A stretch of 64,000 bases of DNA from Chitinophagaceae bacterium (GTDB lineage Bacteria > Bacteroidota > Bacteroidia > Chitinophagales > Chitinophagaceae): positions 1 to 64,000 of the forward strand of contig JAIXOJ010000005.1 in the NCBI GenBank assembly GCA_027486835.1, written 5' to 3'. Positions 1-64,000 of this stretch are shown here, piece after piece (within the stretch, counting starts at the first letter, position 1; each line of letters starts with the position of its first letter). Position numbers and translations under genes: made by a program. The notes below the pieces were generated by a model. The model searched no databases, had not been told where the DNA came from, and was given only the letters and a program-made list of their open reading frames with translations.

Positions 1-105
1 AGAAACATCCTTGTTTCTCAAAGAAACATCCTTGTTTCTCAAAGAAACATCCTTGTTTCTCAAAGAAACATCCTTGTTTCTCAAAGAAACATTCTTGTTC
101 CTAAA
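1..105. repeat. 21-bp tandem array with internal inverted repeat (5 copies, may continue left)
   Basis: Copies begin at 1, 22, 43, 64 and 85, an exact 21-bp pitch. The first four are identical; the fifth is degenerate (attcttgttcct). Each unit holds the inverted repeat AGAAACA-TCCT-TGTTTCT followed by CAA. The array touches the left edge, so its true size is unknown. It lies downstream of the dnaE stop codon. The pitch equals two DNA helical turns, so every palindrome faces the same side of the helix. There are no unique spacers, so it is not CRISPR. It resembles the array at 16717-16899 in pitch and palindromic design but not in sequence. Confidence 0.95.
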
Positions 106-227
106 ACCACTTGAAGCCATTTACTTGATTACTTACCGGGTTCACCTAAATATGCTCAGCATTTACCAGACTACTACCACTTAACTATTTCAGCCTTAAC
201 CATTAATATTAAGAGTTACTTTATTTT

Positions 228-3200
228 TTACATCACGCCCACTTGTATTTCCAATTCAGGATTACTCTTTAAGTATCTAGCCAAAGAATCGTTCATGGTA
301 AAGCTTGAATCATTGGAAGATAGGCTAATGCTAATTTGCTCTCTAGGATCAAAGACTTGGAATTTAATCGATGTTTTTCCACCTGCATTTTTTTGGATAT
401 TGGTAGCAATAAAATCCAACAACTCAGGCGTTAACGCATTGGCATTCATTTTCACTTCTAATGACTTAGTGAGTGAAGGCATCACAATTTCCAATAAATT
501 GATGGAGGTTACCTTAAACTCAAATTGACCTCCCTCCTTCCAAGGTTTTTTTAGAAAGCCATTTATGAATAAATTTTTACCAACTTCTAAATAAGGTTTA
601 AACTTTTGGTAATCATCGCCAAATAATGCAAACTCCGCTTTGCCAGTGTAATCTTCCATAGATATGATACCAAATAGCCGGTCTGTTTTGGTTGTTCTAT
701 GCTGTACCGTGGTTACTAATCCAGCAATTTTCATGTTTCTTTCCAAATTGGCTTGAGCTAAAGTGGCACTTTCTCTAATTTCATTAAAGTCATTAATGGC
801 CATTATGCCATAATATTTCAGCTCAAACTGATAATTGTCAAGCGGATGACCACTCATAAACATGCCTGTAACCTCCCTTTCATGATCTAGCTTTACTGTT
901 AAAGCCCATTCTTCACAGGGTGGAATTTTGGGTTCAGGTATTGTCATGGCTGAGGACATTTCGCCAAACAATGAACCTGATGCTTGGCTTCCAACATTAT
1001 TTAGTTGCTGCCCATAAGCGATAATTTTTTCCAATCCATTGAGTCTTTCGCCTTCAACAACATGAAAATATTGTGCCCGATGAAAGTCCGTAAAACAATC
1101 AAACGCACCACTGTAAATCAATGTTTCTAATGATTTTTTATTTACGCTACTACCTGATAACCGCTTACCAAAATCAAAGACAGTGGTAAACATGCCATGC
1201 TTTTGGCGCTCTTTAATTAATGCATCTACTGCTGCATCCCCTGCTCCCTTTAAACCACCTAAACCAAATCGAATTTCCCCTTTGTGGTTCACTGCAAAAC
1301 CTTTCAATGATTCATTAACATCAGGCCCCAATACCTTAATGCCCATGCGCCTACATTCCTCCATAAAGAAAGTAATCTTTTCAATACTACCCGCGTGGTT
1401 AAGTACCGCAGCCATATACTCACTTGGGTAGTGCGCTTTGAGGTAAGCAGTTTGATAAGCAACAAAAGCATAACAAGTACTATGAGATTTATTGAATGCG
1501 TATTGTGCAAATGCCTCCCAATCTTTCCATACTTTCTCTAGCACATCCGCAGGATGCCCTTTTGCTGATGCACCAACAATAAAATCGGTCTTCATTTTAT
1601 TCAGCACCGAGATCTGTTTTTTACCCATTGCTTTACGAAGTACGTCTGCGTTCCCTTTGCTAAATCCAGCTAATTTTTGCGAAAGCAACATTACCTGTTC
1701 TTGGTAAACGGTAATTCCATAAGTCTCTTGTAGATACTCTTCCATGTCTGCTAAATCGTAACTAACCGCCTGTCTTCCATGTTTCCGCTCAATGAAGTCG
1801 GGAATGTAGGCTATAGGTCCTGGACGATAAAGTGCATTCATGGCAATTAAATCGTCAAACTTATCTGGTCGTAATTCTCTCAAATATTTTTGCATGCCCA
1901 CGCTTTCAAATTGGAAAGTGGCATTGGTTTCGCCTTTTTGGTACAATTGAAACGTAGCTTCATCATCTAATGGCACTTCGTCTATCACAATGTCCACTCC
2001 ATGGTTTTGTTTGATAAGTTCCAGTGCTGTTTTAATGATGGATAAAGTTTTCAAACCTAAAAAGTCCATTTTAATAACACCTGCACTTTCAATGGAATTA
2101 CCTTCAATTTGTGTTAACCATAAATCTGTTTCCTTTGATGTAGCTACAGGTATTAATTCAGTGAGGTCTCTAGGTGCTATGATAATTCCTGCTGCATGGA
2201 TACCAGTGTTGCGTACACTACCTTCTAACCTTTCGGCCTCTTGCAAAACCTTGGCCCTTATGTCAACACCAGCATAAATCTCGCGCAACATCCTGGCATT
2301 TTCAATATCCTCAGGGGCTAACCCTTCTTTTTCTTCTAAGCTTTTTTCGCCGTCTTTCTTAGTTAATGGTGCTTTTAGTATTCGCCCAAGGCTTACGCCT
2401 GGTTTATCAGGTACTAATTTAGTTAAGGTTCTACTCTCTGGCAATGGCAAATCCATTACACGAGCCACATCGGCAATACTACTTTTGGCGGCCATTGTAC
2501 CATAGGTAATTATCTGCGCAACTTGTTCTTTACCGTATTTTTTTACCACATAATTGATTACCTCTTGCCTTCCTTCATCATCAAAATCCGTATCAATATC
2601 AGGCATAGATTTTCTATCAGGATTCAAAAAACGCTCAAAGAGTAGGTTATATTTTATCGGATCAATATTGGTAATGCCAATGCAGTAAGCAACAACACTA
2701 CCCGCGGCGGACCCCCGTCCTGGCCCAATGAAAACACCTTTCTGCCTGCCGTGCTTAATAAAATCACTTACAATCAAAAAATAACCTGCAAAGCCCATGA
2801 ACTTAATAGTATTCAACTCAAAATCTATTCGCTCTTGGGTTTCAGCATTTATTGTATGATAGCGCGCTTGCGCCCCCTCAAGGGTGAGATGCTTTAAATA
2901 TTCCCATTGGTTAAGTGTGTCATCCCCATGAACCTTAAACGAGGATGGAATGGGGAAATTAGGTAGTAATATGTCTTTTTTTAAGTTCAAAATCTCAACC
3001 CGATCAACAATTATGTTGGTATTATCAATACTTTGAGGAATGTCATGAAACAATTGCTTCATTTCATCCTGCGATTTAAAGTAAAATTGATCATTTGGAA
3101 ATTTAAATCGTCGATTCTTTATCATAGAGTCGTCGTTCACAAAATCCTCTAAGCCTGGCGTGGATTGCTTTTCACCAGTATTGATACATAGCAAAATATC

Positions 3201-3911
3201 GTGGGCATTGTAATCTGCTTTTTCTGTATAGTGGCTATCATTGGTGGCAATAACTGGTACATTGTACTTCGTTGCATATTCTAACAATCGCGTATTGATA
3301 ATTTCTTGCTCTGGAATTTGATGTCGTTGAATTTCAATGAAATAATCTTCACCAAACAAATCTAACCACCACTTGAATTCGTTTTCCGCGGCCTGTAAGT
3401 TCGATTTTAATATTGCCTGTGGCACATGGGCACCTATGCAGCAGGTTGTTGCAATCAAACCCTCATGATATTTTACAATTAATTCTTTATCAATTCGCGG
3501 GTATTTACTATACAGACCTTCAATAAACCCTAAAGATGTTAGTTTAATCAGATTTTGGTATCCAACTTTGTTTTTTGCTAATAATACCTGATGAAAACGT
3601 ACGTCCTTTTGTTCTTTAGTAAATGACTTAATGTGCCTATCCGCCACAACATAAAATTCACAGCCTACTATAGGTTTTACAATTGGTTCCCGAATTTCCT
3701 TGCCATTATCTGTTTTGCCTATTACCTTGGTATTTTTATCCTCCCAAGCTTCCGCTACGAATTCAAATACACCAAACATATTACCATGATCAGTGATTGC
3801 AACCCCTGGCATGTTACTGTTAATCGCTTTTTTAATCAGACCTTTCACATTTGAAGCACCATCAAGAAGTGAGTACTGTGTGTGAACGTGAAGATGAGAA
3901 AATGTTGACAT
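228..3911 (-). CDS. dnaE: DNA polymerase III subunit alpha
   Basis: Replicative DNA polymerase catalytic subunit, cytoplasmic, about 1,227 residues, a normal length for Bacteroidota DnaE. The N-terminal PHP domain starts with HLHVHTQYSLLDG near residue 6. The polymerase palm carries PDIDTDF near residue 437, whose acidic residues bind the catalytic metals. Later segments match the fingers, a helix-hairpin-helix region and a C-terminal OB-fold (VTTVQHRTTKTDRLFG). No intein or frameshift interrupts the frame. The ATG at 3911 is chosen over the in-frame TTG at 3914 because translation from 3911 gives the standard MSTFSHLHVHT start. The gene is the last one before the repeat array at the left edge and is divergent from nothing visible on that side. 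Confidence 0.97.
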   Translation of the reverse strand: MSTFSHLHVHTQYSLLDGASNVKGLIKKAINSNMPGVAITDHGNMFGVFEFVAEAWEDKNTKVIGKTDNGKEIREPIVKPIVGCEFYVVADRHIKSFTKEQKDVRFHQVLLAKNKVGYQNLIKLTSLGFIEGLYSKYPRIDKELIVKYHEGLIATTCCIGAHVPQAILKSNLQAAENEFKWWLDLFGEDYFIEIQRHQIPEQEIINTRLLEYATKYNVPVIATNDSHYTEKADYNAHDILLCINTGEKQSTPGLEDFVNDDSMIKNRRFKFPNDQFYFKSQDEMKQLFHDIPQSIDNTNIIVDRVEILNLKKDILLPNFPIPSSFKVHGDDTLNQWEYLKHLTLEGAQARYHTINAETQERIDFELNTIKFMGFAGYFLIVSDFIKHGRQKGVFIGPGRGSAAGSVVAYCIGITNIDPIKYNLLFERFLNPDRKSMPDIDTDFDDEGRQEVINYVVKKYGKEQVAQIITYGTMAAKSSIADVARVMDLPLPESRTLTKLVPDKPGVSLGRILKAPLTKKDGEKSLEEKEGLAPEDIENARMLREIYAGVDIRAKVLQEAERLEGSVRNTGIHAAGIIIAPRDLTELIPVATSKETDLWLTQIEGNSIESAGVIKMDFLGLKTLSIIKTALELIKQNHGVDIVIDEVPLDDEATFQLYQKGETNATFQFESVGMQKYLRELRPDKFDDLIAMNALYRPGPIAYIPDFIERKHGRQAVSYDLADMEEYLQETYGITVYQEQVMLLSQKLAGFSKGNADVLRKAMGKKQISVLNKMKTDFIVGASAKGHPADVLEKVWKDWEAFAQYAFNKSHSTCYAFVAYQTAYLKAHYPSEYMAAVLNHAGSIEKITFFMEECRRMGIKVLGPDVNESLKGFAVNHKGEIRFGLGGLKGAGDAAVDALIKERQKHGMFTTVFDFGKRLSGSSVNKKSLETLIYSGAFDCFTDFHRAQYFHVVEGERLNGLEKIIAYGQQLNNVGSQASGSLFGEMSSAMTIPEPKIPPCEEWALTVKLDHEREVTGMFMSGHPLDNYQFELKYYGIMAINDFNEIRESATLAQANLERNMKIAGLVTTVQHRTTKTDRLFGIISMEDYTGKAEFALFGDDYQKFKPYLEVGKNLFINGFLKKPWKEGGQFEFKVTSINLLEIVMPSLTKSLEVKMNANALTPELLDFIATNIQKNAGGKTSIKFQVFDPREQISISLSSNDSSFTMNDSLARYLKSNPELEIQVGVM

Positions 3912-4100
3912 CAATGTATGGTTATGATAATTGAAATAACGTAAAAGGAAGATATTCTGAAATCAGGGTTGCAAAATACAAACGGCTAAATCTATTCAGC
4001 CCATCTATTGCATTAATTAAGAAAATGACTTTACAATAGAAAATTAGTTTTCTAAAAAAGAATCCAGTGAATTTTTTGTTTGATACTTGTTGGTTAAAAT

Positions 4101-4135
4101 AAAAGTTGGTATAAGCTTTAAAACCTCATACCAAC
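4101..4135 (-). terminator. hairpin terminator of the S24 repressor gene
   Basis: Arms GTTGGTAT (4105-4112) and ATACCAAC (4128-4135) form a stem. On the minus strand the stem is followed by TTTTATTTT. It sits 21 bp past the stop codon of the gene at 4156-4911, the usual place for an intrinsic terminator. Confidence 0.6.
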
Positions 4136-4155
4136 CTCCAAATTATTTAACCCTA

Positions 4156-4911
4156 TTAAGCCATTTTTTTCTTTAGATATGAAACTTCGTCTTGTAAACT
4201 TGATACAATACTGGGTAATTGAGACAAGTCCCATCGTACCACTGAGTTAGCTTTCTGAATGATATATACAGCCTTCCAAATTTCGAGGATATCCTCTTGA
4301 CTAACAAGATAAGGTTCGTAGATTGGATTATCGCTGATGAGTGTTAATTTGTTTTTTTGCTTGTTGTTCTTTTGGATTCGCTTATAAACGATACCCTCAT
4401 TTTTTGAAAGTACCACATAGCTACCACTATTTTTTAGATCTTCAATCTTTTCAATTTTTTCACCTACTACTACACTCCCACTTGGTGTTGGTAACATGCT
4501 ATCGCCAACAATTTCAAAAGCTCGGTAGTTTCCTGGGGCTAACATGGGTAGGGTGAATGTATTTAATTCGTCCACAAAATCAGGATCTGCATAACCAGCT
4601 AAATAACCAGCGGCTGCCTTAACCGGTACGAAATGAACCAACGCAACTTCAGCAGAACTTTTTGCATTTCTACGTTGCTCTAAGTAGGAGTTAGTTTTTA
4701 AATTATCTGACAAGTCAGTTAACAACAATTCATCAAGACTTAATTTAAAAAGCTTTGAACTTATTTCTAGTACTTCAAATTTGGGTTCAGCCCTTTCCTC
4801 TTCATATGCACCTAACAACGATCGCTTAATCCCTAGTCTAGTTGCAAATTCATCCTGGGTCCATCCCCTTAACTTTCTAAGATACCTTAAATTTTTACAC
4901 GCAAAATTCAT
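4156..4911 (-). CDS. XRE-type HTH regulator with LexA-like S24 peptidase domain
   Basis: A predicted repressor of 251 residues. Residues 5-60 form an XRE helix-turn-helix (LRKLRGWTQDEFATRLGIKR). The C-terminal half is an S24/LexA-like self-cleaving domain: candidate cleavage Ala-Gly in VKAAAGY near residue 100, nucleophile Ser in GDSM near 138, and general-base Lys in IVYKRI near 176. A short C-terminal heptad-like tail (SSLQDEVSYLKKKMA) may dimerise. The ATG at 4911 is preferred to the upstream in-frame start at 4992 because it begins just before the HTH; the extra 27 residues look unlike a regulator N-terminus. Such proteins (LexA, CI-like) control stress or phage-like genes and cleave themselves on activation; the target genes here are unknown. 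A palindrome at 4973-5010 upstream suggests autoregulation. Confidence 0.85.
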   Translation of the reverse strand: MNFACKNLRYLRKLRGWTQDEFATRLGIKRSLLGAYEEERAEPKFEVLEISSKLFKLSLDELLLTDLSDNLKTNSYLEQRRNAKSSAEVALVHFVPVKAAAGYLAGYADPDFVDELNTFTLPMLAPGNYRAFEIVGDSMLPTPSGSVVVGEKIEKIEDLKNSGSYVVLSKNEGIVYKRIQKNNKQKNKLTLISDNPIYEPYLVSQEDILEIWKAVYIIQKANSVVRWDLSQLPSIVSSLQDEVSYLKKKMA

Positions 4912-4972
4912 TGTAATAAGATTATAGGAGGCAATAGTACTAATATTTTTAGCTATTCCGACAATAAAACTA

Positions 4973-5010
4973 AAAAAGTACGCAAAAAACAATGCTTTTA
5001 CGTACTTTTT
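4973..5010. promoter_or_regulatory. inverted repeat, candidate operator of the S24 regulator
   Basis: AAAAAGTACG at 4973-4982 is mirrored by CGTACTTTTT at 5001-5010, separated by 18 bp. It lies 62 bp upstream of the regulator ATG and just downstream of the mqnE stop, so it is more likely an operator in the regulator promoter than a terminator, though the T-run after the right arm leaves terminator function for a plus-strand transcript possible. Confidence 0.45.
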
Positions 5011-5036
5011 CGTTTAAAAAATTAAAGAATTAACAA

Positions 5037-6212
5037 TTAAATGGTTCTTAATTGCTTGCCGTAATCTTTAATTTCATTGTATAATGTATCTCTTTCTATT
5101 GGTTGACGATTTACCTGTTGAATTAAAGTAACCAATTGTTCAGTTGTTAAACTTGGATTTTGCTCCTCACTCCCTGCCATTGCATAAATCTTTGTGCTAT
5201 CATCAATTGTTCCATCAATATCGTTTACCCCAAAATTTAAAGTTAGTTGAGCATTTTTTCTACCTAACATTGGCCAGTAAGCTTTTACATGCGGAAAATT
5301 ATCCAAATACAGCCTGCTAACTGCATAAACTTTCATGTCTTCTATTGTTGTACTCTCCGGAACATGGCTCATATCATTATCCTTATTTCTAAACTTTAAT
5401 GGGATAAACGTATTAAAACCGTTGGTTACGTCCTGTAATTTCCTCAGTTGTTCCATGTGGTCAATTCTATGTTCGAACGTTTCTATATGACCATATAACA
5501 TGGTTGCGTTACTGTGCATTCCTAATTCATGTGCTGTACGGTGAATAGCTAACCAGCCCTCTGCATCTACTTTATCATCACAAATGACCTTTCGCACTTC
5601 CGGATGAAAAATCTCAGCCCCTCCTCCTGGTAGTGAATCCAATCCCGCTTCGTGTGCCAAGCGTATTCCTTCTTCAATGCTAACTTTTGCCTTCCTAAAC
5701 ATATAATCCAACTCTACCGGTGTAAAGCCTTTTATATGAAGACTCGGTCTATGAGCTTTAATGGCCCTTAAAAGTTCCAAGAAAAAAGCTAAGTTCATTT
5801 TAGGGTGAACTCCTCCTACAATATGAACTTCCGTAACGGGCTTATCGTCATAACTCCTTACAATGTTTAGCATTTGTTCAATACTCAATTCCCATCCTTC
5901 TTCTTTGTGAGCATACAATCTTGAGTACGAACAGAATTTGCAACTAAACACACAAACATTGGTCGGTTCTATATGGAAATTGCGATTAAAATAGGTCTTG
6001 TCACCATGTTTTGATTCCCGTACATAATTCGCAAGTGTACCAAGAAATGCGAGCGACCCTTTTTGAAATAGCAAAACGCCTTCCTCAAAATTGATACGTT
6101 CTCCGTGCAAAATCTTTTCCCCAATTGAACTTAACTGTTTATCTGTAGAACTAGAAATCAATACTTTAATCTGTTCATTCATTTTATTTAGCGTATTCAT
6201 ATTAATATTCAT
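5037..6212 (-). CDS. mqnE: aminofutalosine synthase (radical SAM)
   Basis: Radical SAM enzyme of the futalosine route to menaquinone. It adds the adenosyl radical to a chorismate-derived enolpyruvyl benzoate to make aminofutalosine. The [4Fe-4S] cluster motif CxxxCxxC is visible as C87-VFS-C91-KF-C94. Family-typical segments are IVGGVHP, LPGGGAEIF, MLYGHIET and GVNDIDGTI. Its 391 residues match the family length. MqnC is the closest alternative, but the GHIET and GVNDIDGT segments and the long N-terminus favour MqnE. The start at 6212 is an ATG; a second ATG four codons on is equally possible. No SD-like sequence precedes it. It shares strand with the WbqC-like gene upstream (86-bp gap), but functional coupling is not obvious. 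Other mqn genes are not in the window. Confidence 0.9.
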   Translation of the reverse strand: MNINMNTLNKMNEQIKVLISSSTDKQLSSIGEKILHGERINFEEGVLLFQKGSLAFLGTLANYVRESKHGDKTYFNRNFHIEPTNVCVFSCKFCSYSRLYAHKEEGWELSIEQMLNIVRSYDDKPVTEVHIVGGVHPKMNLAFFLELLRAIKAHRPSLHIKGFTPVELDYMFRKAKVSIEEGIRLAHEAGLDSLPGGGAEIFHPEVRKVICDDKVDAEGWLAIHRTAHELGMHSNATMLYGHIETFEHRIDHMEQLRKLQDVTNGFNTFIPLKFRNKDNDMSHVPESTTIEDMKVYAVSRLYLDNFPHVKAYWPMLGRKNAQLTLNFGVNDIDGTIDDSTKIYAMAGSEEQNPSLTTEQLVTLIQQVNRQPIERDTLYNEIKDYGKQLRTI

Positions 6213-6298
6213 TAACTGTTTAAAAATCTAAAAATTTCCATCCTAAGTATAACCAAACAGTTGATTGCTACCATTGTTTCATTTGTATAAGTAGGGCA

Positions 6299-6913
6299 TC
6301 AACATTTCAGCAAATTACCTGCATTTGGCCCCTCACAAAAAATCAAATCCAATATGCTAACATTTGGCTGAAATCCAATTTTGTCTTGAAATACCTGTTG
6401 GTAACTAACCATTCTTTTTTGATTCAATTGGTAATTTTTAGGCAACCACTTTTGCTTGAAATTTGAGTAATTTTTACCTGCCATAGTGTCACAATTTGTA
6501 TCAACTAATGAAATACTGGTATTTATCTTGAGCGTTTTTAAACACCATTCAAGTATTGACCAATTTTTATCGAACAAGAAAATTTCTTTTTTATTTATCA
6601 ATGTTTCCAAGTCTGATGAGTAAAAATCATAAAAAGGGGCATTGCCATAGCTGCTACGAATGGCCTTCCAATGATGCTTTGGCCAATCTTCTGTATAACA
6701 GATTTTCACGTCCCGAATTAGATGTTTGACATTTCTTCCTCCCTCTATAGGAATTGATAATGTGATTAAACCATTACTACCAACAATGACACATCTGTTG
6801 CGGAAACTCATTTTTTCAAACTGCTCAAATTGATCAATTAAACAATTCTTATTCCTTGATAGAGCTTCGAAGTAGTTAATACACCCAAAGTACTGATTAT
6901 CAACCAAAATCAT
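6299..6913 (-). CDS. WbqC-like family protein
   Basis: A 204-residue protein resembling the WbqC-like family. Members begin with a short strand, then a conserved Q-Y-F/FPC region (here LVDNQYFGCINYFEAL), RNRCVIVGSNG, LSIPIEGGR and WPKHHWKAIRSSYGNAPFYDFY; that last block is the family signature. Members are scattered through O-antigen and other glycan loci and through Bacteroidota core regions, and their biochemical role is uncertain. No signal peptide is visible, so it is probably cytoplasmic. It lies upstream of mqnE on the same strand. No neighbouring glycan biosynthesis gene supports a specific role. Confidence 0.75.
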   Translation of the reverse strand: MILVDNQYFGCINYFEALSRNKNCLIDQFEQFEKMSFRNRCVIVGSNGLITLSIPIEGGRNVKHLIRDVKICYTEDWPKHHWKAIRSSYGNAPFYDFYSSDLETLINKKEIFLFDKNWSILEWCLKTLKINTSISLVDTNCDTMAGKNYSNFKQKWLPKNYQLNQKRMVSYQQVFQDKIGFQPNVSILDLIFCEGPNAGNLLKC

Positions 6914-7206
6914 GATTACTTACAATTAAATTTGTTATCAGAGATAAACATGCAACATTACTTCAAAAAAGAACACTTACTAGACATAAATAACCTAAAT
7001 GAAATGGCACTTAACGTTCTAAATACATTGATTATCAACGGATTAGTAACAACTAAGGAGTACTATTATTATTAGCTAAGTACAGCATCTTATTTTCCTA
7101 ATTCAAAAAAGTTAAAAACTAAACATTTTAGTGCTAGTAAAGTATTGAAAGTAAATAAAAATCGGTTCAATACGCGCTTGTTTCCTATTGTTGCAACAAA
7201 TCAGTT

Positions 7207-7662
7207 ATGCAGATGAAAAAGATTGCGCTATACGCCTTATTCCCTACCCTACTTTTACTTAATGGATGTAGAAGACCACAAGCTTTCGATTATCGTGAAA
7301 TGAAGCATTTGAAATTGGATCAAATAGGAATAAACAAAACCGTTGTGTCTATGAACTTGGTTTATTACAATCCAAACAATTATGGTGTTACCTTGAAAAA
7401 GATTGACTGTGATGTGTATCTCAATCAACATTTGCTAGGCAAGTACCAGCTTGATACTTCTATGCATATTGCCAAAACGTCAGTTTTCGAATTGCCTGTT
7501 GCTGTATCATTTAACATCAAAGAGTTCTTGAAAAATGGGTTTTCTGTACTCCTTAATAAGGAAGCTTTGGTGAGTGTAAAGGGAATTACCCGTGTAGGGA
7601 AATCGGGTCTTTATACCACAATACCGATCAATTATGAAACTAAATACAAAATTCCTTTCTAA
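7207..7662 (+). CDS. LEA14-like (LEA type 2 family) lipoprotein
   Basis: A short predicted lipoprotein of about 150 residues. A signal peptide of about 20 residues ends in the lipobox LLNGC, so Cys would be lipidated and the protein anchored in a membrane. The rest is a single beta-sandwich of the water-stress LEA type 2 kind: LVYYNPNNYGVTLKKIDCDVYL is typical, with an N-P-N motif after the first strand. These proteins are common in Bacteroidota and their role is not firmly known. The ATG at 7213 (MKKIALY) is as good a start as 7207. The gene converges on pgi and the two share a terminator at 7701-7734. Upstream, 6914-7206 is non-coding between divergent genes and should hold both promoters. 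Confidence 0.75.
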   Translation: MQMKKIALYALFPTLLLLNGCRRPQAFDYREMKHLKLDQIGINKTVVSMNLVYYNPNNYGVTLKKIDCDVYLNQHLLGKYQLDTSMHIAKTSVFELPVAVSFNIKEFLKNGFSVLLNKEALVSVKGITRVGKSGLYTTIPINYETKYKIPF

Positions 7663-7700
7663 GCTTCTCGCTTACTATTTTCGGTTTCCAAAGGGCATAA

Positions 7701-7734
7701 AAAAAGCTACAAGAAAGTTTCCTTGTAGCTTTTT
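7701..7734. terminator. bidirectional intrinsic terminator between convergent genes
   Basis: Perfect 13-bp arms AAAAAGCTACAAG (7701-7713) and CTTGTAGCTTTTT (7722-7734) with an 8-bp loop and U-runs in both directions. It lies between the plus-strand lipoprotein gene (stop at 7662) and the minus-strand pgi (stop at 7761) and probably ends both transcripts. Confidence 0.85.
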
Positions 7735-7760
7735 TTATACCTACTAACCAGTTATCAAAA

Positions 7761-9416
7761 TTAACTTCTGAGTTTCTTAAAAGTGTTGATTAAGCCGTTC
7801 GTTGAACTATCGTGGCTGGTTATTTCTTTATTATCCTCTAATTCAGGAAGTATTTTATTAGCTAATTGTTTACCAAGCTCAACCCCCCATTGATCAAAGC
7901 TGAAGATATTCCAAATAACCCCTTGAATGAAGATTTTATGCTCATAAAGAGCGATTAAAGTTCCAAGGGTATGTGGAGTTATCTTTTTTACTAGAATCGA
8001 GTTTGTGGGCTTATTTCCAGCAAAAACTTTGAAAGGCACCAGCTTTTTGTATTCGCTTTCTTGTTTTCCAGCCTTCATAAATTCTATTTTCACTTCATTT
8101 TCGCTCTTTCCGTTCATTAATGCCTCAGTTTGGGCAAAAAAGTTGGATAACAATTTTACATGGTGATCGCCAATAGGATTATGGCTAATGGCTGGTGCAA
8201 TAAAATCGCAAGGAATTACTAAGGTTCCTTGGTGTATCAATTGATAGAATGCGTGTTGACCATTGGTGCCTGGTTCTCCCCAAATGACTGGACCGGTAGC
8301 ATACACGACCCCATTTCCATTTCTGTCCACACTTTTACCATTACTTTCCATATTTCCCTGTTGGAAATAGGCTGCAAATCGATGCAAATATTGATCGTAA
8401 GGGAGAATGGCCTCACTTTGTGCTTTAAAGAAATTGGTGTACCAAATGCCTATTAATGCCATGAGTACTGGAATATTCTTTTCAAAGCTCGCTGTCCTTA
8501 CATGCTCATCTGCTTCATAGGCACCTTTGAGGAGTGACTCAAAATTATCATAGCCGATGGTTAATGCAATTGATAAACCGATGGCACTCCATAGACTGTA
8601 TCTTCCTCCTACCCAATCCCAGAATTCAAACATGTTGGCTTTGTCAATTCCAAACTTGGTAACCTCTGCTTCGTTTGTACTTAGGGCTGCAAAATGTTTA
8701 GCAATATGTGTTTCTTCAATCGCTGATTCCAAAAACCACGCTCTAGCTGTTAACGCATTGGTCATCGTTTCCTGCGTAGTAAAAGTTTTAGAAGCGATGA
8801 GGAAAAGTGTTTCTTCTGGATTCACTTTTTTTAATGTTTCGGCAATATGCGTACCATCTACATTGCTAACAAAATAGGTAGCAATTCCGTCCACCCAATA
8901 AGGTTTTAAAGCTTCCGTTACCATTACTGGTCCTAAATCACTTCCTCCAATACCAATGTTAACGATATACTTAATCGGTTTACCAGTGTACCCTCTCCAA
9001 TCTCCATTATGGATTCGCTGACAAAAAGCCTTCATTTGGTTTTGCACCTTTTTAATCAAAGGCATAATGTCTGCGCCATCTACAAGAATTGCAGTATCAG
9101 AAAAATTACGGAGTGCAGTGTGCAATACACTTCTATGCTCTGTTTCATTGATTTTAAGACCAGCAAACATATCATGCAGTGCTTCCTTCACTTTACAATC
9201 GTCTGCTAACTGTAGCAATAATTGCATTGTTTTTGGATTGATTATATTTTTTGAGTAATCAAAAAATATATCCCCCATTGTGATGGAAAACTTTTGAAAA
9301 CGTAAGGGGTCTTGAGCAAACAAATCGCGCATGTGTTTGCGACTCATTTCGTCCTCATAATGTTTTTTTAGCAGCAACCAAGCTTGGGTGTTGGTAGGAT
9401 TGATTTTTGGTAACAT
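7761..9416 (-). CDS. pgi: glucose-6-phosphate isomerase
   Basis: Cytoplasmic enzyme interconverting glucose 6-phosphate and fructose 6-phosphate. The 551-residue length is normal. Family signatures are visible in order: [19 protein letters not shown] (sugar-phosphate binding), [28 protein letters not shown] (PGI signature 1 region), [15 protein letters not shown] and [18 protein letters not shown], then the C-terminal helix with [11 protein letters not shown] (PGI signature 2). The start at 9416 is the ATG giving [13 protein letters not shown], which matches the family N-terminus. It stands alone, convergent with the lipoprotein gene, and takes the fructose 6-phosphate that the NagB enzyme further right would produce. 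Confidence 0.97.
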
Positions 9417-9554
9417 AATTCTAATTTAAAATTGATAACCTATTATAATTGTTAGTATAAGCTGTAAATTAAGACTGTAGTTGCGCTCTGAATCTGTATT
9501 TCCAATAATTGAAATGATGTGATTCTATCTTTAATCAAGAACTTTCGGAAATGA

Positions 9555-10568
9555 TTATAAGTCGGAAATTACCTTGATTATATTGTTAACAGATTCAATA
9601 GAAATGCCCAAATGTAATACCAATCTGATTTGATTGGTAGATATATGCATTACCATTACACCTTCCTCTTTCATTTTCTTTACTAATTCGCTGGCTGTGT
9701 ATCTCCCATTAATCTGTGCAATAATAATATTCGTTTCCACAGGTAATACTTCGCTAACAAAATCTTTTTCAGCCAAAGCAGCAGCAAGTATTTGAGCATG
9801 TGTATGATCTTCATTCAATCTTTCAACATTATGTTCTAAAGCATAAATACCTGCTGCAGCTAAATACCCAGCTTGGCGCATGCCTCCACCAAATACTTTT
9901 CTTATTCTTCTAGCTTTTTTGATATGTGCTTTGCTACCAATTAATACACTACCAACCGGAGTACCCAATCCTTTGCTAAGGCAGATGGATATCGTGTCAA
10001 ACATTGCTCCGTATTTCAGAGGATTCTCTTGTTTTGCAACAATTGCATTAAAAAGCCTTGCACCATCAATATGATAAGATAACCCATGACGCAAACAGAT
10101 TTCTTTAATGGCCTCCATTTCTTTCCAATCATAACAACTACCCCCACCTCTATTGCAGGTATTTTCTAACGATACCAGGCTTGTATGTGGCTTATGTACA
10201 TCGTCTGGATTGATGGCTTCTTCTACTTGATCTGCCGTTAGGCGACCTCTGTCCCCAATCAATAAACGCACTGAACACCCACTATTATAGGCTATTCCAC
10301 CACCTTCATACTGATAAATATGAGAAAACTGCTCACAAATAACTTCATCCCCTGGCTGGGTGTGTAGCTTAATAGCAATCTGGTTGGTCATGGTACCACT
10401 CGGGCAAAAAATACCAGCCTCCATGCCAAACATGTCGGCTACCATCTGCTCAAGTTGGTTAATTGTGGGATCTTCTCCAAACACATCATCCCCAACTGGG
10501 GCGGAAAACATTGCCTGAAGCATCCCTTCTGTGGGTTTGGTTACCGTATCGGATCGTAAATCAATCAT
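9555..10568 (-). CDS. ltaE: low-specificity L-threonine aldolase (PLP-dependent)
   Basis: PLP-dependent fold-type I aldolase cleaving threonine or allo-threonine to glycine and acetaldehyde. The 337 residues match the beta-eliminating-lyase (threonine aldolase) family: [12 protein letters not shown] at the N-terminus, [35 protein letters not shown] with the PLP-contacting Asp, and [12 protein letters not shown] in which Lys199 should form the Schiff base. The start is the ATG at 10566-10568. It is monocistronic by spacing: 138 bp to pgi below and 865 bp to the next gene above. Stereospecificity (L-threonine versus allo-threonine) cannot be told from the sequence. Confidence 0.93.
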
Positions 10569-11433
10569 AATTTCAACATCATTGGTGTAAAAAAAGCCCT
10601 TTTAATTCAAATCTGTAGCCAAATTCTTTTTTCCTGATGCTCTACTTCAAAATATTTATTGTCTCTAACTCAATGAAATGAGAACTAATCTAATTTCTAT
10701 TCATTCCTTTTTTAACCCACATTAGTAGTATTGACCTACGGCTATTATAGCATAGTTTGTACTTATCATCTAAAAAAGCAAATACCAACGGTTTAAAAAA
10801 ACTAGAAAAAACTAGGTTGGCTCGACTGAATAATTATATTGAACCTTCAAATTATTAAGATAGATACTGATGAAATACTCCATTATTACCTTGAAATGAA
10901 ATCGCTGATAATTTTTCTCAGAAATTTCTAAAAAAAAAAACCACCTTTCATATTACTATAAAATCTAAGTTCAACTTTACATCTAAACTTATCCTCCCTT
11001 TCAAGATATGCTACTTGCAATTTCACTTTAAGTAAAATGAGACAACACCTAATAAATATCAGAAACTGTTGAAAATCAATAGATTCAGCAAATCAATTGA
11101 ATCGTTTAGTGCAAATATTTTAGGCATTAATGCCAGTGTTTTATCTAGCTTCCTGTTTTTTTAAACGAGTTATCCGAGCAAAAGCCATTATTCCGAGAAA
11201 TTATCCCAACTTGCTGAATGTCTTTTTTCGGGTAATCCTTTCTTACGTTAGAAGAACCTTACACAATAAATGCCCAAAAATTCCGTTTATTATAATGATG
11301 CAATTGTATCAATCTAAGTGGCTTGCGTTTTTGAATTGTGTCTGTTTCAACATCACTTTCTGAGGTGTTGCCTAAAACTGCACTTCACAAGACCATTACA
11401 CTTAACTAAACTATAGACCAAAACTAAAAATTA
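10569..11433. other. 865-bp intergenic region with no recognisable gene
   Basis: AT-rich sequence between divergent ltaE and the OmpA-family gene. It should contain both promoters. A 77-codon ORF at 11130-11363 has no recognisable features and is not called. No RNA gene or repeat was recognised. The run of A at about 10926-10939 is notable only as low complexity. Confidence 0.6.
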
Positions 11434-12525
11434 ATGAAGAAGACGCTATTTTCTTTGTTGGGCCTAATGGCATTTATCTCCAGCTATTCCCAAATATCTA
11501 ATGCTGATATGAGTTACGCTAATAACTATGTAACAGCATCAGCAATTAACACCTCCATACTAGATAATAAATACCTCCGATCCGAAGATGGTAGTGTTGC
11601 TGTATCAAAAGCAATCAAACATGACTTAGTTAAAGGGAAAGAAATCATAAAAAAGAAAGATAAACGAACCACTCCAACCGAAAAAAACAATAGGTTGGCC
11701 ATCGAAAATTTTGGGGAAAACACCAACACGGCCATTACAAAAATTTCTGGTGCTGTAGATAGTGCCGTCATTCGTGCGAATAACTGTTGTGTAGTCACTT
11801 ACACTCTTGCCAATGAAGGCAAATTCAAATACAAGCTTCATATTGAGGGAAAAGTGAAAGATTGTGAGGATAATCACCCATTAGGTCATGCTTATATCTC
11901 CGTGAACAGTGCCCTCAATTCCAATAAGTTTGACATTATACCTACTGGTGCTGATGGACAATTTACCACAGATGTAACAGACGATTCAATTATGGGTATC
12001 ACTATTTTCAAAAAAGGATATTCAGAAAAGGAAGTTAACCTTGCCACTGCAGCGTCAATACAAGAAAATACATCTTATGCATTTAATGTGTGTTTAGAAA
12101 AAACCAAATCTGATGATGGTAGCAATAGCGTTACAACGGTACAAAGCACTAAAGTATTTTTTGGGTTTAATAAAACCAATTTAAATAGCGATGCCAAAGA
12201 ATTTTTGGATAGTGTGATTAAGAAATTGAAAAAGATTCCTGCAAAATCTACACTAATCGAAATCAATGGCCACACAGATAGTAAAGGATCTAAAGCCTAT
12301 AATCTTAAATTGAGCAAAGCTAGATCGCTGGTGTGCAAAAGATATATCCAAGCACATGGCATCAATAACGTAAGAATGAAGATTAATGCATTTGGCAGTA
12401 GCTTACCAATTGAGGTGGAAAATTTGGCCAACAATGGGGGTGATAACCCAATTGGTAGATTTAAGAACAGGCGTGTGGAAATTGTGATTAAAAAACTAAA
12501 GAACCCTTATAAAGAAATGGGATAA
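11434..12525 (+). CDS. OmpA-family outer-membrane protein
   Basis: A secreted or outer-membrane protein of 363 residues. Residues 1-19 are a signal peptide (MKKTLFSLLGLMAFISSYS). Residues from about 125 to 215 look like a carboxypeptidase-regulatory (Ig-like) beta-domain (LHIEGKVKDCEDNHPLGHAYISV), common in Bacteroidota OmpA proteins. The C-terminal OmpA/MotB-like peptidoglycan-binding domain covers about 240-355: FFGFNKTNLNSDAKEFLDS, then INGHTDSKGS with the Asp that binds diaminopimelate, and GRFKNRRVEIVI with the conserved Arg. No N-terminal barrel is obvious. A strong terminator follows at 12564-12611. It likely links outer membrane and cell wall. Confidence 0.85.
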   Translation: MKKTLFSLLGLMAFISSYSQISNADMSYANNYVTASAINTSILDNKYLRSEDGSVAVSKAIKHDLVKGKEIIKKKDKRTTPTEKNNRLAIENFGENTNTAITKISGAVDSAVIRANNCCVVTYTLANEGKFKYKLHIEGKVKDCEDNHPLGHAYISVNSALNSNKFDIIPTGADGQFTTDVTDDSIMGITIFKKGYSEKEVNLATAASIQENTSYAFNVCLEKTKSDDGSNSVTTVQSTKVFFGFNKTNLNSDAKEFLDSVIKKLKKIPAKSTLIEINGHTDSKGSKAYNLKLSKARSLVCKRYIQAHGINNVRMKINAFGSSLPIEVENLANNGGDNPIGRFKNRRVEIVIKKLKNPYKEMG

Positions 12526-12563
12526 GCAAATGAATATTGTTATTGTACTACACCCAACAATTT

Positions 12564-12611
12564 TGCGGACAAATTAAAACGGAAGTCTAGTTTTAATTTA
12601 GTCCGCATTTT
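12564..12611 (+). terminator. intrinsic terminator after the OmpA-family gene
   Basis: Left arm GCGGACAAATTAAAAC (12565-12580) pairs with GTTTTAATTTAGTCCGC (12590-12606), with one bulged A, and is followed by a T-rich tail. It begins 39 bp after the stop codon at 12525. Confidence 0.85.
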
Positions 12612-12696
12612 TATTTACAGTATAATATAGAATAGACTTGTTCAAGCCTTTAGAAGGAAATGAAAAGAATCAAAGTTTCCATATTGAACCAATAAA

Positions 12697-12732
12697 AAAC
12701 GCCCCTTCCAACAACATTGGGAGGGGCGTTTT
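12697..12732. terminator. intrinsic terminator, probably of the small membrane protein gene
   Basis: AAACGCCCCTTCCA pairs with TGGGAGGGGCGTTT around a loop of about eight bases. A-runs on the left and T-runs on the right let it act in both directions. It lies about 40 bp beyond the stop of the minus-strand gene at 12773-13027. Confidence 0.75.
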
Positions 12733-12772
12733 ATTTGAACTAGTAACGTTAATTCTACCCTGCCTGCTACGA

Positions 12773-13027
12773 TTATCGTTTGAAGTACAATCCTAGAATC
12801 ATCAAAGCCAGCATTATAAAGGGTAAGAATGTCCACCTCATTAGGTCGAATCGTGTTTGTTCTATTTTTAACTCCAATTCTTTGATATCGGTTTTGGTTG
12901 CCGCATTTGCGTTAGACAATGTCTCTTTAGATTTGGTGTCGATATAATCAACCAAAACTCTAGCATCCTCCTCATTTTTAAAATACAATTTTAGAACATC
13001 GTAGGCTTTTAATTCGATAACGCTCAT
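12773..13027 (-). CDS. small coiled-coil, C-terminally membrane-anchored protein
   Basis: An 84-residue protein with a clear layout: an N-terminal segment (about 1-35), a charged, probably coiled-coil helix (about 36-62, TKTDIKELELKIEQTRFDL), and one transmembrane helix at the C-terminus (about 64-81, WTFLPFIMLALMILGLYF). This layout resembles the DUF1640/CCDC90-like coiled-coil membrane proteins of bacteria, whose role is unknown; the match is by overall form only. The ATG at 13027 starts MSVIELKAYDVLKL. It has its own terminator at 12697-12732 and no partner gene nearby. Confidence 0.7.
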   Translation of the reverse strand: MSVIELKAYDVLKLYFKNEEDARVLVDYIDTKSKETLSNANAATKTDIKELELKIEQTRFDLMRWTFLPFIMLALMILGLYFKR

Positions 13028-13188
13028 AAAGATTCATTTAAAATATTCAAAAGTGATTTAGCACGATAATATGGATTTTCTCGGTATTTACGCATTTACT
13101 CAAATTTCCAAATGCATGTTTCATTCCACTATTGTCGCTTTCATTGTCATTTAGACGTTATTACATAAAAATCCCCCCCTTAAAAAAA

Positions 13189-15540
13189 TCAATTGAGCGG
13201 TAACACCATCTCCGAATCGTCTAATACCCTCTCCACTGATACTGACTTTTCAAAACCATGAAGTATCAATTTTACCTTACTGAATTTAGAAGAATAAGTA
13301 CCTGATTTTTTACCTAAAATAACTGTATTAGAATGAGCGTTATAGCTCATTTCCCGTTGATAATAAACACCTTTGGTATATTGATAGGTTTCTCCATCAT
13401 CTTCGTAATACACCGTTTTGGTATCGGAAATTCCCTTGTATATATGTACATAAAGTACCCCATCGCCTTTTTCTTTGGTATGCTGAATGGTTTGTTGCAT
13501 GGGGATAATGGCACCAGCTTTTACAAAAACGGGCGGTTGCTCAATTGGTGCTGATACCCAGTGGGCTGCTCCTCCTTTATAAGACTTATCGTCTGACAAG
13601 CGATACCATTGTTCTTGGCCTGGCAGGTAAACTTCCACACTTTGCTGCGTGGAGGCTACTGGACAAACCAATAGAGCTTCGCCAAACAGAAACTGGTTTT
13701 GAAATTTGGTGTCATAAACCTTTGAATCGTGGGTATATTCAATGGGTAACATGCGGTTGATGGGAAGTCCAATTTGGTTTGATTGGTAAAAGCTGCTGTA
13801 CAAATAAGGCAGCAATTGGTAACGTCTTTCTAGCACCGTCCTTATTTTATCGGTGTTGTATTCCCCAAACAACCACGGCTCTCGGTAGTTATAGCCAAAG
13901 TGCGTATGGTTGCGGAACAGGGGACTATATACTGCTAGGCTTAGCCATCGGATAAACAATTCGGGGGAAGGATTGCCCATAAAGCCCCCAATATCCATTC
14001 CCGTAAATGGAATACCGCTCACGCCCATACTATTGAGCAAACGGAAACCTAGCAGCATGTGCTCATCACTGCTCACATTATCGCCTGTCCATTGTGCGGA
14101 ATATTTTTGGATGCCCGCATAAGAAGCACGGGTAAGTACAAAGGGGCGTTGGCCGTTCATGCCGCTTTTGGTGCCTTCGTAAGTGGCTTTAGCCATAAGC
14201 AAGCCATAGGTATTTTTTACCGTGTATAGCGTTTTCTTGTTTTTTCCTTCTCCAAATTCTATAAGGTTAGGAAACTCCCTGCCCCATGCTGCTGGTTCGT
14301 TCATATCATTCCAAAAACCCCTTACCCCTTTGTTGATATACGGTTCCTGAAAATTTTTACCCCACCATTGTCTCGTAAGTGATTTGGTAAAATCTGGAAA
14401 ATGGCATCGACCTGGCCAAACATGTCCTATATAGGTTTTACCACCAGGATAGGTAGCAAAATGATTTCCCGCCAACCCTTCTTCGTAAGCTGCATAGCCT
14501 TTTTCTACTTTGATGCCTGGGTCTATGATGGTGACCATGTCAAACCCCATGCTTTTCATTTGCGATAGCATATCCTTCACATCTGGAAACTTGTTACTCC
14601 AAGTGAATACCTTGTAAGCATCCATATAATTGATGTCGCTTACGATAACGTCCGCAGGCATTCTTTTTTTCCGGAAGTTTTGAGCAATTTCCATTAATTG
14701 CTCCTGACTATCGTAGCCCCAGCGGGATTGCTGAAAGCCTAAGCTCCATAATGGTGGCATGGGTGTGCGGCCTGTAAGTTGGGTGTAATCTTTAAGAATG
14801 GCAGAAACTGTACTGCCACCAAAAACATAGTAATTCATTTCCCCATCATCGGCACCAAAATGAAACAGTTCTTCATCGGCCCCACCTCCAAAATTGAAAT
14901 AGGACTTGTGGGTATTGTCAAAGAAAATTCCATACACCAAATGGCTATGAATACCAATAAAAAATGGAATGGTGGCATATAGCGGATCTGCATTGTTGCC
15001 ATAACCGGGAGCATCGGTATTCCAATTTTGAAAAAAACTGCCTCGCCTGTTGATGTCACCAGTTTTTTCGCCAAGGCCAATGAATTTTTCATCGGGATGC
15101 AATGTTTTGTAACAACTTACTTGATTACCAAACCAACTTACACCCAAGCTGGCCTCGTCGCCACAAAGTAATTGCCCCGCATGGTTGTACACCGCCACCC
15201 TAAAAGGATGTGTTTGTACGGTTATGCGAAGAGAATCGGTTTCAAACTCCATTACGTTGGCCGTTTGCTTGGCCAACTTTAGCTGCCCTTTGGGTTTGAG
15301 GTCGTCAATAGCCACAGATTCGTCGGTTATAAACGGTGTTTTGCTCATCCTAACGCGGATAGTGGTGGCATTGTAAGCCATGATGCGGGCATGGGCATTA
15401 CTTAGCTCGAAGCTTACCCCTTCGTTGTCAGTGGTAGATTTCACCACATTACCGGCCTGTTCACTTAGTCTATTCATTTGTGCAAATAAGCTTTTGGTTG
15501 CTAATAATATTATCGCAATTGTAAAAAATCTTTTTTTCAT
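13189..15540 (-). CDS. GH31 alpha-glucosidase-type glycoside hydrolase, secreted
   Basis: A 783-residue GH31 enzyme with signal peptide MKKRFFTIAIILLATKSLFAQ. Order of domains: N-terminal beta-sandwich, (beta/alpha)8 barrel from about 250, and C-terminal beta-domains with DUF5110-like ending. The nucleophile Asp lies in FWNDMNEPAAW near residue 411, and the acid/base Asp in WTGDNVSSDEHM near 484. The WxDMNE form fits alpha-glucosidases or related enzymes rather than YicI-type alpha-xylosidases. It likely acts in the periplasm or at the cell surface on alpha-linked glucosides. It is separated from the carbohydrate cluster on the right by the 15,541-18,600 zone, so it may not belong to the same system. 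Confidence 0.9.
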   Translation of the reverse strand: MKKRFFTIAIILLATKSLFAQMNRLSEQAGNVVKSTTDNEGVSFELSNAHARIMAYNATTIRVRMSKTPFITDESVAIDDLKPKGQLKLAKQTANVMEFETDSLRITVQTHPFRVAVYNHAGQLLCGDEASLGVSWFGNQVSCYKTLHPDEKFIGLGEKTGDINRRGSFFQNWNTDAPGYGNNADPLYATIPFFIGIHSHLVYGIFFDNTHKSYFNFGGGADEELFHFGADDGEMNYYVFGGSTVSAILKDYTQLTGRTPMPPLWSLGFQQSRWGYDSQEQLMEIAQNFRKKRMPADVIVSDINYMDAYKVFTWSNKFPDVKDMLSQMKSMGFDMVTIIDPGIKVEKGYAAYEEGLAGNHFATYPGGKTYIGHVWPGRCHFPDFTKSLTRQWWGKNFQEPYINKGVRGFWNDMNEPAAWGREFPNLIEFGEGKNKKTLYTVKNTYGLLMAKATYEGTKSGMNGQRPFVLTRASYAGIQKYSAQWTGDNVSSDEHMLLGFRLLNSMGVSGIPFTGMDIGGFMGNPSPELFIRWLSLAVYSPLFRNHTHFGYNYREPWLFGEYNTDKIRTVLERRYQLLPYLYSSFYQSNQIGLPINRMLPIEYTHDSKVYDTKFQNQFLFGEALLVCPVASTQQSVEVYLPGQEQWYRLSDDKSYKGGAAHWVSAPIEQPPVFVKAGAIIPMQQTIQHTKEKGDGVLYVHIYKGISDTKTVYYEDDGETYQYTKGVYYQREMSYNAHSNTVILGKKSGTYSSKFSKVKLILHGFEKSVSVERVLDDSEMVLPLN

Positions 15541-16302
15541 ATTTCAATACGTTATTTTAATACCACTGAATGCCATCAATCATAATTATGGCCACACAGA
15601 TGAATATCCTTCGAGTGGGCTAAATTAAATGAACACCTACCGCTCTGGAAGAATTAGCCCATCTAATGTGTATAAACCACACATTAATGGGGATAAATGA
15701 AAGGCCGTAAAACGGAATTTTTATTTGAAGGAATGCAAGAGGCGCAACAAGTGTACAAAGGACGGTTGCGCACACCAAGAAAAATGAATGGGCAATGTGC
15801 GAATGATGTCTTTTTATATAAGCGGGCTAGTAAAAAATTGATTCTTATAAAAGCAAGCTACCAAATGGGAAAATCAGCATAGGCGGAATCATGAATCAAT
15901 TAAACAATTTATCTGGCAATGTGTTTCTTAGTACGATTAATTCATAAGAAATTCTATTGTTTAAAGCCATAAGCTGGGCTACAAGTTCAAAAGGGCATCT
16001 CGCCTAAACTGATAAATGGGATTTGCAATCCCAATTTGCTTAATTTAATCGCAAAATTCTTCAACACTATCTTCCAATATTACAAAACCTATAAAGTAGG
16101 CTTTACAGAAAGCACATATTTGATTGGAACAATTCTCAAACGTGTTATTGATTATTTGGTAGCGACAGCGCATGCCTTGTTTCTGCGGGATGGGCTATTA
16201 ACCAATGCAATTTTAAATGATTGATAGATGTTAGAAAATTTCCCAAACCATACAAGGCAATTATGTACAGCCTACCTATAAGGTTTATAAAACCGTATAG
16301 GT
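15541..16302. other. 762-bp intergenic region with no supported gene
   Basis: Separates the GH31 gene from the XRE/coiled-coil gene, both on the minus strand. Two short plus-strand ORFs (15697-15882 and 16036-16224) have no recognisable motif, and nothing supports them as genes. No repeat or RNA was recognised. The GH31 promoter should lie in its left part. Confidence 0.55.
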
Positions 16303-16665
16303 TCACCCCAATTTTTTAAAAACTATTTCTTTATAAATTGCCAACTCTTTTTGCAAATCGCTTATTTCTTGTTGCAGGTTAGCTATAGCTGTATCTTTTG
16401 AAATGTTTTTTTCCGTGTTTATATTTTCATCTTCAAACTTACCATTCAGATCTAAGCATTTGCTTAAATGTTCGAAAAAATCGAAATTAAGTGCTTGGCT
16501 CAAATCCCATAAAATACGGCATTGCAAACTGGCTTCTTTGGTGTAGCCAAACACTGTAAGATGGCTTTTGCCAATAAGTTTGCCAATGCTATTACGCGTG
16601 TTGTGTGTTTCGTAAATTTTTTGGTCCATTAAACTGCCCAAATGGGGCATCTTCTTTTGGGTCAT
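16303..16665 (-). CDS. small XRE-like HTH protein with C-terminal coiled coil
   Basis: A 120-residue protein. Residues about 13-70 resemble a divergent XRE helix-turn-helix: IYETHNTRNSIGKLIG, then TVFGYTKEASLQCRILWDLSQ and ALNFDFFEHLSK, the last being a form common at the end of XRE domains in Bacteroidota. Residues about 92-115 are a heptad-patterned helix (IANLQQEISDLQKELAIYKE), probably a dimerising coiled coil. The ATG at 16665 is preferred to the TTG at 16680. Nine phased palindromes (16717-16899) begin 52 bp upstream of this start, in the promoter position. Inference: it is a DNA-binding protein that binds these sites cooperatively and controls itself. DNA binding itself is not proven by the sequence. 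Confidence 0.65.
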   Translation of the reverse strand: MTQKKMPHLGSLMDQKIYETHNTRNSIGKLIGKSHLTVFGYTKEASLQCRILWDLSQALNFDFFEHLSKCLDLNGKFEDENINTEKNISKDTAIANLQQEISDLQKELAIYKEIVFKKLG

Positions 16666-16716
16666 ATACTTTTTTGGCAATAAAAGTAGGATATTTATTG
16701 TTTTAGCAAAACATTT

Positions 16717-16899
16717 TATGCTATTAGCATAAAAAACTATGCCATTAGCAAGAAAAACTATGCTATTAGGATAAATAATTATGCTATCAGAATAAACAAC
16801 TATGCTATTGGAATTAATAACTATACTTTTAGAATAATTGACTATGCTATTGGCATAATTCTATATACTAATAGCATAAATAACGATGCTATTAGCATA
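16717..16899. repeat. nine palindromes at exact 21-bp pitch (candidate operator or parS-like array)
   Basis: Fifteen-bp sites begin at 16717, 16738, 16759, 16780, 16801, 16822, 16843, 16864 and 16885, always 21 bp apart. The first is the perfect odd palindrome TATGCTATTAGCATA (TATGCTA-T-TAGCATA). The others are variants such as TATGCTATTGGCATA and TATACTAATAGCATA. The 6-bp spacers are A-rich (AAAAAC, AATAAC and similar). The sites vary in sequence while the spacing is invariant. No gene is inside. It lies directly upstream of the XRE-like/coiled-coil gene and between it and the plus-strand gene at 17215. Confidence 0.97.
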
Positions 16900-17214
16900 A
16901 AAGTCAATTAACCATTAAACAAAAATTTTGGCAAATATTGCTTTATTGATGTTTTGTAGTTTGGGTTTCCGACTACACCAGCTAGCACAAGCTTGTAGTT
17001 TGTGACCTTCGATTAGTTCTTCCAAGCTAGTCCACGTTACTCGCTATAATCTATATTTGCAAGCACACGCATTTCGTATGTGAATTCGCTTAGAGTATTT
17101 TTATCAAGTTTGAGAGTAAATTTAGAGTTATTGCATATTTGTAATTTTTTTTTAGCGAAGCCACATGCAGAACATGTAAGCTAGAAAAAAATATAAAGAA
17201 TAGAATAAAACAGC
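16900..17214. other. intergenic stretch between the palindrome array and the TraB-like gene
   Basis: About 315 bp without a gene. It should carry the promoter of the plus-strand gene at 17215. No repeat, RNA or clear promoter consensus was recognised. Confidence 0.5.
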
Positions 17215-17877
17215 ATGCATAATATAATTTTTATTGGTACAGTACATATTGAAAAGGGAAAATGTAATTCCGATGAATTATATAAAATTATTAAGTCCAT
17301 AAATCCTGATGTGATTTTTGATGAAATCCCATCTTCATTTTTTAATGCATTTTATTTGACTAAAACTCAAAGTACTGTAGAATCCAAAGCAATTAATCGA
17401 TACTTAAAAAAACATGACGTTGAAATTATTCCTATAGACTTAGATACAAGTCAAGAAATATCAAAATACCAAAATGAATTTGATTCTATCTTCTTTTCAT
17501 TCTTTAAACACGAGGATTATATTAAGTTAGATAACGAGAAAGATGAATTGATGATTCATGAGGGTTTTAAGTATCTCAATAGTGATGCGTTTATAGACTA
17601 TTTAAATAAAAAGATAGAGATAGAAAAAAGGATTTTAGAATCAGAACCAGATAATGAAAGATTACACAATTCTTATAAATTATTTCAAATAGAGGCAAAG
17701 GACAAACGAGAAAACGCAATGCTTCAAAACATTTACAATTACAGCAAAGAAAATCAATATAACAAAGCCGTTTTTTTACTTGGTTCAGAACATAGAAGAT
17801 CAATTATTCCCAAAATTGAAGAATATAAAAAGATGTCTACCATAAGATTAAATTGGACTATGTATGGTGAAAACTAA
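17215..17877 (+). CDS. TraB/TIKI-like (EreA/ChaN superfamily) protein
   Basis: A 220-residue protein without signal peptide. It shows three features of the TraB/PrgY and TIKI fold: an N-terminal IIFIGTVHIEKG (residues 4-15) with the GxxH motif, followed by INPDVIFDEIP, where an acidic residue normally follows the second strand; an R-E-x-x-M segment (KRENAMLQNIY) matching the family's RDxxM; and a C-terminal FLLGSEHRRSI matching GxxH. This superfamily includes metal-dependent proteases and haem-binding or esterase-like proteins, so the reaction cannot be named. The length is below that of TraB proteins, and no membrane segment is present. Local sequence is more AT-rich and lysine-rich than the flanking genes, which may indicate transfer. 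The ATG at 17215 is the only sensible start. Confidence 0.55.
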   Translation: MHNIIFIGTVHIEKGKCNSDELYKIIKSINPDVIFDEIPSSFFNAFYLTKTQSTVESKAINRYLKKHDVEIIPIDLDTSQEISKYQNEFDSIFFSFFKHEDYIKLDNEKDELMIHEGFKYLNSDAFIDYLNKKIEIEKRILESEPDNERLHNSYKLFQIEAKDKRENAMLQNIYNYSKENQYNKAVFLLGSEHRRSIIPKIEEYKKMSTIRLNWTMYGEN

Positions 17878-17947
17878 AAAAATTCTTGTTACAGCATTAG
17901 CTAAGAATACAATTGGTAAATACATTGTAGAAATAGATTTGGTGTAA
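17864..17947 (+). pseudogene. 27-codon fragment ending in IGKYIVEIDLV, possible gene remnant
   Basis: Overlapping the end of the TraB-like gene in another frame, ATG at 17864 opens 27 codons ending TIGKYIVEIDLV-stop. A near-copy of the last 40 or so bases recurs at 18411-18447, where one frame reads SIGKGNLEIDLV-stop. Two copies of the same C-terminus suggest decayed remnants of a duplicated gene. No full-length version is in the window, so the parent gene cannot be named. Confidence 0.25.
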
Positions 17948-18007
17948 AGAAATGATAACAAGCAGAAAATTTTAATTAGGACAAGAACTTAGCGATACCA
18001 CGTGGTA

Positions 18008-18040
18008 AGACCTGACAGGTTTTGAAAACCTGTCAGGTCT
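18008..18040. repeat. 33-bp perfect palindrome (REP-like), copy 1
   Basis: Arms AGACCTGACAGGTTTT and AAAACCTGTCAGGTCT flank one central G, giving a perfect 16-bp stem. Two further perfect copies occur at 41313-41345 and 43727-43757. The outermost base pairs differ between copies in a compensated way, so the hairpin itself is kept. It lies between the TraB-like gene and the small ORF at 18097. Confidence 0.9.
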
Positions 18041-18096
18041 GAAGTAGCGAATGATAGAAATTAGGACACCAAGAGAAATTTTAAAACTTAATAACA

Positions 18097-18270
18097 ATGA
18101 ATAACAATAATGCAACTCCTACTCCAATTGAAGGGTTAAACGCTGTTCAAATGATGCGTGAGATAAGGGAAAAATTAAGCGAAAGGTATTGGCAACACAA
18201 TGACATATTAAAGCAGGATATGGAAGCCATCAGAAAAAAATACAATTTCAAACCTTCCAAAGCAAATTAA
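18097..18270 (+). CDS. 57-residue antitoxin-like small protein
   Basis: An ORF of 57 codons with biased composition. It has a flexible N-terminus (MNNNNATPTPIEGL), then a continuous charged amphipathic helix: VQMMREIREKLSERYWQHN followed by DILKQDMEAIRKKYNF. The V-x-M-M-R-E-I-R-x-K-L start with a K-K-Y-x-F-K end resembles the short helical proteins that precede PIN or similar toxin genes in many bacteria. No toxin ORF follows it, so if it is an antitoxin it is an orphan. Translation from 18097 is supported only by composition and the A-rich leader; no Shine-Dalgarno is seen. Confidence 0.5.
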   Translation: MNNNNATPTPIEGLNAVQMMREIREKLSERYWQHNDILKQDMEAIRKKYNFKPSKAN

Positions 18271-18537
18271 AAGAGCAAATCATTATTACACTTCCAACTC
18301 CCAGCAGACGTGAATCTTCAACGAAGTAGTACACTCGTGTCTAATTAATTAGCAAGTTTGTAACTGGCATTCGCTAAGATAAACATTGCATAACTATCAA
18401 CTGATTATTCAATTGGTAAAGGCAATTTAGAAATAGATTTGGTGTAAAATAGAAACAAGGTTAGTGCTTAGCTATAAAGGTTTTGGTTCATTAGAAAATT
18501 TCTATTATAGTATCTTGGTTAAAAAACACAAACTAAA

Positions 18538-18589
18538 AATACCCCTAACGTTATAATGTTTATTAGCACATTCTAACATTAAGGGTATT
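18538..18589 (-). terminator. hairpin terminator after the GH2 gene
   Basis: Imperfect 21-bp arms (18538-18558 and 18569-18589, AATACCC...AATG against CATT...GGGTATT) with three mismatched positions. On the minus strand they are followed by ATTTTTAG. The hairpin starts 40 bp beyond the GH2 stop and ends the long minus-strand enzyme block. Confidence 0.65.
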
Positions 18590-18629
18590 GTATAAACTAG
18601 TTCTCAATCAATCTTCCACTACTTCCCTC

Positions 18630-20696
18630 CTATTTCCCCCCATATTCCCATTCACATTCATCCAAATATTCCTTGCCATCTCTTATTCCTTTAATAGCTA
18701 TTTTATTTTTCCCAGGTATAAGTTGGATGTTTTTCCAGATAAACACATGGTTGTCTTCAGTTGTGTTGCCAAGGCTTTTTCCATTTACCAATAATTCCAC
18801 TTTGCTGCAATTGGAATAGGCTTTTACATCTGTGAAAGCTGTATCCCGAACTAAGTGTCTTCTACTTGTTATATACACCATCGGTTCGGGATTCCAATTG
18901 GCTTTGTAGAAATAGAAAGCGTCTTTTCGGGTTTTGCGGTCGTAGGTTACCAAGCCTTTGTCGTTGGTACCGAGTTGTTCCCCTTCTTTTCTGCCCGCAC
19001 TAGCAAAGTCGAACATATTCCATACAAAAGAGCCCCATACAAAATTGGCTTCTTTTATTTGCTTGTAATTGGCTTCGTGTACGATTGCCTGCCATTCTTC
19101 GGGATGCCATTTACTGGTGGTTACAGGCCCTTTCGTCATGCCTTGTTGGTGGTGGTTGATGCTTGCACCTGCGCCATATTCGCTTACTCCGATACCTTTT
19201 TTGTTGATGGCATCATTCCATTCCGTCAATTTCTTTTCCATCCCATTTGGATTGCCGCCATACCATCCCGGATAAGAATTAAATGCCAATACATCAGGGA
19301 TAGATTTTTCAGCTCTTTCAATATGGTTGGGAGCGGCTACGGTTAAGCGGGTAGGATCTTCTTCGTGGGAAAGAGCGTTTAAATCTGTTATTAATTGTTG
19401 TGGATCGTCCGTTTTCCTATGCCCCATTTCGTTATACAAACTCCAAAAAAAGATGGAAGGATGGTTGAAATTTTGACGTATCAATTCCGTTAATTGCTGT
19501 TTTGCATTTGCTGCAAACTCCTTGCTGCCTGTGATATTGTTTACCAACGGCAACTCTGCCCAAACTACCAAGCCGTTTGCATCGCATAGCGAATAGAAAT
19601 AATTGGGATGCGGATAATGGGCTAAACGAACCGCATTCGCACCAATTTCTTTTATCAATCGCATGTCTTCTTCTTGTTTGTCAGCGGTTACAGCCCAGCC
19701 CATGCCTTCATAGTCTTGGTGTTTGTTTACGCCGGCTAACTTATAGGGTTTTCCGTTTAAAAAAAATCCTTTTTCTGCATCAATCTTATAATAGCGCAGA
19801 CCAATTTTTTGAGTTAAAGTGTCTAATACTTTTTTCCCTTCAATAACTTCCACAAATGCGGTGTATAAATAAGCATCTTTTAATCCATTCCACAAATGCG
19901 GATTATTGATGTTGATTTTTTGGATGGATGATGTGGTATCAGTTTCCTTAATGCTGATAGTTGCTTGGGACGAAGCCACTACCCTATTCTCCTTGTCTAA
20001 AATAGAAATCTTGACTTTGGATTTTGAGGGGCTACTCTTTTGGTTGAATAATTTCACTTTCACTTCCAATTCCGCTCTGGAATCCGTCACTTTTTCTTGT
20101 TTCACATACACCCCTGGAGATGCATAATCTAGTGGCGAAATACAAACTGGATTTAGCACAATCAACGAAACTGGGCGATAGATACCCCCAAACAAAGTAA
20201 AATCTCCACCTAGCGGTGCTATGTTTTTGTCGTAACCGTTGGAGGCTTTCACCAACAATTCGTTTTCGCCTTTTTTCACGAATTTGGTTATCTCAAAAGC
20301 AAATGCATTGAAGGCACCTTCATGCTTGCCTACTGATTGACCATTAACAAATACCTCTGCGGTTTGACTAACCGCTTCAAAACGTAAGAAAATGCGTTTG
20401 CCTAAATAACTTTCTGGTATGTTGAGCATTTTGTAATAGGTGCCCGGCCCACGATAAAAACCTTGGCCATTGTCCCATTCATCGCCCACATTGCCAGATT
20501 GTCCGTCTTTGATGTTCCAAGTATGCGGAATGGTGACGGTTTCCCAATCATCGGTTTTGGGATGAAATGTTGTTACCGCTTGTTTGATAAACTTCCAATC
20601 GCCGCCAATGTTTGTTTGGGTTCGAACTTGGGCGATATTGTCTTTCCCAAATAATAGACTTACCAATAGGATTAATGCAATCGAAATTCTTTTCAT
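18630..20696 (-). CDS. GH2 glycoside hydrolase (beta-galactosidase/beta-glucuronidase type), secreted
   Basis: A 688-residue GH2 enzyme with signal peptide MKRISIALILLVSLLFGKDN. Domains in order: sugar-binding jelly roll (about 30-190, with AEVFVNGQSVGKHEGAFNAF), Ig-like domain (about 200-300), TIM barrel (about 305-600), and a short C-terminal Ig-like domain (DUF4982-like). Catalytic acid/base Glu is in WSLYNEMGH near residue 422. The nucleophile Glu is in IGVSEYGAG near 507. Substrate (beta-galactoside, glucuronide or mannoside) cannot be read reliably. With the lyases next door, a periplasmic exo-enzyme trimming lyase products is the natural inference. It is the last gene of the minus-strand block. 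Confidence 0.9.
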   Translation of the reverse strand: MKRISIALILLVSLLFGKDNIAQVRTQTNIGGDWKFIKQAVTTFHPKTDDWETVTIPHTWNIKDGQSGNVGDEWDNGQGFYRGPGTYYKMLNIPESYLGKRIFLRFEAVSQTAEVFVNGQSVGKHEGAFNAFAFEITKFVKKGENELLVKASNGYDKNIAPLGGDFTLFGGIYRPVSLIVLNPVCISPLDYASPGVYVKQEKVTDSRAELEVKVKLFNQKSSPSKSKVKISILDKENRVVASSQATISIKETDTTSSIQKININNPHLWNGLKDAYLYTAFVEVIEGKKVLDTLTQKIGLRYYKIDAEKGFFLNGKPYKLAGVNKHQDYEGMGWAVTADKQEEDMRLIKEIGANAVRLAHYPHPNYFYSLCDANGLVVWAELPLVNNITGSKEFAANAKQQLTELIRQNFNHPSIFFWSLYNEMGHRKTDDPQQLITDLNALSHEEDPTRLTVAAPNHIERAEKSIPDVLAFNSYPGWYGGNPNGMEKKLTEWNDAINKKGIGVSEYGAGASINHHQQGMTKGPVTTSKWHPEEWQAIVHEANYKQIKEANFVWGSFVWNMFDFASAGRKEGEQLGTNDKGLVTYDRKTRKDAFYFYKANWNPEPMVYITSRRHLVRDTAFTDVKAYSNCSKVELLVNGKSLGNTTEDNHVFIWKNIQLIPGKNKIAIKGIRDGKEYLDECEWEYGGK

Positions 20697-20719
20697 AATG
20701 ACCTTTTATTATTTTATGT

Positions 20720-20968
20720 ACGGGCAATCCTTTGCGGTTGCCCTTACGCGGTGGGGTTTGCGGGGTTTATACGTAGGGGCAATCCCTTGTGGTTGCCCTT
20801 TCGCTGTGGTTCGCGGGGATTTACGGGAATTTACGGGGATTGGGCAACCACAAGGGATTGCCCCTACCATTTTGCCATTTCACGGTGGGTTGCGGTATTG
20901 GGGGCAACCACAAGGGTTTGCCCCTACGAATTTTTATTTTGTGGGCAAACACGCAGGTTTGCCCCTAC
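20720..20968. repeat. cluster of five GGGCAAYC hairpin repeats
   Basis: Five related units of about 26 bp, each an inverted repeat of the form GGGCAAYCC-n-GGTTGCCC: 20720-20746, 20773-20799, 20842-20867, 20900-20926 and 20943-20968. Some are in opposite orientations. The rightmost reads CGGTAGGGGCAAACC on the minus strand and supplies the TAG stop codon of the PL8 gene at 20965. A related cluster lies at 41350-41438. G+C content is visibly higher than the surroundings. Apparent plus-strand ORFs across it are artefacts of the repeat. Confidence 0.85.
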
Positions 20969-23900
20969 CGGGAAAACCTTGTAATAATCGGTTGTGAATT
21001 GCCCCCCGAAATTTTCACCAAATAAATTCCTTTTGCCAATATTTCTGTTGATATAGCAATTTTATTATCCCCTTTTTTTGCGTTGAATTTATTGGAATAA
21101 ACCCTTTTGCCACTGCCCATTGCAATTATTTCCAATAGCATTTCTTTTCTTTCTTGAACGGATGTATAAACTATTTGCAAAGCCTGACTTTGCAAAACTG
21201 GATTAGGGAAAACTAACAATTTTTCGTTTTTAATCACATTATTGGGTGATAAAATTGGCGCAACCGTTTTAATATCGAGTATAATACTGCTATCTTTTTT
21301 TAATACTGCATCGTAAGGTAATCCGTATTGGGTCATCACTTTTAATGTGGTTGTTGAATCTGTTTTTCCTGTTATAGAAATGGCAGAATCGTTTGAAAGG
21401 AAAGACCATTTTCCTTTTAAGATGATGGTAATAGGTGTAACAGCAGATTTGCTGATAAAGCCAGTTAATACACTCGAACGAATAGTAGTAGTTTGTAGAT
21501 TCACATCAGGATTGGAAATCGCCAATTGCATAGTATCATTTTTTTCTGCAACCATTATGTTACATGCTGCATTGGCACTTTTCACCCAACTGACAGTATC
21601 AGCTACTTTAGTAATTGCTTTAAAAATAGCAAAGGCTTGTATATTCTTAGGTTTGTAATATACATAATGCATTGAGGCATTGGCTTGTTTTACAGTGTAA
21701 TAAGCAGATGCAGGAGTAGCCATGCTATCGGCAAATTGTTTTAAGGCAGCAGGTGTTGTGGATGGTATCACTACATATTCATAGGTTTTATTGCTGGGAT
21801 TTTTGCCATGATCAAGCCACACTTTTGCCCAATTGCCGGATGATGGAGTAGGAATGCTATCGGGGAGTAAAACATATTGTTGCTTACTAACGGAAATACG
21901 CAGACTATCTTTTGATTTTATATAAAACCCGGTATTGTATGGGGAAATCAACTGATAAGCCGTATTGCCTGGATAATTGGCAGTAAAAGGAAATGTTTTA
22001 TTGGCCACACCATTGATATAGATGGTTTTGGCACTGTCAGTCAATTGAAAAATGCTTGTTGCAGTTGGGTATAACTTGTCATTATTACTGATACCAGAAC
22101 CTAGACAAACAATAATAGAATCGAAAGCAAACCAGCTTTTTTGAAACTTAAAAGTGGTATTTCGTCTTGGCCCTCTGCATCCTCCTTGAAAAGCATAAGG
22201 CGCTTGTTGGAAACTCATGGCACTCAAGCCATATTCCCCTCTGGTATTAAAGGAACTAGCCGTATCTCTGTTTTGAAAACTCAATGAACCAGCAATGGAA
22301 CCCGTATTGGCATATTCCTTCCCATAGTTTTCATTGCAAGCTAAGGTATCATAAGGAAGAACGATAGTAGTTGTTCCGTTTGGAAAATTATGGTCGTAGC
22401 CATTGTTGTATTTATAATTATTAAAGGTATATCCTGACGAATCCAACCCGCCAGCATATTGAATATCCATACTTCCATAAGCTAAATACCGACTATATAC
22501 ATCGCGCCTTTGCCCGTTGTCGCCCACAAGACCACATTCTGAACCCCAATAATCGCTATTGAACATTTTAATTGTTGATAACCAGTTTTTCTTTCGATAA
22601 ATTCCTAAAGTGGCATAGTTCATTTGATAAAATCCGGTAGGGAAAGATTCGGCAGGATAGGTTGAAACAGGCAATGCGGCTACAGGGTTTTTGGGAAACA
22701 AACGGTTGTAAGCACCCGCTATTTTGGGATCGTAACCACTACCGATTATTCCATTGCTCAACAATGCCAATCGCCACAAATTGCTAGGGGCGGGTTTAAA
22801 GGACGATTGTTGCGATTCGCCTTTTTTGCCATACGTGGTACTGAATGTATTTTCTTCCAAAAAGAAATTATAGACTACATCTCTTATCAATTTATAAGTA
22901 GTAAAAGATGGCTTAAACTGGGTATAGCGCAAATGGTAAAGCCATTTCGGAAGGCTGCTGTATAGCGGCTCAGTGTAATTGTAATAGTTGGCTTGGTGGT
23001 GAAATACTGAACCATCGAGTTTCACATTGTCTTCTACCCCATCATTGGGTTGCATGAAAATGGATAGAATTTGGTCGAACCCTTTTAGGTGTTGAATAGC
23101 CGTTGCGGTATCCCGAATCATAAACAAAGGATACACCAAATAACCAGTGATTTCTTCCCTTAAGTTATCCGTTGTCAATGGACTGTAAATGGAAGGAGGC
23201 ATCCAAGCAGCACCAAATTTTAATTGCCATTTTACATAGTTAGATAAATCATTGAAAAGCGTAGTATCTTTTGTATAGATGATATCACTTAAAGCAGCCA
23301 AAGAAGTATAAAACTCCAAAGCGTCATAAGGCCCTATTTTGTAGCAACCCCCAGGATAATTACCATTATCGAGCAAGTAGCGCAACATGATGATTGCTTT
23401 GTTTAAGCTGACGGTGTCGCTTTTCTTATTGTACCAAGTATAAGCAAAAGTTTGGAGCGTCTGTGTGAAATCCGTAAATCGTCCGCCGGCACCTTGTGGG
23501 TAAGCAAAAAGGGGATTGCCTTTTACGGTTCCGTCTGCGTTTATCATATAGCCATTTGTAGTAAAAATGGAATTAGCCTTGGTTTTAGCTGCTGTACTTG
23601 GTGCGCCGGGCATATCTGTTAAAAAGGAGGTTTTCACTTTTTTCCAATCTGCAATCTCAGTTGCGGTAGGGGTATTTAGCGGAATGTTTGCAGACAAGAG
23701 ATAAAGTGTTTTATCATCATAAGGCGGGTAACTATTGGCAGTTTTAATGATATTATCTGGCATCATCAGACTAATGGGCGTTGTTTTTCGATCGTCTATC
23801 CAATTTACATTGTCGAAGTTCAATTGACCGCTTCCCGTTTTTGGTGCAATGATAAAAGCCGTAGTAATAGAATCCACTGAAGTGGGCGCGCCTTTGGGCT

Positions 23901-24306
23901 TGGGCATATCATATCGATAACTGCGAATGATTTCGTACCAGCCCTTGTAGTTCAACCGAACAGTGAAATTATAACGAAGTCGCTTGAATTTATCATACAA
24001 TTGGATGACCACGCTGTCCGTAGGGTGGTAAGAAGTATTGTACATACCAATATCCAGCGTATTGAAATTATAGTCTGCCAGTAAGGAAGGATTAAACTTG
24101 ATATCGGTTATTTTCAATGTATCATTTGCTGTCCAATTCCATGCTACCGATTTGGCTCCTAGTCTGTAGTGATTGGTATCTTCTACTAATTGTCCGTTAG
24201 AACTAGACCATGTTAGCGGCACAGCTTCAAGGTCTGCTTGGGCAAATGTTTTTTGCAACGAAAAAAAGCAATGGAATAGAATGAATAATGGTAAAATATA
24301 TCGCAT
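20965..24306 (-). CDS. PL8 chondroitinase-ABC-like polysaccharide lyase with T9SS tail
   Basis: A 1,113-residue secreted lyase. Signal peptide: about 1-22 (MRYILPLFILFHCFFSLQKT). An N-terminal jelly-roll domain (about 25-180, SVAWNWTANDTLKI) matches the equivalent domain of Proteus chondroitinase ABC. The alpha/alpha toroid (about 200-560) holds VFHHQANYYNY near 437, with the candidate catalytic His and Tyr. YWGSECGLVG near 589 carries the conserved Glu. The C-terminal beta-sandwiches include TTTIVLPYDTL and KVWLDHGKNPSNKTYEYV, typical of this family. Residues about 1035-1113 are a T9SS sorting domain (VFPNPVLQSQALQ ... GIYLVKISGG). It should cleave uronate-hexosamine glycosaminoglycans by beta-elimination. 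The stop codon lies inside a hairpin repeat. Confidence 0.88.
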   Translation of the reverse strand: MRYILPLFILFHCFFSLQKTFAQADLEAVPLTWSSSNGQLVEDTNHYRLGAKSVAWNWTANDTLKITDIKFNPSLLADYNFNTLDIGMYNTSYHPTDSVVIQLYDKFKRLRYNFTVRLNYKGWYEIIRSYRYDMPKPKGAPTSVDSITTAFIIAPKTGSGQLNFDNVNWIDDRKTTPISLMMPDNIIKTANSYPPYDDKTLYLLSANIPLNTPTATEIADWKKVKTSFLTDMPGAPSTAAKTKANSIFTTNGYMINADGTVKGNPLFAYPQGAGGRFTDFTQTLQTFAYTWYNKKSDTVSLNKAIIMLRYLLDNGNYPGGCYKIGPYDALEFYTSLAALSDIIYTKDTTLFNDLSNYVKWQLKFGAAWMPPSIYSPLTTDNLREEITGYLVYPLFMIRDTATAIQHLKGFDQILSIFMQPNDGVEDNVKLDGSVFHHQANYYNYTEPLYSSLPKWLYHLRYTQFKPSFTTYKLIRDVVYNFFLEENTFSTTYGKKGESQQSSFKPAPSNLWRLALLSNGIIGSGYDPKIAGAYNRLFPKNPVAALPVSTYPAESFPTGFYQMNYATLGIYRKKNWLSTIKMFNSDYWGSECGLVGDNGQRRDVYSRYLAYGSMDIQYAGGLDSSGYTFNNYKYNNGYDHNFPNGTTTIVLPYDTLACNENYGKEYANTGSIAGSLSFQNRDTASSFNTRGEYGLSAMSFQQAPYAFQGGCRGPRRNTTFKFQKSWFAFDSIIVCLGSGISNNDKLYPTATSIFQLTDSAKTIYINGVANKTFPFTANYPGNTAYQLISPYNTGFYIKSKDSLRISVSKQQYVLLPDSIPTPSSGNWAKVWLDHGKNPSNKTYEYVVIPSTTPAALKQFADSMATPASAYYTVKQANASMHYVYYKPKNIQAFAIFKAITKVADTVSWVKSANAACNIMVAEKNDTMQLAISNPDVNLQTTTIRSSVLTGFISKSAVTPITIILKGKWSFLSNDSAISITGKTDSTTTLKVMTQYGLPYDAVLKKDSSIILDIKTVAPILSPNNVIKNEKLLVFPNPVLQSQALQIVYTSVQERKEMLLEIIAMGSGKRVYSNKFNAKKGDNKIAISTEILAKGIYLVKISGGNSQPIITRFSR

Positions 24307-24335
24307 AAAGTAAAATTAGTAGTAAGATTTATTAA

Positions 24336-24366
24336 AGACTTGAGAGGTTTTAAAAACCTGTTTGAT
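24336..24366. repeat. degenerate copy of the 33-bp palindrome
   Basis: AGACTTGAGAGGTTTT followed by AAAAACCTG and TTTGAT resembles the palindrome at 18008-18040, but with several unpaired bases. It lies between two PL8 genes (stop of one at 24436, start of the other at 24306). Confidence 0.4.
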
Positions 24367-24435
24367 CCATGTTTATAATTAGCAGCAATTGATTATTTGC
24401 AAACTTGCAGCAGTTTTCTTAATTACATAAAAATA

Positions 24436-27400
24436 TTAAGGCATAAATAATTTTTGATGAAAAATAATTCCCACTTCACCTTGCTTTTGAATTCTAATTT
24501 GATACATGCCTTTTGATAAATATGGTCTAAGCAAAATAGGATAAACCGCTGTGCCTCCTTCATGAACAATCGCTGTTTCTAAAACAGATTTTCCTAAATT
24601 GTCACAAACTGCCAATCTGTATTTTCCTGCCTCCACATGTATCAATTTCAATTGCGCATTAGTACCTACCACAGGATTGGGAAACAACTGAAAACTAGGT
24701 TGTTCCATTGTTGATGGCCGAATGCTAACAATATTGCTGTAGCCAATTTCTCCATTTTTCTGTAGGGCTGCAATTCGATAATATGCCAACCCGGAGAATA
24801 AAGTAGTATCAATAAATTCAGTTTGGTTTGTTCTATATAAAGTTTTGAAATCAACACCATTTGAAGATTTCTCTACAATAAATTCTTTGATTAATTCCTT
24901 TCTATTTGTTTTCCATTTGATAGAAGGATATCTATCTAATATCTGAATTGAAGCTTGAACAAATGAAAGAGGCAAAACAACTGATTGCTTTTTCAGCACA
25001 ATTGCAAATCTTCTGTCACCCCAACTATTGGTGTCGGAAGTAACGTTGAAGGGATAAGTAAGTTGAGAACCAAATTGGGTTTGAGTCCCTAAAAATTGGT
25101 CAAGCAATGTCACAAAGACTGTTGAATCAATGGAATTAGAAAACGCCAAATTAAAAGAACCTGACTGATTGCTTTTCACAACTAATGGAATTGTATCGGT
25201 TGCAGTGGTTTCAGGAAAGGTTGATATAGATAAATGACTATTTGCCTTAATCACAGCGATAGATTGAGCGCCGCCACCAAAAGAAACTGCATCCCAATCT
25301 GCTTGATATTGCTTTGCTCCAAAACTATTAAATCGAACCACTGCTTCATCTAATCGGGTACTATCATTGGATTGCAAGGATATTCTTATTAATTGTTGGT
25401 TGGCAGTACCGAAATACCGAACATTGGGTATTTGCCCTGAAGTCTTATATTGTTCCTGAAAAGTGATGCTTCCATTGCTTGAAGGATTGCTTTCAACGAA
25501 AAAGGCTTGACCGCTTGCAATGTAATCGCCACTAGTGTTATCGTAACCAGTTGCTCCATTGGCTATTAAACCATTTGAGTAGGTGGTATAGCTGCCATTG
25601 CTAAATGGACTGTATGTCCACATTTTATTTGTGATACTTGTGCTGTTACCTGCGTACAAAGCACTAAAGCTGATGGTGCTGGGATAGGGATTGCCCAATA
25701 AAGTGTAGCGATGCGTTGCAGGATTGTTTAAGCTGACTGTTACTGAACCCGTGGTTACATTACCGTAAGTAGAAAGCGTGACTGCTTCAGGAGCATTCGG
25801 GATATTTGAATTTAATTGGTTGTTGCAATTGGCAGTTGTGCTGTTTCTATTGCCTCTAATATTCACCCTATATCCTTTTCCTATTTCTATATTGGTGAAA
25901 ATAGTGTTAGCAATCGTTACCCATCGGCTACCGTTTGTTCCGGGAGTAGCCTGATATGTGTACATGCTAGGGGTATTCAATAAAGTATTATCAAATCCGT
26001 TGCTATTGTATCTGTCGGTACTGCCGCCATTGCCTGAGGTGTTGCCACAAGGTTGTCCACCATTGCCAGAACCTGTGATGTAAATCTGTTTTTGCCAAGT
26101 ATTGCGGATGGTTTGGCTGATTGGAGAAGCAACGAAGGAGTATTTGCGAGCTGTTTTATTAGGAATAAATCTTTCTACTGTTACATTTCCATTGAGATAA
26201 TTGCTAGTTCCTGTGGCAATTTGGGCTGTGCTGGTTGCAGTTGATTTTAAAACCAATAGTCCGTTGGTGTTTAAAGTACCGGATGTTGGTGTAAGCGTTC
26301 CTGTGAGGTATAAGGAATCATTTAAAGTAACACCGCTTAGGTTGTTTATAACTAAGTTATTGAAGCTACTTATCCCACTTATGGTTTGTAGCGATGTGCC
26401 ATTAAATATCACCGTTCCACCATTTGCTGAATAGCTACCACCCGTATTAGTCCAATTGCCTCCAACATTAAAGTAGCCAGAAGGCGCAACGAATGTGCCA
26501 CCATTTATATTTAACGAACCTAAGATTGTCAATTCAGTTGGAGCAGTTACTGTTCCTCCTGTAATAGCAAGATTTACATAATTAACTGCATTTGTACCTA
26601 AAGTGGCATTAAGTAAACCAGTAAAAGCAAGACTTAAAGTATCTCCAGATGCAATAGTATAAGTTCCAGTTGTACCAGGTACAAATAAAGAAGAGATAGC
26701 TATTTTACCTGTTGGCAGCGTCCTATTTCCAGAACTTGCAGCGGATGCATTCAATATCGAATAATTTCCTGGAACGATGGTTTGTGCGCTGTTACTTACA
26801 TAATCAACCTCAAATGAATAAGTCTTTCCAGATGGCAAAGGAGATGCAACCGTACTGGCAACTTGCAAGATTCCGTTTCCACTTGTTGTGAAATTACCTG
26901 TAATTGTAGAAGTTGCACCACCACCAGTATTTAATATAGAACCAGTATTGATGGTTAATACCCCATTTACAATAATTGAATTAAATAAACCAACCACGCC
27001 ACTAGTATTAGCAATGGTGAGGTTATTAAATGTTTGCACTCCCCTTGGAAGTGTTTGTCCGCCTAAAGTGGCAGCATAGACCACGGTAAAATTCCAAGTT
27101 TGCGCAATACTATTGGTATTGATTGCTCCTGAACCACTCGTATAGTTTTGCGTAATCAGGGTTCCGCTACCACTGGTGGTAAAGGCAGAAGACATACAAT
27201 TCAGTGCTGCAGTTCTCATATCAAGCACATTGTTCGCATTTGGAATTGCTAAGTTGCCATAAACAGAGAAGTTATTGCCAGCATTTACATTACCGAATGA
27301 ATTGTTGATAGTGAGTCCATAAAATATACTGTTCAAGGGTATTGTTTGTGTCCCGCTAGCACTGTTGTAATTAACAGTGAATGTCCATGCCTTAGCTGAA

Positions 27401-30400
27401 TTGATGGGTGTAGTAGAAGTATTTTGGGTGTTCAGCGTCCCTGTGCCAGTAGTGGCAGCACCGAAGACTAAAAAGTAAATACCTGTATTACCATTTGCAG
27501 CAGTAGCTGCTTGTGATAAGGTCAGATTAGTTACACTAAATGTGATGTTTCCAGTTATGGTTGCAGTAGGTGCACTTGATAAAGTAATGAAAGTTCCAGA
27601 GACCGCTGTCACAGTAACATTTGCCGGGATATTATTGCCTAATACGGCTTGCCCAACAACGATTCCAGTAGCACTTGCAACTATTATAGGGTTGGTTGCT
27701 CCAGTTGATGAGGTGGTGGTGGTTGCTACAACAGCAGTAGATACTGAATTAACTACTGTGCCATCTGGGATAAAACTGCCACTTACTTGTTGACCTACTC
27801 CTATATTGGAATTAGCACCTACCGTGACTGATGTTGTGTTTTGAAGTCCCCCCCTAGTGGTTGATAGTACGTATTGGAGACCATTGTTAACAAGTTGAAA
27901 GACACCCATGTCTAAAGTAGCACCTTTTGAGATGTTAATTCCATTTGCAACAGTGATATTACCTATTGCTGTATCAGCAACACTTGCATTGGCGATAGAT
28001 AAATAGGAATAAGTACCACCTGGCACTTTCTGAGCTGATGTACCATTAAAAGTTACAGATCCATTAGTGGTATTAAATGTGCCATTATTGGTAATTGTCC
28101 CAGATATACTTATTGTTCCAAGAGTAAGGATAGCACCAGCATTAATCGTCAAATTATTAAATTGTGTATTTCCAGTACCTGAGATAGTATCTGTCGAAGC
28201 AATTAAAATTGTACTTGTAGCTAATGCATTAAAAGACCCACTATTACTAAAATTTCCATTTAAAGTAAGTATCTGTCCATTTAATAATTTCACATTATTG
28301 CCAGCAGCAATGGAGAGACTTGCCACGGTAGGTGATGTTTCTATTGATAAATCATTGGAACCAGTTTTTGAAATGAAGACTGAAGCAGTTGATGGAGGTA
28401 AGGTTGGTATCCAGTTGCTGGCATCGTTCCAATTGGAGCTGCTGACTCCAGTCCAAGTGTAATTATTAGAAGGAGTCACAGCCGAAGTTGCTGCGCTTTC
28501 CGCCCCATTGCCCACACTGTTGGTAGCATAAACCGTAAACGTGTATGCTATTCCATTGGTTAGTCCCGATATTAATATTGGGTTTGATGTGGCACTTGTA
28601 GTAGCCTGTGCTATTCCATTAATATAAGGAGTGACAGTATAATTGATGACGGAGGCCCCACCATTGTTGGAGGGCCGGGAGAATGAAACGGTTGCTTGTT
28701 GGTTACCGCCTAACACAGAAACATTTGTCGGCACACTTGGCACTGTTGCAGGAGTAACAGTTAATGATGCTGCACTTGCTGTACCATTACCCACACTGCT
28801 GCTTGCATAAACCGTAAACGTATAAGCTGTCCCGTTGGTGAGACCACTGACTATTATCGGACTTGTTGCTCCAATGGTAGTGACTTGTGCTACACCATTT
28901 ATATAAGGTGTTACGGTATAATTAGTTATGGAAGCACCGCCATTGCTAGAGGGTGCTGTGAAGGAGATGGATACTTGTTGGTTTCCACTAGTAACTGATA
29001 CATTGGTTGGGGCTTCAGGAACAGTCGCAGGGGTTACGGAAAAAGATACTGAACTTATTGCTCCGTTGCCAACCCTATTGGTGGCAAACACCGCAAATGT
29101 GTAGGTGGTGCCATTGGTAAGACCTGTAACTATTATTGGGCTTGCAGAACCCGTTGTTGTTGGTTGTGCAACACCATTGATATAAGGAATGACCGAATAG
29201 CTAGTAATTGTAGCCCCTCCATTACTGGAAGGCGCATTAAACGAAACAGTTACTTGTTGGTTGCCTCCAATAACCGAAACAATGTTTGGCACATTTGGAA
29301 CTGTTGCAGGAGTAACGGCAGAAGAAGCTGTACTGGCAACGCCCTTACCCACAAGATTGGTAGCAAAAACAGTGAAGGTATAAGCCGTTCCATTAGTAAG
29401 TCCAGTAATGGTTATGGGGCTAGTTGTTCCTGATCTTGTGGTTTGTGACAAACCGTTGATATAGGGTGTAACAGTATAATTGGTAATCGTTGCCCCACCA
29501 TTATTGGAAGGAGGGGTAAAGTAAACAATAGCTTGTTGATTACCGCCAATTACTGAATCTATAGTAGGTGCTTCAGGAACTTTTAGCCTGACAAAAACCA
29601 CATCATTGGGAAGGGAATATTGGGTATTGATCACAACAATCGTGGTGGAATCGGTGGTTGTTAAAATACGAACGCTGGTATCGGCAGTTTGTATAGCCCA
29701 AGGTCCCCGCAGCGTAATGGTCAAAGCAGTCGGGATAGATTTTTCTACATACTGACCCGCAACAATCGGTGAGGTAACCAAGCTTGTTTGCAGGTTGGGG
29801 TTAGGATTTACAAACGTGCATTTCATTACTGTATCTCCTACGTTCATGCACATGGCATAGCAAGCATCATTTACAGATTTAATGATACTCTCAGTGTCAG
29901 TATAATTGGTTAGGGGCTTAAAAATGGCATAAGCTTGGATCTTCAACGGCTTATAATACACATAGTGCATCTGCGAATCTGCTTTTTTTACTGTATAGCA
30001 AGCAGAACTTGGATTGGCCATACTATCTGCAAATTGATTGAGTGCAGCAGGCGTGGTGGAAGGCAAGATGACGTATTGATAGGATTTATTCACAGGCGAT
30101 TTGCCATGATCCAACCAAACGTTTGCCCAATTGCCAGTGGATGTTTGGGGTGTTCCGTTGATGTCGAGATTAAAGGTTTGTTTTGTTACGGCAATATGCA
30201 AGGAATCGTTCGATTTGATGTAATACCCTGTATTGTAAGGGGATATTAACCTATATGGACCTGTTCCTTTAAAATCGGCTTTATAATTAAACGTGCTATT
30301 GGCCGTTCCATTGATGTAAAGAGTTTGTGCGCTGTCTGTCAATTGAAAAATATTGGTGGCAGTGGTATAATTGGTTTGTTTGTTTTTGATACCCGAACCC

Positions 30401-33400
30401 AAGCAAACTAGGATGGAATCAAATGCGAACCAGCTTTTCTGGAATACGAAATTGGTATCCCTTTTCACGCCTCTGCAGCCTCCTTGAAACCCATAAGGTG
30501 CTTGCCGGAAGTTCATGGCACTAAGCCCATAGTCGCCGCCTATCTTAAATGCAAAATCTGTTTTCCGATTGTTGAAACTCAAGGATGCAGCAATGGAACC
30601 CGTATTGCCGTATTCTTTGCCGAAATTTTCGTTCTGTTCCAATGAATCCATGGGTAGCACAATAGTAGTTGCACCATTGGGAAAACGATGGTCGTAGCCA
30701 TTGGTGTATTTATATGCATCTGCCGTATAACCAGAGGAATCAAAACCACCACTATATTGTATATCAATGCTGCCATACCCTAAATAACGGCTATAAATAT
30801 CCCTGCGAGTGCCATTGTCGCCAACCAACCCACATTCGGAACCCCAAAAATCTTGGCTCAACATCTTGATGGTGGATAGCCAATTCTTTTGTCTGTATAT
30901 GCCTAAAGTGGCATAGTTCAATTGATAAAATCCTGATGGAAAATCCTCTGTTGGATAAGTAGCTATAGGCAAATCGGGATTAGGATTTGTAGGGAACAAC
31001 CTATTATAGGCACAACCAATCTTGAAATCGGGCCCGCTTCCGGTAATGCCTGCACCTAACTGCGCCAACCGTGAAAGCTTTGTTGAATTGAATGTGGAAC
31101 TACTAGCTTCACACTTGTTTCCATAGGTGGATTCAAAGGTATTTTCTTCCAAGAAATAGAGATAGGCCACATCCCTTATGCGTTTGTAAGTGAGCGCATC
31201 AGGTTTAAATTGGGTATTGCGCAAATGAAATAACCAATTAGAGAGGTTGGAATAACAGGGTTCTACATATCCATAATAATTTGCCCCATGGTGGAAGGCC
31301 GCACCGTCCACTTTTACATTGTCTTCAATACCATCGTTAGGTGCCATAAAGGTGCTAAGCAACTGATTGAACCCTTTTAAATGCTGAATAGCCTTCGCAT
31401 TGTCCCTTTGATAAAACAAGGGATAAGTTAGGTAGCCAGTAATTTCTTCCCTTAGATTGTCCGTGGTCAAAGGGCTATACACCGAAGCAGGCATCCAAGC
31501 CGCTCCAAACCGCAATTGCCACTTTATAGCATCGCCTAACCCATTATATAAAGTAGTATCAGCTGCATACACCTTATCTGCCATTACGGCTACTGCCGTA
31601 TAAAACTCTAATACATCATAAAAGCCCATTTTGTAGCAGCCGCCGCCAAAATTGCCATTGTCTAAAAAATAGCGCAGCATCACCAAGGCTTTATTAAGGC
31701 TAACCGTATCTGTATTGTCTAACGCCCACTTGTAGGCGAAAACTTGCAAGTATTTGGTAAACGAAACAAAATTGCCGGAAGCACCTTGTGGAAACCCGAA
31801 GATAGGTTTTCCTTTTGCGGTACCATCGCTATTGAGCATGTAATTATTGGAGTTGTAGAATGTGTTGGCCGCATTTACGTTGGTGGTATTCACAACGGAA
31901 ACAGCAGATGCTAACAAGTCGTTCAAAAAGGATGTTTTGATGGCATTGTATTCCGTTAGTTCGGTATTGGATGGAATTGATGCGGGAATATTGGGGGTTA
32001 GGTTAAACATTGTATTATCATCATAAGATGGATAACCTCCTGCTGTTTTTATGATACTATCGGGCATCATCAAGGTCATAAGGGTGGTTTGTCTTGAATT
32101 GATCCAGTTGACCCGATCAAAATCCAATTGACCACTATCAGATTTTGGCGCAACAATAAAAACCGTCATTAGCGAATCGGTCGTAGAGGAACCTGCGGGC
32201 TTGTACATATTGTACCGATAACTTCTAATGGTTTCATACCAGCCCTTATAATTCAGCCGAACGGAGAAAGAGTACCGCAGCACTTTATTTCTGTTATAGA
32301 ACAAGAATTGAATGCTATCGTTCCGCAAAGCCGTATTGTAAATGCTAAGGTTCAGGGTATTATAATTGAAGTTGAACAATAAAGTAGAATCAAAGCCAAC
32401 GCTCGTAATCTTCAAGGTATCGTTTGCCTTCCACTTCCACCCTACCGAGCGATAGCCCAAGCGGTAATGATTGGTATCAACTAACAGCGACCCTTTGGTA
32501 CAAGACCATGTGGAAGGGACAGCTTCCAGATCGCCCGTAGCGTTGGCCGTTCCCAAGCTCCAATTGGTGTTGTTGCCATAATTCAATGAATTGGTGGTAG
32601 TGATGATTGCAGCATTGGTATTGTTCATTCCGCTCACGGCCACATAGTTTACATCCCTTACACCTGAAGGATTGATGGTTGCTTGTGCGTTGATAGAACT
32701 TGCATAAACTGACAACAAATTGCCAGATGAACCTTTCAAAGTCAATTTGCCTAGAATAGATTGTGTAGCGTTGGATTGAAAAGTAATGATGTCGGCGGCG
32801 GAAACCGATTTGGTAAAATGATAGAAAGTCGTATTGCCATAAACATGTTGGCTACTGCCATTAAAATGTACTGTTCCATTGTTGTGGTTGAATACGCCGT
32901 TGTTTGTAAAGTCATCACCAATTTTCAGCGTGTCTGATGGTGCAGTGAAAATAGCCGAAGACAATAAAGTAAGGTCATTGGAAATAGTTAAGGATGTAGG
33001 TGTACCGGCAGTACCTGAACTAATAACCAAATTATAAAAAGAGATGCTAGGCAAGGTTCTATTGCCTGAAAAACAAACGGTGCTATTGTTGGCAGAAAAA
33101 GTACCTGACCCTGTTGTGAAGGTGCTGTTGATAAAAACAGTGTCTGTAGTACTAAAGCTTCGGTTACCACCTGTTGTGTTCAATGCAGCATTATAGTTGG
33201 CTCCAACAATGGTTTGGGATGACGCACTGTTGTAATACACATCAAACGGATAACTGATGCCTGAAGGCAAGGGGCTAGAACTTGTATTTGATGTTGTTAA
33301 TGTTCCAGTGCCACTAGAAGTGAAACTTCCACTAATAGTAGCTGTTCCTGCGTTGAGGGTACTTCCTGAAATGATAGTAAGCGTATCGGTAACTATAATG

Positions 33401-35307
33401 CTGCCATATAACCCTGCCACACCACCCGTTGTTGCAATCGTAAGGTTTTTGAAGGTATTAGTACCCTGTGGCAGTGTTTGAGACGAAGCACCATTGAAAA
33501 CCACCTTGAAATTCCAAGTGCGGCCCGTGCCGCCGGTGGTCAATGCGCCCGAACCGCTGGTGTATTGCGTGGACAATGTTCCTAAACCAGTTGTTGTAAA
33601 AGGTGTACCGCAGGTAACAATAGAAGTTCCCATATTCAGAGTACTACCTGCATAAGTCAATTCAATATTTCCGTTTACGGTAATACCTCCTGCTGCCGAA
33701 TTAATGCCGCTTGTGTTGGATATGGTAACTCCATTGTTGAAAGTACCTGCAATGCTTTGTCCGCCTGTAGCAGCATAATATTTAACCGAAAAAGAAAAAG
33801 TCCTACCTGTTGATATGGATGGATTTGTAGTACAAGCAGTTAAAAGAGTTCCTGTGCCTGAGGTAGTAAAAGAACCCGTCAATTGATTGCTCCCCATATC
33901 TAAAACCACCCCACTTGGGATATTGATACTACTCGACACCGACAAGTTCCCTGCCGTATAAATAGTATTGGTTGCATTTGTGATGACTAGGTTGGCATAA
34001 TTCAACGCAGGTATGGTTTGAGATGATGTCCCTGCAAAGTTTACAGTGCTTCCAGTTGAAGTAAAAGTGCCTGCACCCGGAATAAACGATGTTGAAATCA
34101 CCACATTGCCTGTACTACTCAATGTTCTATTGCCTCCGGTAGTGTTCAAAATACCATTATAAGTGCCTCCAACAATGGTTTGTGATGAGGAACTATTGTA
34201 ATAAACATCAAATGAATAAGTAAGTCCACTTGTAATTGGGGTTGAACTTGTGTTTCCAATTGTTAGAATGCCCGTACCACTAGTAGTAAAATTGCCCGAC
34301 AAGGCATTTCCACCAGCATTCAAAGTGCATCCACTGTTGATGGTCAATAAACCATTGATGGTTGTACCAGCAAACAAGCCAGCAACACCTCCTGTATTTG
34401 CTATTGTCAGGTTGGTGAAAGTGTTATTCTGTTGGGGCAAGGTTTGGTTGCCATTGCCATTATACATTACCGTACCATTGAAAGTACGTGCAGTTCCATT
34501 GGTATTGATTGCTCCCGAACTATTTAAAACCCCAGTTGCAAGTGTACCAGTCCCCACACTACTAAACGTGGTGCCACAAGTAAAAGCCCTCGTTCCCATA
34601 TCCAAAACAGCTCCCGCAACGATGTTCAAGGTATTGTTTACAGTTATGGCACCACTTGCAGAAACTATTGCATTGGTATTTTGAATAGTTAGATTATTAA
34701 AAGTAAAGCCAGGAACTGATTGAGCCGTAGTACCATTAAAAGTAATCGTATTACCCGTGTTGGTATAACTATTTGTACCAGTGGTAAATGCGCCAGCAAT
34801 TCCAATAGTACCACCGTTCACCAAAACCCTTGCCCCTGAAGAACTAGAAGTAAGGTTGAAAAAATTAGCTGCAGGAATGTTTTGCGAAATAGAACCACTA
34901 AAATTGACCGTACTGCCACTGTATAGGTTTCCTAACGAAGGGTTGGTGGCATTGGCAATTGAAAGGGTCGCATTATTAGCAACATCTATTGTGGCTGTTA
35001 TGGTGAAGCCACTAGGAATGGTAAGCGTGCAGGTATTTGAGCCATCACCCACTACTACTTTTGAGTTTGTACCTGAAACTGTCCAATTAGCAGTTAAAGT
35101 GGGAATGGTGGCAACATTTCTAAGGTTGAATATATCGCCATTGGTAAAATTAGCAGGAGCTGTGCCTGTGCCATTGGTGTTTGTACCCCAGTTAGTGGTG
35201 GTGGAGATGCTGCCAGATCCTTTGTAGAAATAATTGGTTTGGGCATGCGAAAAAAATACACCTATACACAATAACATCAACTGGAACAAACAAATTTTTC
35301 TCATCAT
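24436..35307 (-). CDS. giant (about 3,620-residue) surface protein with embedded PL8 lyase, FN3 domains and T9SS tail
   Basis: ATG at 35307 begins MMRKICLFQLMLLCIGVFF, a signal peptide; the longer frame starts with TTG. Residues about 30-900 are Gly/Thr/Ser/Asn-rich repeats with recurring blocks such as SQTIVGGTYN, GNRTLSSTG and INSGCTLNAGG, probably a beta-helix. Residues about 924-1907 are a complete chondroitinase-ABC-like PL8 module (NHYRLGYRSVGWKWKAND; VFHHGANYYGY; NT.FESTYG; DFWGSECGLVG; WANVWLDHGKSPVNKSYQYV), with His near 1340 and Glu near 1490. Four fibronectin type III domains follow (about 1908-2279, each with GLTNGTAYTFTVYA-like endings), then a second repeat-rich block (about 2280-3040), a beta-rich region, and a T9SS tail (from about 3540, LFPNPVVGTNAQLKLIHVE). 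It is likely a cell-surface lyase on a long stalk. Confidence 0.85.
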   Translation of the reverse strand: MMRKICLFQLMLLCIGVFFSHAQTNYFYKGSGSISTTTNWGTNTNGTGTAPANFTNGDIFNLRNVATIPTLTANWTVSGTNSKVVVGDGSNTCTLTIPSGFTITATIDVANNATLSIANATNPSLGNLYSGSTVNFSGSISQNIPAANFFNLTSSSSGARVLVNGGTIGIAGAFTTGTNSYTNTGNTITFNGTTAQSVPGFTFNNLTIQNTNAIVSASGAITVNNTLNIVAGAVLDMGTRAFTCGTTFSSVGTGTLATGVLNSSGAINTNGTARTFNGTVMYNGNGNQTLPQQNNTFTNLTIANTGGVAGLFAGTTINGLLTINSGCTLNAGGNALSGNFTTSGTGILTIGNTSSTPITSGLTYSFDVYYNSSSSQTIVGGTYNGILNTTGGNRTLSSTGNVVISTSFIPGAGTFTSTGSTVNFAGTSSQTIPALNYANLVITNATNTIYTAGNLSVSSSINIPSGVVLDMGSNQLTGSFTTSGTGTLLTACTTNPSISTGRTFSFSVKYYAATGGQSIAGTFNNGVTISNTSGINSAAGGITVNGNIELTYAGSTLNMGTSIVTCGTPFTTTGLGTLSTQYTSGSGALTTGGTGRTWNFKVVFNGASSQTLPQGTNTFKNLTIATTGGVAGLYGSIIVTDTLTIISGSTLNAGTATISGSFTSSGTGTLTTSNTSSSPLPSGISYPFDVYYNSASSQTIVGANYNAALNTTGGNRSFSTTDTVFINSTFTTGSGTFSANNSTVCFSGNRTLPSISFYNLVISSGTAGTPTSLTISNDLTLLSSAIFTAPSDTLKIGDDFTNNGVFNHNNGTVHFNGSSQHVYGNTTFYHFTKSVSAADIITFQSNATQSILGKLTLKGSSGNLLSVYASSINAQATINPSGVRDVNYVAVSGMNNTNAAIITTTNSLNYGNNTNWSLGTANATGDLEAVPSTWSCTKGSLLVDTNHYRLGYRSVGWKWKANDTLKITSVGFDSTLLFNFNYNTLNLSIYNTALRNDSIQFLFYNRNKVLRYSFSVRLNYKGWYETIRSYRYNMYKPAGSSTTDSLMTVFIVAPKSDSGQLDFDRVNWINSRQTTLMTLMMPDSIIKTAGGYPSYDDNTMFNLTPNIPASIPSNTELTEYNAIKTSFLNDLLASAVSVVNTTNVNAANTFYNSNNYMLNSDGTAKGKPIFGFPQGASGNFVSFTKYLQVFAYKWALDNTDTVSLNKALVMLRYFLDNGNFGGGCYKMGFYDVLEFYTAVAVMADKVYAADTTLYNGLGDAIKWQLRFGAAWMPASVYSPLTTDNLREEITGYLTYPLFYQRDNAKAIQHLKGFNQLLSTFMAPNDGIEDNVKVDGAAFHHGANYYGYVEPCYSNLSNWLFHLRNTQFKPDALTYKRIRDVAYLYFLEENTFESTYGNKCEASSSTFNSTKLSRLAQLGAGITGSGPDFKIGCAYNRLFPTNPNPDLPIATYPTEDFPSGFYQLNYATLGIYRQKNWLSTIKMLSQDFWGSECGLVGDNGTRRDIYSRYLGYGSIDIQYSGGFDSSGYTADAYKYTNGYDHRFPNGATTIVLPMDSLEQNENFGKEYGNTGSIAASLSFNNRKTDFAFKIGGDYGLSAMNFRQAPYGFQGGCRGVKRDTNFVFQKSWFAFDSILVCLGSGIKNKQTNYTTATNIFQLTDSAQTLYINGTANSTFNYKADFKGTGPYRLISPYNTGYYIKSNDSLHIAVTKQTFNLDINGTPQTSTGNWANVWLDHGKSPVNKSYQYVILPSTTPAALNQFADSMANPSSACYTVKKADSQMHYVYYKPLKIQAYAIFKPLTNYTDTESIIKSVNDACYAMCMNVGDTVMKCTFVNPNPNLQTSLVTSPIVAGQYVEKSIPTALTITLRGPWAIQTADTSVRILTTTDSTTIVVINTQYSLPNDVVFVRLKVPEAPTIDSVIGGNQQAIVYFTPPSNNGGATITNYTVTPYINGLSQTTRSGTTSPITITGLTNGTAYTFTVFATNLVGKGVASTASSAVTPATVPNVPNIVSVIGGNQQVTVSFNAPSSNGGATITSYSVIPYINGVAQPTTTGSASPIIVTGLTNGTTYTFAVFATNRVGNGAISSVSFSVTPATVPEAPTNVSVTSGNQQVSISFTAPSSNGGASITNYTVTPYINGVAQVTTIGATSPIIVSGLTNGTAYTFTVYASSSVGNGTASAASLTVTPATVPSVPTNVSVLGGNQQATVSFSRPSNNGGASVINYTVTPYINGIAQATTSATSNPILISGLTNGIAYTFTVYATNSVGNGAESAATSAVTPSNNYTWTGVSSSNWNDASNWIPTLPPSTASVFISKTGSNDLSIETSPTVASLSIAAGNNVKLLNGQILTLNGNFSNSGSFNALATSTILIASTDTISGTGNTQFNNLTINAGAILTLGTISISGTITNNGTFNTTNGSVTFNGTSAQKVPGGTYSYLSIANASVADTAIGNITVANGINISKGATLDMGVFQLVNNGLQYVLSTTRGGLQNTTSVTVGANSNIGVGQQVSGSFIPDGTVVNSVSTAVVATTTTSSTGATNPIIVASATGIVVGQAVLGNNIPANVTVTAVSGTFITLSSAPTATITGNITFSVTNLTLSQAATAANGNTGIYFLVFGAATTGTGTLNTQNTSTTPINSAKAWTFTVNYNSASGTQTIPLNSIFYGLTINNSFGNVNAGNNFSVYGNLAIPNANNVLDMRTAALNCMSSAFTTSGSGTLITQNYTSGSGAINTNSIAQTWNFTVVYAATLGGQTLPRGVQTFNNLTIANTSGVVGLFNSIIVNGVLTINTGSILNTGGGATSTITGNFTTSGNGILQVASTVASPLPSGKTYSFEVDYVSNSAQTIVPGNYSILNASAASSGNRTLPTGKIAISSLFVPGTTGTYTIASGDTLSLAFTGLLNATLGTNAVNYVNLAITGGTVTAPTELTILGSLNINGGTFVAPSGYFNVGGNWTNTGGSYSANGGTVIFNGTSLQTISGISSFNNLVINNLSGVTLNDSLYLTGTLTPTSGTLNTNGLLVLKSTATSTAQIATGTSNYLNGNVTVERFIPNKTARKYSFVASPISQTIRNTWQKQIYITGSGNGGQPCGNTSGNGGSTDRYNSNGFDNTLLNTPSMYTYQATPGTNGSRWVTIANTIFTNIEIGKGYRVNIRGNRNSTTANCNNQLNSNIPNAPEAVTLSTYGNVTTGSVTVSLNNPATHRYTLLGNPYPSTISFSALYAGNSTSITNKMWTYSPFSNGSYTTYSNGLIANGATGYDNTSGDYIASGQAFFVESNPSSNGSITFQEQYKTSGQIPNVRYFGTANQQLIRISLQSNDSTRLDEAVVRFNSFGAKQYQADWDAVSFGGGAQSIAVIKANSHLSISTFPETTATDTIPLVVKSNQSGSFNLAFSNSIDSTVFVTLLDQFLGTQTQFGSQLTYPFNVTSDTNSWGDRRFAIVLKKQSVVLPLSFVQASIQILDRYPSIKWKTNRKELIKEFIVEKSSNGVDFKTLYRTNQTEFIDTTLFSGLAYYRIAALQKNGEIGYSNIVSIRPSTMEQPSFQLFPNPVVGTNAQLKLIHVEAGKYRLAVCDNLGKSVLETAIVHEGGTAVYPILLRPYLSKGMYQIRIQKQGEVGIIFHQKLFMP

Positions 35308-35694
35308 TCGGCAATCGTTTATGAGGATGATTCGATAGATATTCAATCTACAACAATCCTATTTCATTTAGCGGAACGAAAGTAGCAGTTCCTGCTTTGA
35401 ACAGAGGTATTGAATTGTATTGAAAGGGGGATTAAAATGTGTGTTTATTTGGGGTGGCCATGTAGTGCCTAGTCAAAAAATTTATGCAGCTCTGTTGTTG
35501 GAAAATACTCCATTGATTCTAATACTGAAATAAAGGAGTGGGATTTTCAACTGTAATTTATATTTTGCAAGAATATAGGATGGTTATAAATAGCTTTAGG
35601 ATATTGTAAGACACCACTATAAAATACTAGAAGTATCGTACTAATTAAATATACCCAAATTGGATTTGGGTTGCAAGAACTTACATTTGCCACA
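35308..35694. other. 387-bp divergent intergenic region
   Basis: Lies between the giant lyase gene (minus) and the zeta-like kinase gene (plus) and should contain both promoters. No repeat, RNA or other gene was recognised. Confidence 0.5.
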
Positions 35695-36279
35695 ATGGAA
35701 GTTAAAAATTTGTATGTAATCGCTGGATGTAATGGGGCTGGAAAAACTACTGCTTCCTTTACCATTTTAGTAGAAACATTGGATTGCAAGGAGTTTGTAA
35801 ACGCAGACGAGATTGCAAGAGGATTATCACCTTTCCAACCTGAAAAAGTTTCATTTGAAGCTGGTAGAATTATGTTGAATAGAATGGAAGAATTGTTACA
35901 AAAGGGGATTAATTTTTCATTTGAAACAACCCTATCAACCAAGTCTTACAAAAGCTTTGTTTTGAAAGCACAGCAACAAGGATATAAAGTCACCCTATTG
36001 TTTTTTTGGTTGCAAACCGTAGAACTCGCAAAAGAACGGGTAAAAACTCGTGTTGCAGAAGGTGGACATAGTATACCTGATGATGTTATTGAGAGAAGGT
36101 ATTTAAGAGGCATTCAAAATTTGTTTGACATTTATCTTGAAATAGTTGATGCCGTTCTAATTTTTGACAACTCATTTGGCAACCACCAGCTAATTGCCCA
36201 AACAAAAAACTCAAAAGAATTAGAAATCAAGGATACACTTAAATTTTACAACCTAAAAAAATATTATCATGCCCACTAA
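35695..36279 (+). CDS. zeta-toxin-like P-loop kinase
   Basis: A 194-residue P-loop protein of the zeta-toxin family. Walker A is AGCNGAGKTTAS near residues 8-20. FVNADEIARGLSPF follows, where the Asp sits as in zeta toxins that phosphorylate UDP-N-acetylglucosamine. NFSFETTLSTKSY is the expected strand with the catalytic-site Glu-Thr. RVAEGGHSIPDDVIERRYLRG is the lid-type Arg-rich segment near 130. The ATG at 35695 is chosen over the TTG at 35671. Its end overlaps a 48-codon ORF by 11 bp. Whether it is a toxin or a metabolic kinase is not shown by the sequence. It is the only clearly plus-strand gene in the enzyme block, so it looks inserted. Confidence 0.8.
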   Translation: MEVKNLYVIAGCNGAGKTTASFTILVETLDCKEFVNADEIARGLSPFQPEKVSFEAGRIMLNRMEELLQKGINFSFETTLSTKSYKSFVLKAQQQGYKVTLLFFWLQTVELAKERVKTRVAEGGHSIPDDVIERRYLRGIQNLFDIYLEIVDAVLIFDNSFGNHQLIAQTKNSKELEIKDTLKFYNLKKYYHAH

Positions 36280-36415
36280 TCAAGAAGAAATCAATAAAAA
36301 AATCGTAGAAGGGCTTAAAATTGCCTACGAAAGACTGATAGAGTTTAAAAAACAGAAAAACTCGGTGCTGGTGATTTTGCAGGATGATAAAATCGTTCAC
36401 ATCAAGCCTGAATAA
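36269..36415 (+). CDS. 48-residue partner of the zeta-like kinase
   Basis: ATG at 36269 lies inside the last codons of the kinase gene, overlapping it by 11 bp, and the frame ends at 36415. The product is a charged helix followed by a short strand: MPTNQEEINKKIVEGLKIAY, then LIEFKKQKNSVLVILQDDKIVHIKP. The tight overlap implies translational coupling. It could be the antitoxin of the kinase. In classical epsilon-zeta systems the antitoxin gene comes first and is larger, so this would be a different arrangement. No similar gene elsewhere in the window. Confidence 0.6.
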   Translation: MPTNQEEINKKIVEGLKIAYERLIEFKKQKNSVLVILQDDKIVHIKPE

Positions 36416-36438
36416 CAACCTGTTTCTTATCCCCGCCA

Positions 36439-38235
36439 CTATTTTTTCTTCAACCGTCCTTTCAACTGTGCCTCGTACAACGATAAAGGCCATACTTTGC
36501 CTTTGTTCATTTGTTCGGCATAAATCCATTGATTAACCATATCTCCGTATTGGCCATTTATGCTGGTTTTATCCTCTTTTCCATATACGCCCACCAAAAT
36601 GCTCTTGGGATATTGTTTGTAATGCTCTGTGAATGGCTTTTGGGAAAAGTCCTTGTTATCCCAAGCCCAACAATAGAAAAATTCTTTGTTCTCCACCTTG
36701 TTGCTGCCTAGTTCTATATTCCACCAAACATTATCGGTGGCGGTTTGTGGCATGTAATTGGGCGCTCCGCCACTGTTTACTTGTTGCAATCCAACGATAT
36801 TTTCAAACAAGTTTTGGCTTGAAGGCGAAAACCTTCTGTCGGAAAAACCATGGAAATCGAAATAGCCTGGCTTTTTAGATACAGGTGTATAAACAATATC
36901 TGTAAACACATTGCCGAAGGCGCATCCTTCTCCGCTTAATACATGGGTGAAATTGTTGTGGAAACGAATATGACTGATCAAATTGTCGCTGGCATGGCTG
37001 TAGATTTTTATCCCTGCATGGGCATCAAATCCACTGATATCTACCCCTGTTATGGTGCAATTACGACTGTCTAACAGATAAACCGGATTGGTAAAATTTT
37101 GTATCGCTACATTATTTACATAACTGTGCGTGGCGCGACAAAAGTTGATGCCTGTCCAACCATAATCCATTTCTTTTCCTTGCTTGGGGTCGGTTTTGTC
37201 GCAGCCGTGGTGACAATAATAACCGTTCCAATTGCTTTCGAGGCGTAGGTTTTCGATGCCGATTTCGGTAAGCATGGGCGCAAGTGCTACTACGGGACGG
37301 TATTTCAGGGGAATATCCCTGCGTAAGGTTTGTTTCAATCGTATGGTTTTGTTATCCAGCACTTTTTCTACCTCCACTAATAACTGGTAAGACGGTGATG
37401 CCATTTTACCTGCTTCCGTAGCAGCCGTTTCGTAAGTTTCAAAGGGATTAATGGGTTGCAATAAATCTTTGATGAGGTTGCCATCGGGCGTGGTATTGTA
37501 CATGCCCAAGAGGATAACATCGCCTGAATGAATTTTTTCTGTGCTGCTCAATGATATGTTTCGCTGCCCTTTCTTAGCATTTGAAGATAACTGTGCAATG
37601 ATGGTTGCTTTTTGGATGGTATCGCTGGCTACACCTGCATTGGTAGAAATTGCCTTTGTAATCTGTACTGAATCAGGATAATCGATACCCCAAAAAGTAT
37701 ATGTGTGCTGTAGATTTATACTAGTTTGGATAAAAGCCGGACTCAACCAAGACGAAATTTGATATTGTGTCAATGGGTTGGCATTGTACAAAATACTGCC
37801 CTCTTTTCCGCTACCCTCGCCTCTCAACACGACATGACTATAATTGATTTGCAAATGTTGTTTGTGGGCAGCATCGAGATTAAAATAATATTTTCCTTTT
37901 GGAAAAAAGACTACGCCCCCACCCTGCTTGCCTACTTTGTCTATGAGGGCTTGAACAGCATTTGTTTGGTCTTCTTTTACATTGGCTTTAACGCCGTTTT
38001 CCAACACATTCCACACGTTTTTGGTGATAGTGGGCAGTTTATCTTCCCCATAATGATAACCTGCATAAGAAAAATCGGGCAGCCTGCTGGCCACGGGATT
38101 TTTTTTGAAAGATTGATAAATGGCCGCTTCCTTAGGCTTTGGGGCTTTTTGGGCAAGCGATAAGGTTGCAATCAGGCAACCTAAAATGGGGAGCAAACAT
38201 TGTTTACTACTGTAGGCGTGAATCGTATTAAGCAT
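36439..38235 (-). CDS. DUF4955-type right-handed beta-helix protein (pectate-lyase superfamily), copy A
   Basis: A 598-residue secreted protein with an N-terminal signal ending LATLSLAQ near residue 29. It opens with FKKNPVASRLPDFSYAGYHYGE, then a pectate-lyase-3-like segment (VQALIDKVGKQGGGVVFFPKGKYY) and VVLRGEGSGKEG, which starts a long parallel beta-helix. The order matches the group often labelled DUF4955. It is a paralogue of the gene at 48846-50393, with the same blocks but a longer central part. Such proteins are carbohydrate-active by fold (lyase or hydrolase); no catalytic residue can be named here. It follows GH35 and DUF2442 on the strand and is convergent with the zeta-like kinase pair, 24 bp between stop codons. 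Confidence 0.7.
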   Translation of the reverse strand: MLNTIHAYSSKQCLLPILGCLIATLSLAQKAPKPKEAAIYQSFKKNPVASRLPDFSYAGYHYGEDKLPTITKNVWNVLENGVKANVKEDQTNAVQALIDKVGKQGGGVVFFPKGKYYFNLDAAHKQHLQINYSHVVLRGEGSGKEGSILYNANPLTQYQISSWLSPAFIQTSINLQHTYTFWGIDYPDSVQITKAISTNAGVASDTIQKATIIAQLSSNAKKGQRNISLSSTEKIHSGDVILLGMYNTTPDGNLIKDLLQPINPFETYETAATEAGKMASPSYQLLVEVEKVLDNKTIRLKQTLRRDIPLKYRPVVALAPMLTEIGIENLRLESNWNGYYCHHGCDKTDPKQGKEMDYGWTGINFCRATHSYVNNVAIQNFTNPVYLLDSRNCTITGVDISGFDAHAGIKIYSHASDNLISHIRFHNNFTHVLSGEGCAFGNVFTDIVYTPVSKKPGYFDFHGFSDRRFSPSSQNLFENIVGLQQVNSGGAPNYMPQTATDNVWWNIELGSNKVENKEFFYCWAWDNKDFSQKPFTEHYKQYPKSILVGVYGKEDKTSINGQYGDMVNQWIYAEQMNKGKVWPLSLYEAQLKGRLKKK

Positions 38236-38298
38236 AACAAATGATTTAATTATTTTAAAATAGAATCGGGATAAATTATTTCGCCACTAATGCACGAA

Positions 38299-38535
38299 TC
38301 AAAGGGTTTTATTGGTTAATTGAAAATAAACATTGAGGGCATCTATTTCTAGATTATCGCTCCATGCAATGGAATAGCCAGTGCTATAAACATTTTTGAA
38401 AAGGGCAACATCTTTTAACGGAATAAAAACACCCATTTGTACTAATTCGGTTAAATCAATTTCCCCTTTTGTACCATCTTCAAAATGCACCTTTAATGTG
38501 TAGCCATCTTGATATTGAACATTGAGTAATTTCAT
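38299..38535 (-). CDS. DUF2442 domain protein
   Basis: A 78-residue protein starting at ATG 38535 (MKLLNVQYQDGYTLKVHFED). The series L-x-V-x-x-x-F-x-D-G, then GEIDLTELVQMGVFIPLKD, and W-S-D-x-L-E-I-D-A are the usual DUF2442 pattern. DUF2442 proteins are often paired with a DUF4160 partner in toxin-antitoxin-like gene pairs. No DUF4160-like ORF is seen on either side, so this is a solo copy. It lies between GH35 and the beta-helix gene on the same strand. Confidence 0.75.
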   Translation of the reverse strand: MKLLNVQYQDGYTLKVHFEDGTKGEIDLTELVQMGVFIPLKDVALFKNVYSTGYSIAWSDNLEIDALNVYFQLTNKTL

Positions 38536-38691
38536 TAGAATACAATTAAGTTTGAAAAAGCTGGGTAAATAAAGCTCTAAATAATTATTATATCGCAAAG
38601 TAAACTACTAATAGTCTATAACATGATTGATAACCGATTGAAATTTGTCCCTTGTATTAGTAGATTCATTTTATCCACAAATAAATATTCC

Positions 38692-41211
38692 TTATTTCCC
38701 CTTTATCCCAATCCGAAACTGATACAAAGGCAATAGTTCAATGGTATTAATCCCCGCTTTTATCCAATCTTTTTTTCGGGCTAGCTGATAAGCATCTTCC
38801 ACATAAATATCATACTCGGGTTTCATGGGCAGCACTTGTGCCGTGAGCGGGACATTGTCTTTTACCACATAGCCCAACCTGATATTACATCTCCCTTTGT
38901 CAATATATTGGTCATAAATCAGTTGGTTTTTATTGTTGTACAATGCCAAAATATCCCCTTGGTAGTCTATGGATGCCACCCAATCTTTCACCAATTGATT
39001 CTTTTCTACTTTAAATCCTAGTTGGTATTTGGCTTGGTCAGGTAAATCGAGCAGATGGTATTGGTGCAAACTACCGGGTTGGTTGGCTGCAAACCTTTTG
39101 CCTTTGGCATAGACAGAAAGGATAGAATCAAGGTGCTGCTGCAGGGTTTCGGTAGGTACGGTGGTAGGTATCGGGGTCAACGTAACTTTCCCCTTTTCCA
39201 CAGTTTTTTTGGCAGCCAATACATAGCGAAAGAAACCATTTTCCTCGGACTGTTTCGTTAGGTTCATTTCATCGTTTTGCAATATCATCCATGCAGCATC
39301 CGGATACACCGAAATAGGCAGATTGCCATTGTTTCCCAATTGCTCAAAGGTCAACGTTTCCCCATCTTGATACACTGTGGCATCGGCTATCACCAAATAA
39401 TCTTTTCCAGAAACAGACACCTTATTCGCCTTTAATGCCTCTGATTTGGGTAAAACGATTACTGGAATCCCTTGCTTATCCTTTGTGAAAACCGTAAAAA
39501 AAGCAGATTGCCCCTTAGGAATCTGTACCCTGTATCGGCCTTTTTCAGAGGATACCTGCACCACTTTTTGGGTGCTTTTTATGGATGCCACATCGCTAAA
39601 CAAAAACTCCGATTGGTCTTCCGCAAAAAAGACATAGGTGGTATTATTGGCATGGTGTAGCGTGCAAAGGGGTTGCGCTGTGGCATAATTCAAAACTGCC
39701 TTTCCCATTGTTAGATGATATGGCATTATACAATAACTATTGGCTGGAAAACTGAACGGTTGGGAGGGAATATTTTCCAGTTCCCCAAGCTTGTTTTTCA
39801 AATGGATTTGTACATTTTTAGCAGCAGGCAAATTCAAATGGCGTTGATAATTATTGAGAAAAATAAAGCCCGCATCATCATGTATCCTTACACCCACTTG
39901 TACCGTATCGATACTATTGTGCGTCCTGACCATCCTTTGCGGAAAGATGGCTTTGTCTTGTGCCAATTGGCTACCAAAATCATGGATAAACAAATGCAAT
40001 AATTTTAATTCGTTGTAGGCATTGTCGGCAAGCCCCATCGATGTGATGGGCGCATGGAAATTATAATCTATACGTGCCATATCGTTGGGATAACCCGTTA
40101 GTCGGTTCTCCTCCAAAGTAGTGTTTTCACCTACTGGATTAATGCCTCCATGAAACATATAATAACCAAGGCCGTTCAGTCCACCTGCAATGCGGGTAAA
40201 CATTGCGGCAGCAATATCCGTAGGGCTTGGAACAATTCTTCTATGGTATGTGGGTTGCAAGCCGCCCGCTACCTCGGCACCTATTTTTGGGTAAGTATTG
40301 GTGATGATAGAATCCCTTTTGCCAAATAAATCCGCACCAATATCACTGTCTTTTTCCAAGGGTTTGATGAAATACATGGCTTTGAACAATTTCTTGCTGC
40401 TGCTGCTCCAAGGGCTGTCTGCATAACCTCCGATAGTGTATAAAAATTCGTCTTGCGTATCGGGTCCTTGAGCAAAAGCAGAATAATAAGGCACATCGAA
40501 ACCAGCAGTGATGGCCATTTTTTTCAAGGAAATCATGTGCTGTAAATCGGCATCTTTTTTAAATTCCAATTCATTTTCTATCTGAATGCCAATCACTGGG
40601 CCGCCTTCTTTGAACAACAATCCCTTGGTTTGCTGGGCTTGTTCTTTGATAAAACGCTCGGCATATTTCAAATAAGTTACATCATTGGTGCGCAAAGCCA
40701 ATTTCTTGTTCACCAACCAATCGGGGAAGCCCCCATAGCGGATTTCGGCATGGCTCCACGGGCCTATTCTCAGCCAAACATACAGGTGGTGTTTTTTACA
40801 GAGTTGTAGAAATGCACGTAGGTCGTTGTTGGCAGTCCAATTGAAAACCCCTTCTTTTTCTTCGTGAAAATTCCAGATGACGTAGGTGGAAATGATTTCA
40901 ATGCCTGCAGCTTTCATTTTCAATATGGATGCTTCCCAATCTTGGTAGTTGGTTCTACTATAATGCATTTCACCCATAATGGGAAACCAAGGTTTGCCGT
41001 TTTTGGTCAAGTAGCGACTGTTATAGGACAATACACTTCCACCGGGCGCGGCATTACTGCCCATTTTGAGGAAATTCTCTTTGATGGGATAGGCTTGGTT
41101 GCTAATGTCTATGGTGTAGTGGGGTTGGGAATGGGCTATTGCGGAGAACACTAATAGCAATACGATGACAAGCGCAGGTTTTAGGCGTGCGGTAGTTCTT
41201 TTTAGAAGCAT
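38692..41211 (-). CDS. GH35 beta-galactosidase-type enzyme, secreted
   Basis: An 839-residue secreted GH35 enzyme with signal peptide (about 1-29, LVIVLLLVFSAIAHSQ). The barrel begins with KPWFPIMGEMHYSRTNYQDWEASILKMKAAGIE, typical of GH35. The acid/base Glu is in GIQIENELEF near residue 212, and the nucleophile Glu is in PKIGAEVAGGLQP near 313. The region after about 420 consists of C-terminal beta-domains, with an unusual long tail. It is preceded on the strand by GH39 (222-bp gap holding two repeat elements). It probably removes terminal beta-galactose from oligosaccharides made by the neighbouring lyases. Confidence 0.85.
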   Translation of the reverse strand: MLLKRTTARLKPALVIVLLLVFSAIAHSQPHYTIDISNQAYPIKENFLKMGSNAAPGGSVLSYNSRYLTKNGKPWFPIMGEMHYSRTNYQDWEASILKMKAAGIEIISTYVIWNFHEEKEGVFNWTANNDLRAFLQLCKKHHLYVWLRIGPWSHAEIRYGGFPDWLVNKKLALRTNDVTYLKYAERFIKEQAQQTKGLLFKEGGPVIGIQIENELEFKKDADLQHMISLKKMAITAGFDVPYYSAFAQGPDTQDEFLYTIGGYADSPWSSSSKKLFKAMYFIKPLEKDSDIGADLFGKRDSIITNTYPKIGAEVAGGLQPTYHRRIVPSPTDIAAAMFTRIAGGLNGLGYYMFHGGINPVGENTTLEENRLTGYPNDMARIDYNFHAPITSMGLADNAYNELKLLHLFIHDFGSQLAQDKAIFPQRMVRTHNSIDTVQVGVRIHDDAGFIFLNNYQRHLNLPAAKNVQIHLKNKLGELENIPSQPFSFPANSYCIMPYHLTMGKAVLNYATAQPLCTLHHANNTTYVFFAEDQSEFLFSDVASIKSTQKVVQVSSEKGRYRVQIPKGQSAFFTVFTKDKQGIPVIVLPKSEALKANKVSVSGKDYLVIADATVYQDGETLTFEQLGNNGNLPISVYPDAAWMILQNDEMNLTKQSEENGFFRYVLAAKKTVEKGKVTLTPIPTTVPTETLQQHLDSILSVYAKGKRFAANQPGSLHQYHLLDLPDQAKYQLGFKVEKNQLVKDWVASIDYQGDILALYNNKNQLIYDQYIDKGRCNIRLGYVVKDNVPLTAQVLPMKPEYDIYVEDAYQLARKKDWIKAGINTIELLPLYQFRIGIKGK

Positions 41212-41312
41212 AATTAATTATTTGGGGGAGGAATTAAAGGTTTGACTGGATTTTTTAGACCGTTGGTTTTGTAAAGACCTAACAGGTAATTTTAGACTTG
41301 AAGGGGTATTTT

Positions 41313-41345
41313 AGCCCTGACAGGTTTTGAAAACCTGTCAGGGCT
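41313..41345. repeat. 33-bp perfect palindrome (REP-like), copy 2
   Basis: Arms AGCCCTGACAGGTTTT and AAAACCTGTCAGGGCT around one central G. It equals the copy at 18008 apart from a compensated change at one base pair of the stem. It sits between GH35 and GH39 and may also act as a terminator. Confidence 0.9.
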
Positions 41346-41349
41346 GGAA

Positions 41350-41438
41350 GGGAGGATTTGGCAACCGAAAGGGATTGGGCTAACTCATGGGATTAGGTTA
41401 CCGCAAGGGGTAGGGCAACCGCAAGGGTTGCCCCTACC
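41350..41438. repeat. GGGCAACC hairpin repeats ending on the GH39 stop codon
   Basis: Two or three related units: GGCAACCGAAAGGGATTGGGC at about 41360-41380, GGTTACCGCAAGGGG at about 41396, and a full inverted repeat at 41410-41438. On the minus strand the last reads GGTAGGGGCAACCCTTGCGG, so its TAG is the stop codon of the GH39 gene (41434-41436). Same family as 20720-20968. Confidence 0.8.
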
Positions 41439-43014
41439 GTTTTACCCATTTCAATAAATACACATCGTTTTCACGCATGTCTATATCCTTTGTAATGGAT
41501 TTATTTTTTGCTACCGTAATATTTATCTTTTCAATGGGCTCGCCATTGGTGGCATCTTTTATTTGTTTTTCTTGGGCTTTGGTCAACTGATTGGGCGAGC
41601 CTATTCCTTGGTAAACCGCATACGCATCATTGGCTTTATAACCTACTTTATACACTTGCAATTCATATTTCCCTGCGGGAATATTGGCTACATCAAGATG
41701 TACTTTTCCGATTGTCTTGGCTGGTAAATCTCTTTTGAACAACAAATCGTTTTTGATAGAATCGTTTTTATTTAGTACCGTGATATTCCAAAACAAGAGT
41801 TGTAAATTACCGTTTTTGTCCCTGCAAGCCCATGAAGCCGAATCGGAATTAGCAAGTTCTGTTTCGCCCAATTCACTCAAAAATTTATAGGCATGATAAG
41901 ATGGTTTTTTGATGGATTGATAATTCAACAAACCAAACCCGCCATGAAAAGGGGTTGTTCGGGGGCCAGGTTCTTCAAAAATGTCTGTGAAAGTCCAGTA
42001 CGACATAGAGTTGGCCACTTTTTCTGTACCCTTTATTTTATCTAAAATGAAAGATGCCGATTGGTAAGAATCATGTACGGGATCAAAAGGAGATGGCGAT
42101 GTGCTCCATTCGGTGTAATGCAATTCTAGATTTTTTAAAGACGAATTTTCAATTTTTTTTCTAGAGGCTGTTACATCTTTTGTGATGGATTTACGGTCGC
42201 GGGACAAGATTTTTCCTTTTTTCCCGTCTTCATCCAACACCACTCCATTAATGGTGGCATAAGTATGTGTAGAAATAAAATCAATAGGCGTATGGTTGTT
42301 CACGCAATAATTGATGGTTTCTGTTACCCAACCATTGCCCGCAGTGGCGGGGCCACCCACCCGATATTCTTGGGAAACACTCTTTATTGCTCTCGCAGAA
42401 TAATCATAGATTTTTAAATAATCTTCCTGAGTGCCCGTGAAAAAACTTTTATGGTTCGGTTCGTTCCACACTTCAAAATACCAAGTTTTCACTTCTTCTT
42501 TACCATAGCGTTCTGTAAAATGCTGGGTAAGTGCCTTCACTAAATCTGCCCATTTATCGTAAGATTTTGGGGGTGTTACATTTCCTTTCCACCAGAAAAC
42601 GGTGTTATCGCCCGATGCCAAGGCTTTGGGCATGAAGGAAAGTTCTACAAAGGGTTTCACGTTGATGCTGAGCATAAAATCGAACAAGGCATCTATGTAT
42701 TGCCAATTGTAAATGGGGTTTCCGTTTTTATCCTCGAAATAAACGCCCATATCATCGTGCAGTAATCCATGAAAACGCAGGTATTTAAACCCGATTTCTT
42801 TTTTCACCAGTTTCAATTGTTCTTGCCAATCGGCACGAAGCCCTTCGTTTGCCCTGCCTGCGCCTACGCATTCCTGCCAAACTTTTACAGTAGCGCCTTT
42901 TTCTTTAGCTACATCTAACTGTATGGTACGAACGGAGGCAGTTTCCGATTGTGCAAATGTTGTGGCACACCACAAGGAACTTAATAAGAGGAAGGAAGTG
43001 AATTTCTTTTTCAA
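41434..43014 (-). CDS. GH39 glycoside hydrolase (beta-xylosidase/alpha-L-iduronidase family), secreted
   Basis: A 526-residue enzyme of GH39. The signal peptide MKKKFTSFLLLSSLWCATTFAQ starts at a TTG codon (43014); the nearest upstream in-frame codons include a stop, and no in-frame ATG exists before residue 60, so TTG is required to keep the signal. Acid/base Glu: FEVWNEPNH near residue 184. Nucleophile Glu: LHYTEWSTS near 301. FGLLNYQSIKKPSYHAYKFL is the typical distal barrel segment. GH39 covers beta-xylosidases and alpha-L-iduronidases; with chondroitin- and dermatan-type lyases around, iduronidase activity is a fair guess but not demonstrated. The stop codon lies in a hairpin repeat. Confidence 0.85.
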   Translation of the reverse strand: MKKKFTSFLLLSSLWCATTFAQSETASVRTIQLDVAKEKGATVKVWQECVGAGRANEGLRADWQEQLKLVKKEIGFKYLRFHGLLHDDMGVYFEDKNGNPIYNWQYIDALFDFMLSINVKPFVELSFMPKALASGDNTVFWWKGNVTPPKSYDKWADLVKALTQHFTERYGKEEVKTWYFEVWNEPNHKSFFTGTQEDYLKIYDYSARAIKSVSQEYRVGGPATAGNGWVTETINYCVNNHTPIDFISTHTYATINGVVLDEDGKKGKILSRDRKSITKDVTASRKKIENSSLKNLELHYTEWSTSPSPFDPVHDSYQSASFILDKIKGTEKVANSMSYWTFTDIFEEPGPRTTPFHGGFGLLNYQSIKKPSYHAYKFLSELGETELANSDSASWACRDKNGNLQLLFWNITVLNKNDSIKNDLLFKRDLPAKTIGKVHLDVANIPAGKYELQVYKVGYKANDAYAVYQGIGSPNQLTKAQEKQIKDATNGEPIEKINITVAKNKSITKDIDMRENDVYLLKWVKR

Positions 43015-43186
43015 GATTGAATAATTTTAATTAGGAAAATAAATATTTGATAGAGCGATAGGTTGTTGCAAAGTATGCAAACGTAATACATGAACCCTTT
43101 TGCGCAATCGTACTAGCTAAAACTTGCTTTTGGGGTGATTTGATGCAATACTTTCTAAAAGTTTAAATTTTATAGGATTATATGAA

Positions 43187-43642
43187 TTAAAATGAACTCG
43201 ATTGACTTTTTAGACCTGAATGAAATTTTTGTTTTAATACCTTAATTGCTAAAATGATTGAAATAGATATAAATGGAATTCCAGAAATAAAGCCTATAAG
43301 AGATGCATTATCGCTAAAAGCATTATGAATAAGATAAAAAAAGCTTACCCATAAAAATAGTAGCCCAATGATTTTCGTCCAAATACAAATCTTAACTTTT
43401 GATGCTAAAACTGATATTAAAAGTGCTATATGTCCGATTAAAGCAAACAAAGAAATTGCAGATAGTGATTTATCATAAGAAGCAGAAAAAGAAAGTGAAA
43501 AGTCTTCAGTTCCAATATCAAACTTGTTAAACAAGCCAATTATTTCGAGCAAACCTATACAACCAATGCCATGTCCTGCACCAACAATTATAAAACAGTT
43601 GAGAATAATAGTCCAAATTGTTAATCGTTGTAATTTTTCCAT
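43187..43642 (-). CDS. small four-helix membrane protein, function unknown
   Basis: A 151-residue protein with about four hydrophobic helices: residues 9-32 (IWTIILNCFIIVGAGHGIGC), 57-80, 83-105 (WTKIIGLLFLWVSFFYLIHN) and 110-135 (LIGFISGIPFISISIILAIK). No family was recognised. It is lysine- and isoleucine-rich and more AT-rich than the enzyme genes, so it may be of separate origin. The ATG at 43642 is the start. It lies between the palindrome repeats and GH39. Confidence 0.55.
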   Translation of the reverse strand: MEKLQRLTIWTIILNCFIIVGAGHGIGCIGLLEIIGLFNKFDIGTEDFSLSFSASYDKSLSAISLFALIGHIALLISVLASKVKICIWTKIIGLLFLWVSFFYLIHNAFSDNASLIGFISGIPFISISIILAIKVLKQKFHSGLKSQSSSF

Positions 43643-43726
43643 TCAATGTCATTTTATTTAAGTTGAAAGGATTGCAATCTAACCCTTTGGTATTGCCTTT
43701 CTAACTCCCGATTAATCGACTTTTTT

Positions 43727-43757
43727 GACCTGACAGGTTTTGAAAACCTGTCAGGTC
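43727..43757. repeat. 31-bp perfect palindrome (REP-like), copy 3
   Basis: Arms GACCTGACAGGTTTT and AAAACCTGTCAGGTC around one central G, preceded by a T-run. It lies about 85 bp upstream of the start of the small membrane protein gene and 45 bp from the 41-bp tandem array. Confidence 0.9.
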
Positions 43758-43801
43758 TTTAGCACCCCATCCGCAAACGTAAATCGGACTTGATTGGCTT
43801 T

Positions 43802-44023
43802 AACCGAGAACTCTGTCAGCTTCAAGTAACCTGCATGGCGTTAACCGAGAACTCGGTCAGCTCCAAGTAGCCTGCATGACGTTAACCGAGAACTCGGTCG
43901 GCTCCAAGTAGCCTGCATGGCGTTAACCGAGAACTCTGTCAGCTTCAAGTAGCCTGCATGGCGTTTACCGAGAACTCGGTCGGCTCCAAGTAGCTTGCAT
44001 GGCTTTGACCGAGAACTCGGTCA
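43802..44023. repeat. 41-bp tandem array of ACCGAG-AA-CTCGGT palindromes (6 copies)
   Basis: The palindrome core ACCGAGAACTCGGT (or ACCGAGAACTCTGT) recurs six times at exactly 41-bp spacing: 43803, 43844, 43885, 43926, 43967 and 44008. The linker GGCTCCAAGTAGCCTGCATGGCGTT is nearly constant. Variation alternates between CTCGGTC and CTCTGTC with linked changes (GCTCC versus GCTTC), so units fall into two subtypes. The array ends in TCAATATTTTTC. It lies 3-prime of the DUF6261-like gene and upstream of the membrane protein gene. No ORF is inside. Confidence 0.95.
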
Positions 44024-44105
44024 ATATTTTTCTTGATAGTAATTCTATGTTTAACTAACAGTTTTGGGCTTTATAAAAATTTTGCTTCACAATGATACCC
44101 AATCA

Positions 44106-44141
44106 AAAACCCGTCAGATTTTTTTTAACCTGACGGGTTTT
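44106..44141. terminator. hairpin terminator past the DUF6261-like gene
   Basis: AAAACCCGTCAG (44106-44117) pairs with CTGACGGGTTTT (44130-44141) with a T-rich loop. It lies between the 41-bp array and the stop codon at 44306, about 165 bp past the gene, so it is a plausible but not tightly placed terminator. Confidence 0.55.
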
Positions 44142-44305
44142 GTGCAATATATAATTATACCTATGAGGAATTAATGAAGGTTTTGAAACTTTATTGAGGT
44201 TGAAATAAGCTAGAACAGCAAACATTTGTTGCCGCTTCATCTCCTATTTAAAGATTTATTTCCCTCTACTGTTGTATTTATCTTGAAAATATTTTCTACC
44301 TGCAT

Positions 44306-44980
44306 TTACAACGGATAACAATTGAAGAACGTATCCAAGTTAGGGTTCTTTTTGTTTTTTGCCATTGCTAAAATATATTCAACAGTGTCATTATATACAA
44401 TTACCAATTCCTTCTTTGCCACCTTCATGTCAAATGCAGGTTGCTTCAGTTCATCGGCAACTCTATTGGTAAACAATGCCTTGAAATCCTCATTAGCTAC
44501 TTGAATTTTGGTTACATATTTTGCAAAACCCAACTTAGTTATATGCGCTTTGAACTTTGAATCAGCAAGCTTATCAAGAATAGAATCAAGCGCAGCAGAT
44601 TCTGCTTCAAAATTTTTCCTCGGAACATTCCCAAAAGGATCAAGCATGTTTAAAATACTTGTTGCCGCATCTACTTCCTCCGGATCATCAGAATCCTGAG
44701 CCAATTCAAGGGCTTTCACAAAAGTAGAATAGGCTTTATCCCTTACTTTATCTCTTGCTACTACCTTAACGGTAAAGTCGTTCGCACCTCCTTTACCCAA
44801 ACCATTTTGAAAAGTTGTGCCTTTTGTGTTTAATTCAGACAAATAATCATTCAAGCCAGGATCGGTCATTTTGGCTTTGTCGATATTTTTATCAATATCA
44901 TCTTTCAAACGGCCTGGCAATTCAGCCAATTCATCGTAATTCAAATTTGTTACATCTAAACGAGATAATGAAAGCGCCAT
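44306..44980 (-). CDS. DUF6261-like cytoplasmic protein of unknown function
   Basis: A 224-residue, all-helical, acidic protein without signal or membrane segment. It begins MALSLSRLDVTNLNYDELAELPGRL and continues with KAKMTDPGLNDYLSELNTK, VVARDKVRDKAYSTFVKAL, SILNMLDPFGNV and VIVYNDTVEYILAMA. The overall layout (N-terminal LSRLDVTNLNYDEL, a central R-D-x-x-R-D-x-A-Y-x-x-F-V segment, and a C-terminal helix pair) resembles the DUF6261 family, which occurs in multiple copies in Bacteroidota. Its role is unknown. It lies next to the 41-bp palindrome array, and no other gene shares its strand within 180 bp, so a link to the enzymes is doubtful. Confidence 0.5.
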   Translation of the reverse strand: MALSLSRLDVTNLNYDELAELPGRLKDDIDKNIDKAKMTDPGLNDYLSELNTKGTTFQNGLGKGGANDFTVKVVARDKVRDKAYSTFVKALELAQDSDDPEEVDAATSILNMLDPFGNVPRKNFEAESAALDSILDKLADSKFKAHITKLGFAKYVTKIQVANEDFKALFTNRVADELKQPAFDMKVAKKELVIVYNDTVEYILAMAKNKKNPNLDTFFNCYPL

Positions 44981-45162
44981 ACAATTAGTTTGTAATAATT
45001 AATAAAATTTAGTTCAGCGCAAATATAAAAGACAGATTGAAAACCGATACAAAATGGTAAGTATTTGACGAAAAAATTTTTGTCTATGCGATATTGGGTA
45101 TTAGTAGAGGATAATTTTTGAAAAACCAATCCCCCTCCCCATCGAATCCTGAAGAATCCAAC

Positions 45163-46257
45163 CTAATATCCACCCAGCAAACTAGGCATCAACGTAGGGA
45201 ATGTCCATGCGAAATGGTGGCGGGAATAGATAATGGGAGTATATTTTTTGGCGTATTCCTTCATGGGGGCATCTTGATAAATATCGCCCATGGCCTCAAA
45301 TAAATTGGCGGGCCATCCTGCTAGGTTTCCTTTGGTGGCGGGTGGGTGTGGGTGCGGGAAATGAGGCCAACTGTCGGGGCTTTTAGAATAGGTCAACAAA
45401 TAATCCAAGGCTTTTTTCAGGCTTGCATGTTGTATTTCTTCGTGAAACAAATCCTCTCCCGTGGCATTATAAATCACCCACGCCGAGGCGGTGATGGGTG
45501 CCAAAGAAAAATAAGTGTACCAAATGCCATTATCGCCTCGTTTGGTTTCTTCAGGCATCGAACCATCGGCAGCAATTTTCAAAGCAATGTCCGATTTTAT
45601 CAACTGAATGTTGGTGTTCAATTCCGCCGTATCGCCAACAAAAACCGATGATAAAAGAGAAGCATACCGTCCCCAATCTGCCCAATTGTTTTTGCGGTTG
45701 CGTATCTCCAAAGCCGACTTGTCATACACGTTTTTCACCCATTCCTTAAACTGTAATTGGTCTTTTTTGCCCCACAATGATTCCTGCTGCATCAGAATGG
45801 CGGCATTCAGCAACCCTGCACCCGAATAGGCCATTACCAATGACCCGTCGTTGTTGGAATATTTTTTATTGATGCTGCCCCAGGCATTCAGCAACTCACA
45901 AGCTTTCTTGCCATAAACCGACTTGCCGCTCAATCGAAATGCCAAAGCACAACAATAGGCGTTGAAAGCATCAATTTGTAGCGATTGCGAATTTTTCTTG
46001 TGTAGGGTTGAGTCAATGTACCTGCCCGGCACATTAAAATCGTTCAAAGCATTGTTCGGCTTCAACAAAGCACTATCCGCCATTTCCAACAATTGTTGAT
46101 AGGCGGCCAAGTATGTTTTGTTCCCACTTTTTATTTCGGCTTTTACTTTTTTTATCTGTGCGAGCGGGTGCATCCCCTGCCCTACCACCTGCGTTGTGGC
46201 TATCACGCAAATAACAATGATTCCAACAATTCTATTATTCAAAAACGGCTTTCCCAT
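45163..46257 (-). CDS. PL5/PL38-type alginate lyase-fold polysaccharide lyase, secreted
   Basis: A 364-residue secreted lyase. Signal peptide: about 1-27 (NRIVGIIVICVIATTQVVGQ). The alpha/alpha toroid alginate-lyase fold shows as HPLAQIKKVKAEIK, NDFNVPGRYID, NAYCCALAFRLSG, RKNNWADWGRYASLLSS with the Asn and Trp/Asp of the active-site groove, and MPEETKRGDNGIWYTYFSLAP near residue 255. Family PL5 is alginate lyase; PL38 enzymes in this fold act on glucuronan. The second fits a glucuronate-rich substrate better, but the choice is not settled. It lies 102 bp downstream of GH3 on the same strand. Confidence 0.7.
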   Translation of the reverse strand: MGKPFLNNRIVGIIVICVIATTQVVGQGMHPLAQIKKVKAEIKSGNKTYLAAYQQLLEMADSALLKPNNALNDFNVPGRYIDSTLHKKNSQSLQIDAFNAYCCALAFRLSGKSVYGKKACELLNAWGSINKKYSNNDGSLVMAYSGAGLLNAAILMQQESLWGKKDQLQFKEWVKNVYDKSALEIRNRKNNWADWGRYASLLSSVFVGDTAELNTNIQLIKSDIALKIAADGSMPEETKRGDNGIWYTYFSLAPITASAWVIYNATGEDLFHEEIQHASLKKALDYLLTYSKSPDSWPHFPHPHPPATKGNLAGWPANLFEAMGDIYQDAPMKEYAKKYTPIIYSRHHFAWTFPTLMPSLLGGY

Positions 46258-46359
46258 ATTTATCTACTTCCTTTCAATAAAAGGAGTCTATCAACAATAA
46301 GTTTTAAAAAAAGTCAACCCAAAAATAGGATTCAATAATTTTCACCTACTTTTTGGTAA

Positions 46360-48666
46360 CTATCTGATACTAATTTTTTTTGTCACACCTTCTAAACAAT
46401 TAGTACCTACAAACAAGTCGAATTCGCCTAAACCATTTTCGGGTTGAAGTTTTTCATTCAAAAAAGAAAAATCTTCAGGATGAAGAGTAAATTCAACCTT
46501 TTTTGATTCGCCCTTTGGAATAAAAACACGTTGAAAAGCCTTCAATTGATGAGTTGATTGAGCAATCCTACAGCCTAGAGGAGAGAGATAAACTTGAACT
46601 ATCTCATAGCCGTCCATTTTGCCTTTGTTTGAAATGTTTATAGATAAATGTACGTCTTCATTTGTATGGAATTCATACTTCTTTAGTTCAATGCTATCGT
46701 ATTTATAATCTGTATAGGAAAGTCCATAACCAAAGGGGAACAATGGATAATATCTACCAACTCCATTTAGGTTCTGAGCAGTTTTCGAAATCTCAGGATA
46801 TTCTACAATTGAACCCTCTCGACCATAAGGACGGTGTTGCAAATACATTGGAACCTGACCAATATCTCTTGGAAATGTAATGGTTAATTTACCAGATGGG
46901 TTTATATTACCAGCTAATATTTCAGCCAAAGCATTGCCACCCTCTTCACCCCCAAAAAACATTTGAACGATACCATCAACCCTGTTGATCCAATTTTTCA
47001 TTGTTACAGGCCTACCATCTATTAAAACAACTATTACTGGCTTTCCAAGTGCTGAAATTGCATTTATCAAATCTTCTTGAACACCCATCAGGTTCAAATC
47101 AACCCTATCCTGTGTTTCACCACCTGTTATACCATAAGCACCACCTACAACCAAAACACATACATCTGACTTTTTTGCAACTGTGATAGCTTCCGAAAAA
47201 CCACTTTTATCATCACCGGTTAAGTTGCACCCCTTTGAATAAGTGATGTTTGAAGTTTTTCCCAATAGCTGTTTAATGCTTTGTAATGGGGTATTGCCTT
47301 TGACCCCTTTAGCAGAATATCCCCCAAGTTGTAGTATATCTGCATTCGGCCCTATAACGGCTATGTTTTTAGCCGTGATTGGTAATACATGGTGGCTGTT
47401 TTTTAATAACACTATACTTTCCTCGGCAGCTTTCAATGCAAGCTTTCTAAATGCATCCTTCATCTTGAAGGAATTTGCAGTGTCAACGAATGGATGGTCG
47501 AAGAGACCAAAGTCAAATTTCATCCTAAGGACCGGCTTAACGTTTTCGTCTATAGACGTCTCATTAATTTTTCCTTCTTTTATCAATTGAACCAAATTGA
47601 CAAAACATTTCAACCTTGGTAATTCCACATCCATCCCAGCAGATGAACAATTGATGGCCGCTTCGTTGTTGTCCTTAGCTGTATGATGGTATATAACATT
47701 ACCAACAACGCCACTCCAATCAGAAACCACAAAACCCTTGAAGCCCCATTCTTTTCTCAACAGAGCTTTCAAAAGCCAAGGATTGGCACTGCATGGCACA
47801 CCATCCAATTCATTGTAAGCAGCCATGATTGATCCTGCCCTTGCCTCTGTAATAGCTGCTTTGTAGGGAACGAGGTGTACCTCTTTTAATTCGCGCTCAC
47901 TTAATGCAATGTTTCCAGCATCCCTTCCCCCATCTGCAACGAAGTTTGCCAGGAAATGCTTTGGCGTACATACTACGTTGTTCTGTTGCACACCCTTAAT
48001 GTATTCTACCCCAAAACGTGAAGCAAGAAAAGGGTCTTCCCCATAAGTTTCTTCTACACGACCGTGGCGGGGGTCTCTTGCCAAATCCAAAACTGGTGAA
48101 AGCACTTGCCTAACCCCTCTATTAAAGGTTTCTTTAACTATTGCATCAGCTATTTCTCCCATCAATTGCAGATCCCAAGTACAGGATAATGCAATTGATT
48201 GCGGGAAACTAGTAGAGCCTTTTCCCTTACATCCATGCAAGGCTTCGTCGTTAATAATGGTAGGTATCCCTAAACGGGTTTCTTTGATTGCAATTTGCTG
48301 TATTTCATTGGTAGTCTTTGCTGCATCTTCAGCAAACATATCAGTGGTTGGCATACTAATGTGGCCAATTCCATGCTGAGACATTTGTTTACGAATAAAT
48401 TCTTTGGAATATTTTCCACTTGTTATAAATACTTCATCTCCTTCTCCAAATCTAGCTGCGCAAAGTTGGTACACCTTCTCCTCCACAGTCATTCGCTCAA
48501 GTAAATCTTTTACACGCTCTTCCGTTGGAAGGCTTGCATTTTTATAGGCAGGTTCAGGTGCTTTTTGCGTTACAATTTTTCTTGCTTGTGAAAACGACAA
48601 ATTGCAAACAAAGAAAATAATAAAAAAAACAGAGTAACACTTAATTTTTAAATCCATATTATCCAT
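46360..48666 (-). CDS. GH3 beta-glucosidase-type enzyme, secreted
   Basis: About 768 residues. Three ATGs (48690, 48666, 48657) are possible; the one at 48666 gives MDNMDLKIKCYSVFFIIFFV, a clean signal peptide. Domains: TIM barrel with TYGEDPFLASRFGVEYIKGVQ, TPKHFLANFVADGGRD, and the nucleophile Asp in GFVVSDWSGV near residue 315; the alpha/beta sandwich with IAVIGPNAD; and a C-terminal FN3-like domain with GYEIVQVYLSPLG. This is the three-domain form of beta-glucosidase/xylosidase enzymes. It follows the beta-helix gene (gap about 180 bp). Confidence 0.9.
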   Translation of the reverse strand: MDNMDLKIKCYSVFFIIFFVCNLSFSQARKIVTQKAPEPAYKNASLPTEERVKDLLERMTVEEKVYQLCAARFGEGDEVFITSGKYSKEFIRKQMSQHGIGHISMPTTDMFAEDAAKTTNEIQQIAIKETRLGIPTIINDEALHGCKGKGSTSFPQSIALSCTWDLQLMGEIADAIVKETFNRGVRQVLSPVLDLARDPRHGRVEETYGEDPFLASRFGVEYIKGVQQNNVVCTPKHFLANFVADGGRDAGNIALSERELKEVHLVPYKAAITEARAGSIMAAYNELDGVPCSANPWLLKALLRKEWGFKGFVVSDWSGVVGNVIYHHTAKDNNEAAINCSSAGMDVELPRLKCFVNLVQLIKEGKINETSIDENVKPVLRMKFDFGLFDHPFVDTANSFKMKDAFRKLALKAAEESIVLLKNSHHVLPITAKNIAVIGPNADILQLGGYSAKGVKGNTPLQSIKQLLGKTSNITYSKGCNLTGDDKSGFSEAITVAKKSDVCVLVVGGAYGITGGETQDRVDLNLMGVQEDLINAISALGKPVIVVLIDGRPVTMKNWINRVDGIVQMFFGGEEGGNALAEILAGNINPSGKLTITFPRDIGQVPMYLQHRPYGREGSIVEYPEISKTAQNLNGVGRYYPLFPFGYGLSYTDYKYDSIELKKYEFHTNEDVHLSINISNKGKMDGYEIVQVYLSPLGCRIAQSTHQLKAFQRVFIPKGESKKVEFTLHPEDFSFLNEKLQPENGLGEFDLFVGTNCLEGVTKKISIR

Positions 48667-48845
48667 AATTAATTTTAAAATCGAAACCATTTTACATTAT
48701 AAAGAATACAAAAAACCAGATTCAATATTTTCCAAATCAGCTAATAAAAAGGAATAAAATACATACTAATTCCATTATCCCATATGGATGTAAAACATTA
48801 AAGCATTCATAGCCAACTTAAAAAATGTTTAAAAGGGATGGAAAA

Positions 48846-50393
48846 TCATTTTTTTCCCAACCATGCAGGCAATTTTCCTAAGCGCAATTTCAATTGTGCT
48901 TCATACAAGGATGTAGGCTGAACTGTTTTTCCGTTAGATTCCTCATATTGTAATTGTTCGGGAATAAAAGTGGTGCCGCCCGTAAACCCTACGATGATGG
49001 GGGCCGGTATCCGCCAAAATTTTTTCTTTGATGGCCAAAAATCAAATGGGGTGAATGGGGCATTGGTCTGGTGGTAATTCCATAAAACCAAGTTACCTAA
49101 GTGGTTGGGGAGGTTTTCGTGTGCACCGCCTGCATGATTGTCATAAAAACCACCACTAACACCATCCAACAAGGTATTTCTTGGTTGTGAAGAATGCGAT
49201 TCAAAGCAGGTGCTTGGAGGATAGAAAGCTTTGTAAACGACCGTGTTCATACTTGGACCAGCCACCCCAACGGAATGCCACTCCCCTGCAGAATCGGTGA
49301 TATTTGCGAGTAAAATATTGGTGCCTCCATTGTTGCTGATGGCTTCATGGCCCGGATTGCCAGAAACCAAACAATTCAACACAGTAATATTGGCTCCTTC
49401 GCTGATGGTCATACCAGAATTCATGTCCGAAAACCTGCATTGATTCACCCATCCGTTTACCACACAGCTCCATTTCCATAAGGTGAATCCGCTATCGTCT
49501 TTCCATGAACGATGGTGTATGAACTTGTCGTGCCAATTGCCTACAAAAGCGATGTTTTCCAGCCCAATCTCTTCAATATGGGCAAACTTGAATACGGTAA
49601 CGGGGTATTTGGCATCAATGGCAAAAGGGATGGGCGCAAACAATTGGAGGTGGTTATTGGAAACATTTTTCACTTGGAACACCATTTTGATGAACACGCC
49701 ATCTTTAACCAAAGAAGTCCAAGTAGGGTCAGCTTCGTGGTTGCCCATTTCGGCTTGCACCAAGGCAGGGTCATTGTTTTTCATCCGCAACTGTATCCAA
49801 TCGCCGGGCTGAATATCCGGTGTATTGTCCATATACAATTGGTCAGCACCCTTTTCTAAACCGTCTTTCACATGCCCTATTTGGGTAGATTTTTCATTGG
49901 ATTTGGTGGTGAACAAAGAAGGGGTTGACCACATTTTGGTACTGTCCCTCGGTGGCAACATATTCTTCATAAACAACTCCGTACCGCCTTGTCCACTGCC
50001 ACTGCCCCTGAGTACGATGTTCGAGGAGGAGATAACAATTTGCTCTTTGTCGTCATTGTCTTCGTTCACCAAAAACCTGCCCTTGGGAAATAATACAATC
50101 CCGCCCCCTTTTTTAGAAGCCGCATCAATGGCTTTTTGGATGGCTTTTTTATCGGACAAATCATCATTGGGAATTGCACCATAATCCAACACATTGAACA
50201 CCTTCAAGTGCTTGCAATCGGGAATGGCTTTTTCGCCATAATGGTAGCCTACGTAGGAAAAATTGGGGAGAACAGCGGTAGTCGGGTTCTTTTGGTAATC
50301 TAAATATATGGCAGCCGTTTGTTGACCATACAATCCACTATTCAACAGAAAACAACCCACTACCACTGACAATATTTTGCTTGAAACCTTCAT
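48846..50393 (-). CDS. DUF4955-type right-handed beta-helix protein, copy B
   Basis: A 515-residue secreted protein. Signal peptide: about 1-23 (ILSVVVGCFLLNSGLYGQ). YLDYQKNPTTAVLPNFSYVGYHYGEKAIP, then AIQKAIDAASKKGGGIVLFPKGRFLVN and NIVLRGSGSGQGG match the paralogue at 36439. It differs in that this copy has ENIAFVGNWHDKFIHHRSWKDDSG, GANITVLNCLVSGNPGHEAIS and a tail with FTPFDFWPSKKKFWRIP. It lies 35 bp downstream of GH95 and is likely in the same operon. A carbohydrate lyase role is likely by fold; the reaction is unknown. Confidence 0.7.
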   Translation of the reverse strand: MKVSSKILSVVVGCFLLNSGLYGQQTAAIYLDYQKNPTTAVLPNFSYVGYHYGEKAIPDCKHLKVFNVLDYGAIPNDDLSDKKAIQKAIDAASKKGGGIVLFPKGRFLVNEDNDDKEQIVISSSNIVLRGSGSGQGGTELFMKNMLPPRDSTKMWSTPSLFTTKSNEKSTQIGHVKDGLEKGADQLYMDNTPDIQPGDWIQLRMKNNDPALVQAEMGNHEADPTWTSLVKDGVFIKMVFQVKNVSNNHLQLFAPIPFAIDAKYPVTVFKFAHIEEIGLENIAFVGNWHDKFIHHRSWKDDSGFTLWKWSCVVNGWVNQCRFSDMNSGMTISEGANITVLNCLVSGNPGHEAISNNGGTNILLANITDSAGEWHSVGVAGPSMNTVVYKAFYPPSTCFESHSSQPRNTLLDGVSGGFYDNHAGGAHENLPNHLGNLVLWNYHQTNAPFTPFDFWPSKKKFWRIPAPIIVGFTGGTTFIPEQLQYEESNGKTVQPTSLYEAQLKLRLGKLPAWLGKK

Positions 50394-50428
50394 TATTCCT
50401 ACGATTTATTGAAACTTTTATGAAATAA

Positions 50429-53158
50429 TTATTGGTTATTGATGTAAGCTAATTTGCCTTCACTTTCCCTGCCATTGTCCCCTACTTTGGTAACCTTAAA
50501 CGTACACCTACCTATTGAAGCAATATTGCCCACTTTGAAAAGATAACTTCCCCCAGTAATATTGGCTACAAATTCGTAAGAAGGGGCATTGCCAATGGCC
50601 TTGTAAACTTTGAAATGTTCGTTTTTATTTGATGCGCCCCAACTGAGTTCTACTGTTTTGTCATCCACTTGCTTTGCTATCAAAGTATCGATGGACGCTA
50701 CTTTGTTGTATGTAGGAATAGCGGTCAGTTTCAAGATATTGCCCTTATTGGTTGTGATACTAATTAGGTCGTTGTTTTCTTTGGTAGCATTCAATTTTTT
50801 TCCTTTTTCATCGGTAATGGTTGCCTTGCTAATATTGGGATAATACACTTTGCATACGCCGCCAACATTTGCCTTTATTTCAAAAGCAGTTGCCTGCCCA
50901 TTGTTCCAAGCGGCTGCTACTTCAAAATTACCCCTTGCCACCAAGCCACTATAACTACCGTTTTTCCATTGGGAAGTAAGTGCAGGAAGCGGTGCAATAT
51001 ATCCTTCGTGGCTTTGGAGCAACATTTCTGCAATGCCCGCAGTTCCACCAAAATTGCCATCGATTTGGAAGGGCGGATGGGTATCCCACAAATTGTCTTT
51101 GGTGCAAGTGGTCAATAAGTTGGTAAATAGCTTGTATGCCCGGTCGCCGTCTTTCGTTCTTGCCCAAGCATTCATCCTGTGTGCAATTGCCCAGCCTTTT
51201 GAAAAGTCGCTTCTTAAATTGAGGGTCACTTTAGCGGCATCCATCCAAGCAGGGGTGTTGGAATTGATCAAAGTGCCGGGATATAAAGCCACCATATGAG
51301 AAATGTGGCGGTGTTTGAATTCCCCGAACTCCCCATATTTTTTCTCTTCTCTATATTCTTTTATTTGACCTGAATTGCCCACTTGGATGGGGTCTAATTT
51401 CCCGATTTGTTTTTCCGCTATGCCCACGATGCTGTCTTTATCGACCACAATCTTTGCCATAGTTAATAAATCTTGGTGGTTTTCATAAATCATTTCTTGG
51501 TCAAAAGCGCAACCTTTTGTTACATAATAATTACCATTTACTCTTTGCTCCGGCGATGCAGAAGGGTCTGCTAAAAGAAGGCCTTCGCTGTTGGGCTTTG
51601 TCACTTTGCTTAGAAATAACCCCATCCCTTTGATGGCGGGGTAATCGGTATTTATTAGTTCGTTTTTATCACGGGTAAAATCGTAGTGGTCCCAAAACAT
51701 TTTAGTGGTAAAGCCGCCAGTGCCCGGACCAGAATGTCCGCCAGGTTCCGTGATGTGATACGCACTTGCCCCTGTGCCAATAGTCCATCCGTTTCCATCG
51801 GGCGATGAAGACAATGCTGAAGGGTTTTTTGCCTTGATATAATTTGTCGCTCCTTTTTGGGCTTGTTCCCTGAACGCCTTGTAGTAATCGGCATAGGCCG
51901 TAAACATCTCTGCCAAATTGGTATTGAATGCTGGCCAATAATTCATCTGCACGTTGATATTATGCCAATATCCTGATGTCCAAGGCGATATATCATATTG
52001 TGTCCATACTCCTTGCAAATTGGCGGGCATAGTCCCCTTGCGGGAACAAGCAATCAATAAATAACGACCGAATTGGAAATACAATTCTTCGAGGTAGGGG
52101 TCGCGGTTGCCTGCTTTATAGTTTGCCAATAATTTATCGGTAGGGATATTGGGCATCGCTCCTCCCAAATCCAATTGCGCCCGGTTGAAATAGGTATGAT
52201 AATCATCCAAATGGGTTTTCAACAAATCGGCGAAGCTCTTTTTGGCCGCAGCGGCGATAATGTTGGACACTTTTTCATGTGGCAAGGGATATCCCTCCAG
52301 CTTTTTGGTTTCTTCTTTTTCTGTGAAAACCCTGCTTTCCAATTTGTAGTTCGTACCAACGGCTACAATTATCATGGCACTATCTGCATTGGCTACGATT
52401 ATTTTTCCATTTTCGCCTTTTTCATCGTTGATGGACTGCTTTGTGCCACCATAGGTTGTCACTTTTAATTGACCTTCATAAGCAATGTCAAAGAAACCCA
52501 TTTTCCCTACAAGGGTAATCAGGTCGCCTTTTGCGGTTACAGTACCCGTTCTATAGTCCCTATTTTTGGTGGTATCGGGGTTCTTTAAATAAGGAATCAC
52601 CGGACGAACTGCAAAAGATAGTTTCCCTTTTGCGCTTGCTTTTAGCTTGATGACTAGCACTTTATCGGGATAGCTGGCAAAATATTCACGGGAATATTCC
52701 ACACCGTCCTGTTTGTATTTTGTGTAGGAAATGGCATCGCTAATGGATAAGCCTCTTTCAAAACCAACTGGTTTCTGATGATTAAATTCCAAATACAGTT
52801 CTGCGAAATTGGTCAAGGAGCCAAGGCCATATTTCCCTTTGTTGAGCAAGGTATTTTCTGTCAATTGAATCCTTTCGGTGTCCGCCCTTCCAAAAATGCT
52901 TGCCCCCAACCAACCATTTCCGATCGGCAATGACCAGTTTTCCCAATCCGCATCATAGGGGAAGCCGCCTGCTTGTATTTTACTATAATCCGCTCCCCTG
53001 TTTGGAGTTTGGGCATCATACCACAGTTTATAGACTTTTTTGGGTGTTTTCAGTTGGTTTTGCGCTTTCGCTGTCCAAATAGAACTAGCACCAAACACAA
53101 CCATTCCGAGCACTAAGTGCTTTACTAATTTTTCCAATTTATACATATTCATTTTCAT
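50429..53158 (-). CDS. GH95 alpha-L-fucosidase-type enzyme, secreted
   Basis: A 909-residue secreted enzyme. Signal peptide: about 1-33 (LVLGMVVFGASSIWTAKA). The N-terminal beta-sandwich with LPIGNGWLGASIFG and the (alpha/alpha)6 domain with GYWHNINVQMNYWPAFNTNL, KHRHISHMVALYPGTLIN and DTHPPFQIDGNFGGTAGIAEMLLQSHEG are diagnostic of GH95. A C-terminal FN3-like segment (VELSWGASNKNEHFKVYKAIG) is an extra. GH95 enzymes are mostly alpha-L-fucosidases with some galactosidases. It starts 15 bp after the GH29 gene stops, so the two are co-transcribed. Confidence 0.88.
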   Translation of the reverse strand: MKMNMYKLEKLVKHLVLGMVVFGASSIWTAKAQNQLKTPKKVYKLWYDAQTPNRGADYSKIQAGGFPYDADWENWSLPIGNGWLGASIFGRADTERIQLTENTLLNKGKYGLGSLTNFAELYLEFNHQKPVGFERGLSISDAISYTKYKQDGVEYSREYFASYPDKVLVIKLKASAKGKLSFAVRPVIPYLKNPDTTKNRDYRTGTVTAKGDLITLVGKMGFFDIAYEGQLKVTTYGGTKQSINDEKGENGKIIVANADSAMIIVAVGTNYKLESRVFTEKEETKKLEGYPLPHEKVSNIIAAAAKKSFADLLKTHLDDYHTYFNRAQLDLGGAMPNIPTDKLLANYKAGNRDPYLEELYFQFGRYLLIACSRKGTMPANLQGVWTQYDISPWTSGYWHNINVQMNYWPAFNTNLAEMFTAYADYYKAFREQAQKGATNYIKAKNPSALSSSPDGNGWTIGTGASAYHITEPGGHSGPGTGGFTTKMFWDHYDFTRDKNELINTDYPAIKGMGLFLSKVTKPNSEGLLLADPSASPEQRVNGNYYVTKGCAFDQEMIYENHQDLLTMAKIVVDKDSIVGIAEKQIGKLDPIQVGNSGQIKEYREEKKYGEFGEFKHRHISHMVALYPGTLINSNTPAWMDAAKVTLNLRSDFSKGWAIAHRMNAWARTKDGDRAYKLFTNLLTTCTKDNLWDTHPPFQIDGNFGGTAGIAEMLLQSHEGYIAPLPALTSQWKNGSYSGLVARGNFEVAAAWNNGQATAFEIKANVGGVCKVYYPNISKATITDEKGKKLNATKENNDLISITTNKGNILKLTAIPTYNKVASIDTLIAKQVDDKTVELSWGASNKNEHFKVYKAIGNAPSYEFVANITGGSYLFKVGNIASIGRCTFKVTKVGDNGRESEGKLAYINNQ

Positions 53159-53173
53159 TCAAGCAATCAACTA

Positions 53174-54889
53174 TCACTTTAATCTAATCTTGTACACCAC
53201 CGCCAATTCGGTTTGTATTGTACTATGAAACGGTTGGACTATCAAACCATCATTTGTTTGTTTCCAATTCACTTTTTCTTTACTCCCCAATAATTCTACA
53301 CTGGAAACATTTTCTCCAACTACTGATTTAATAGAAAATTCTTTGGTAGGTTGGCTCAAAACAATGGCATAAATAGCCCCTTTATTGGTAGTAAAACGGA
53401 TGTCTTCTTGCGTATAGACGGGTGGTGTATTGGGCAAATGTTCTTCTTTTATTTCGGCACGGGTTTTCATTCGATGAGGGCCTTCGCTCATCACTTTATA
53501 AGGTTTGCTGCCATATATGGCTTCCCCATTTGTATTAAGCCATCGACCAACTTCTAATAAGGTTGCTTCTTGATTGCCTGCTACTGAACCATCAGGTCGA
53601 AGAACGACATTCAATAATAGATTGCCATTGCGGCATACCGTTTCAGCTAATGTGGTAACTACTCTTGCAGCCGACCAATATTTGGCCGCTTCTCCTTGAT
53701 AAAACCAATCGCCCATTGACTCTTCTAATTGCCAAGTATTCGGTATGATTTCTTTGCTGTAATCTCTTTCCAATACCAGCGTTGCGGCACCTAAACTTTC
53801 TTTTTTAAGCCCTTTTAAAGTAATGATTCCTTCATCGGCCCCCTTGTGCCATTTCCTTTCTTGATTAAAATAATGTTGTAAAATGAACATCCCAACCCAA
53901 TTGCCCACTTCATTAGCATCTGTAATATCATCGAACTTCACCCATTGCCGCCAAATATTGGAGGGCCACCATTGGTCAAATTCCAAAATGTCGGGTTGAT
54001 AGGTATCAATTAAATCCTTTGTCCTTAATAACCAATTTTTCATGAAAGCCTTAGAAGGTTGTTCACCCTCTTGACCACCTTTATGGGGCGGCCCATAGAG
54101 GTCGGAAGGGTCATATCCTTCCCACCATTTTCCTTTTCCATCCGCTATTGTTTGCAATCCATCGTAAGGAATACCTGCTTTTGTAACTGTGGAATCTGAA
54201 CCTCTGCATGGGTCGTACCATCCCCAAACATTGATATTATGAATAGATACGCCAAAACGTAATCCCTGCTTAGTGGCTGCTTTTTTAAATAACCCTACAA
54301 TATCTTTTTTGGGGCCAATGTTTACGGAGTTCCAAGGTTGGTATTTTGAATTCCAGCAATCGAAATTATCATGGTGATTCGCTAAAGCTACAAAGTACTT
54401 AGCTCCCGCTTTTTTGGTTAGCTGGGCTAATTTATCTGCATCAAATTTGTCAGCTTTCCAAGTATTCACCACGTCTTTATAGCCAAATTCAGAAGGGTGA
54501 CCATATTTTTTCAAGTGTGCTTTGTAAGCTCCATGATTTTCCACATACATATTTCTAGCATACCAATCCCCGTAACAAGGAACTGCTTGCGGCCCCCAGT
54601 GTGCCCAAATACCAAACTTTGCATTCTGAAACCATTCTGGAAAATTTCTTTGGCTAAGGGAAGCCCAATTTGGCTGAAAATCGCCTTGAGCCACTGCCAT
54701 TTGGCTCTTGTTTTTTAAAGAATCGGCAGTTGTAATAGCCGCTTGGGTTGTGCCATATTTGGCCGAGCCCCATACGGGGGAAACATTTTGAGGCAGCGGT
54801 TTTTGCTGCGCAAAAGACGAAAGCCCAATCTGAAAAGTAGTAACTGTGATTAGGGTAATACTGGCAATGCGAACTCTTTTTCTAATCAT
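53174..54889 (-). CDS. GH29 alpha-L-fucosidase, secreted
   Basis: A 571-residue enzyme. Signal peptide: MIRKRVRIASITLITVTTFQ, using the ATG at 54889; the frame could extend to 54916, but that lengthens the signal. The TIM barrel starts with FPEWFQNAKFGIWAHWGPQAVP and continues with AKYFVALANHHDNFDCWNSKYQPWNS, a GH29 signature with the substrate-binding His pair. The nucleophile Asp is in PDILEFDQWWPSN near residue 303. A C-terminal beta-domain follows. It removes terminal alpha-L-fucose. Its adjacency to a second fucosidase family (GH95) suggests the target polymer carries fucose in more than one linkage. Confidence 0.9.
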   Translation of the reverse strand: MIRKRVRIASITLITVTTFQIGLSSFAQQKPLPQNVSPVWGSAKYGTTQAAITTADSLKNKSQMAVAQGDFQPNWASLSQRNFPEWFQNAKFGIWAHWGPQAVPCYGDWYARNMYVENHGAYKAHLKKYGHPSEFGYKDVVNTWKADKFDADKLAQLTKKAGAKYFVALANHHDNFDCWNSKYQPWNSVNIGPKKDIVGLFKKAATKQGLRFGVSIHNINVWGWYDPCRGSDSTVTKAGIPYDGLQTIADGKGKWWEGYDPSDLYGPPHKGGQEGEQPSKAFMKNWLLRTKDLIDTYQPDILEFDQWWPSNIWRQWVKFDDITDANEVGNWVGMFILQHYFNQERKWHKGADEGIITLKGLKKESLGAATLVLERDYSKEIIPNTWQLEESMGDWFYQGEAAKYWSAARVVTTLAETVCRNGNLLLNVVLRPDGSVAGNQEATLLEVGRWLNTNGEAIYGSKPYKVMSEGPHRMKTRAEIKEEHLPNTPPVYTQEDIRFTTNKGAIYAIVLSQPTKEFSIKSVVGENVSSVELLGSKEKVNWKQTNDGLIVQPFHSTIQTELAVVYKIRLK

Positions 54890-54963
54890 ATAATTTGGAT
54901 GTTGCCCCGAATGCACGAATATTACCTTGTGAATTCGTGAATTCTTGGCTTTTTTAAAATTGA

Positions 54964-56898
54964 TTATTTAGTGGAATAAACCAGCTTCACCTCTCCAGAC
55001 GCAAGTGGTTTTTCTAATTGAATGCCAATACGTGTGAAAACGGGTTGACTCTCTTCTATGTCTTCTGAAATTATTTTTATTGGGCAGGGTGCTTGGATGG
55101 TCACTAACAATTTGCCCTTTTCCCCTTCCAACAATAGCTGGGTTTCGTTGATTTGTTTCCATTTTGCCCTGGTGGTCAAGGCTGTTTCAAACAATTGCGG
55201 GCTAGAAAAAGCAAAGATGTCCGTCACTTCTAGGTCGCCGGTTTGCGTTCTGTCGTAAATAAATTTCCTTTCTAATTTCTTAAGCGTGGGTACCAGATAG
55301 GCGGAACTTATATCCATTACCAATACATCCTTATCCTTGGAAAAGTCGGTTTTCAACACTTTTGTTTTTGCCTCTTCGCCCGGCCTTTGTTGCACCCCTG
55401 CTACTAATGGCACCGGATGACCAAAGGAAGCTAGGGATTTGAACAGGGTATAACGTTCGCTAGTGAAGGTTTTTGAATTGTAAAACAATGGCCCTCCCGG
55501 GTCGCCCATCAACATTTCATTACCAACAACAATAGAATAAGAACCCATGGCATTGTGGTTGTGGGCTTCGTTGTTGGTACCGCCCTTGATGGCCACGCCC
55601 ATTGCTCCAGTTTTCGAGGCATCTTTTGGACGACAGATCAACACGCCCGTCTTTTCAAAATAGGACCGAATCTGATAGCCATCTTTTACATTATTGCCGG
55701 AATTAATTGATTTAATATTATCAGGAAAGAGTTTGATAGCATCAAAAACAAGGTCATCCGGATTGTTTATGTTGGTCTCATTGTATTTTTTAATGCCCAA
55801 GCCTACACTCTTATTGCAATACCATAGAATGTTTTCGTTCGGCTTTGAGCCAGCCCTACAATCCGAAATACTTGGCCATACTTGGTTGATGATTTCCAGG
55901 TTGATGGGATATAGTGCAATGTTCTTCATTTTAGAATCCTGAAACAAGTCCAACTTATTGTCCGAACCAACCAAAAGGAATTCCCTAAGCGTGATGAAAT
56001 TGCCAAATCCATAATTGTAATAACCCAATCCTTCCGTGCAATAGCCATCGTCTGAATAGCCAGCCAGATAATTCCGGGAATACCGTTCAGCAATCGCTGC
56101 AAAAACTGCCCTTTCATATTTACCAGGCAAAACAGCAAATGCAGCTCCGGTCACGCCTGAAAGACATACCGCGTTCCAGTTATTGGTGGTAGTTAGCCAC
56201 CAATGGTTTTTCTTGGTTTTATAGGTTTGTAGAACGGGATCGAAAATCCTTGACCGCAAGTCATTTTTTATGTCGTTTTGTGTTTTGGCAGATAGCTTTT
56301 CGCCTAATAAATAGAGGGTTTGGGACAAGAAGGTAGCCATTTTGGCGGCGTTCAAGTCCACGTCATATTCTTTCCCTTCGAAATTTTTATTGCCCTTGTC
56401 GTGAGCAGGGAGGGTCCAAGATTTTTGTTGGATCAATTCTTTCACCACAAATTCAATGGAGGGTAAATAATTGCCCTTGTACTCAAGGCATTCCGCAAAC
56501 ACCAACTGAGGAAGCCATTTGGTACGCTCCCCAATCATTTTATCAGCATTTTTTCTAACTCCTTTTTTTTGGTATTCTAAATACAAGTCCTCATCCCATT
56601 TGGGAAAATTGGCGATATCCAACTTATTGACCTTAGCAATAAAAGCGTCGTATTTCATTTGTGCCGCTATCTTATTCCATGCAGCCCTGTTGGAAGCAGG
56701 CTCTCCCAAACCGCGAGGCTGGTCGGCAACAATTTTTAGCAATTGATTGACCCTAACTGAATCCAATGAAACCAATTCTGCAACGGGTTTGCTTAAATCA
56801 TCATGTATCTCTTCCGATTTTTTGCTGTCTTCCTTTTGGGCAACCAAAAAAGAGGTGAAGAATGAACTTAAAACCACTAAGCAAATCCATTTTCTCAT
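54964..56898 (-). CDS. heparinase II/III-like polysaccharide lyase, secreted
   Basis: A 644-residue lyase from ATG 56898 (MRKWICLVVLSSFFTSFLVAQ, signal peptide). The alpha/alpha toroid has NFPKWDEDLYLEYQKKG, GERTKWLPQLVFAECLEYKG and QKSWTLPAHDKGNKNFEG, with TTTNNWNAVCLSGV carrying an active-site Asn and GYCTEGLGYYNYGFGN a Tyr/His-type centre. The beta-sheet domain has GGTNNEAHNHNAMGSYSI with the catalytic His region. This order matches the heparinase II/III family. Substrate is a glycosaminoglycan or similar uronan. The first 110 residues are shared with the PL8 protein at 59026. Longer starts (to 57096) are unlikely. Confidence 0.8.
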   Translation of the reverse strand: MRKWICLVVLSSFFTSFLVAQKEDSKKSEEIHDDLSKPVAELVSLDSVRVNQLLKIVADQPRGLGEPASNRAAWNKIAAQMKYDAFIAKVNKLDIANFPKWDEDLYLEYQKKGVRKNADKMIGERTKWLPQLVFAECLEYKGNYLPSIEFVVKELIQQKSWTLPAHDKGNKNFEGKEYDVDLNAAKMATFLSQTLYLLGEKLSAKTQNDIKNDLRSRIFDPVLQTYKTKKNHWWLTTTNNWNAVCLSGVTGAAFAVLPGKYERAVFAAIAERYSRNYLAGYSDDGYCTEGLGYYNYGFGNFITLREFLLVGSDNKLDLFQDSKMKNIALYPINLEIINQVWPSISDCRAGSKPNENILWYCNKSVGLGIKKYNETNINNPDDLVFDAIKLFPDNIKSINSGNNVKDGYQIRSYFEKTGVLICRPKDASKTGAMGVAIKGGTNNEAHNHNAMGSYSIVVGNEMLMGDPGGPLFYNSKTFTSERYTLFKSLASFGHPVPLVAGVQQRPGEEAKTKVLKTDFSKDKDVLVMDISSAYLVPTLKKLERKFIYDRTQTGDLEVTDIFAFSSPQLFETALTTRAKWKQINETQLLLEGEKGKLLVTIQAPCPIKIISEDIEESQPVFTRIGIQLEKPLASGEVKLVYSTK

Positions 56899-56990
56899 TT
56901 GTCCACTTTTGTATAATCTCAAAATACACTTGTTCATTAATAAATCCTTTATTAATTTTAATACTATCACTTCTCCTGAACAATCTAAAT

Positions 56991-58889
56991 TTAAAAATGC
57001 CAACGTACAAATGCCTCCATGGCTGCATATTTTGTCATACCAAGTTGGGCATAGAGGTCGGCAGTGCAAGCATTGCGCATTTCGGCTCTTTGCCAAAACT
57101 CCCTTGTATCACTTCCTTGAAACGGTACTGCATCTTTTTGGCTTTGGTGAATAAATATGCCAAATCTTTTCTTAACAACTTGGTCAGGACTCATGGGGAT
57201 GGCCATTTGTATTTCATCAATATCCCATTCTTGCCATGCTCCTTTGTATAACCAAACCCAGCAATCCTTTATCCATTCATCGCCTGCTGCTTTAATTCGC
57301 TTTATGCTTTCAAAAACAATATCTAAACAAACCCGATGGGTACCATGTGGGTCAGCCAAATCGCCTGCACAATAAACTTGGTGAGGCTGTATTTTCCTTA
57401 ATAACTGTATAGTGATGTCAATATCCTTTTCTCCCATTGGTTTCTTTTCAATGGTGCCTGTTTCGTAAAAAGGAAGGTTTAGGAAATGTACCTGCTCATC
57501 AGCCAACCCAGCATATCGTGCTGTTGCCTTGGCCTCACACCTTCTAATTAAACCTTTAATGGCTCTTATTTCGGGACTATCCACTTGATGTAGTCTTTTG
57601 GAAGACAGATACTCCTTTGCTTCCGTCAATATTGTTTGGCTTTTGTTGCTGTCTATGTCAAATAGATGTTCAAAACCAACTGCAAAATCCATGAAACGAG
57701 TTACAAATTCATCGGTAACTGCAATGTTTCCACTAGTTTGATAGGCTACTTGAACTTGGTGACCTTGTTCTACCAACCGCATAAAAGTCCCCCCCATACT
57801 AATAATATCGTCATCCGGGTGTGGGGAAAAAATTAAACATCGTTTTGGATAAGGTGAACTTCTTTCTGGATGCGTTGGTAAAACCACATTTGGTTTGCCT
57901 CCTGGCCATCCAGTAATGCTATCTCTTAGCATGTAATACACTTGCAAGTTGATTTCATACGCGTCCCCTTTTTCAACAATCAAATCGCTTAAACCATTTT
58001 CATTGTAATCTTTGGTTGTCAAGCTAAGAATGGGTTTGTTCAGCTTCAATGATATGTTTACAACTGCCCTTTTAATCATTTGGTTAGTCCATTCGCAGCC
58101 CCCTGCCAACCAAGGTGATTTAAAACGGGTAAGCTCTACCGATGCCATCGCATCTATAATAAATGTACAGTCGGGGTGTTGTTGCAAAAGGCTTGCGGGA
58201 ACTTGCTCGGTTACTGGTCCTTCAACACTTTTGGCAATAATGCTTGCTTTATTCCCCCAAGCCAACAAAAGCACTTTCTTAGCTTTCATAATGGTATGAA
58301 TACCCATAGTGATAGCCATTCGTGGCACATGCGATATGCTCTGAAAATCCCTTGCATTGGCAATGCGGGTGCTGTTTTGCAGTGTAACCAATCGGGTGGA
58401 TGAAAACAAACTGCTGCCTGGCTCATTAAAACCGATATGTCCATTTAGTCCAATGCCCAGCACTTGCAAATCGATGCCTCCAGCTTGCTCTATTCTTTCA
58501 TCATATTGTAAGCAATATTGTTTAATAACGTCCCGTTCGATTTCGCCATTTGGGATATTGATGTTTTCGGGCAGGATGTCTATGTAGTTAAATAAGTGGC
58601 GGTGCATAAAGCTCCAATAGCTTTGAAAGGCATCCCTATCGATGGTGTAGTATTCATCCAAATTGAAAGTGACTACATTTTTAAAACTCAAACCTTCTTC
58701 TTTATGCAACCTAACCAATTCGGCATACAATCCTATAGGAGTAGAACCAGTCGCCAATCCAAGTACACATAATTGATTCAACGCTTGCTTTTCCCTGATT
58801 AAATTAGCAATCTCGAGTGCTGCCAAACGAACACCTTCTTTAGGTGTGGATGAAATCCTTACGGGTATCTTTTCAAAACTGTCTATCAT
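56991..58889 (-). CDS. nagB: glucosamine-6-phosphate deaminase fused to a PIG-L deacetylase-like domain
   Basis: A 632-residue, two-domain cytoplasmic protein. Residues about 1-260 are NagB: GLATGSTPIGLYAELVRL (phosphate binding), FNLDEYY, and GIGLNGHIGFNEPGSS. This half converts glucosamine 6-phosphate to fructose 6-phosphate and ammonia. The C-terminal half, from about 350, is PIG-L-like: LIFSPHPDDDIISMGG (zinc site) and DPHGTHRVC near 560. Such fusions are known in Bacteroidota. ATG 58889 is preferred to the in-frame TTG at 58913; AAGG lies 6 bases before it. In this operon it could feed hexosamine from lyase products into glycolysis. Confidence 0.9.
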   Translation of the reverse strand: MIDSFEKIPVRISSTPKEGVRLAALEIANLIREKQALNQLCVLGLATGSTPIGLYAELVRLHKEEGLSFKNVVTFNLDEYYTIDRDAFQSYWSFMHRHLFNYIDILPENINIPNGEIERDVIKQYCLQYDERIEQAGGIDLQVLGIGLNGHIGFNEPGSSLFSSTRLVTLQNSTRIANARDFQSISHVPRMAITMGIHTIMKAKKVLLLAWGNKASIIAKSVEGPVTEQVPASLLQQHPDCTFIIDAMASVELTRFKSPWLAGGCEWTNQMIKRAVVNISLKLNKPILSLTTKDYNENGLSDLIVEKGDAYEINLQVYYMLRDSITGWPGGKPNVVLPTHPERSSPYPKRCLIFSPHPDDDIISMGGTFMRLVEQGHQVQVAYQTSGNIAVTDEFVTRFMDFAVGFEHLFDIDSNKSQTILTEAKEYLSSKRLHQVDSPEIRAIKGLIRRCEAKATARYAGLADEQVHFLNLPFYETGTIEKKPMGEKDIDITIQLLRKIQPHQVYCAGDLADPHGTHRVCLDIVFESIKRIKAAGDEWIKDCWVWLYKGAWQEWDIDEIQMAIPMSPDQVVKKRFGIFIHQSQKDAVPFQGSDTREFWQRAEMRNACTADLYAQLGMTKYAAMEAFVRWHF

Positions 58890-59025
58890 AAAAACCTTAT
58901 TTTTTAATATCAATTAAGTTGCAATTTTACCCTCTGATAAACCGATGTGCATTCAATTACTTTTGAAAAGCTCCAAGAAATGAAATGATGATGACCCGAT
59001 TTTAATATTTCATTGGATAGAAAAG

Positions 59026-61383
59026 TTACTCACATTGCAACGATAGTGAGGCCCCAGCCGCATTTCCGGAAGGAAAATGAAAACCGTATTCTTTTTTGCG
59101 ATGCTTTTTTTCATCCTCCATGGTGATGCCGCCACCAGTTAGCAATTGTGTGGGGTCAGATATATAGATTTTTTGATTCGATTTTCCTAAATTCTGTAAC
59201 ATCAATACACTAGGCTGCTTTACTTGTATAGTAAACCCATTGCATGAAAAAGAGGTGGGTTTATAAATAACGGCCTCCAATACATCCTGCTTATCGTTAA
59301 ATACCACCTGTGCCGAATCATTGTTTTTTATGATTTTTACCGATGCTGCCGCAGTCGCAATGGCTTGCTGGGCTTTGTCTTTTACTCCAGGTATTACGAC
59401 ATAAGCATAGCGCACATCCACAGGTTGTAAACCATGATCCAACCATAGTTTACATATATCACCTGTTATCATGGATTTAGAGCCACTGCTGTTGATATGA
59501 AACCAATCCCCCTTTTGTGTTTGCGTACTTATCCAAACGTCCTGTTTTTCCGGGAAGTAGTAACCAACGCCATCGTGCAAGAACCAGTTAACCTCTTTAT
59601 ACAATTCCATTCCATTTTCCTTTGCCTTAAAAGATTTGGCATCGCTGGTTTTTATCTCTACAGATCCTTTAAGCCAACACTGGTTGAGGGTGGTGGTAAT
59701 GTTTTCAGGTGCTGCACTTTGGATACCAGCCCCCAAACAAACCACTTCGTTGGAAAAAAAGAACCATGCTTTATTGGCTTTTACCCCGTTATAATCCATC
59801 TGGTAACAACTTGCCCCAAAACTGCTGTCTGATACGCCGCCTACAAAAGCCGTGCTTCCAGTTTCGCCCCAATAAATATCCATGAGTTGTTCATTAGGGT
59901 ATGCCCTTGATGTAATACCAGGTATTTTATTCCAATCCCAAACGGGCATGATATTATAGTATTCATCGCCCTTGATTTGGATATTGGTAGAACCATCAGG
60001 AAGAAACTTACCTATCAAATTTTCTCCGTTTCCACACTCTGTCCGCTTAGTACGAACGGAAACGGTCCGGACATTAAATGAATATTCAGGCTGAGTATGG
60101 ATGGTATAATCTGCACTATAAAAATGGTTATGGGAAGGGCGAATATGATAAGATGGTAATTGTGTGCCGCTTACACGTGCGATAGCATCTTTCCATTCCG
60201 CTTCGTGGGCAGGATCTAACAATGAAGCAGTTTTCAATTTGCTTGCTTCAAATTTTTTATACAATATATTTTGCCTGCTGATGCCCCTGCCTTCAATATT
60301 GAAATCTGAAAAAGCCCCACGCATGCACTTTAAATAGGTGTTGCGACAATAATTGGATAGCATATTAAGTTTTTCACCGTTCAAAGCATAACTCGTTCCT
60401 AAGAGCATTTCTGCCACTTTCAATTCCCCTGATTTAAACACATCTCCATAGCTGGAAATTTGTAATTGCCTGCCATGTTGCAAAAAAGCATAATCGTGTT
60501 GCAACCCTTCTTCATGGGTAAAAGCAATGGGTTGAAAAGCCTGTTCCACCGCGGTATCCAGCAACAATTTGTCCTCCTTCAAAGCTGCTCGGTAGAGATA
60601 GTGGATGGCAACGTCTAATTTGTTGGCTCCGGTTTGTTTCAAGATATTGCCTCTGTTCATCCTACTTGTCAGCGAATCTTCCAGTGATTTGGGGATAGAA
60701 ATTGACCCAAACCGCAAGATTATAAGGAGTTCCCCCAATTGTTGCGGAGCGTCAATATCATTGTGCCACCAATTTTTACTCGTTGGGTTCTGCTGATACC
60801 AATATCGAAGCCCATTGACAATTGCCGTGTATAATTCGGTGTTGCTAAATGATTTTTGGCTTTTATCGGTATATACCAATGCCATGGATTTCAGCCTTTT
60901 TATGTGATCTATAGGCTGCCATGTAGTGATATCTTTCCTAGTATAGTCTATGTCGTCCCAAGAACCATCTTGTTTCATTTTTCCCAAACGCTCGTTAGCT
61001 CGGTTGTCCTTGGTTTCATCGGATATGGATGGCTGCCTTACCTTTTTAAACACATTATTCCTGATAACAGCAAAATTTAAGTCATCATCTAACATTAGAA
61101 AGTTTGCTTTACCCAACTTATTCACATTATCAATAAAACCATAGTTCTTCATTTGGGAGTCCGCATTATTCCTTTCGTATAAATTGGAAGCTGTTTCTCT
61201 TAGGCGATTGGGTTTGTTTGCAACCATGAAGGAAGAATCTATTGATTGAAAGTCTGTAACGGTTTTGCTTAATTCTTCTGACGCATTATTTTCTATCTTT
61301 TTAGTTTCTTCATTTTGCGCATTTGAAATAGTTGTAAAAAAAGAAAAAAATACCGACAAGCAAATCCATTTTATCATTTGCAT
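59026..61383 (-). CDS. PL8 chondroitinase-AC/hyaluronate-lyase-like enzyme with heparinase-type leader
   Basis: A 785-residue lyase. Signal peptide: MIKWICLSVFFSFFTTISNAQ. Residues up to about 125 resemble the N-terminus of the neighbouring heparinase II/III-like protein (QMKNYGFIDNVNKLGKANF). The PL8 part then starts: KMKQDGSWDDIDY, SKNWWHNDIDAPQQLGELLI near residue 205, FLQHGRQLQISSYGD near 302 with His and Tyr, IEGRGISRQN with Arg, and RTECGNGENLIG with Glu. Further on, MDYNGVKANKAWFFFSNEVVCLGAGI is typical of this family. It should cleave chondroitin/hyaluronan by beta-elimination. No T9SS tail is seen, so it is probably periplasmic. It sits 75 bp after the PL8 gene on the right. Confidence 0.88.
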   Translation of the reverse strand: MQMIKWICLSVFFSFFTTISNAQNEETKKIENNASEELSKTVTDFQSIDSSFMVANKPNRLRETASNLYERNNADSQMKNYGFIDNVNKLGKANFLMLDDDLNFAVIRNNVFKKVRQPSISDETKDNRANERLGKMKQDGSWDDIDYTRKDITTWQPIDHIKRLKSMALVYTDKSQKSFSNTELYTAIVNGLRYWYQQNPTSKNWWHNDIDAPQQLGELLIILRFGSISIPKSLEDSLTSRMNRGNILKQTGANKLDVAIHYLYRAALKEDKLLLDTAVEQAFQPIAFTHEEGLQHDYAFLQHGRQLQISSYGDVFKSGELKVAEMLLGTSYALNGEKLNMLSNYCRNTYLKCMRGAFSDFNIEGRGISRQNILYKKFEASKLKTASLLDPAHEAEWKDAIARVSGTQLPSYHIRPSHNHFYSADYTIHTQPEYSFNVRTVSVRTKRTECGNGENLIGKFLPDGSTNIQIKGDEYYNIMPVWDWNKIPGITSRAYPNEQLMDIYWGETGSTAFVGGVSDSSFGASCYQMDYNGVKANKAWFFFSNEVVCLGAGIQSAAPENITTTLNQCWLKGSVEIKTSDAKSFKAKENGMELYKEVNWFLHDGVGYYFPEKQDVWISTQTQKGDWFHINSSGSKSMITGDICKLWLDHGLQPVDVRYAYVVIPGVKDKAQQAIATAAASVKIIKNNDSAQVVFNDKQDVLEAVIYKPTSFSCNGFTIQVKQPSVLMLQNLGKSNQKIYISDPTQLLTGGGITMEDEKKHRKKEYGFHFPSGNAAGASLSLQCE

Positions 61384-61458
61384 ATTTTAAACTTATTTAG
61401 ATTACCCACCTGTAAGAAACATTCTAATAAAGTATTCAATGAGTGAAATTATGTTCAT

Positions 61459-64000
61459 CTATCTTACCAAAAACTTACCTATCAAAGTAACCCCATTTTC
61501 CTTGGTCACTTTTGCCATCCACCACCCTTTTCCGAATTTGGCAGATGAAACCATTATTTTATTTTCCCCTTTTAAAGCATTGAATCGCTGGGAATACACC
61601 CTTTTCCCGTCTTCACCAAATATTTCAATTTGTACGTTTTGCCTAACTTGGAGACAATTATATATTAAATAAATACGCCCGTTTTTACCTACTGGGTTGG
61701 GATATACGTTGATGTATTCCTCTCTATTTGAGGTTGTTGCAATTATATTAGGAGGATTATTTTTTATGCTCAACAACACGGCAGAATCCCTTTTCAAAAC
61801 AGCATCAAAAGGAAGACCATATCGGGTAACAAACCTTAGCACGGTGGTAGAATCCGTTTTGGTAGTGATAGAAATGCCAGTATCTTTTGAAACAAAAGAC
61901 CAGCTACCCCTAAGCGTGATGATGATGGGCATAGCTACTGACTCTTTAATAAATGAATTGAACAAATTAGACCGAAGAGAGGATTGTTTCAAATTCAAAT
62001 CGGGGTTTACCAATGTCAACGATAAGGTGTCCTTTTCAGTCATTGCCATCAAAAAGCAGGCATCGTTGGTAGTTTTTAAAATACTATTAGTATCAGTAAT
62101 ATTGGTCAAAGCCCTGAATACTGCATATGCTTGGATGTTTTTGGGTTTGTAAAACACATAGTGCATGTTGGCATTGGCCTGTTTCACTGTGTAGTAGGCC
62201 GAAGCGGGTTTGTTCATGCTATCGGCAAAGCTTTTCAGGCCGCTTGCAGTTGTGGATGGCAGCACCACATACTCGTAGCTTTTGTTCGTAGGGTTTTTTC
62301 CATGGTCCAACCACACTTTTGCCCAATTGCCAGATGAATTGATGGGTGTGCTGTCTTGTTGCAAAGCGTATTGTTGTTTACTTACCGTTATACGCAACGT
62401 ATCCCTCGACCTAATATAATAACCTGCTCCATAAGGGTTCAGGATTTGATAGGCTGTCGTTCCTTGGTATTTGGCACTATATGGAAACTGGTTATTGGCA
62501 ACGCCATTGATATACATCGTTTTGGCACTATCGGTCAGTTGGAAAATACTTGTTGCCGTGGGATAAAGCTTGTCGTTATTGGCAATATTGGAACCCAAGC
62601 AAACAAGGATGGAGTCGAAAGCAAACCAACTTTTATAGAACCTAAAAGTAGTGTTGCGCCTTACTCCCTTGCATCCCCCCTGAAAGTTATAAGGAGCTTG
62701 TTGAAAACTCATGGCGCTCAATCCGTAGTCTCCTTTTGTTTTGAATGAGTAGGAAGTGTCGCGATTCAAAAAGCTCAAAGAACCAGCTAAAGAGCCAGTG
62801 TTGGCATATTCCTTTCCATAGTTTTCGTTTACAGCTAAGGAGTCCAAATCCAATAGAATGGTGGTGGCTCCATTTGGGAGATTATGGTCATAGCCATTGT
62901 AATATTTATAATTACCAAACGTGTAGCCAGAAGAATCCAAGCCTCCCGGATAGTGAATGTCCAAAGCCCCATAAGCAAGATAGCGGCTATAAATATCTCT
63001 TCTAAAACCATCGTCTCCCACAATCCCGCACTCAGAACCCCAATAGTCTGTATTGAGCATCTTGATGGTTGCCATCCAGTTTTTCTTTCGATAAAGCCCG
63101 AGCGTGCCATAGTTCATTTGATAGAACCCCGAAGGAAAAGGCTCTGCGGGATAAGTGGTTACAGGCAATGCCGTTATCGGATTTTTGGGAAACAACCTAT
63201 TGTAAGCGAAAGCCACTTTTGGGTCATAATTACTGCCCACAATGTCTTTACTCAGCAAAGCAAGCCTCCACAATCTACTTGGATTCGATCGAAAAGACGA
63301 TTGTTGGGACTCTCCTTTGTTGCCATAAGTGGTACTAAATGTGTTTTGTTGTAAAAGGAAATTATATGCCCCATCCCTTATCAATTTATAGGTAGTGAAA
63401 TCGGGCTTGAACTGTGTATTTCTCAAATGATACAACCAATTGGGAAGACTTGCAAACATGGGTTCGCAATAATTAAAATAATGAGCTGTATGGTGAAACA
63501 CCGAACCATCCACTTTAAGATTGTCTTCTATGCCGTCGTTGGGCTGCATGAAAATGGATAACAATCGATTGAAACCCCGAAGATGCTGAACAGCTATTGC
63601 CGAATCCCGAATCATAAACAATGGATATACCAAATAGCCTGTCAACTCTTCCCTAAGCTGATCTGTATTCAAAGGGCTATAGCCTACGGGGGTGAGCCAT
63701 GCAGCTCCAAATTTTAATTGCCATTTTAAATAGTTGGATAAGTCGTTGTAAAGAACGGTGTCTTTTGCATAGATTACATTGCTCATTGCGGCTAAGGAGA
63801 GGTATAACTCAGCAGCGTCGTATGGGCCTATCTTATAAGAACCTCCTCCAAAGTTTCCATTGTCTATCAAAAACCTCAGCATCACCAATGCTTTGTTGAG
63901 GCTAACTGTGTCTGTGTTTTTTCGGTACCAAGTGACGGCAAAGGTTTGGAGGTGTCGGGTGAAATTGGTGAATTTACCGCCTGCTCCTTGCGGATAACCA
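61459..64000 (-). CDS. PL8 chondroitinase-ABC-like lyase with T9SS tail (5-prime end beyond the right edge)
   Basis: The frame is open to the right edge, reading GYPQGAGGKFTNFTRHLQTF at the edge, so the N-terminal part is missing; 846 codons plus stop are in the window. It closely parallels the gene at 20965: VFHHTAHYFNYCEPMF (catalytic His and Tyr), DYWGSECGIVGDDGFRRDIYSR (Glu), GATTILLDLDSL, KVWLDHGKNPTNKSYEYV, and a T9SS tail (VYPNPVGKNGRIYLIYNCLQ ... GWWMAKVTKENG). Similarity to 20965 and to the PL8 module of the giant protein is high throughout, so the three probably arose by local duplication. It is the first visible gene of the operon running to about 45,000. Confidence 0.88.
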   Translation of the reverse strand, partial: GYPQGAGGKFTNFTRHLQTFAVTWYRKNTDTVSLNKALVMLRFLIDNGNFGGGSYKIGPYDAAELYLSLAAMSNVIYAKDTVLYNDLSNYLKWQLKFGAAWLTPVGYSPLNTDQLREELTGYLVYPLFMIRDSAIAVQHLRGFNRLLSIFMQPNDGIEDNLKVDGSVFHHTAHYFNYCEPMFASLPNWLYHLRNTQFKPDFTTYKLIRDGAYNFLLQQNTFSTTYGNKGESQQSSFRSNPSRLWRLALLSKDIVGSNYDPKVAFAYNRLFPKNPITALPVTTYPAEPFPSGFYQMNYGTLGLYRKKNWMATIKMLNTDYWGSECGIVGDDGFRRDIYSRYLAYGALDIHYPGGLDSSGYTFGNYKYYNGYDHNLPNGATTILLDLDSLAVNENYGKEYANTGSLAGSLSFLNRDTSYSFKTKGDYGLSAMSFQQAPYNFQGGCKGVRRNTTFRFYKSWFAFDSILVCLGSNIANNDKLYPTATSIFQLTDSAKTMYINGVANNQFPYSAKYQGTTAYQILNPYGAGYYIRSRDTLRITVSKQQYALQQDSTPINSSGNWAKVWLDHGKNPTNKSYEYVVLPSTTASGLKSFADSMNKPASAYYTVKQANANMHYVFYKPKNIQAYAVFRALTNITDTNSILKTTNDACFLMAMTEKDTLSLTLVNPDLNLKQSSLRSNLFNSFIKESVAMPIIITLRGSWSFVSKDTGISITTKTDSTTVLRFVTRYGLPFDAVLKRDSAVLLSIKNNPPNIIATTSNREEYINVYPNPVGKNGRIYLIYNCLQVRQNVQIEIFGEDGKRVYSQRFNALKGENKIMVSSAKFGKGWWMAKVTKENGVTLIGKFLVR

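Follow-up and report, generated by a model that had tools for sequence, protein, structure and literature searches.

A family of small XRE-like genes in Bacteroidota and the phased site arrays upstream of them

A family of small genes in the Bacteroidota, termed XRE-cc here, mostly has on its 5' side a row of short sites with a period of 21 or 22 bp, and among the matches with an E-value below 1e-20, from 17 genomes, such an array lies upstream in 26 of 27 (the exception being L079) and downstream in none. One member of the family lies in the window, by which is meant the whole stretch of 64,000 nucleotides of a Chitinophagaceae genome that was analysed. The reading we favour, with a probability of about 0.55, is that the array is a private set of binding sites for the adjacent protein, placed beside that protein's own putative promoter, where both the binding and the autoregulation are what we infer from the comparison of sequences.

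The nine-site array of the window and its gene

Nine palindromic sites of 15 bp, all of the TATGCTATTAGCATA type, occupy positions 16717..16901 of the window (no strand assigned) at a pitch of 21 bp, as judged from the sequence itself, Tandem Repeats Finder and shuffled controls. They start at 16717, 16738, 16759, 16780, 16801, 16822, 16843, 16864 and 16885, and across 16717-16899 the grid is unbroken, with 21 bp in 8 of 8 intervals. Tandem Repeats Finder returns a period of 21 with 0% indels, and the lag-21 self-similarity upstream of the gene scores 71.7, where the runner-up lag reaches 9.0 and the maximum over 40 dinucleotide shuffles is 13.3. The claim of the original prediction, that nine palindromes stand at exactly 21 bp before a small gene, is thereby borne out, as is its remark that the phase stays invariant while the sites drift. 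Only the first site is a perfect palindrome, and the other eight retain 4-6 of 7 arm pairs. The mean top-base frequency is 0.88 in the palindrome columns versus 0.76 in the linker. The repeat segment reaches to 16694, and a degenerate tenth site (16696..16710, no strand assigned) stands in register, agrees with the first and best site at 11 of 15 bases and overlaps a possible −33 element.

No second cluster of the window motif was found elsewhere in the same genome. Outside the array one site occurs with 1 mismatch and 14 occur with 2, and as these 15 matches (at most 2 mismatches) compare with 11 for the reversed control, a scattered regulon is not seen at this level. A lone near-perfect site, with 1 mismatch to the pattern, lies at 7880-7894 of contig C164 of genome G000, and is a possible second target.

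Palindromes in a row could fold in RNA, and some arrays stand near a start codon, so that the array might act as a row of hairpins in the mRNA leader. This seems very improbable: over 28 palindromic arrays, complementary changes of both arms number 42 against 49.3 expected if the arms change independently, and so no hairpin is apparently being kept, while 8 of the 9 window sites have lost 1-3 of their 7 arm pairs, it is not evident what a strict 21-bp phase would mean for RNA, and the possible promoter lies downstream of the array. That the 21-bp period is coding DNA for a heptad repeat is hardly credible at all, for although one frame runs through the window array without a stop, no start-to-stop ORF of 60 codons overlaps it. 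For the family at large the same idea was rejected on the 22-bp arrays upstream of relatives, which no single reading frame repeats.

The XRE-cc gene itself is on the minus strand at 16303..16665, running from an ATG at 16665 to a stop at 16303 (120 codons, with a TTG at 16680 as an alternative start), and the array begins 51 bp upstream of it. Its product has the motifs PH.G, SLQ..ILW and DLQKE.AIYK in common with its relatives, and alignment with these suggests an XRE-like helix-turn-helix (HTH) and a C-terminal coiled coil. As to the divergent HTH originally proposed for a protein of 120 residues, the 120 codons are there and weak matches to HTH_3 or HTH_26 come from five relatives (E 6e-4 to 0.15, in no case reaching the curated cut-off), but the window protein gives no Pfam HTH match up to E 1. 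Against solved structures the family profile finds XRE proteins weakly (3omt, E 0.0036), and in the family libraries (Pfam and others) six family members have no match above cut-off. The PADLOC models leave the window protein unmatched, the best relative reaching E 0.0017 with a candidate (PDC) model. A HigA-like type II toxin-antitoxin was rejected because the antitoxin family leaves the window protein unmatched (two relatives reach E 0.075 and 0.11, far below cut-off). Among 72,556 plasmid records none matches the window protein, and a phage origin was also set aside, as the protein is unmatched in the phage collection and one viral_contigs scan with A5 was likewise without a relative. Purifying selection acts on the protein, dN/dS being 0.06-0.17 in nine pairs of relatives, of which three have a saturated dS above 1.

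Between the array and the gene a possible promoter can be read on the minus strand (16681..16710), comprising TTTG at 16710-16707, an 18-nt spacer and TACTTTTA at 16688-16681, the last having one mismatch to TAnnTTTG, which we take to be the Bacteroidota consensus. Of 49 array loci, 16 have an exact TAnnTTTG (the −7 box) in the interval from the array edge to the start codon, where 4.5 are expected, and the window is absent from the 16 because of its one mismatch. To judge from this box, in part of the family the array is positioned just upstream of a predicted promoter. On the other side of the array a divergent gene of 220 amino acids (17215..17877, plus strand), read as an ORF and lacking a Pfam match above cut-off, takes the position that a helical-bundle gene has in other loci but has no resemblance to one, and the window locus is without a helical-bundle gene.

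Linkage of array and gene across genomes

The relatives come from searches at the level of genus, family, order and phylum, with E-values taken from profile A2 for L007-L046 and from A3 otherwise. The matches used are those that brought a new locus, plus 39 retrieved by place; about 14 matches in the E range 4e-10 to 1e-7 were left aside, as were most of the weaker matches that lacked a locus, contig-end fragments (G032 C28, C85) and L017 are uncounted, and the upstream counts omit L016 (222 bp of upstream DNA available), L069 and L071 for their short upstream DNA. In the class with E 1e-20 to 1e-12 an upstream array is found in 10 of 13 (downstream in 1), in the class 1e-12 to 1e-9 in 11 of 30, and among the weaker matches, mostly other XRE proteins by our reading, in 6 of 57 (L028 and L062 being the same locus and counted once). 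Across these loci 54 arrays are upstream against 13 elsewhere, two of the 13 with period 22 or 42. The array threshold was fixed at 14, which in AT-rich loci lies below some shuffle maxima, and therefore a strict count is also given, where the best lag has to be 21 or 22 and above every shuffle; 24 of the 27 strongest matches pass, L022, L079 and L106 failing.

In the genome of the window, 9 of 10 family copies have a 21-, 22- or 42-bp array within 700 bp upstream (222 bp for L016; Fisher p 9e-9 versus ordinary ORFs); L105, which has two stops in frame, has no array, and L104, with one stop, a weak one. Among control ORFs, judged by a criterion similar though not identical to that for the 27 strongest matches, an array within 700 bp upstream occurs for 49 of 536 in this genome (9%) and for 21 of 293 sampled from other genomes. 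The idea that array and gene belong together has thus fared well, from the 26 strongest matches to the nine copies of one genome. As to homologues that might lack phased palindromes the outcome is divided: most close homologues have arrays, but in L079, L055, L108 and L081 none is detectable, and a scan of named genomes, whose 12 loci include ones from Limnovirga soli and Chitinophagaceae MAGs, yields five that are new and long enough (L227-L230, L232), of which two exceed all 40 shuffles in their lag-21 signal and three stay within them. L079 has no upstream array but does have a downstream lag-21/14 repeat. Repeats with a 14-bp period (2 x 7), reminiscent of heptamer repeats, lie downstream of L224 (about 3.5 kb after the match start), L061, L079, L094 and L114.

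The period of family arrays is 21 or 22, the unit recurs in about 4 to 22 copies, and its consensus varies by locus. The units are palindromic in 24 of 46 family arrays versus 9 of 49 other arrays of the window's genome, which leaves about half of the family arrays short of significance as palindromes. Apart from the same loci and one array that two contig ends probably divide between them, comparison of array words brought out nothing substantial that family arrays and the other arrays of this genome have in common.

An array by itself is not rare in this genome. A sample of 1.06 Mb, which takes in contigs picked for family members (C39, C205, C211) and contig starts that are possibly enriched for repeats, holds 58 arrays with period 20-22 or 42 and 15 with 40/41; this amounts to about 70 arrays per Mb (period 20-22 or 40-44 bp), mostly each with its own sequence, and the uncommon thing is rather the steady link of the array to this gene family. 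Samples of 84-100 kb from other genomes have 0 to 6 such arrays. A member of five tested families is within 800 bp of only 9 of the 73 arrays, whereas 9 of the ten members of these families in the sample have an array. The description of gene and array as a self-contained module could therefore not be upheld, given also the unrelated genes with such arrays and the partner gene that faces the XRE-cc gene across the array in 17 of 46 loci. That the array might occur as often without the gene is true of generic arrays in this genome, which, however, are for the most part non-palindromic.

This abundance raises the prospect that the 21-bp tandem repeats are minisatellites, which arise and turn over by a mechanism of their own with the gene merely a frequent neighbour. 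The arrays are about as numerous where genes start towards them as where genes end towards them (61 versus 57, hence no orientation bias), which with their abundance means that the 21-bp period is not special to the XRE-cc family; 9% of ordinary ORFs have one upstream, and the turnover of arrays is fast in the pairs L050/L051 and L078/L124. Such an origin accounts for the abundance and for the 21-bp period, but not for the fixed 5' position in the 26 strongest matches, nor for the excess of palindromes in family arrays, which a minisatellite alone does not predict, nor for the covariation of motif and recognition helix in close pairs, and as a full explanation we regard it as quite unlikely.

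Several contigs of the assembly start or stop inside an array of this class (L143-L202 and the window). The window has at its contig end a second palindromic 21-bp array (1..106, no strand assigned, from Tandem Repeats Finder), AGAAACATCCTTGTTTCTCAA in five copies, a separate locus of the same class. The AGAAACATCCTTGTTTCTCAA unit, which recurs at L309 1460-1674 and L315 1461-1643, also terminates contig C69, upstream of a 157-aa helical-looking, lysine-rich protein, and is present on C123. A 41-bp tandem array of 5.6 copies lies in the window at 43788-44022, between two other genes, and one 21-bp unit recurs on different contigs of this genome (L190:9238-9464 and L202:651-1000).

Divergence of sites and proteins

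How closely the sites follow the protein was judged in 46 loci with an array above the score threshold. For pairs of at least 70% protein identity (n=16) the mean array similarity is 0.52, with three pairs at 0.21 or less, and for pairs below 40% identity it is −0.22 to −0.26, also inside one genome; as an exception, the window protein and L021, 32% identical, have a common array motif. Over 40 pairs of at least 40% identity the identity of the recognition helix follows array similarity with a rho of 0.835, and with a partial correlation of 0.677 once the remainder of the protein is taken into account, 0 of 2000 permutations being as high. Over all 1035 pairs no relation is seen (rho 0.045, partial 0.006), so that the signal is confined to close pairs, which are few, of common ancestry and not independent, and for the 22 pairs that reach 50% identity the recognition helix is no better a predictor of the array than the remainder of the protein (partial 0.617 versus 0.681). 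The covariation in close pairs is as would be expected if the protein binds the array.

A trio, L050, L051 and L053, with proteins 76-84% identical, illustrates the point. In L050 and L051 the recognition helix opens with KR and the arrays contain AAC...GTT; in L053 the helix opens with GQ and the array core resembles CTTTAAAG. Between L050 and L051, as between L078 and L124, the flanks align at 76-81% while the array itself does not, its period being unchanged, and array turnover is therefore fast. In L076/L077 and in L227-L230 sites and phase are aligned between genomes, with the lag-21 signal of L228 and L230 within the shuffle range. In the paralogue pairs L112/L113 and L117/L120 the duplicated DNA comprises array, gene and 10-78 bp, as if the module moves as a unit. 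The comparisons suggest a matched pair in which the protein and its sites evolve in step.

Proposed mechanism, helical neighbours and known systems

From fold to function, the favoured reading would run as follows, and we infer each of its steps: the HTH fold, the binding, the dimer and filament, the use of the promoter, and the autoregulation with its direction. A dimer of the XRE-like protein, joined by the C-terminal coiled coil, would bind each palindrome, and because the spacing of the sites, 21 or 22 bp, amounts to two helical turns, the dimers would be placed on one face of the DNA and could bind cooperatively as a short filament. Since the array abuts the putative promoter of the gene, the first job of such a filament would most likely be autoregulation, and a second gene across the array, where present, may be controlled as well. 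The site sequence would drift fast and the recognition helix with it, and with both drifting together each copy would come to have its own specificity.

That second gene is of one of two probably helical types in 17 of the 46 XRE-cc loci (9 and 7 clustered by blastp and one, L112, by eye), "helical" being our reading of the sequence and not a structure. These two types are the only clusters of three or more in the flanks of the 46 loci, and ten array-flanking proteins of helical kind gave no Pfam or NCBIfam match above cut-off. Among 30 loci of type A (HB-A, about 165 aa) the array is downstream of the stop in 20 and upstream in 1; of 30 loci of type B (HB-B, about 310 aa), 28 have an adjacent array (20 upstream, 8 downstream) and 8 an XRE-cc gene nearby. 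These counts include the seeds (L249; L279-L282) and without them become 19 of 29 downstream for type A and 24 of 26 adjacent for type B. In a further family, HB-C (query L190), 12 loci have enough upstream DNA, and 10 of these show a 21-, 41- or 42-bp array there, three being measured from a partial match and L244 omitted. Palindromic arrays make up 11 of 18 for type A, 1 of 19 for type B and 6 of 10 for HB-C. There are also 21-bp arrays beside helical-bundle genes without any XRE-cc gene, and convergent reading frames, not all of them certain, enclose the array in 8 of the 26 helical-bundle loci examined. As some arrays are apparently between convergent genes, a role as operator or at a promoter cannot cover the whole class.

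HB-A, HB-B and HB-C (L235-L248, L249-L308) are thus three uncharacterised families regularly flanked by 21- or 22-bp arrays, and type B has up to 13 matches in one genome. In L285, L287, L288, L300 and L301 a different small XRE-like family is divergent across the array from HB-B genes.

These neighbours bear on the chief competing idea, namely that the array is a cis-acting site, where the protein, the array and, where present, the helical-bundle protein form a nucleoprotein body on the model of a partition complex or chromosome anchor, with regulation as a by-product. The helical genes across the array, the type A arrays downstream of the stop, palindromic in 11 of the 18 tested, the arrays between convergent frames that serve no promoter, and copy numbers of up to about 22, more than simple autoregulation needs, all speak for it. 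Set against this, no NTPase or motor gene recurs, because the two helical types are the only clusters of three or more in the flanks; many copies per genome with different motifs are unlike a partition locus; the window protein has neither plasmid nor phage matches; and the XRE-cc arrays are 5' of the gene in nearly all strong matches, with a promoter-like box in a third. A cis-acting site is on balance unlikely as the primary role.

A bolder reading, which is doubtful as it stands, would have the Bacteroidota harbour a large class of self-matched modules, each a phased array of 4-22 sites spaced by two helical turns with an XRE-type protein that has a co-evolving recognition helix and often a fast-evolving helical-bundle protein, that multiply within genomes into mutually blind specificities and act as nucleoprotein sites, not only as operators. 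Such modules might be seen as a bacterial counterpart of the fast co-evolution of centromeres and their proteins, or of incompatibility groups.

Should the protein bind the array, there would be dozens of natural protein and site pairs in one phylum, perhaps mutually orthogonal and with multivalent arrays, offering a natural experiment on the joint change of recognition helices and sites and perhaps a supply of orthogonal regulators. The abundance of 21-bp intergenic repeats would then be explained in part, and a first handle gained on several uncharacterised, probably helical families associated with arrays.

The layout of a gene with a phased private array was originally recognised as no described system, and no description was found in the open literature either, most subscription papers and bioRxiv preprints being outside the scope of that search. 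Among repeats known from this phylum, the TAACTGA heptamer direct repeats occur in Beggiatoaceae, Cyanobacteria and Bacteroidetes (PMC4679880), and a minisatellite has been reported inside a MITE of Porphyromonas gingivalis (PMC4596501). The heptamers are alike in being abundant intergenic tandem repeats, some Bacteroidetes included, and unlike in that they are one fixed 7-bp word, non-palindromic, and that a linked DNA-binding gene is not described in the part of the source consulted. The MITE minisatellite likewise consists of tandem repeats in a Bacteroidetes genome but, as far as the consulted part of the source goes, belongs to a transposable element and has no private sequence per locus.

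The XRE repressors with multiple operators, the iterons and the ParR/parC repeats would each seem alike only in part. Repressors of the Cro/C1 (XRE) kind, such as lambda CI at OR and OL, act at 2-3 operators. The C-proteins of restriction-modification systems are XRE-type with multiple operators, according to the part of the source consulted (PMC6237814). What they and the Cro/C1 repressors have in common with XRE-cc is the XRE-type HTH (predicted here), palindromic sites by the protein's own promoter (putative here), and autoregulation (assumed here), whereas in place of 2-3 operators there are here about 4-22 on an exact 21- or 22-bp grid, a coiled coil of the protein's own and many mutually different copies per genome.

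Plasmid iterons are tandem sites near two-turn spacing, private to an adjacent DNA-binding protein, and would resemble the arrays in both respects, although the sites here are palindromes; an iteron-controlled replicon was rejected, as the window protein and five relatives have no Rep-type match in the libraries searched and the window protein no plasmid match. The ParR-parC and TubR-tubC partition systems have a small DNA-binding protein on phased repeats with gene and site together. Partition of the Par or Tub kind was rejected for want of a recurrent NTPase neighbour when the flanks of the 46 loci were clustered, the recurrent neighbours being the two probably helical families. With ParR-parC and TubR-tubC the XRE-cc loci thus have in common the small DNA-binding protein (here predicted), the phased repeats and the pairing of gene with site, and they differ from them in being present in many copies per genome.
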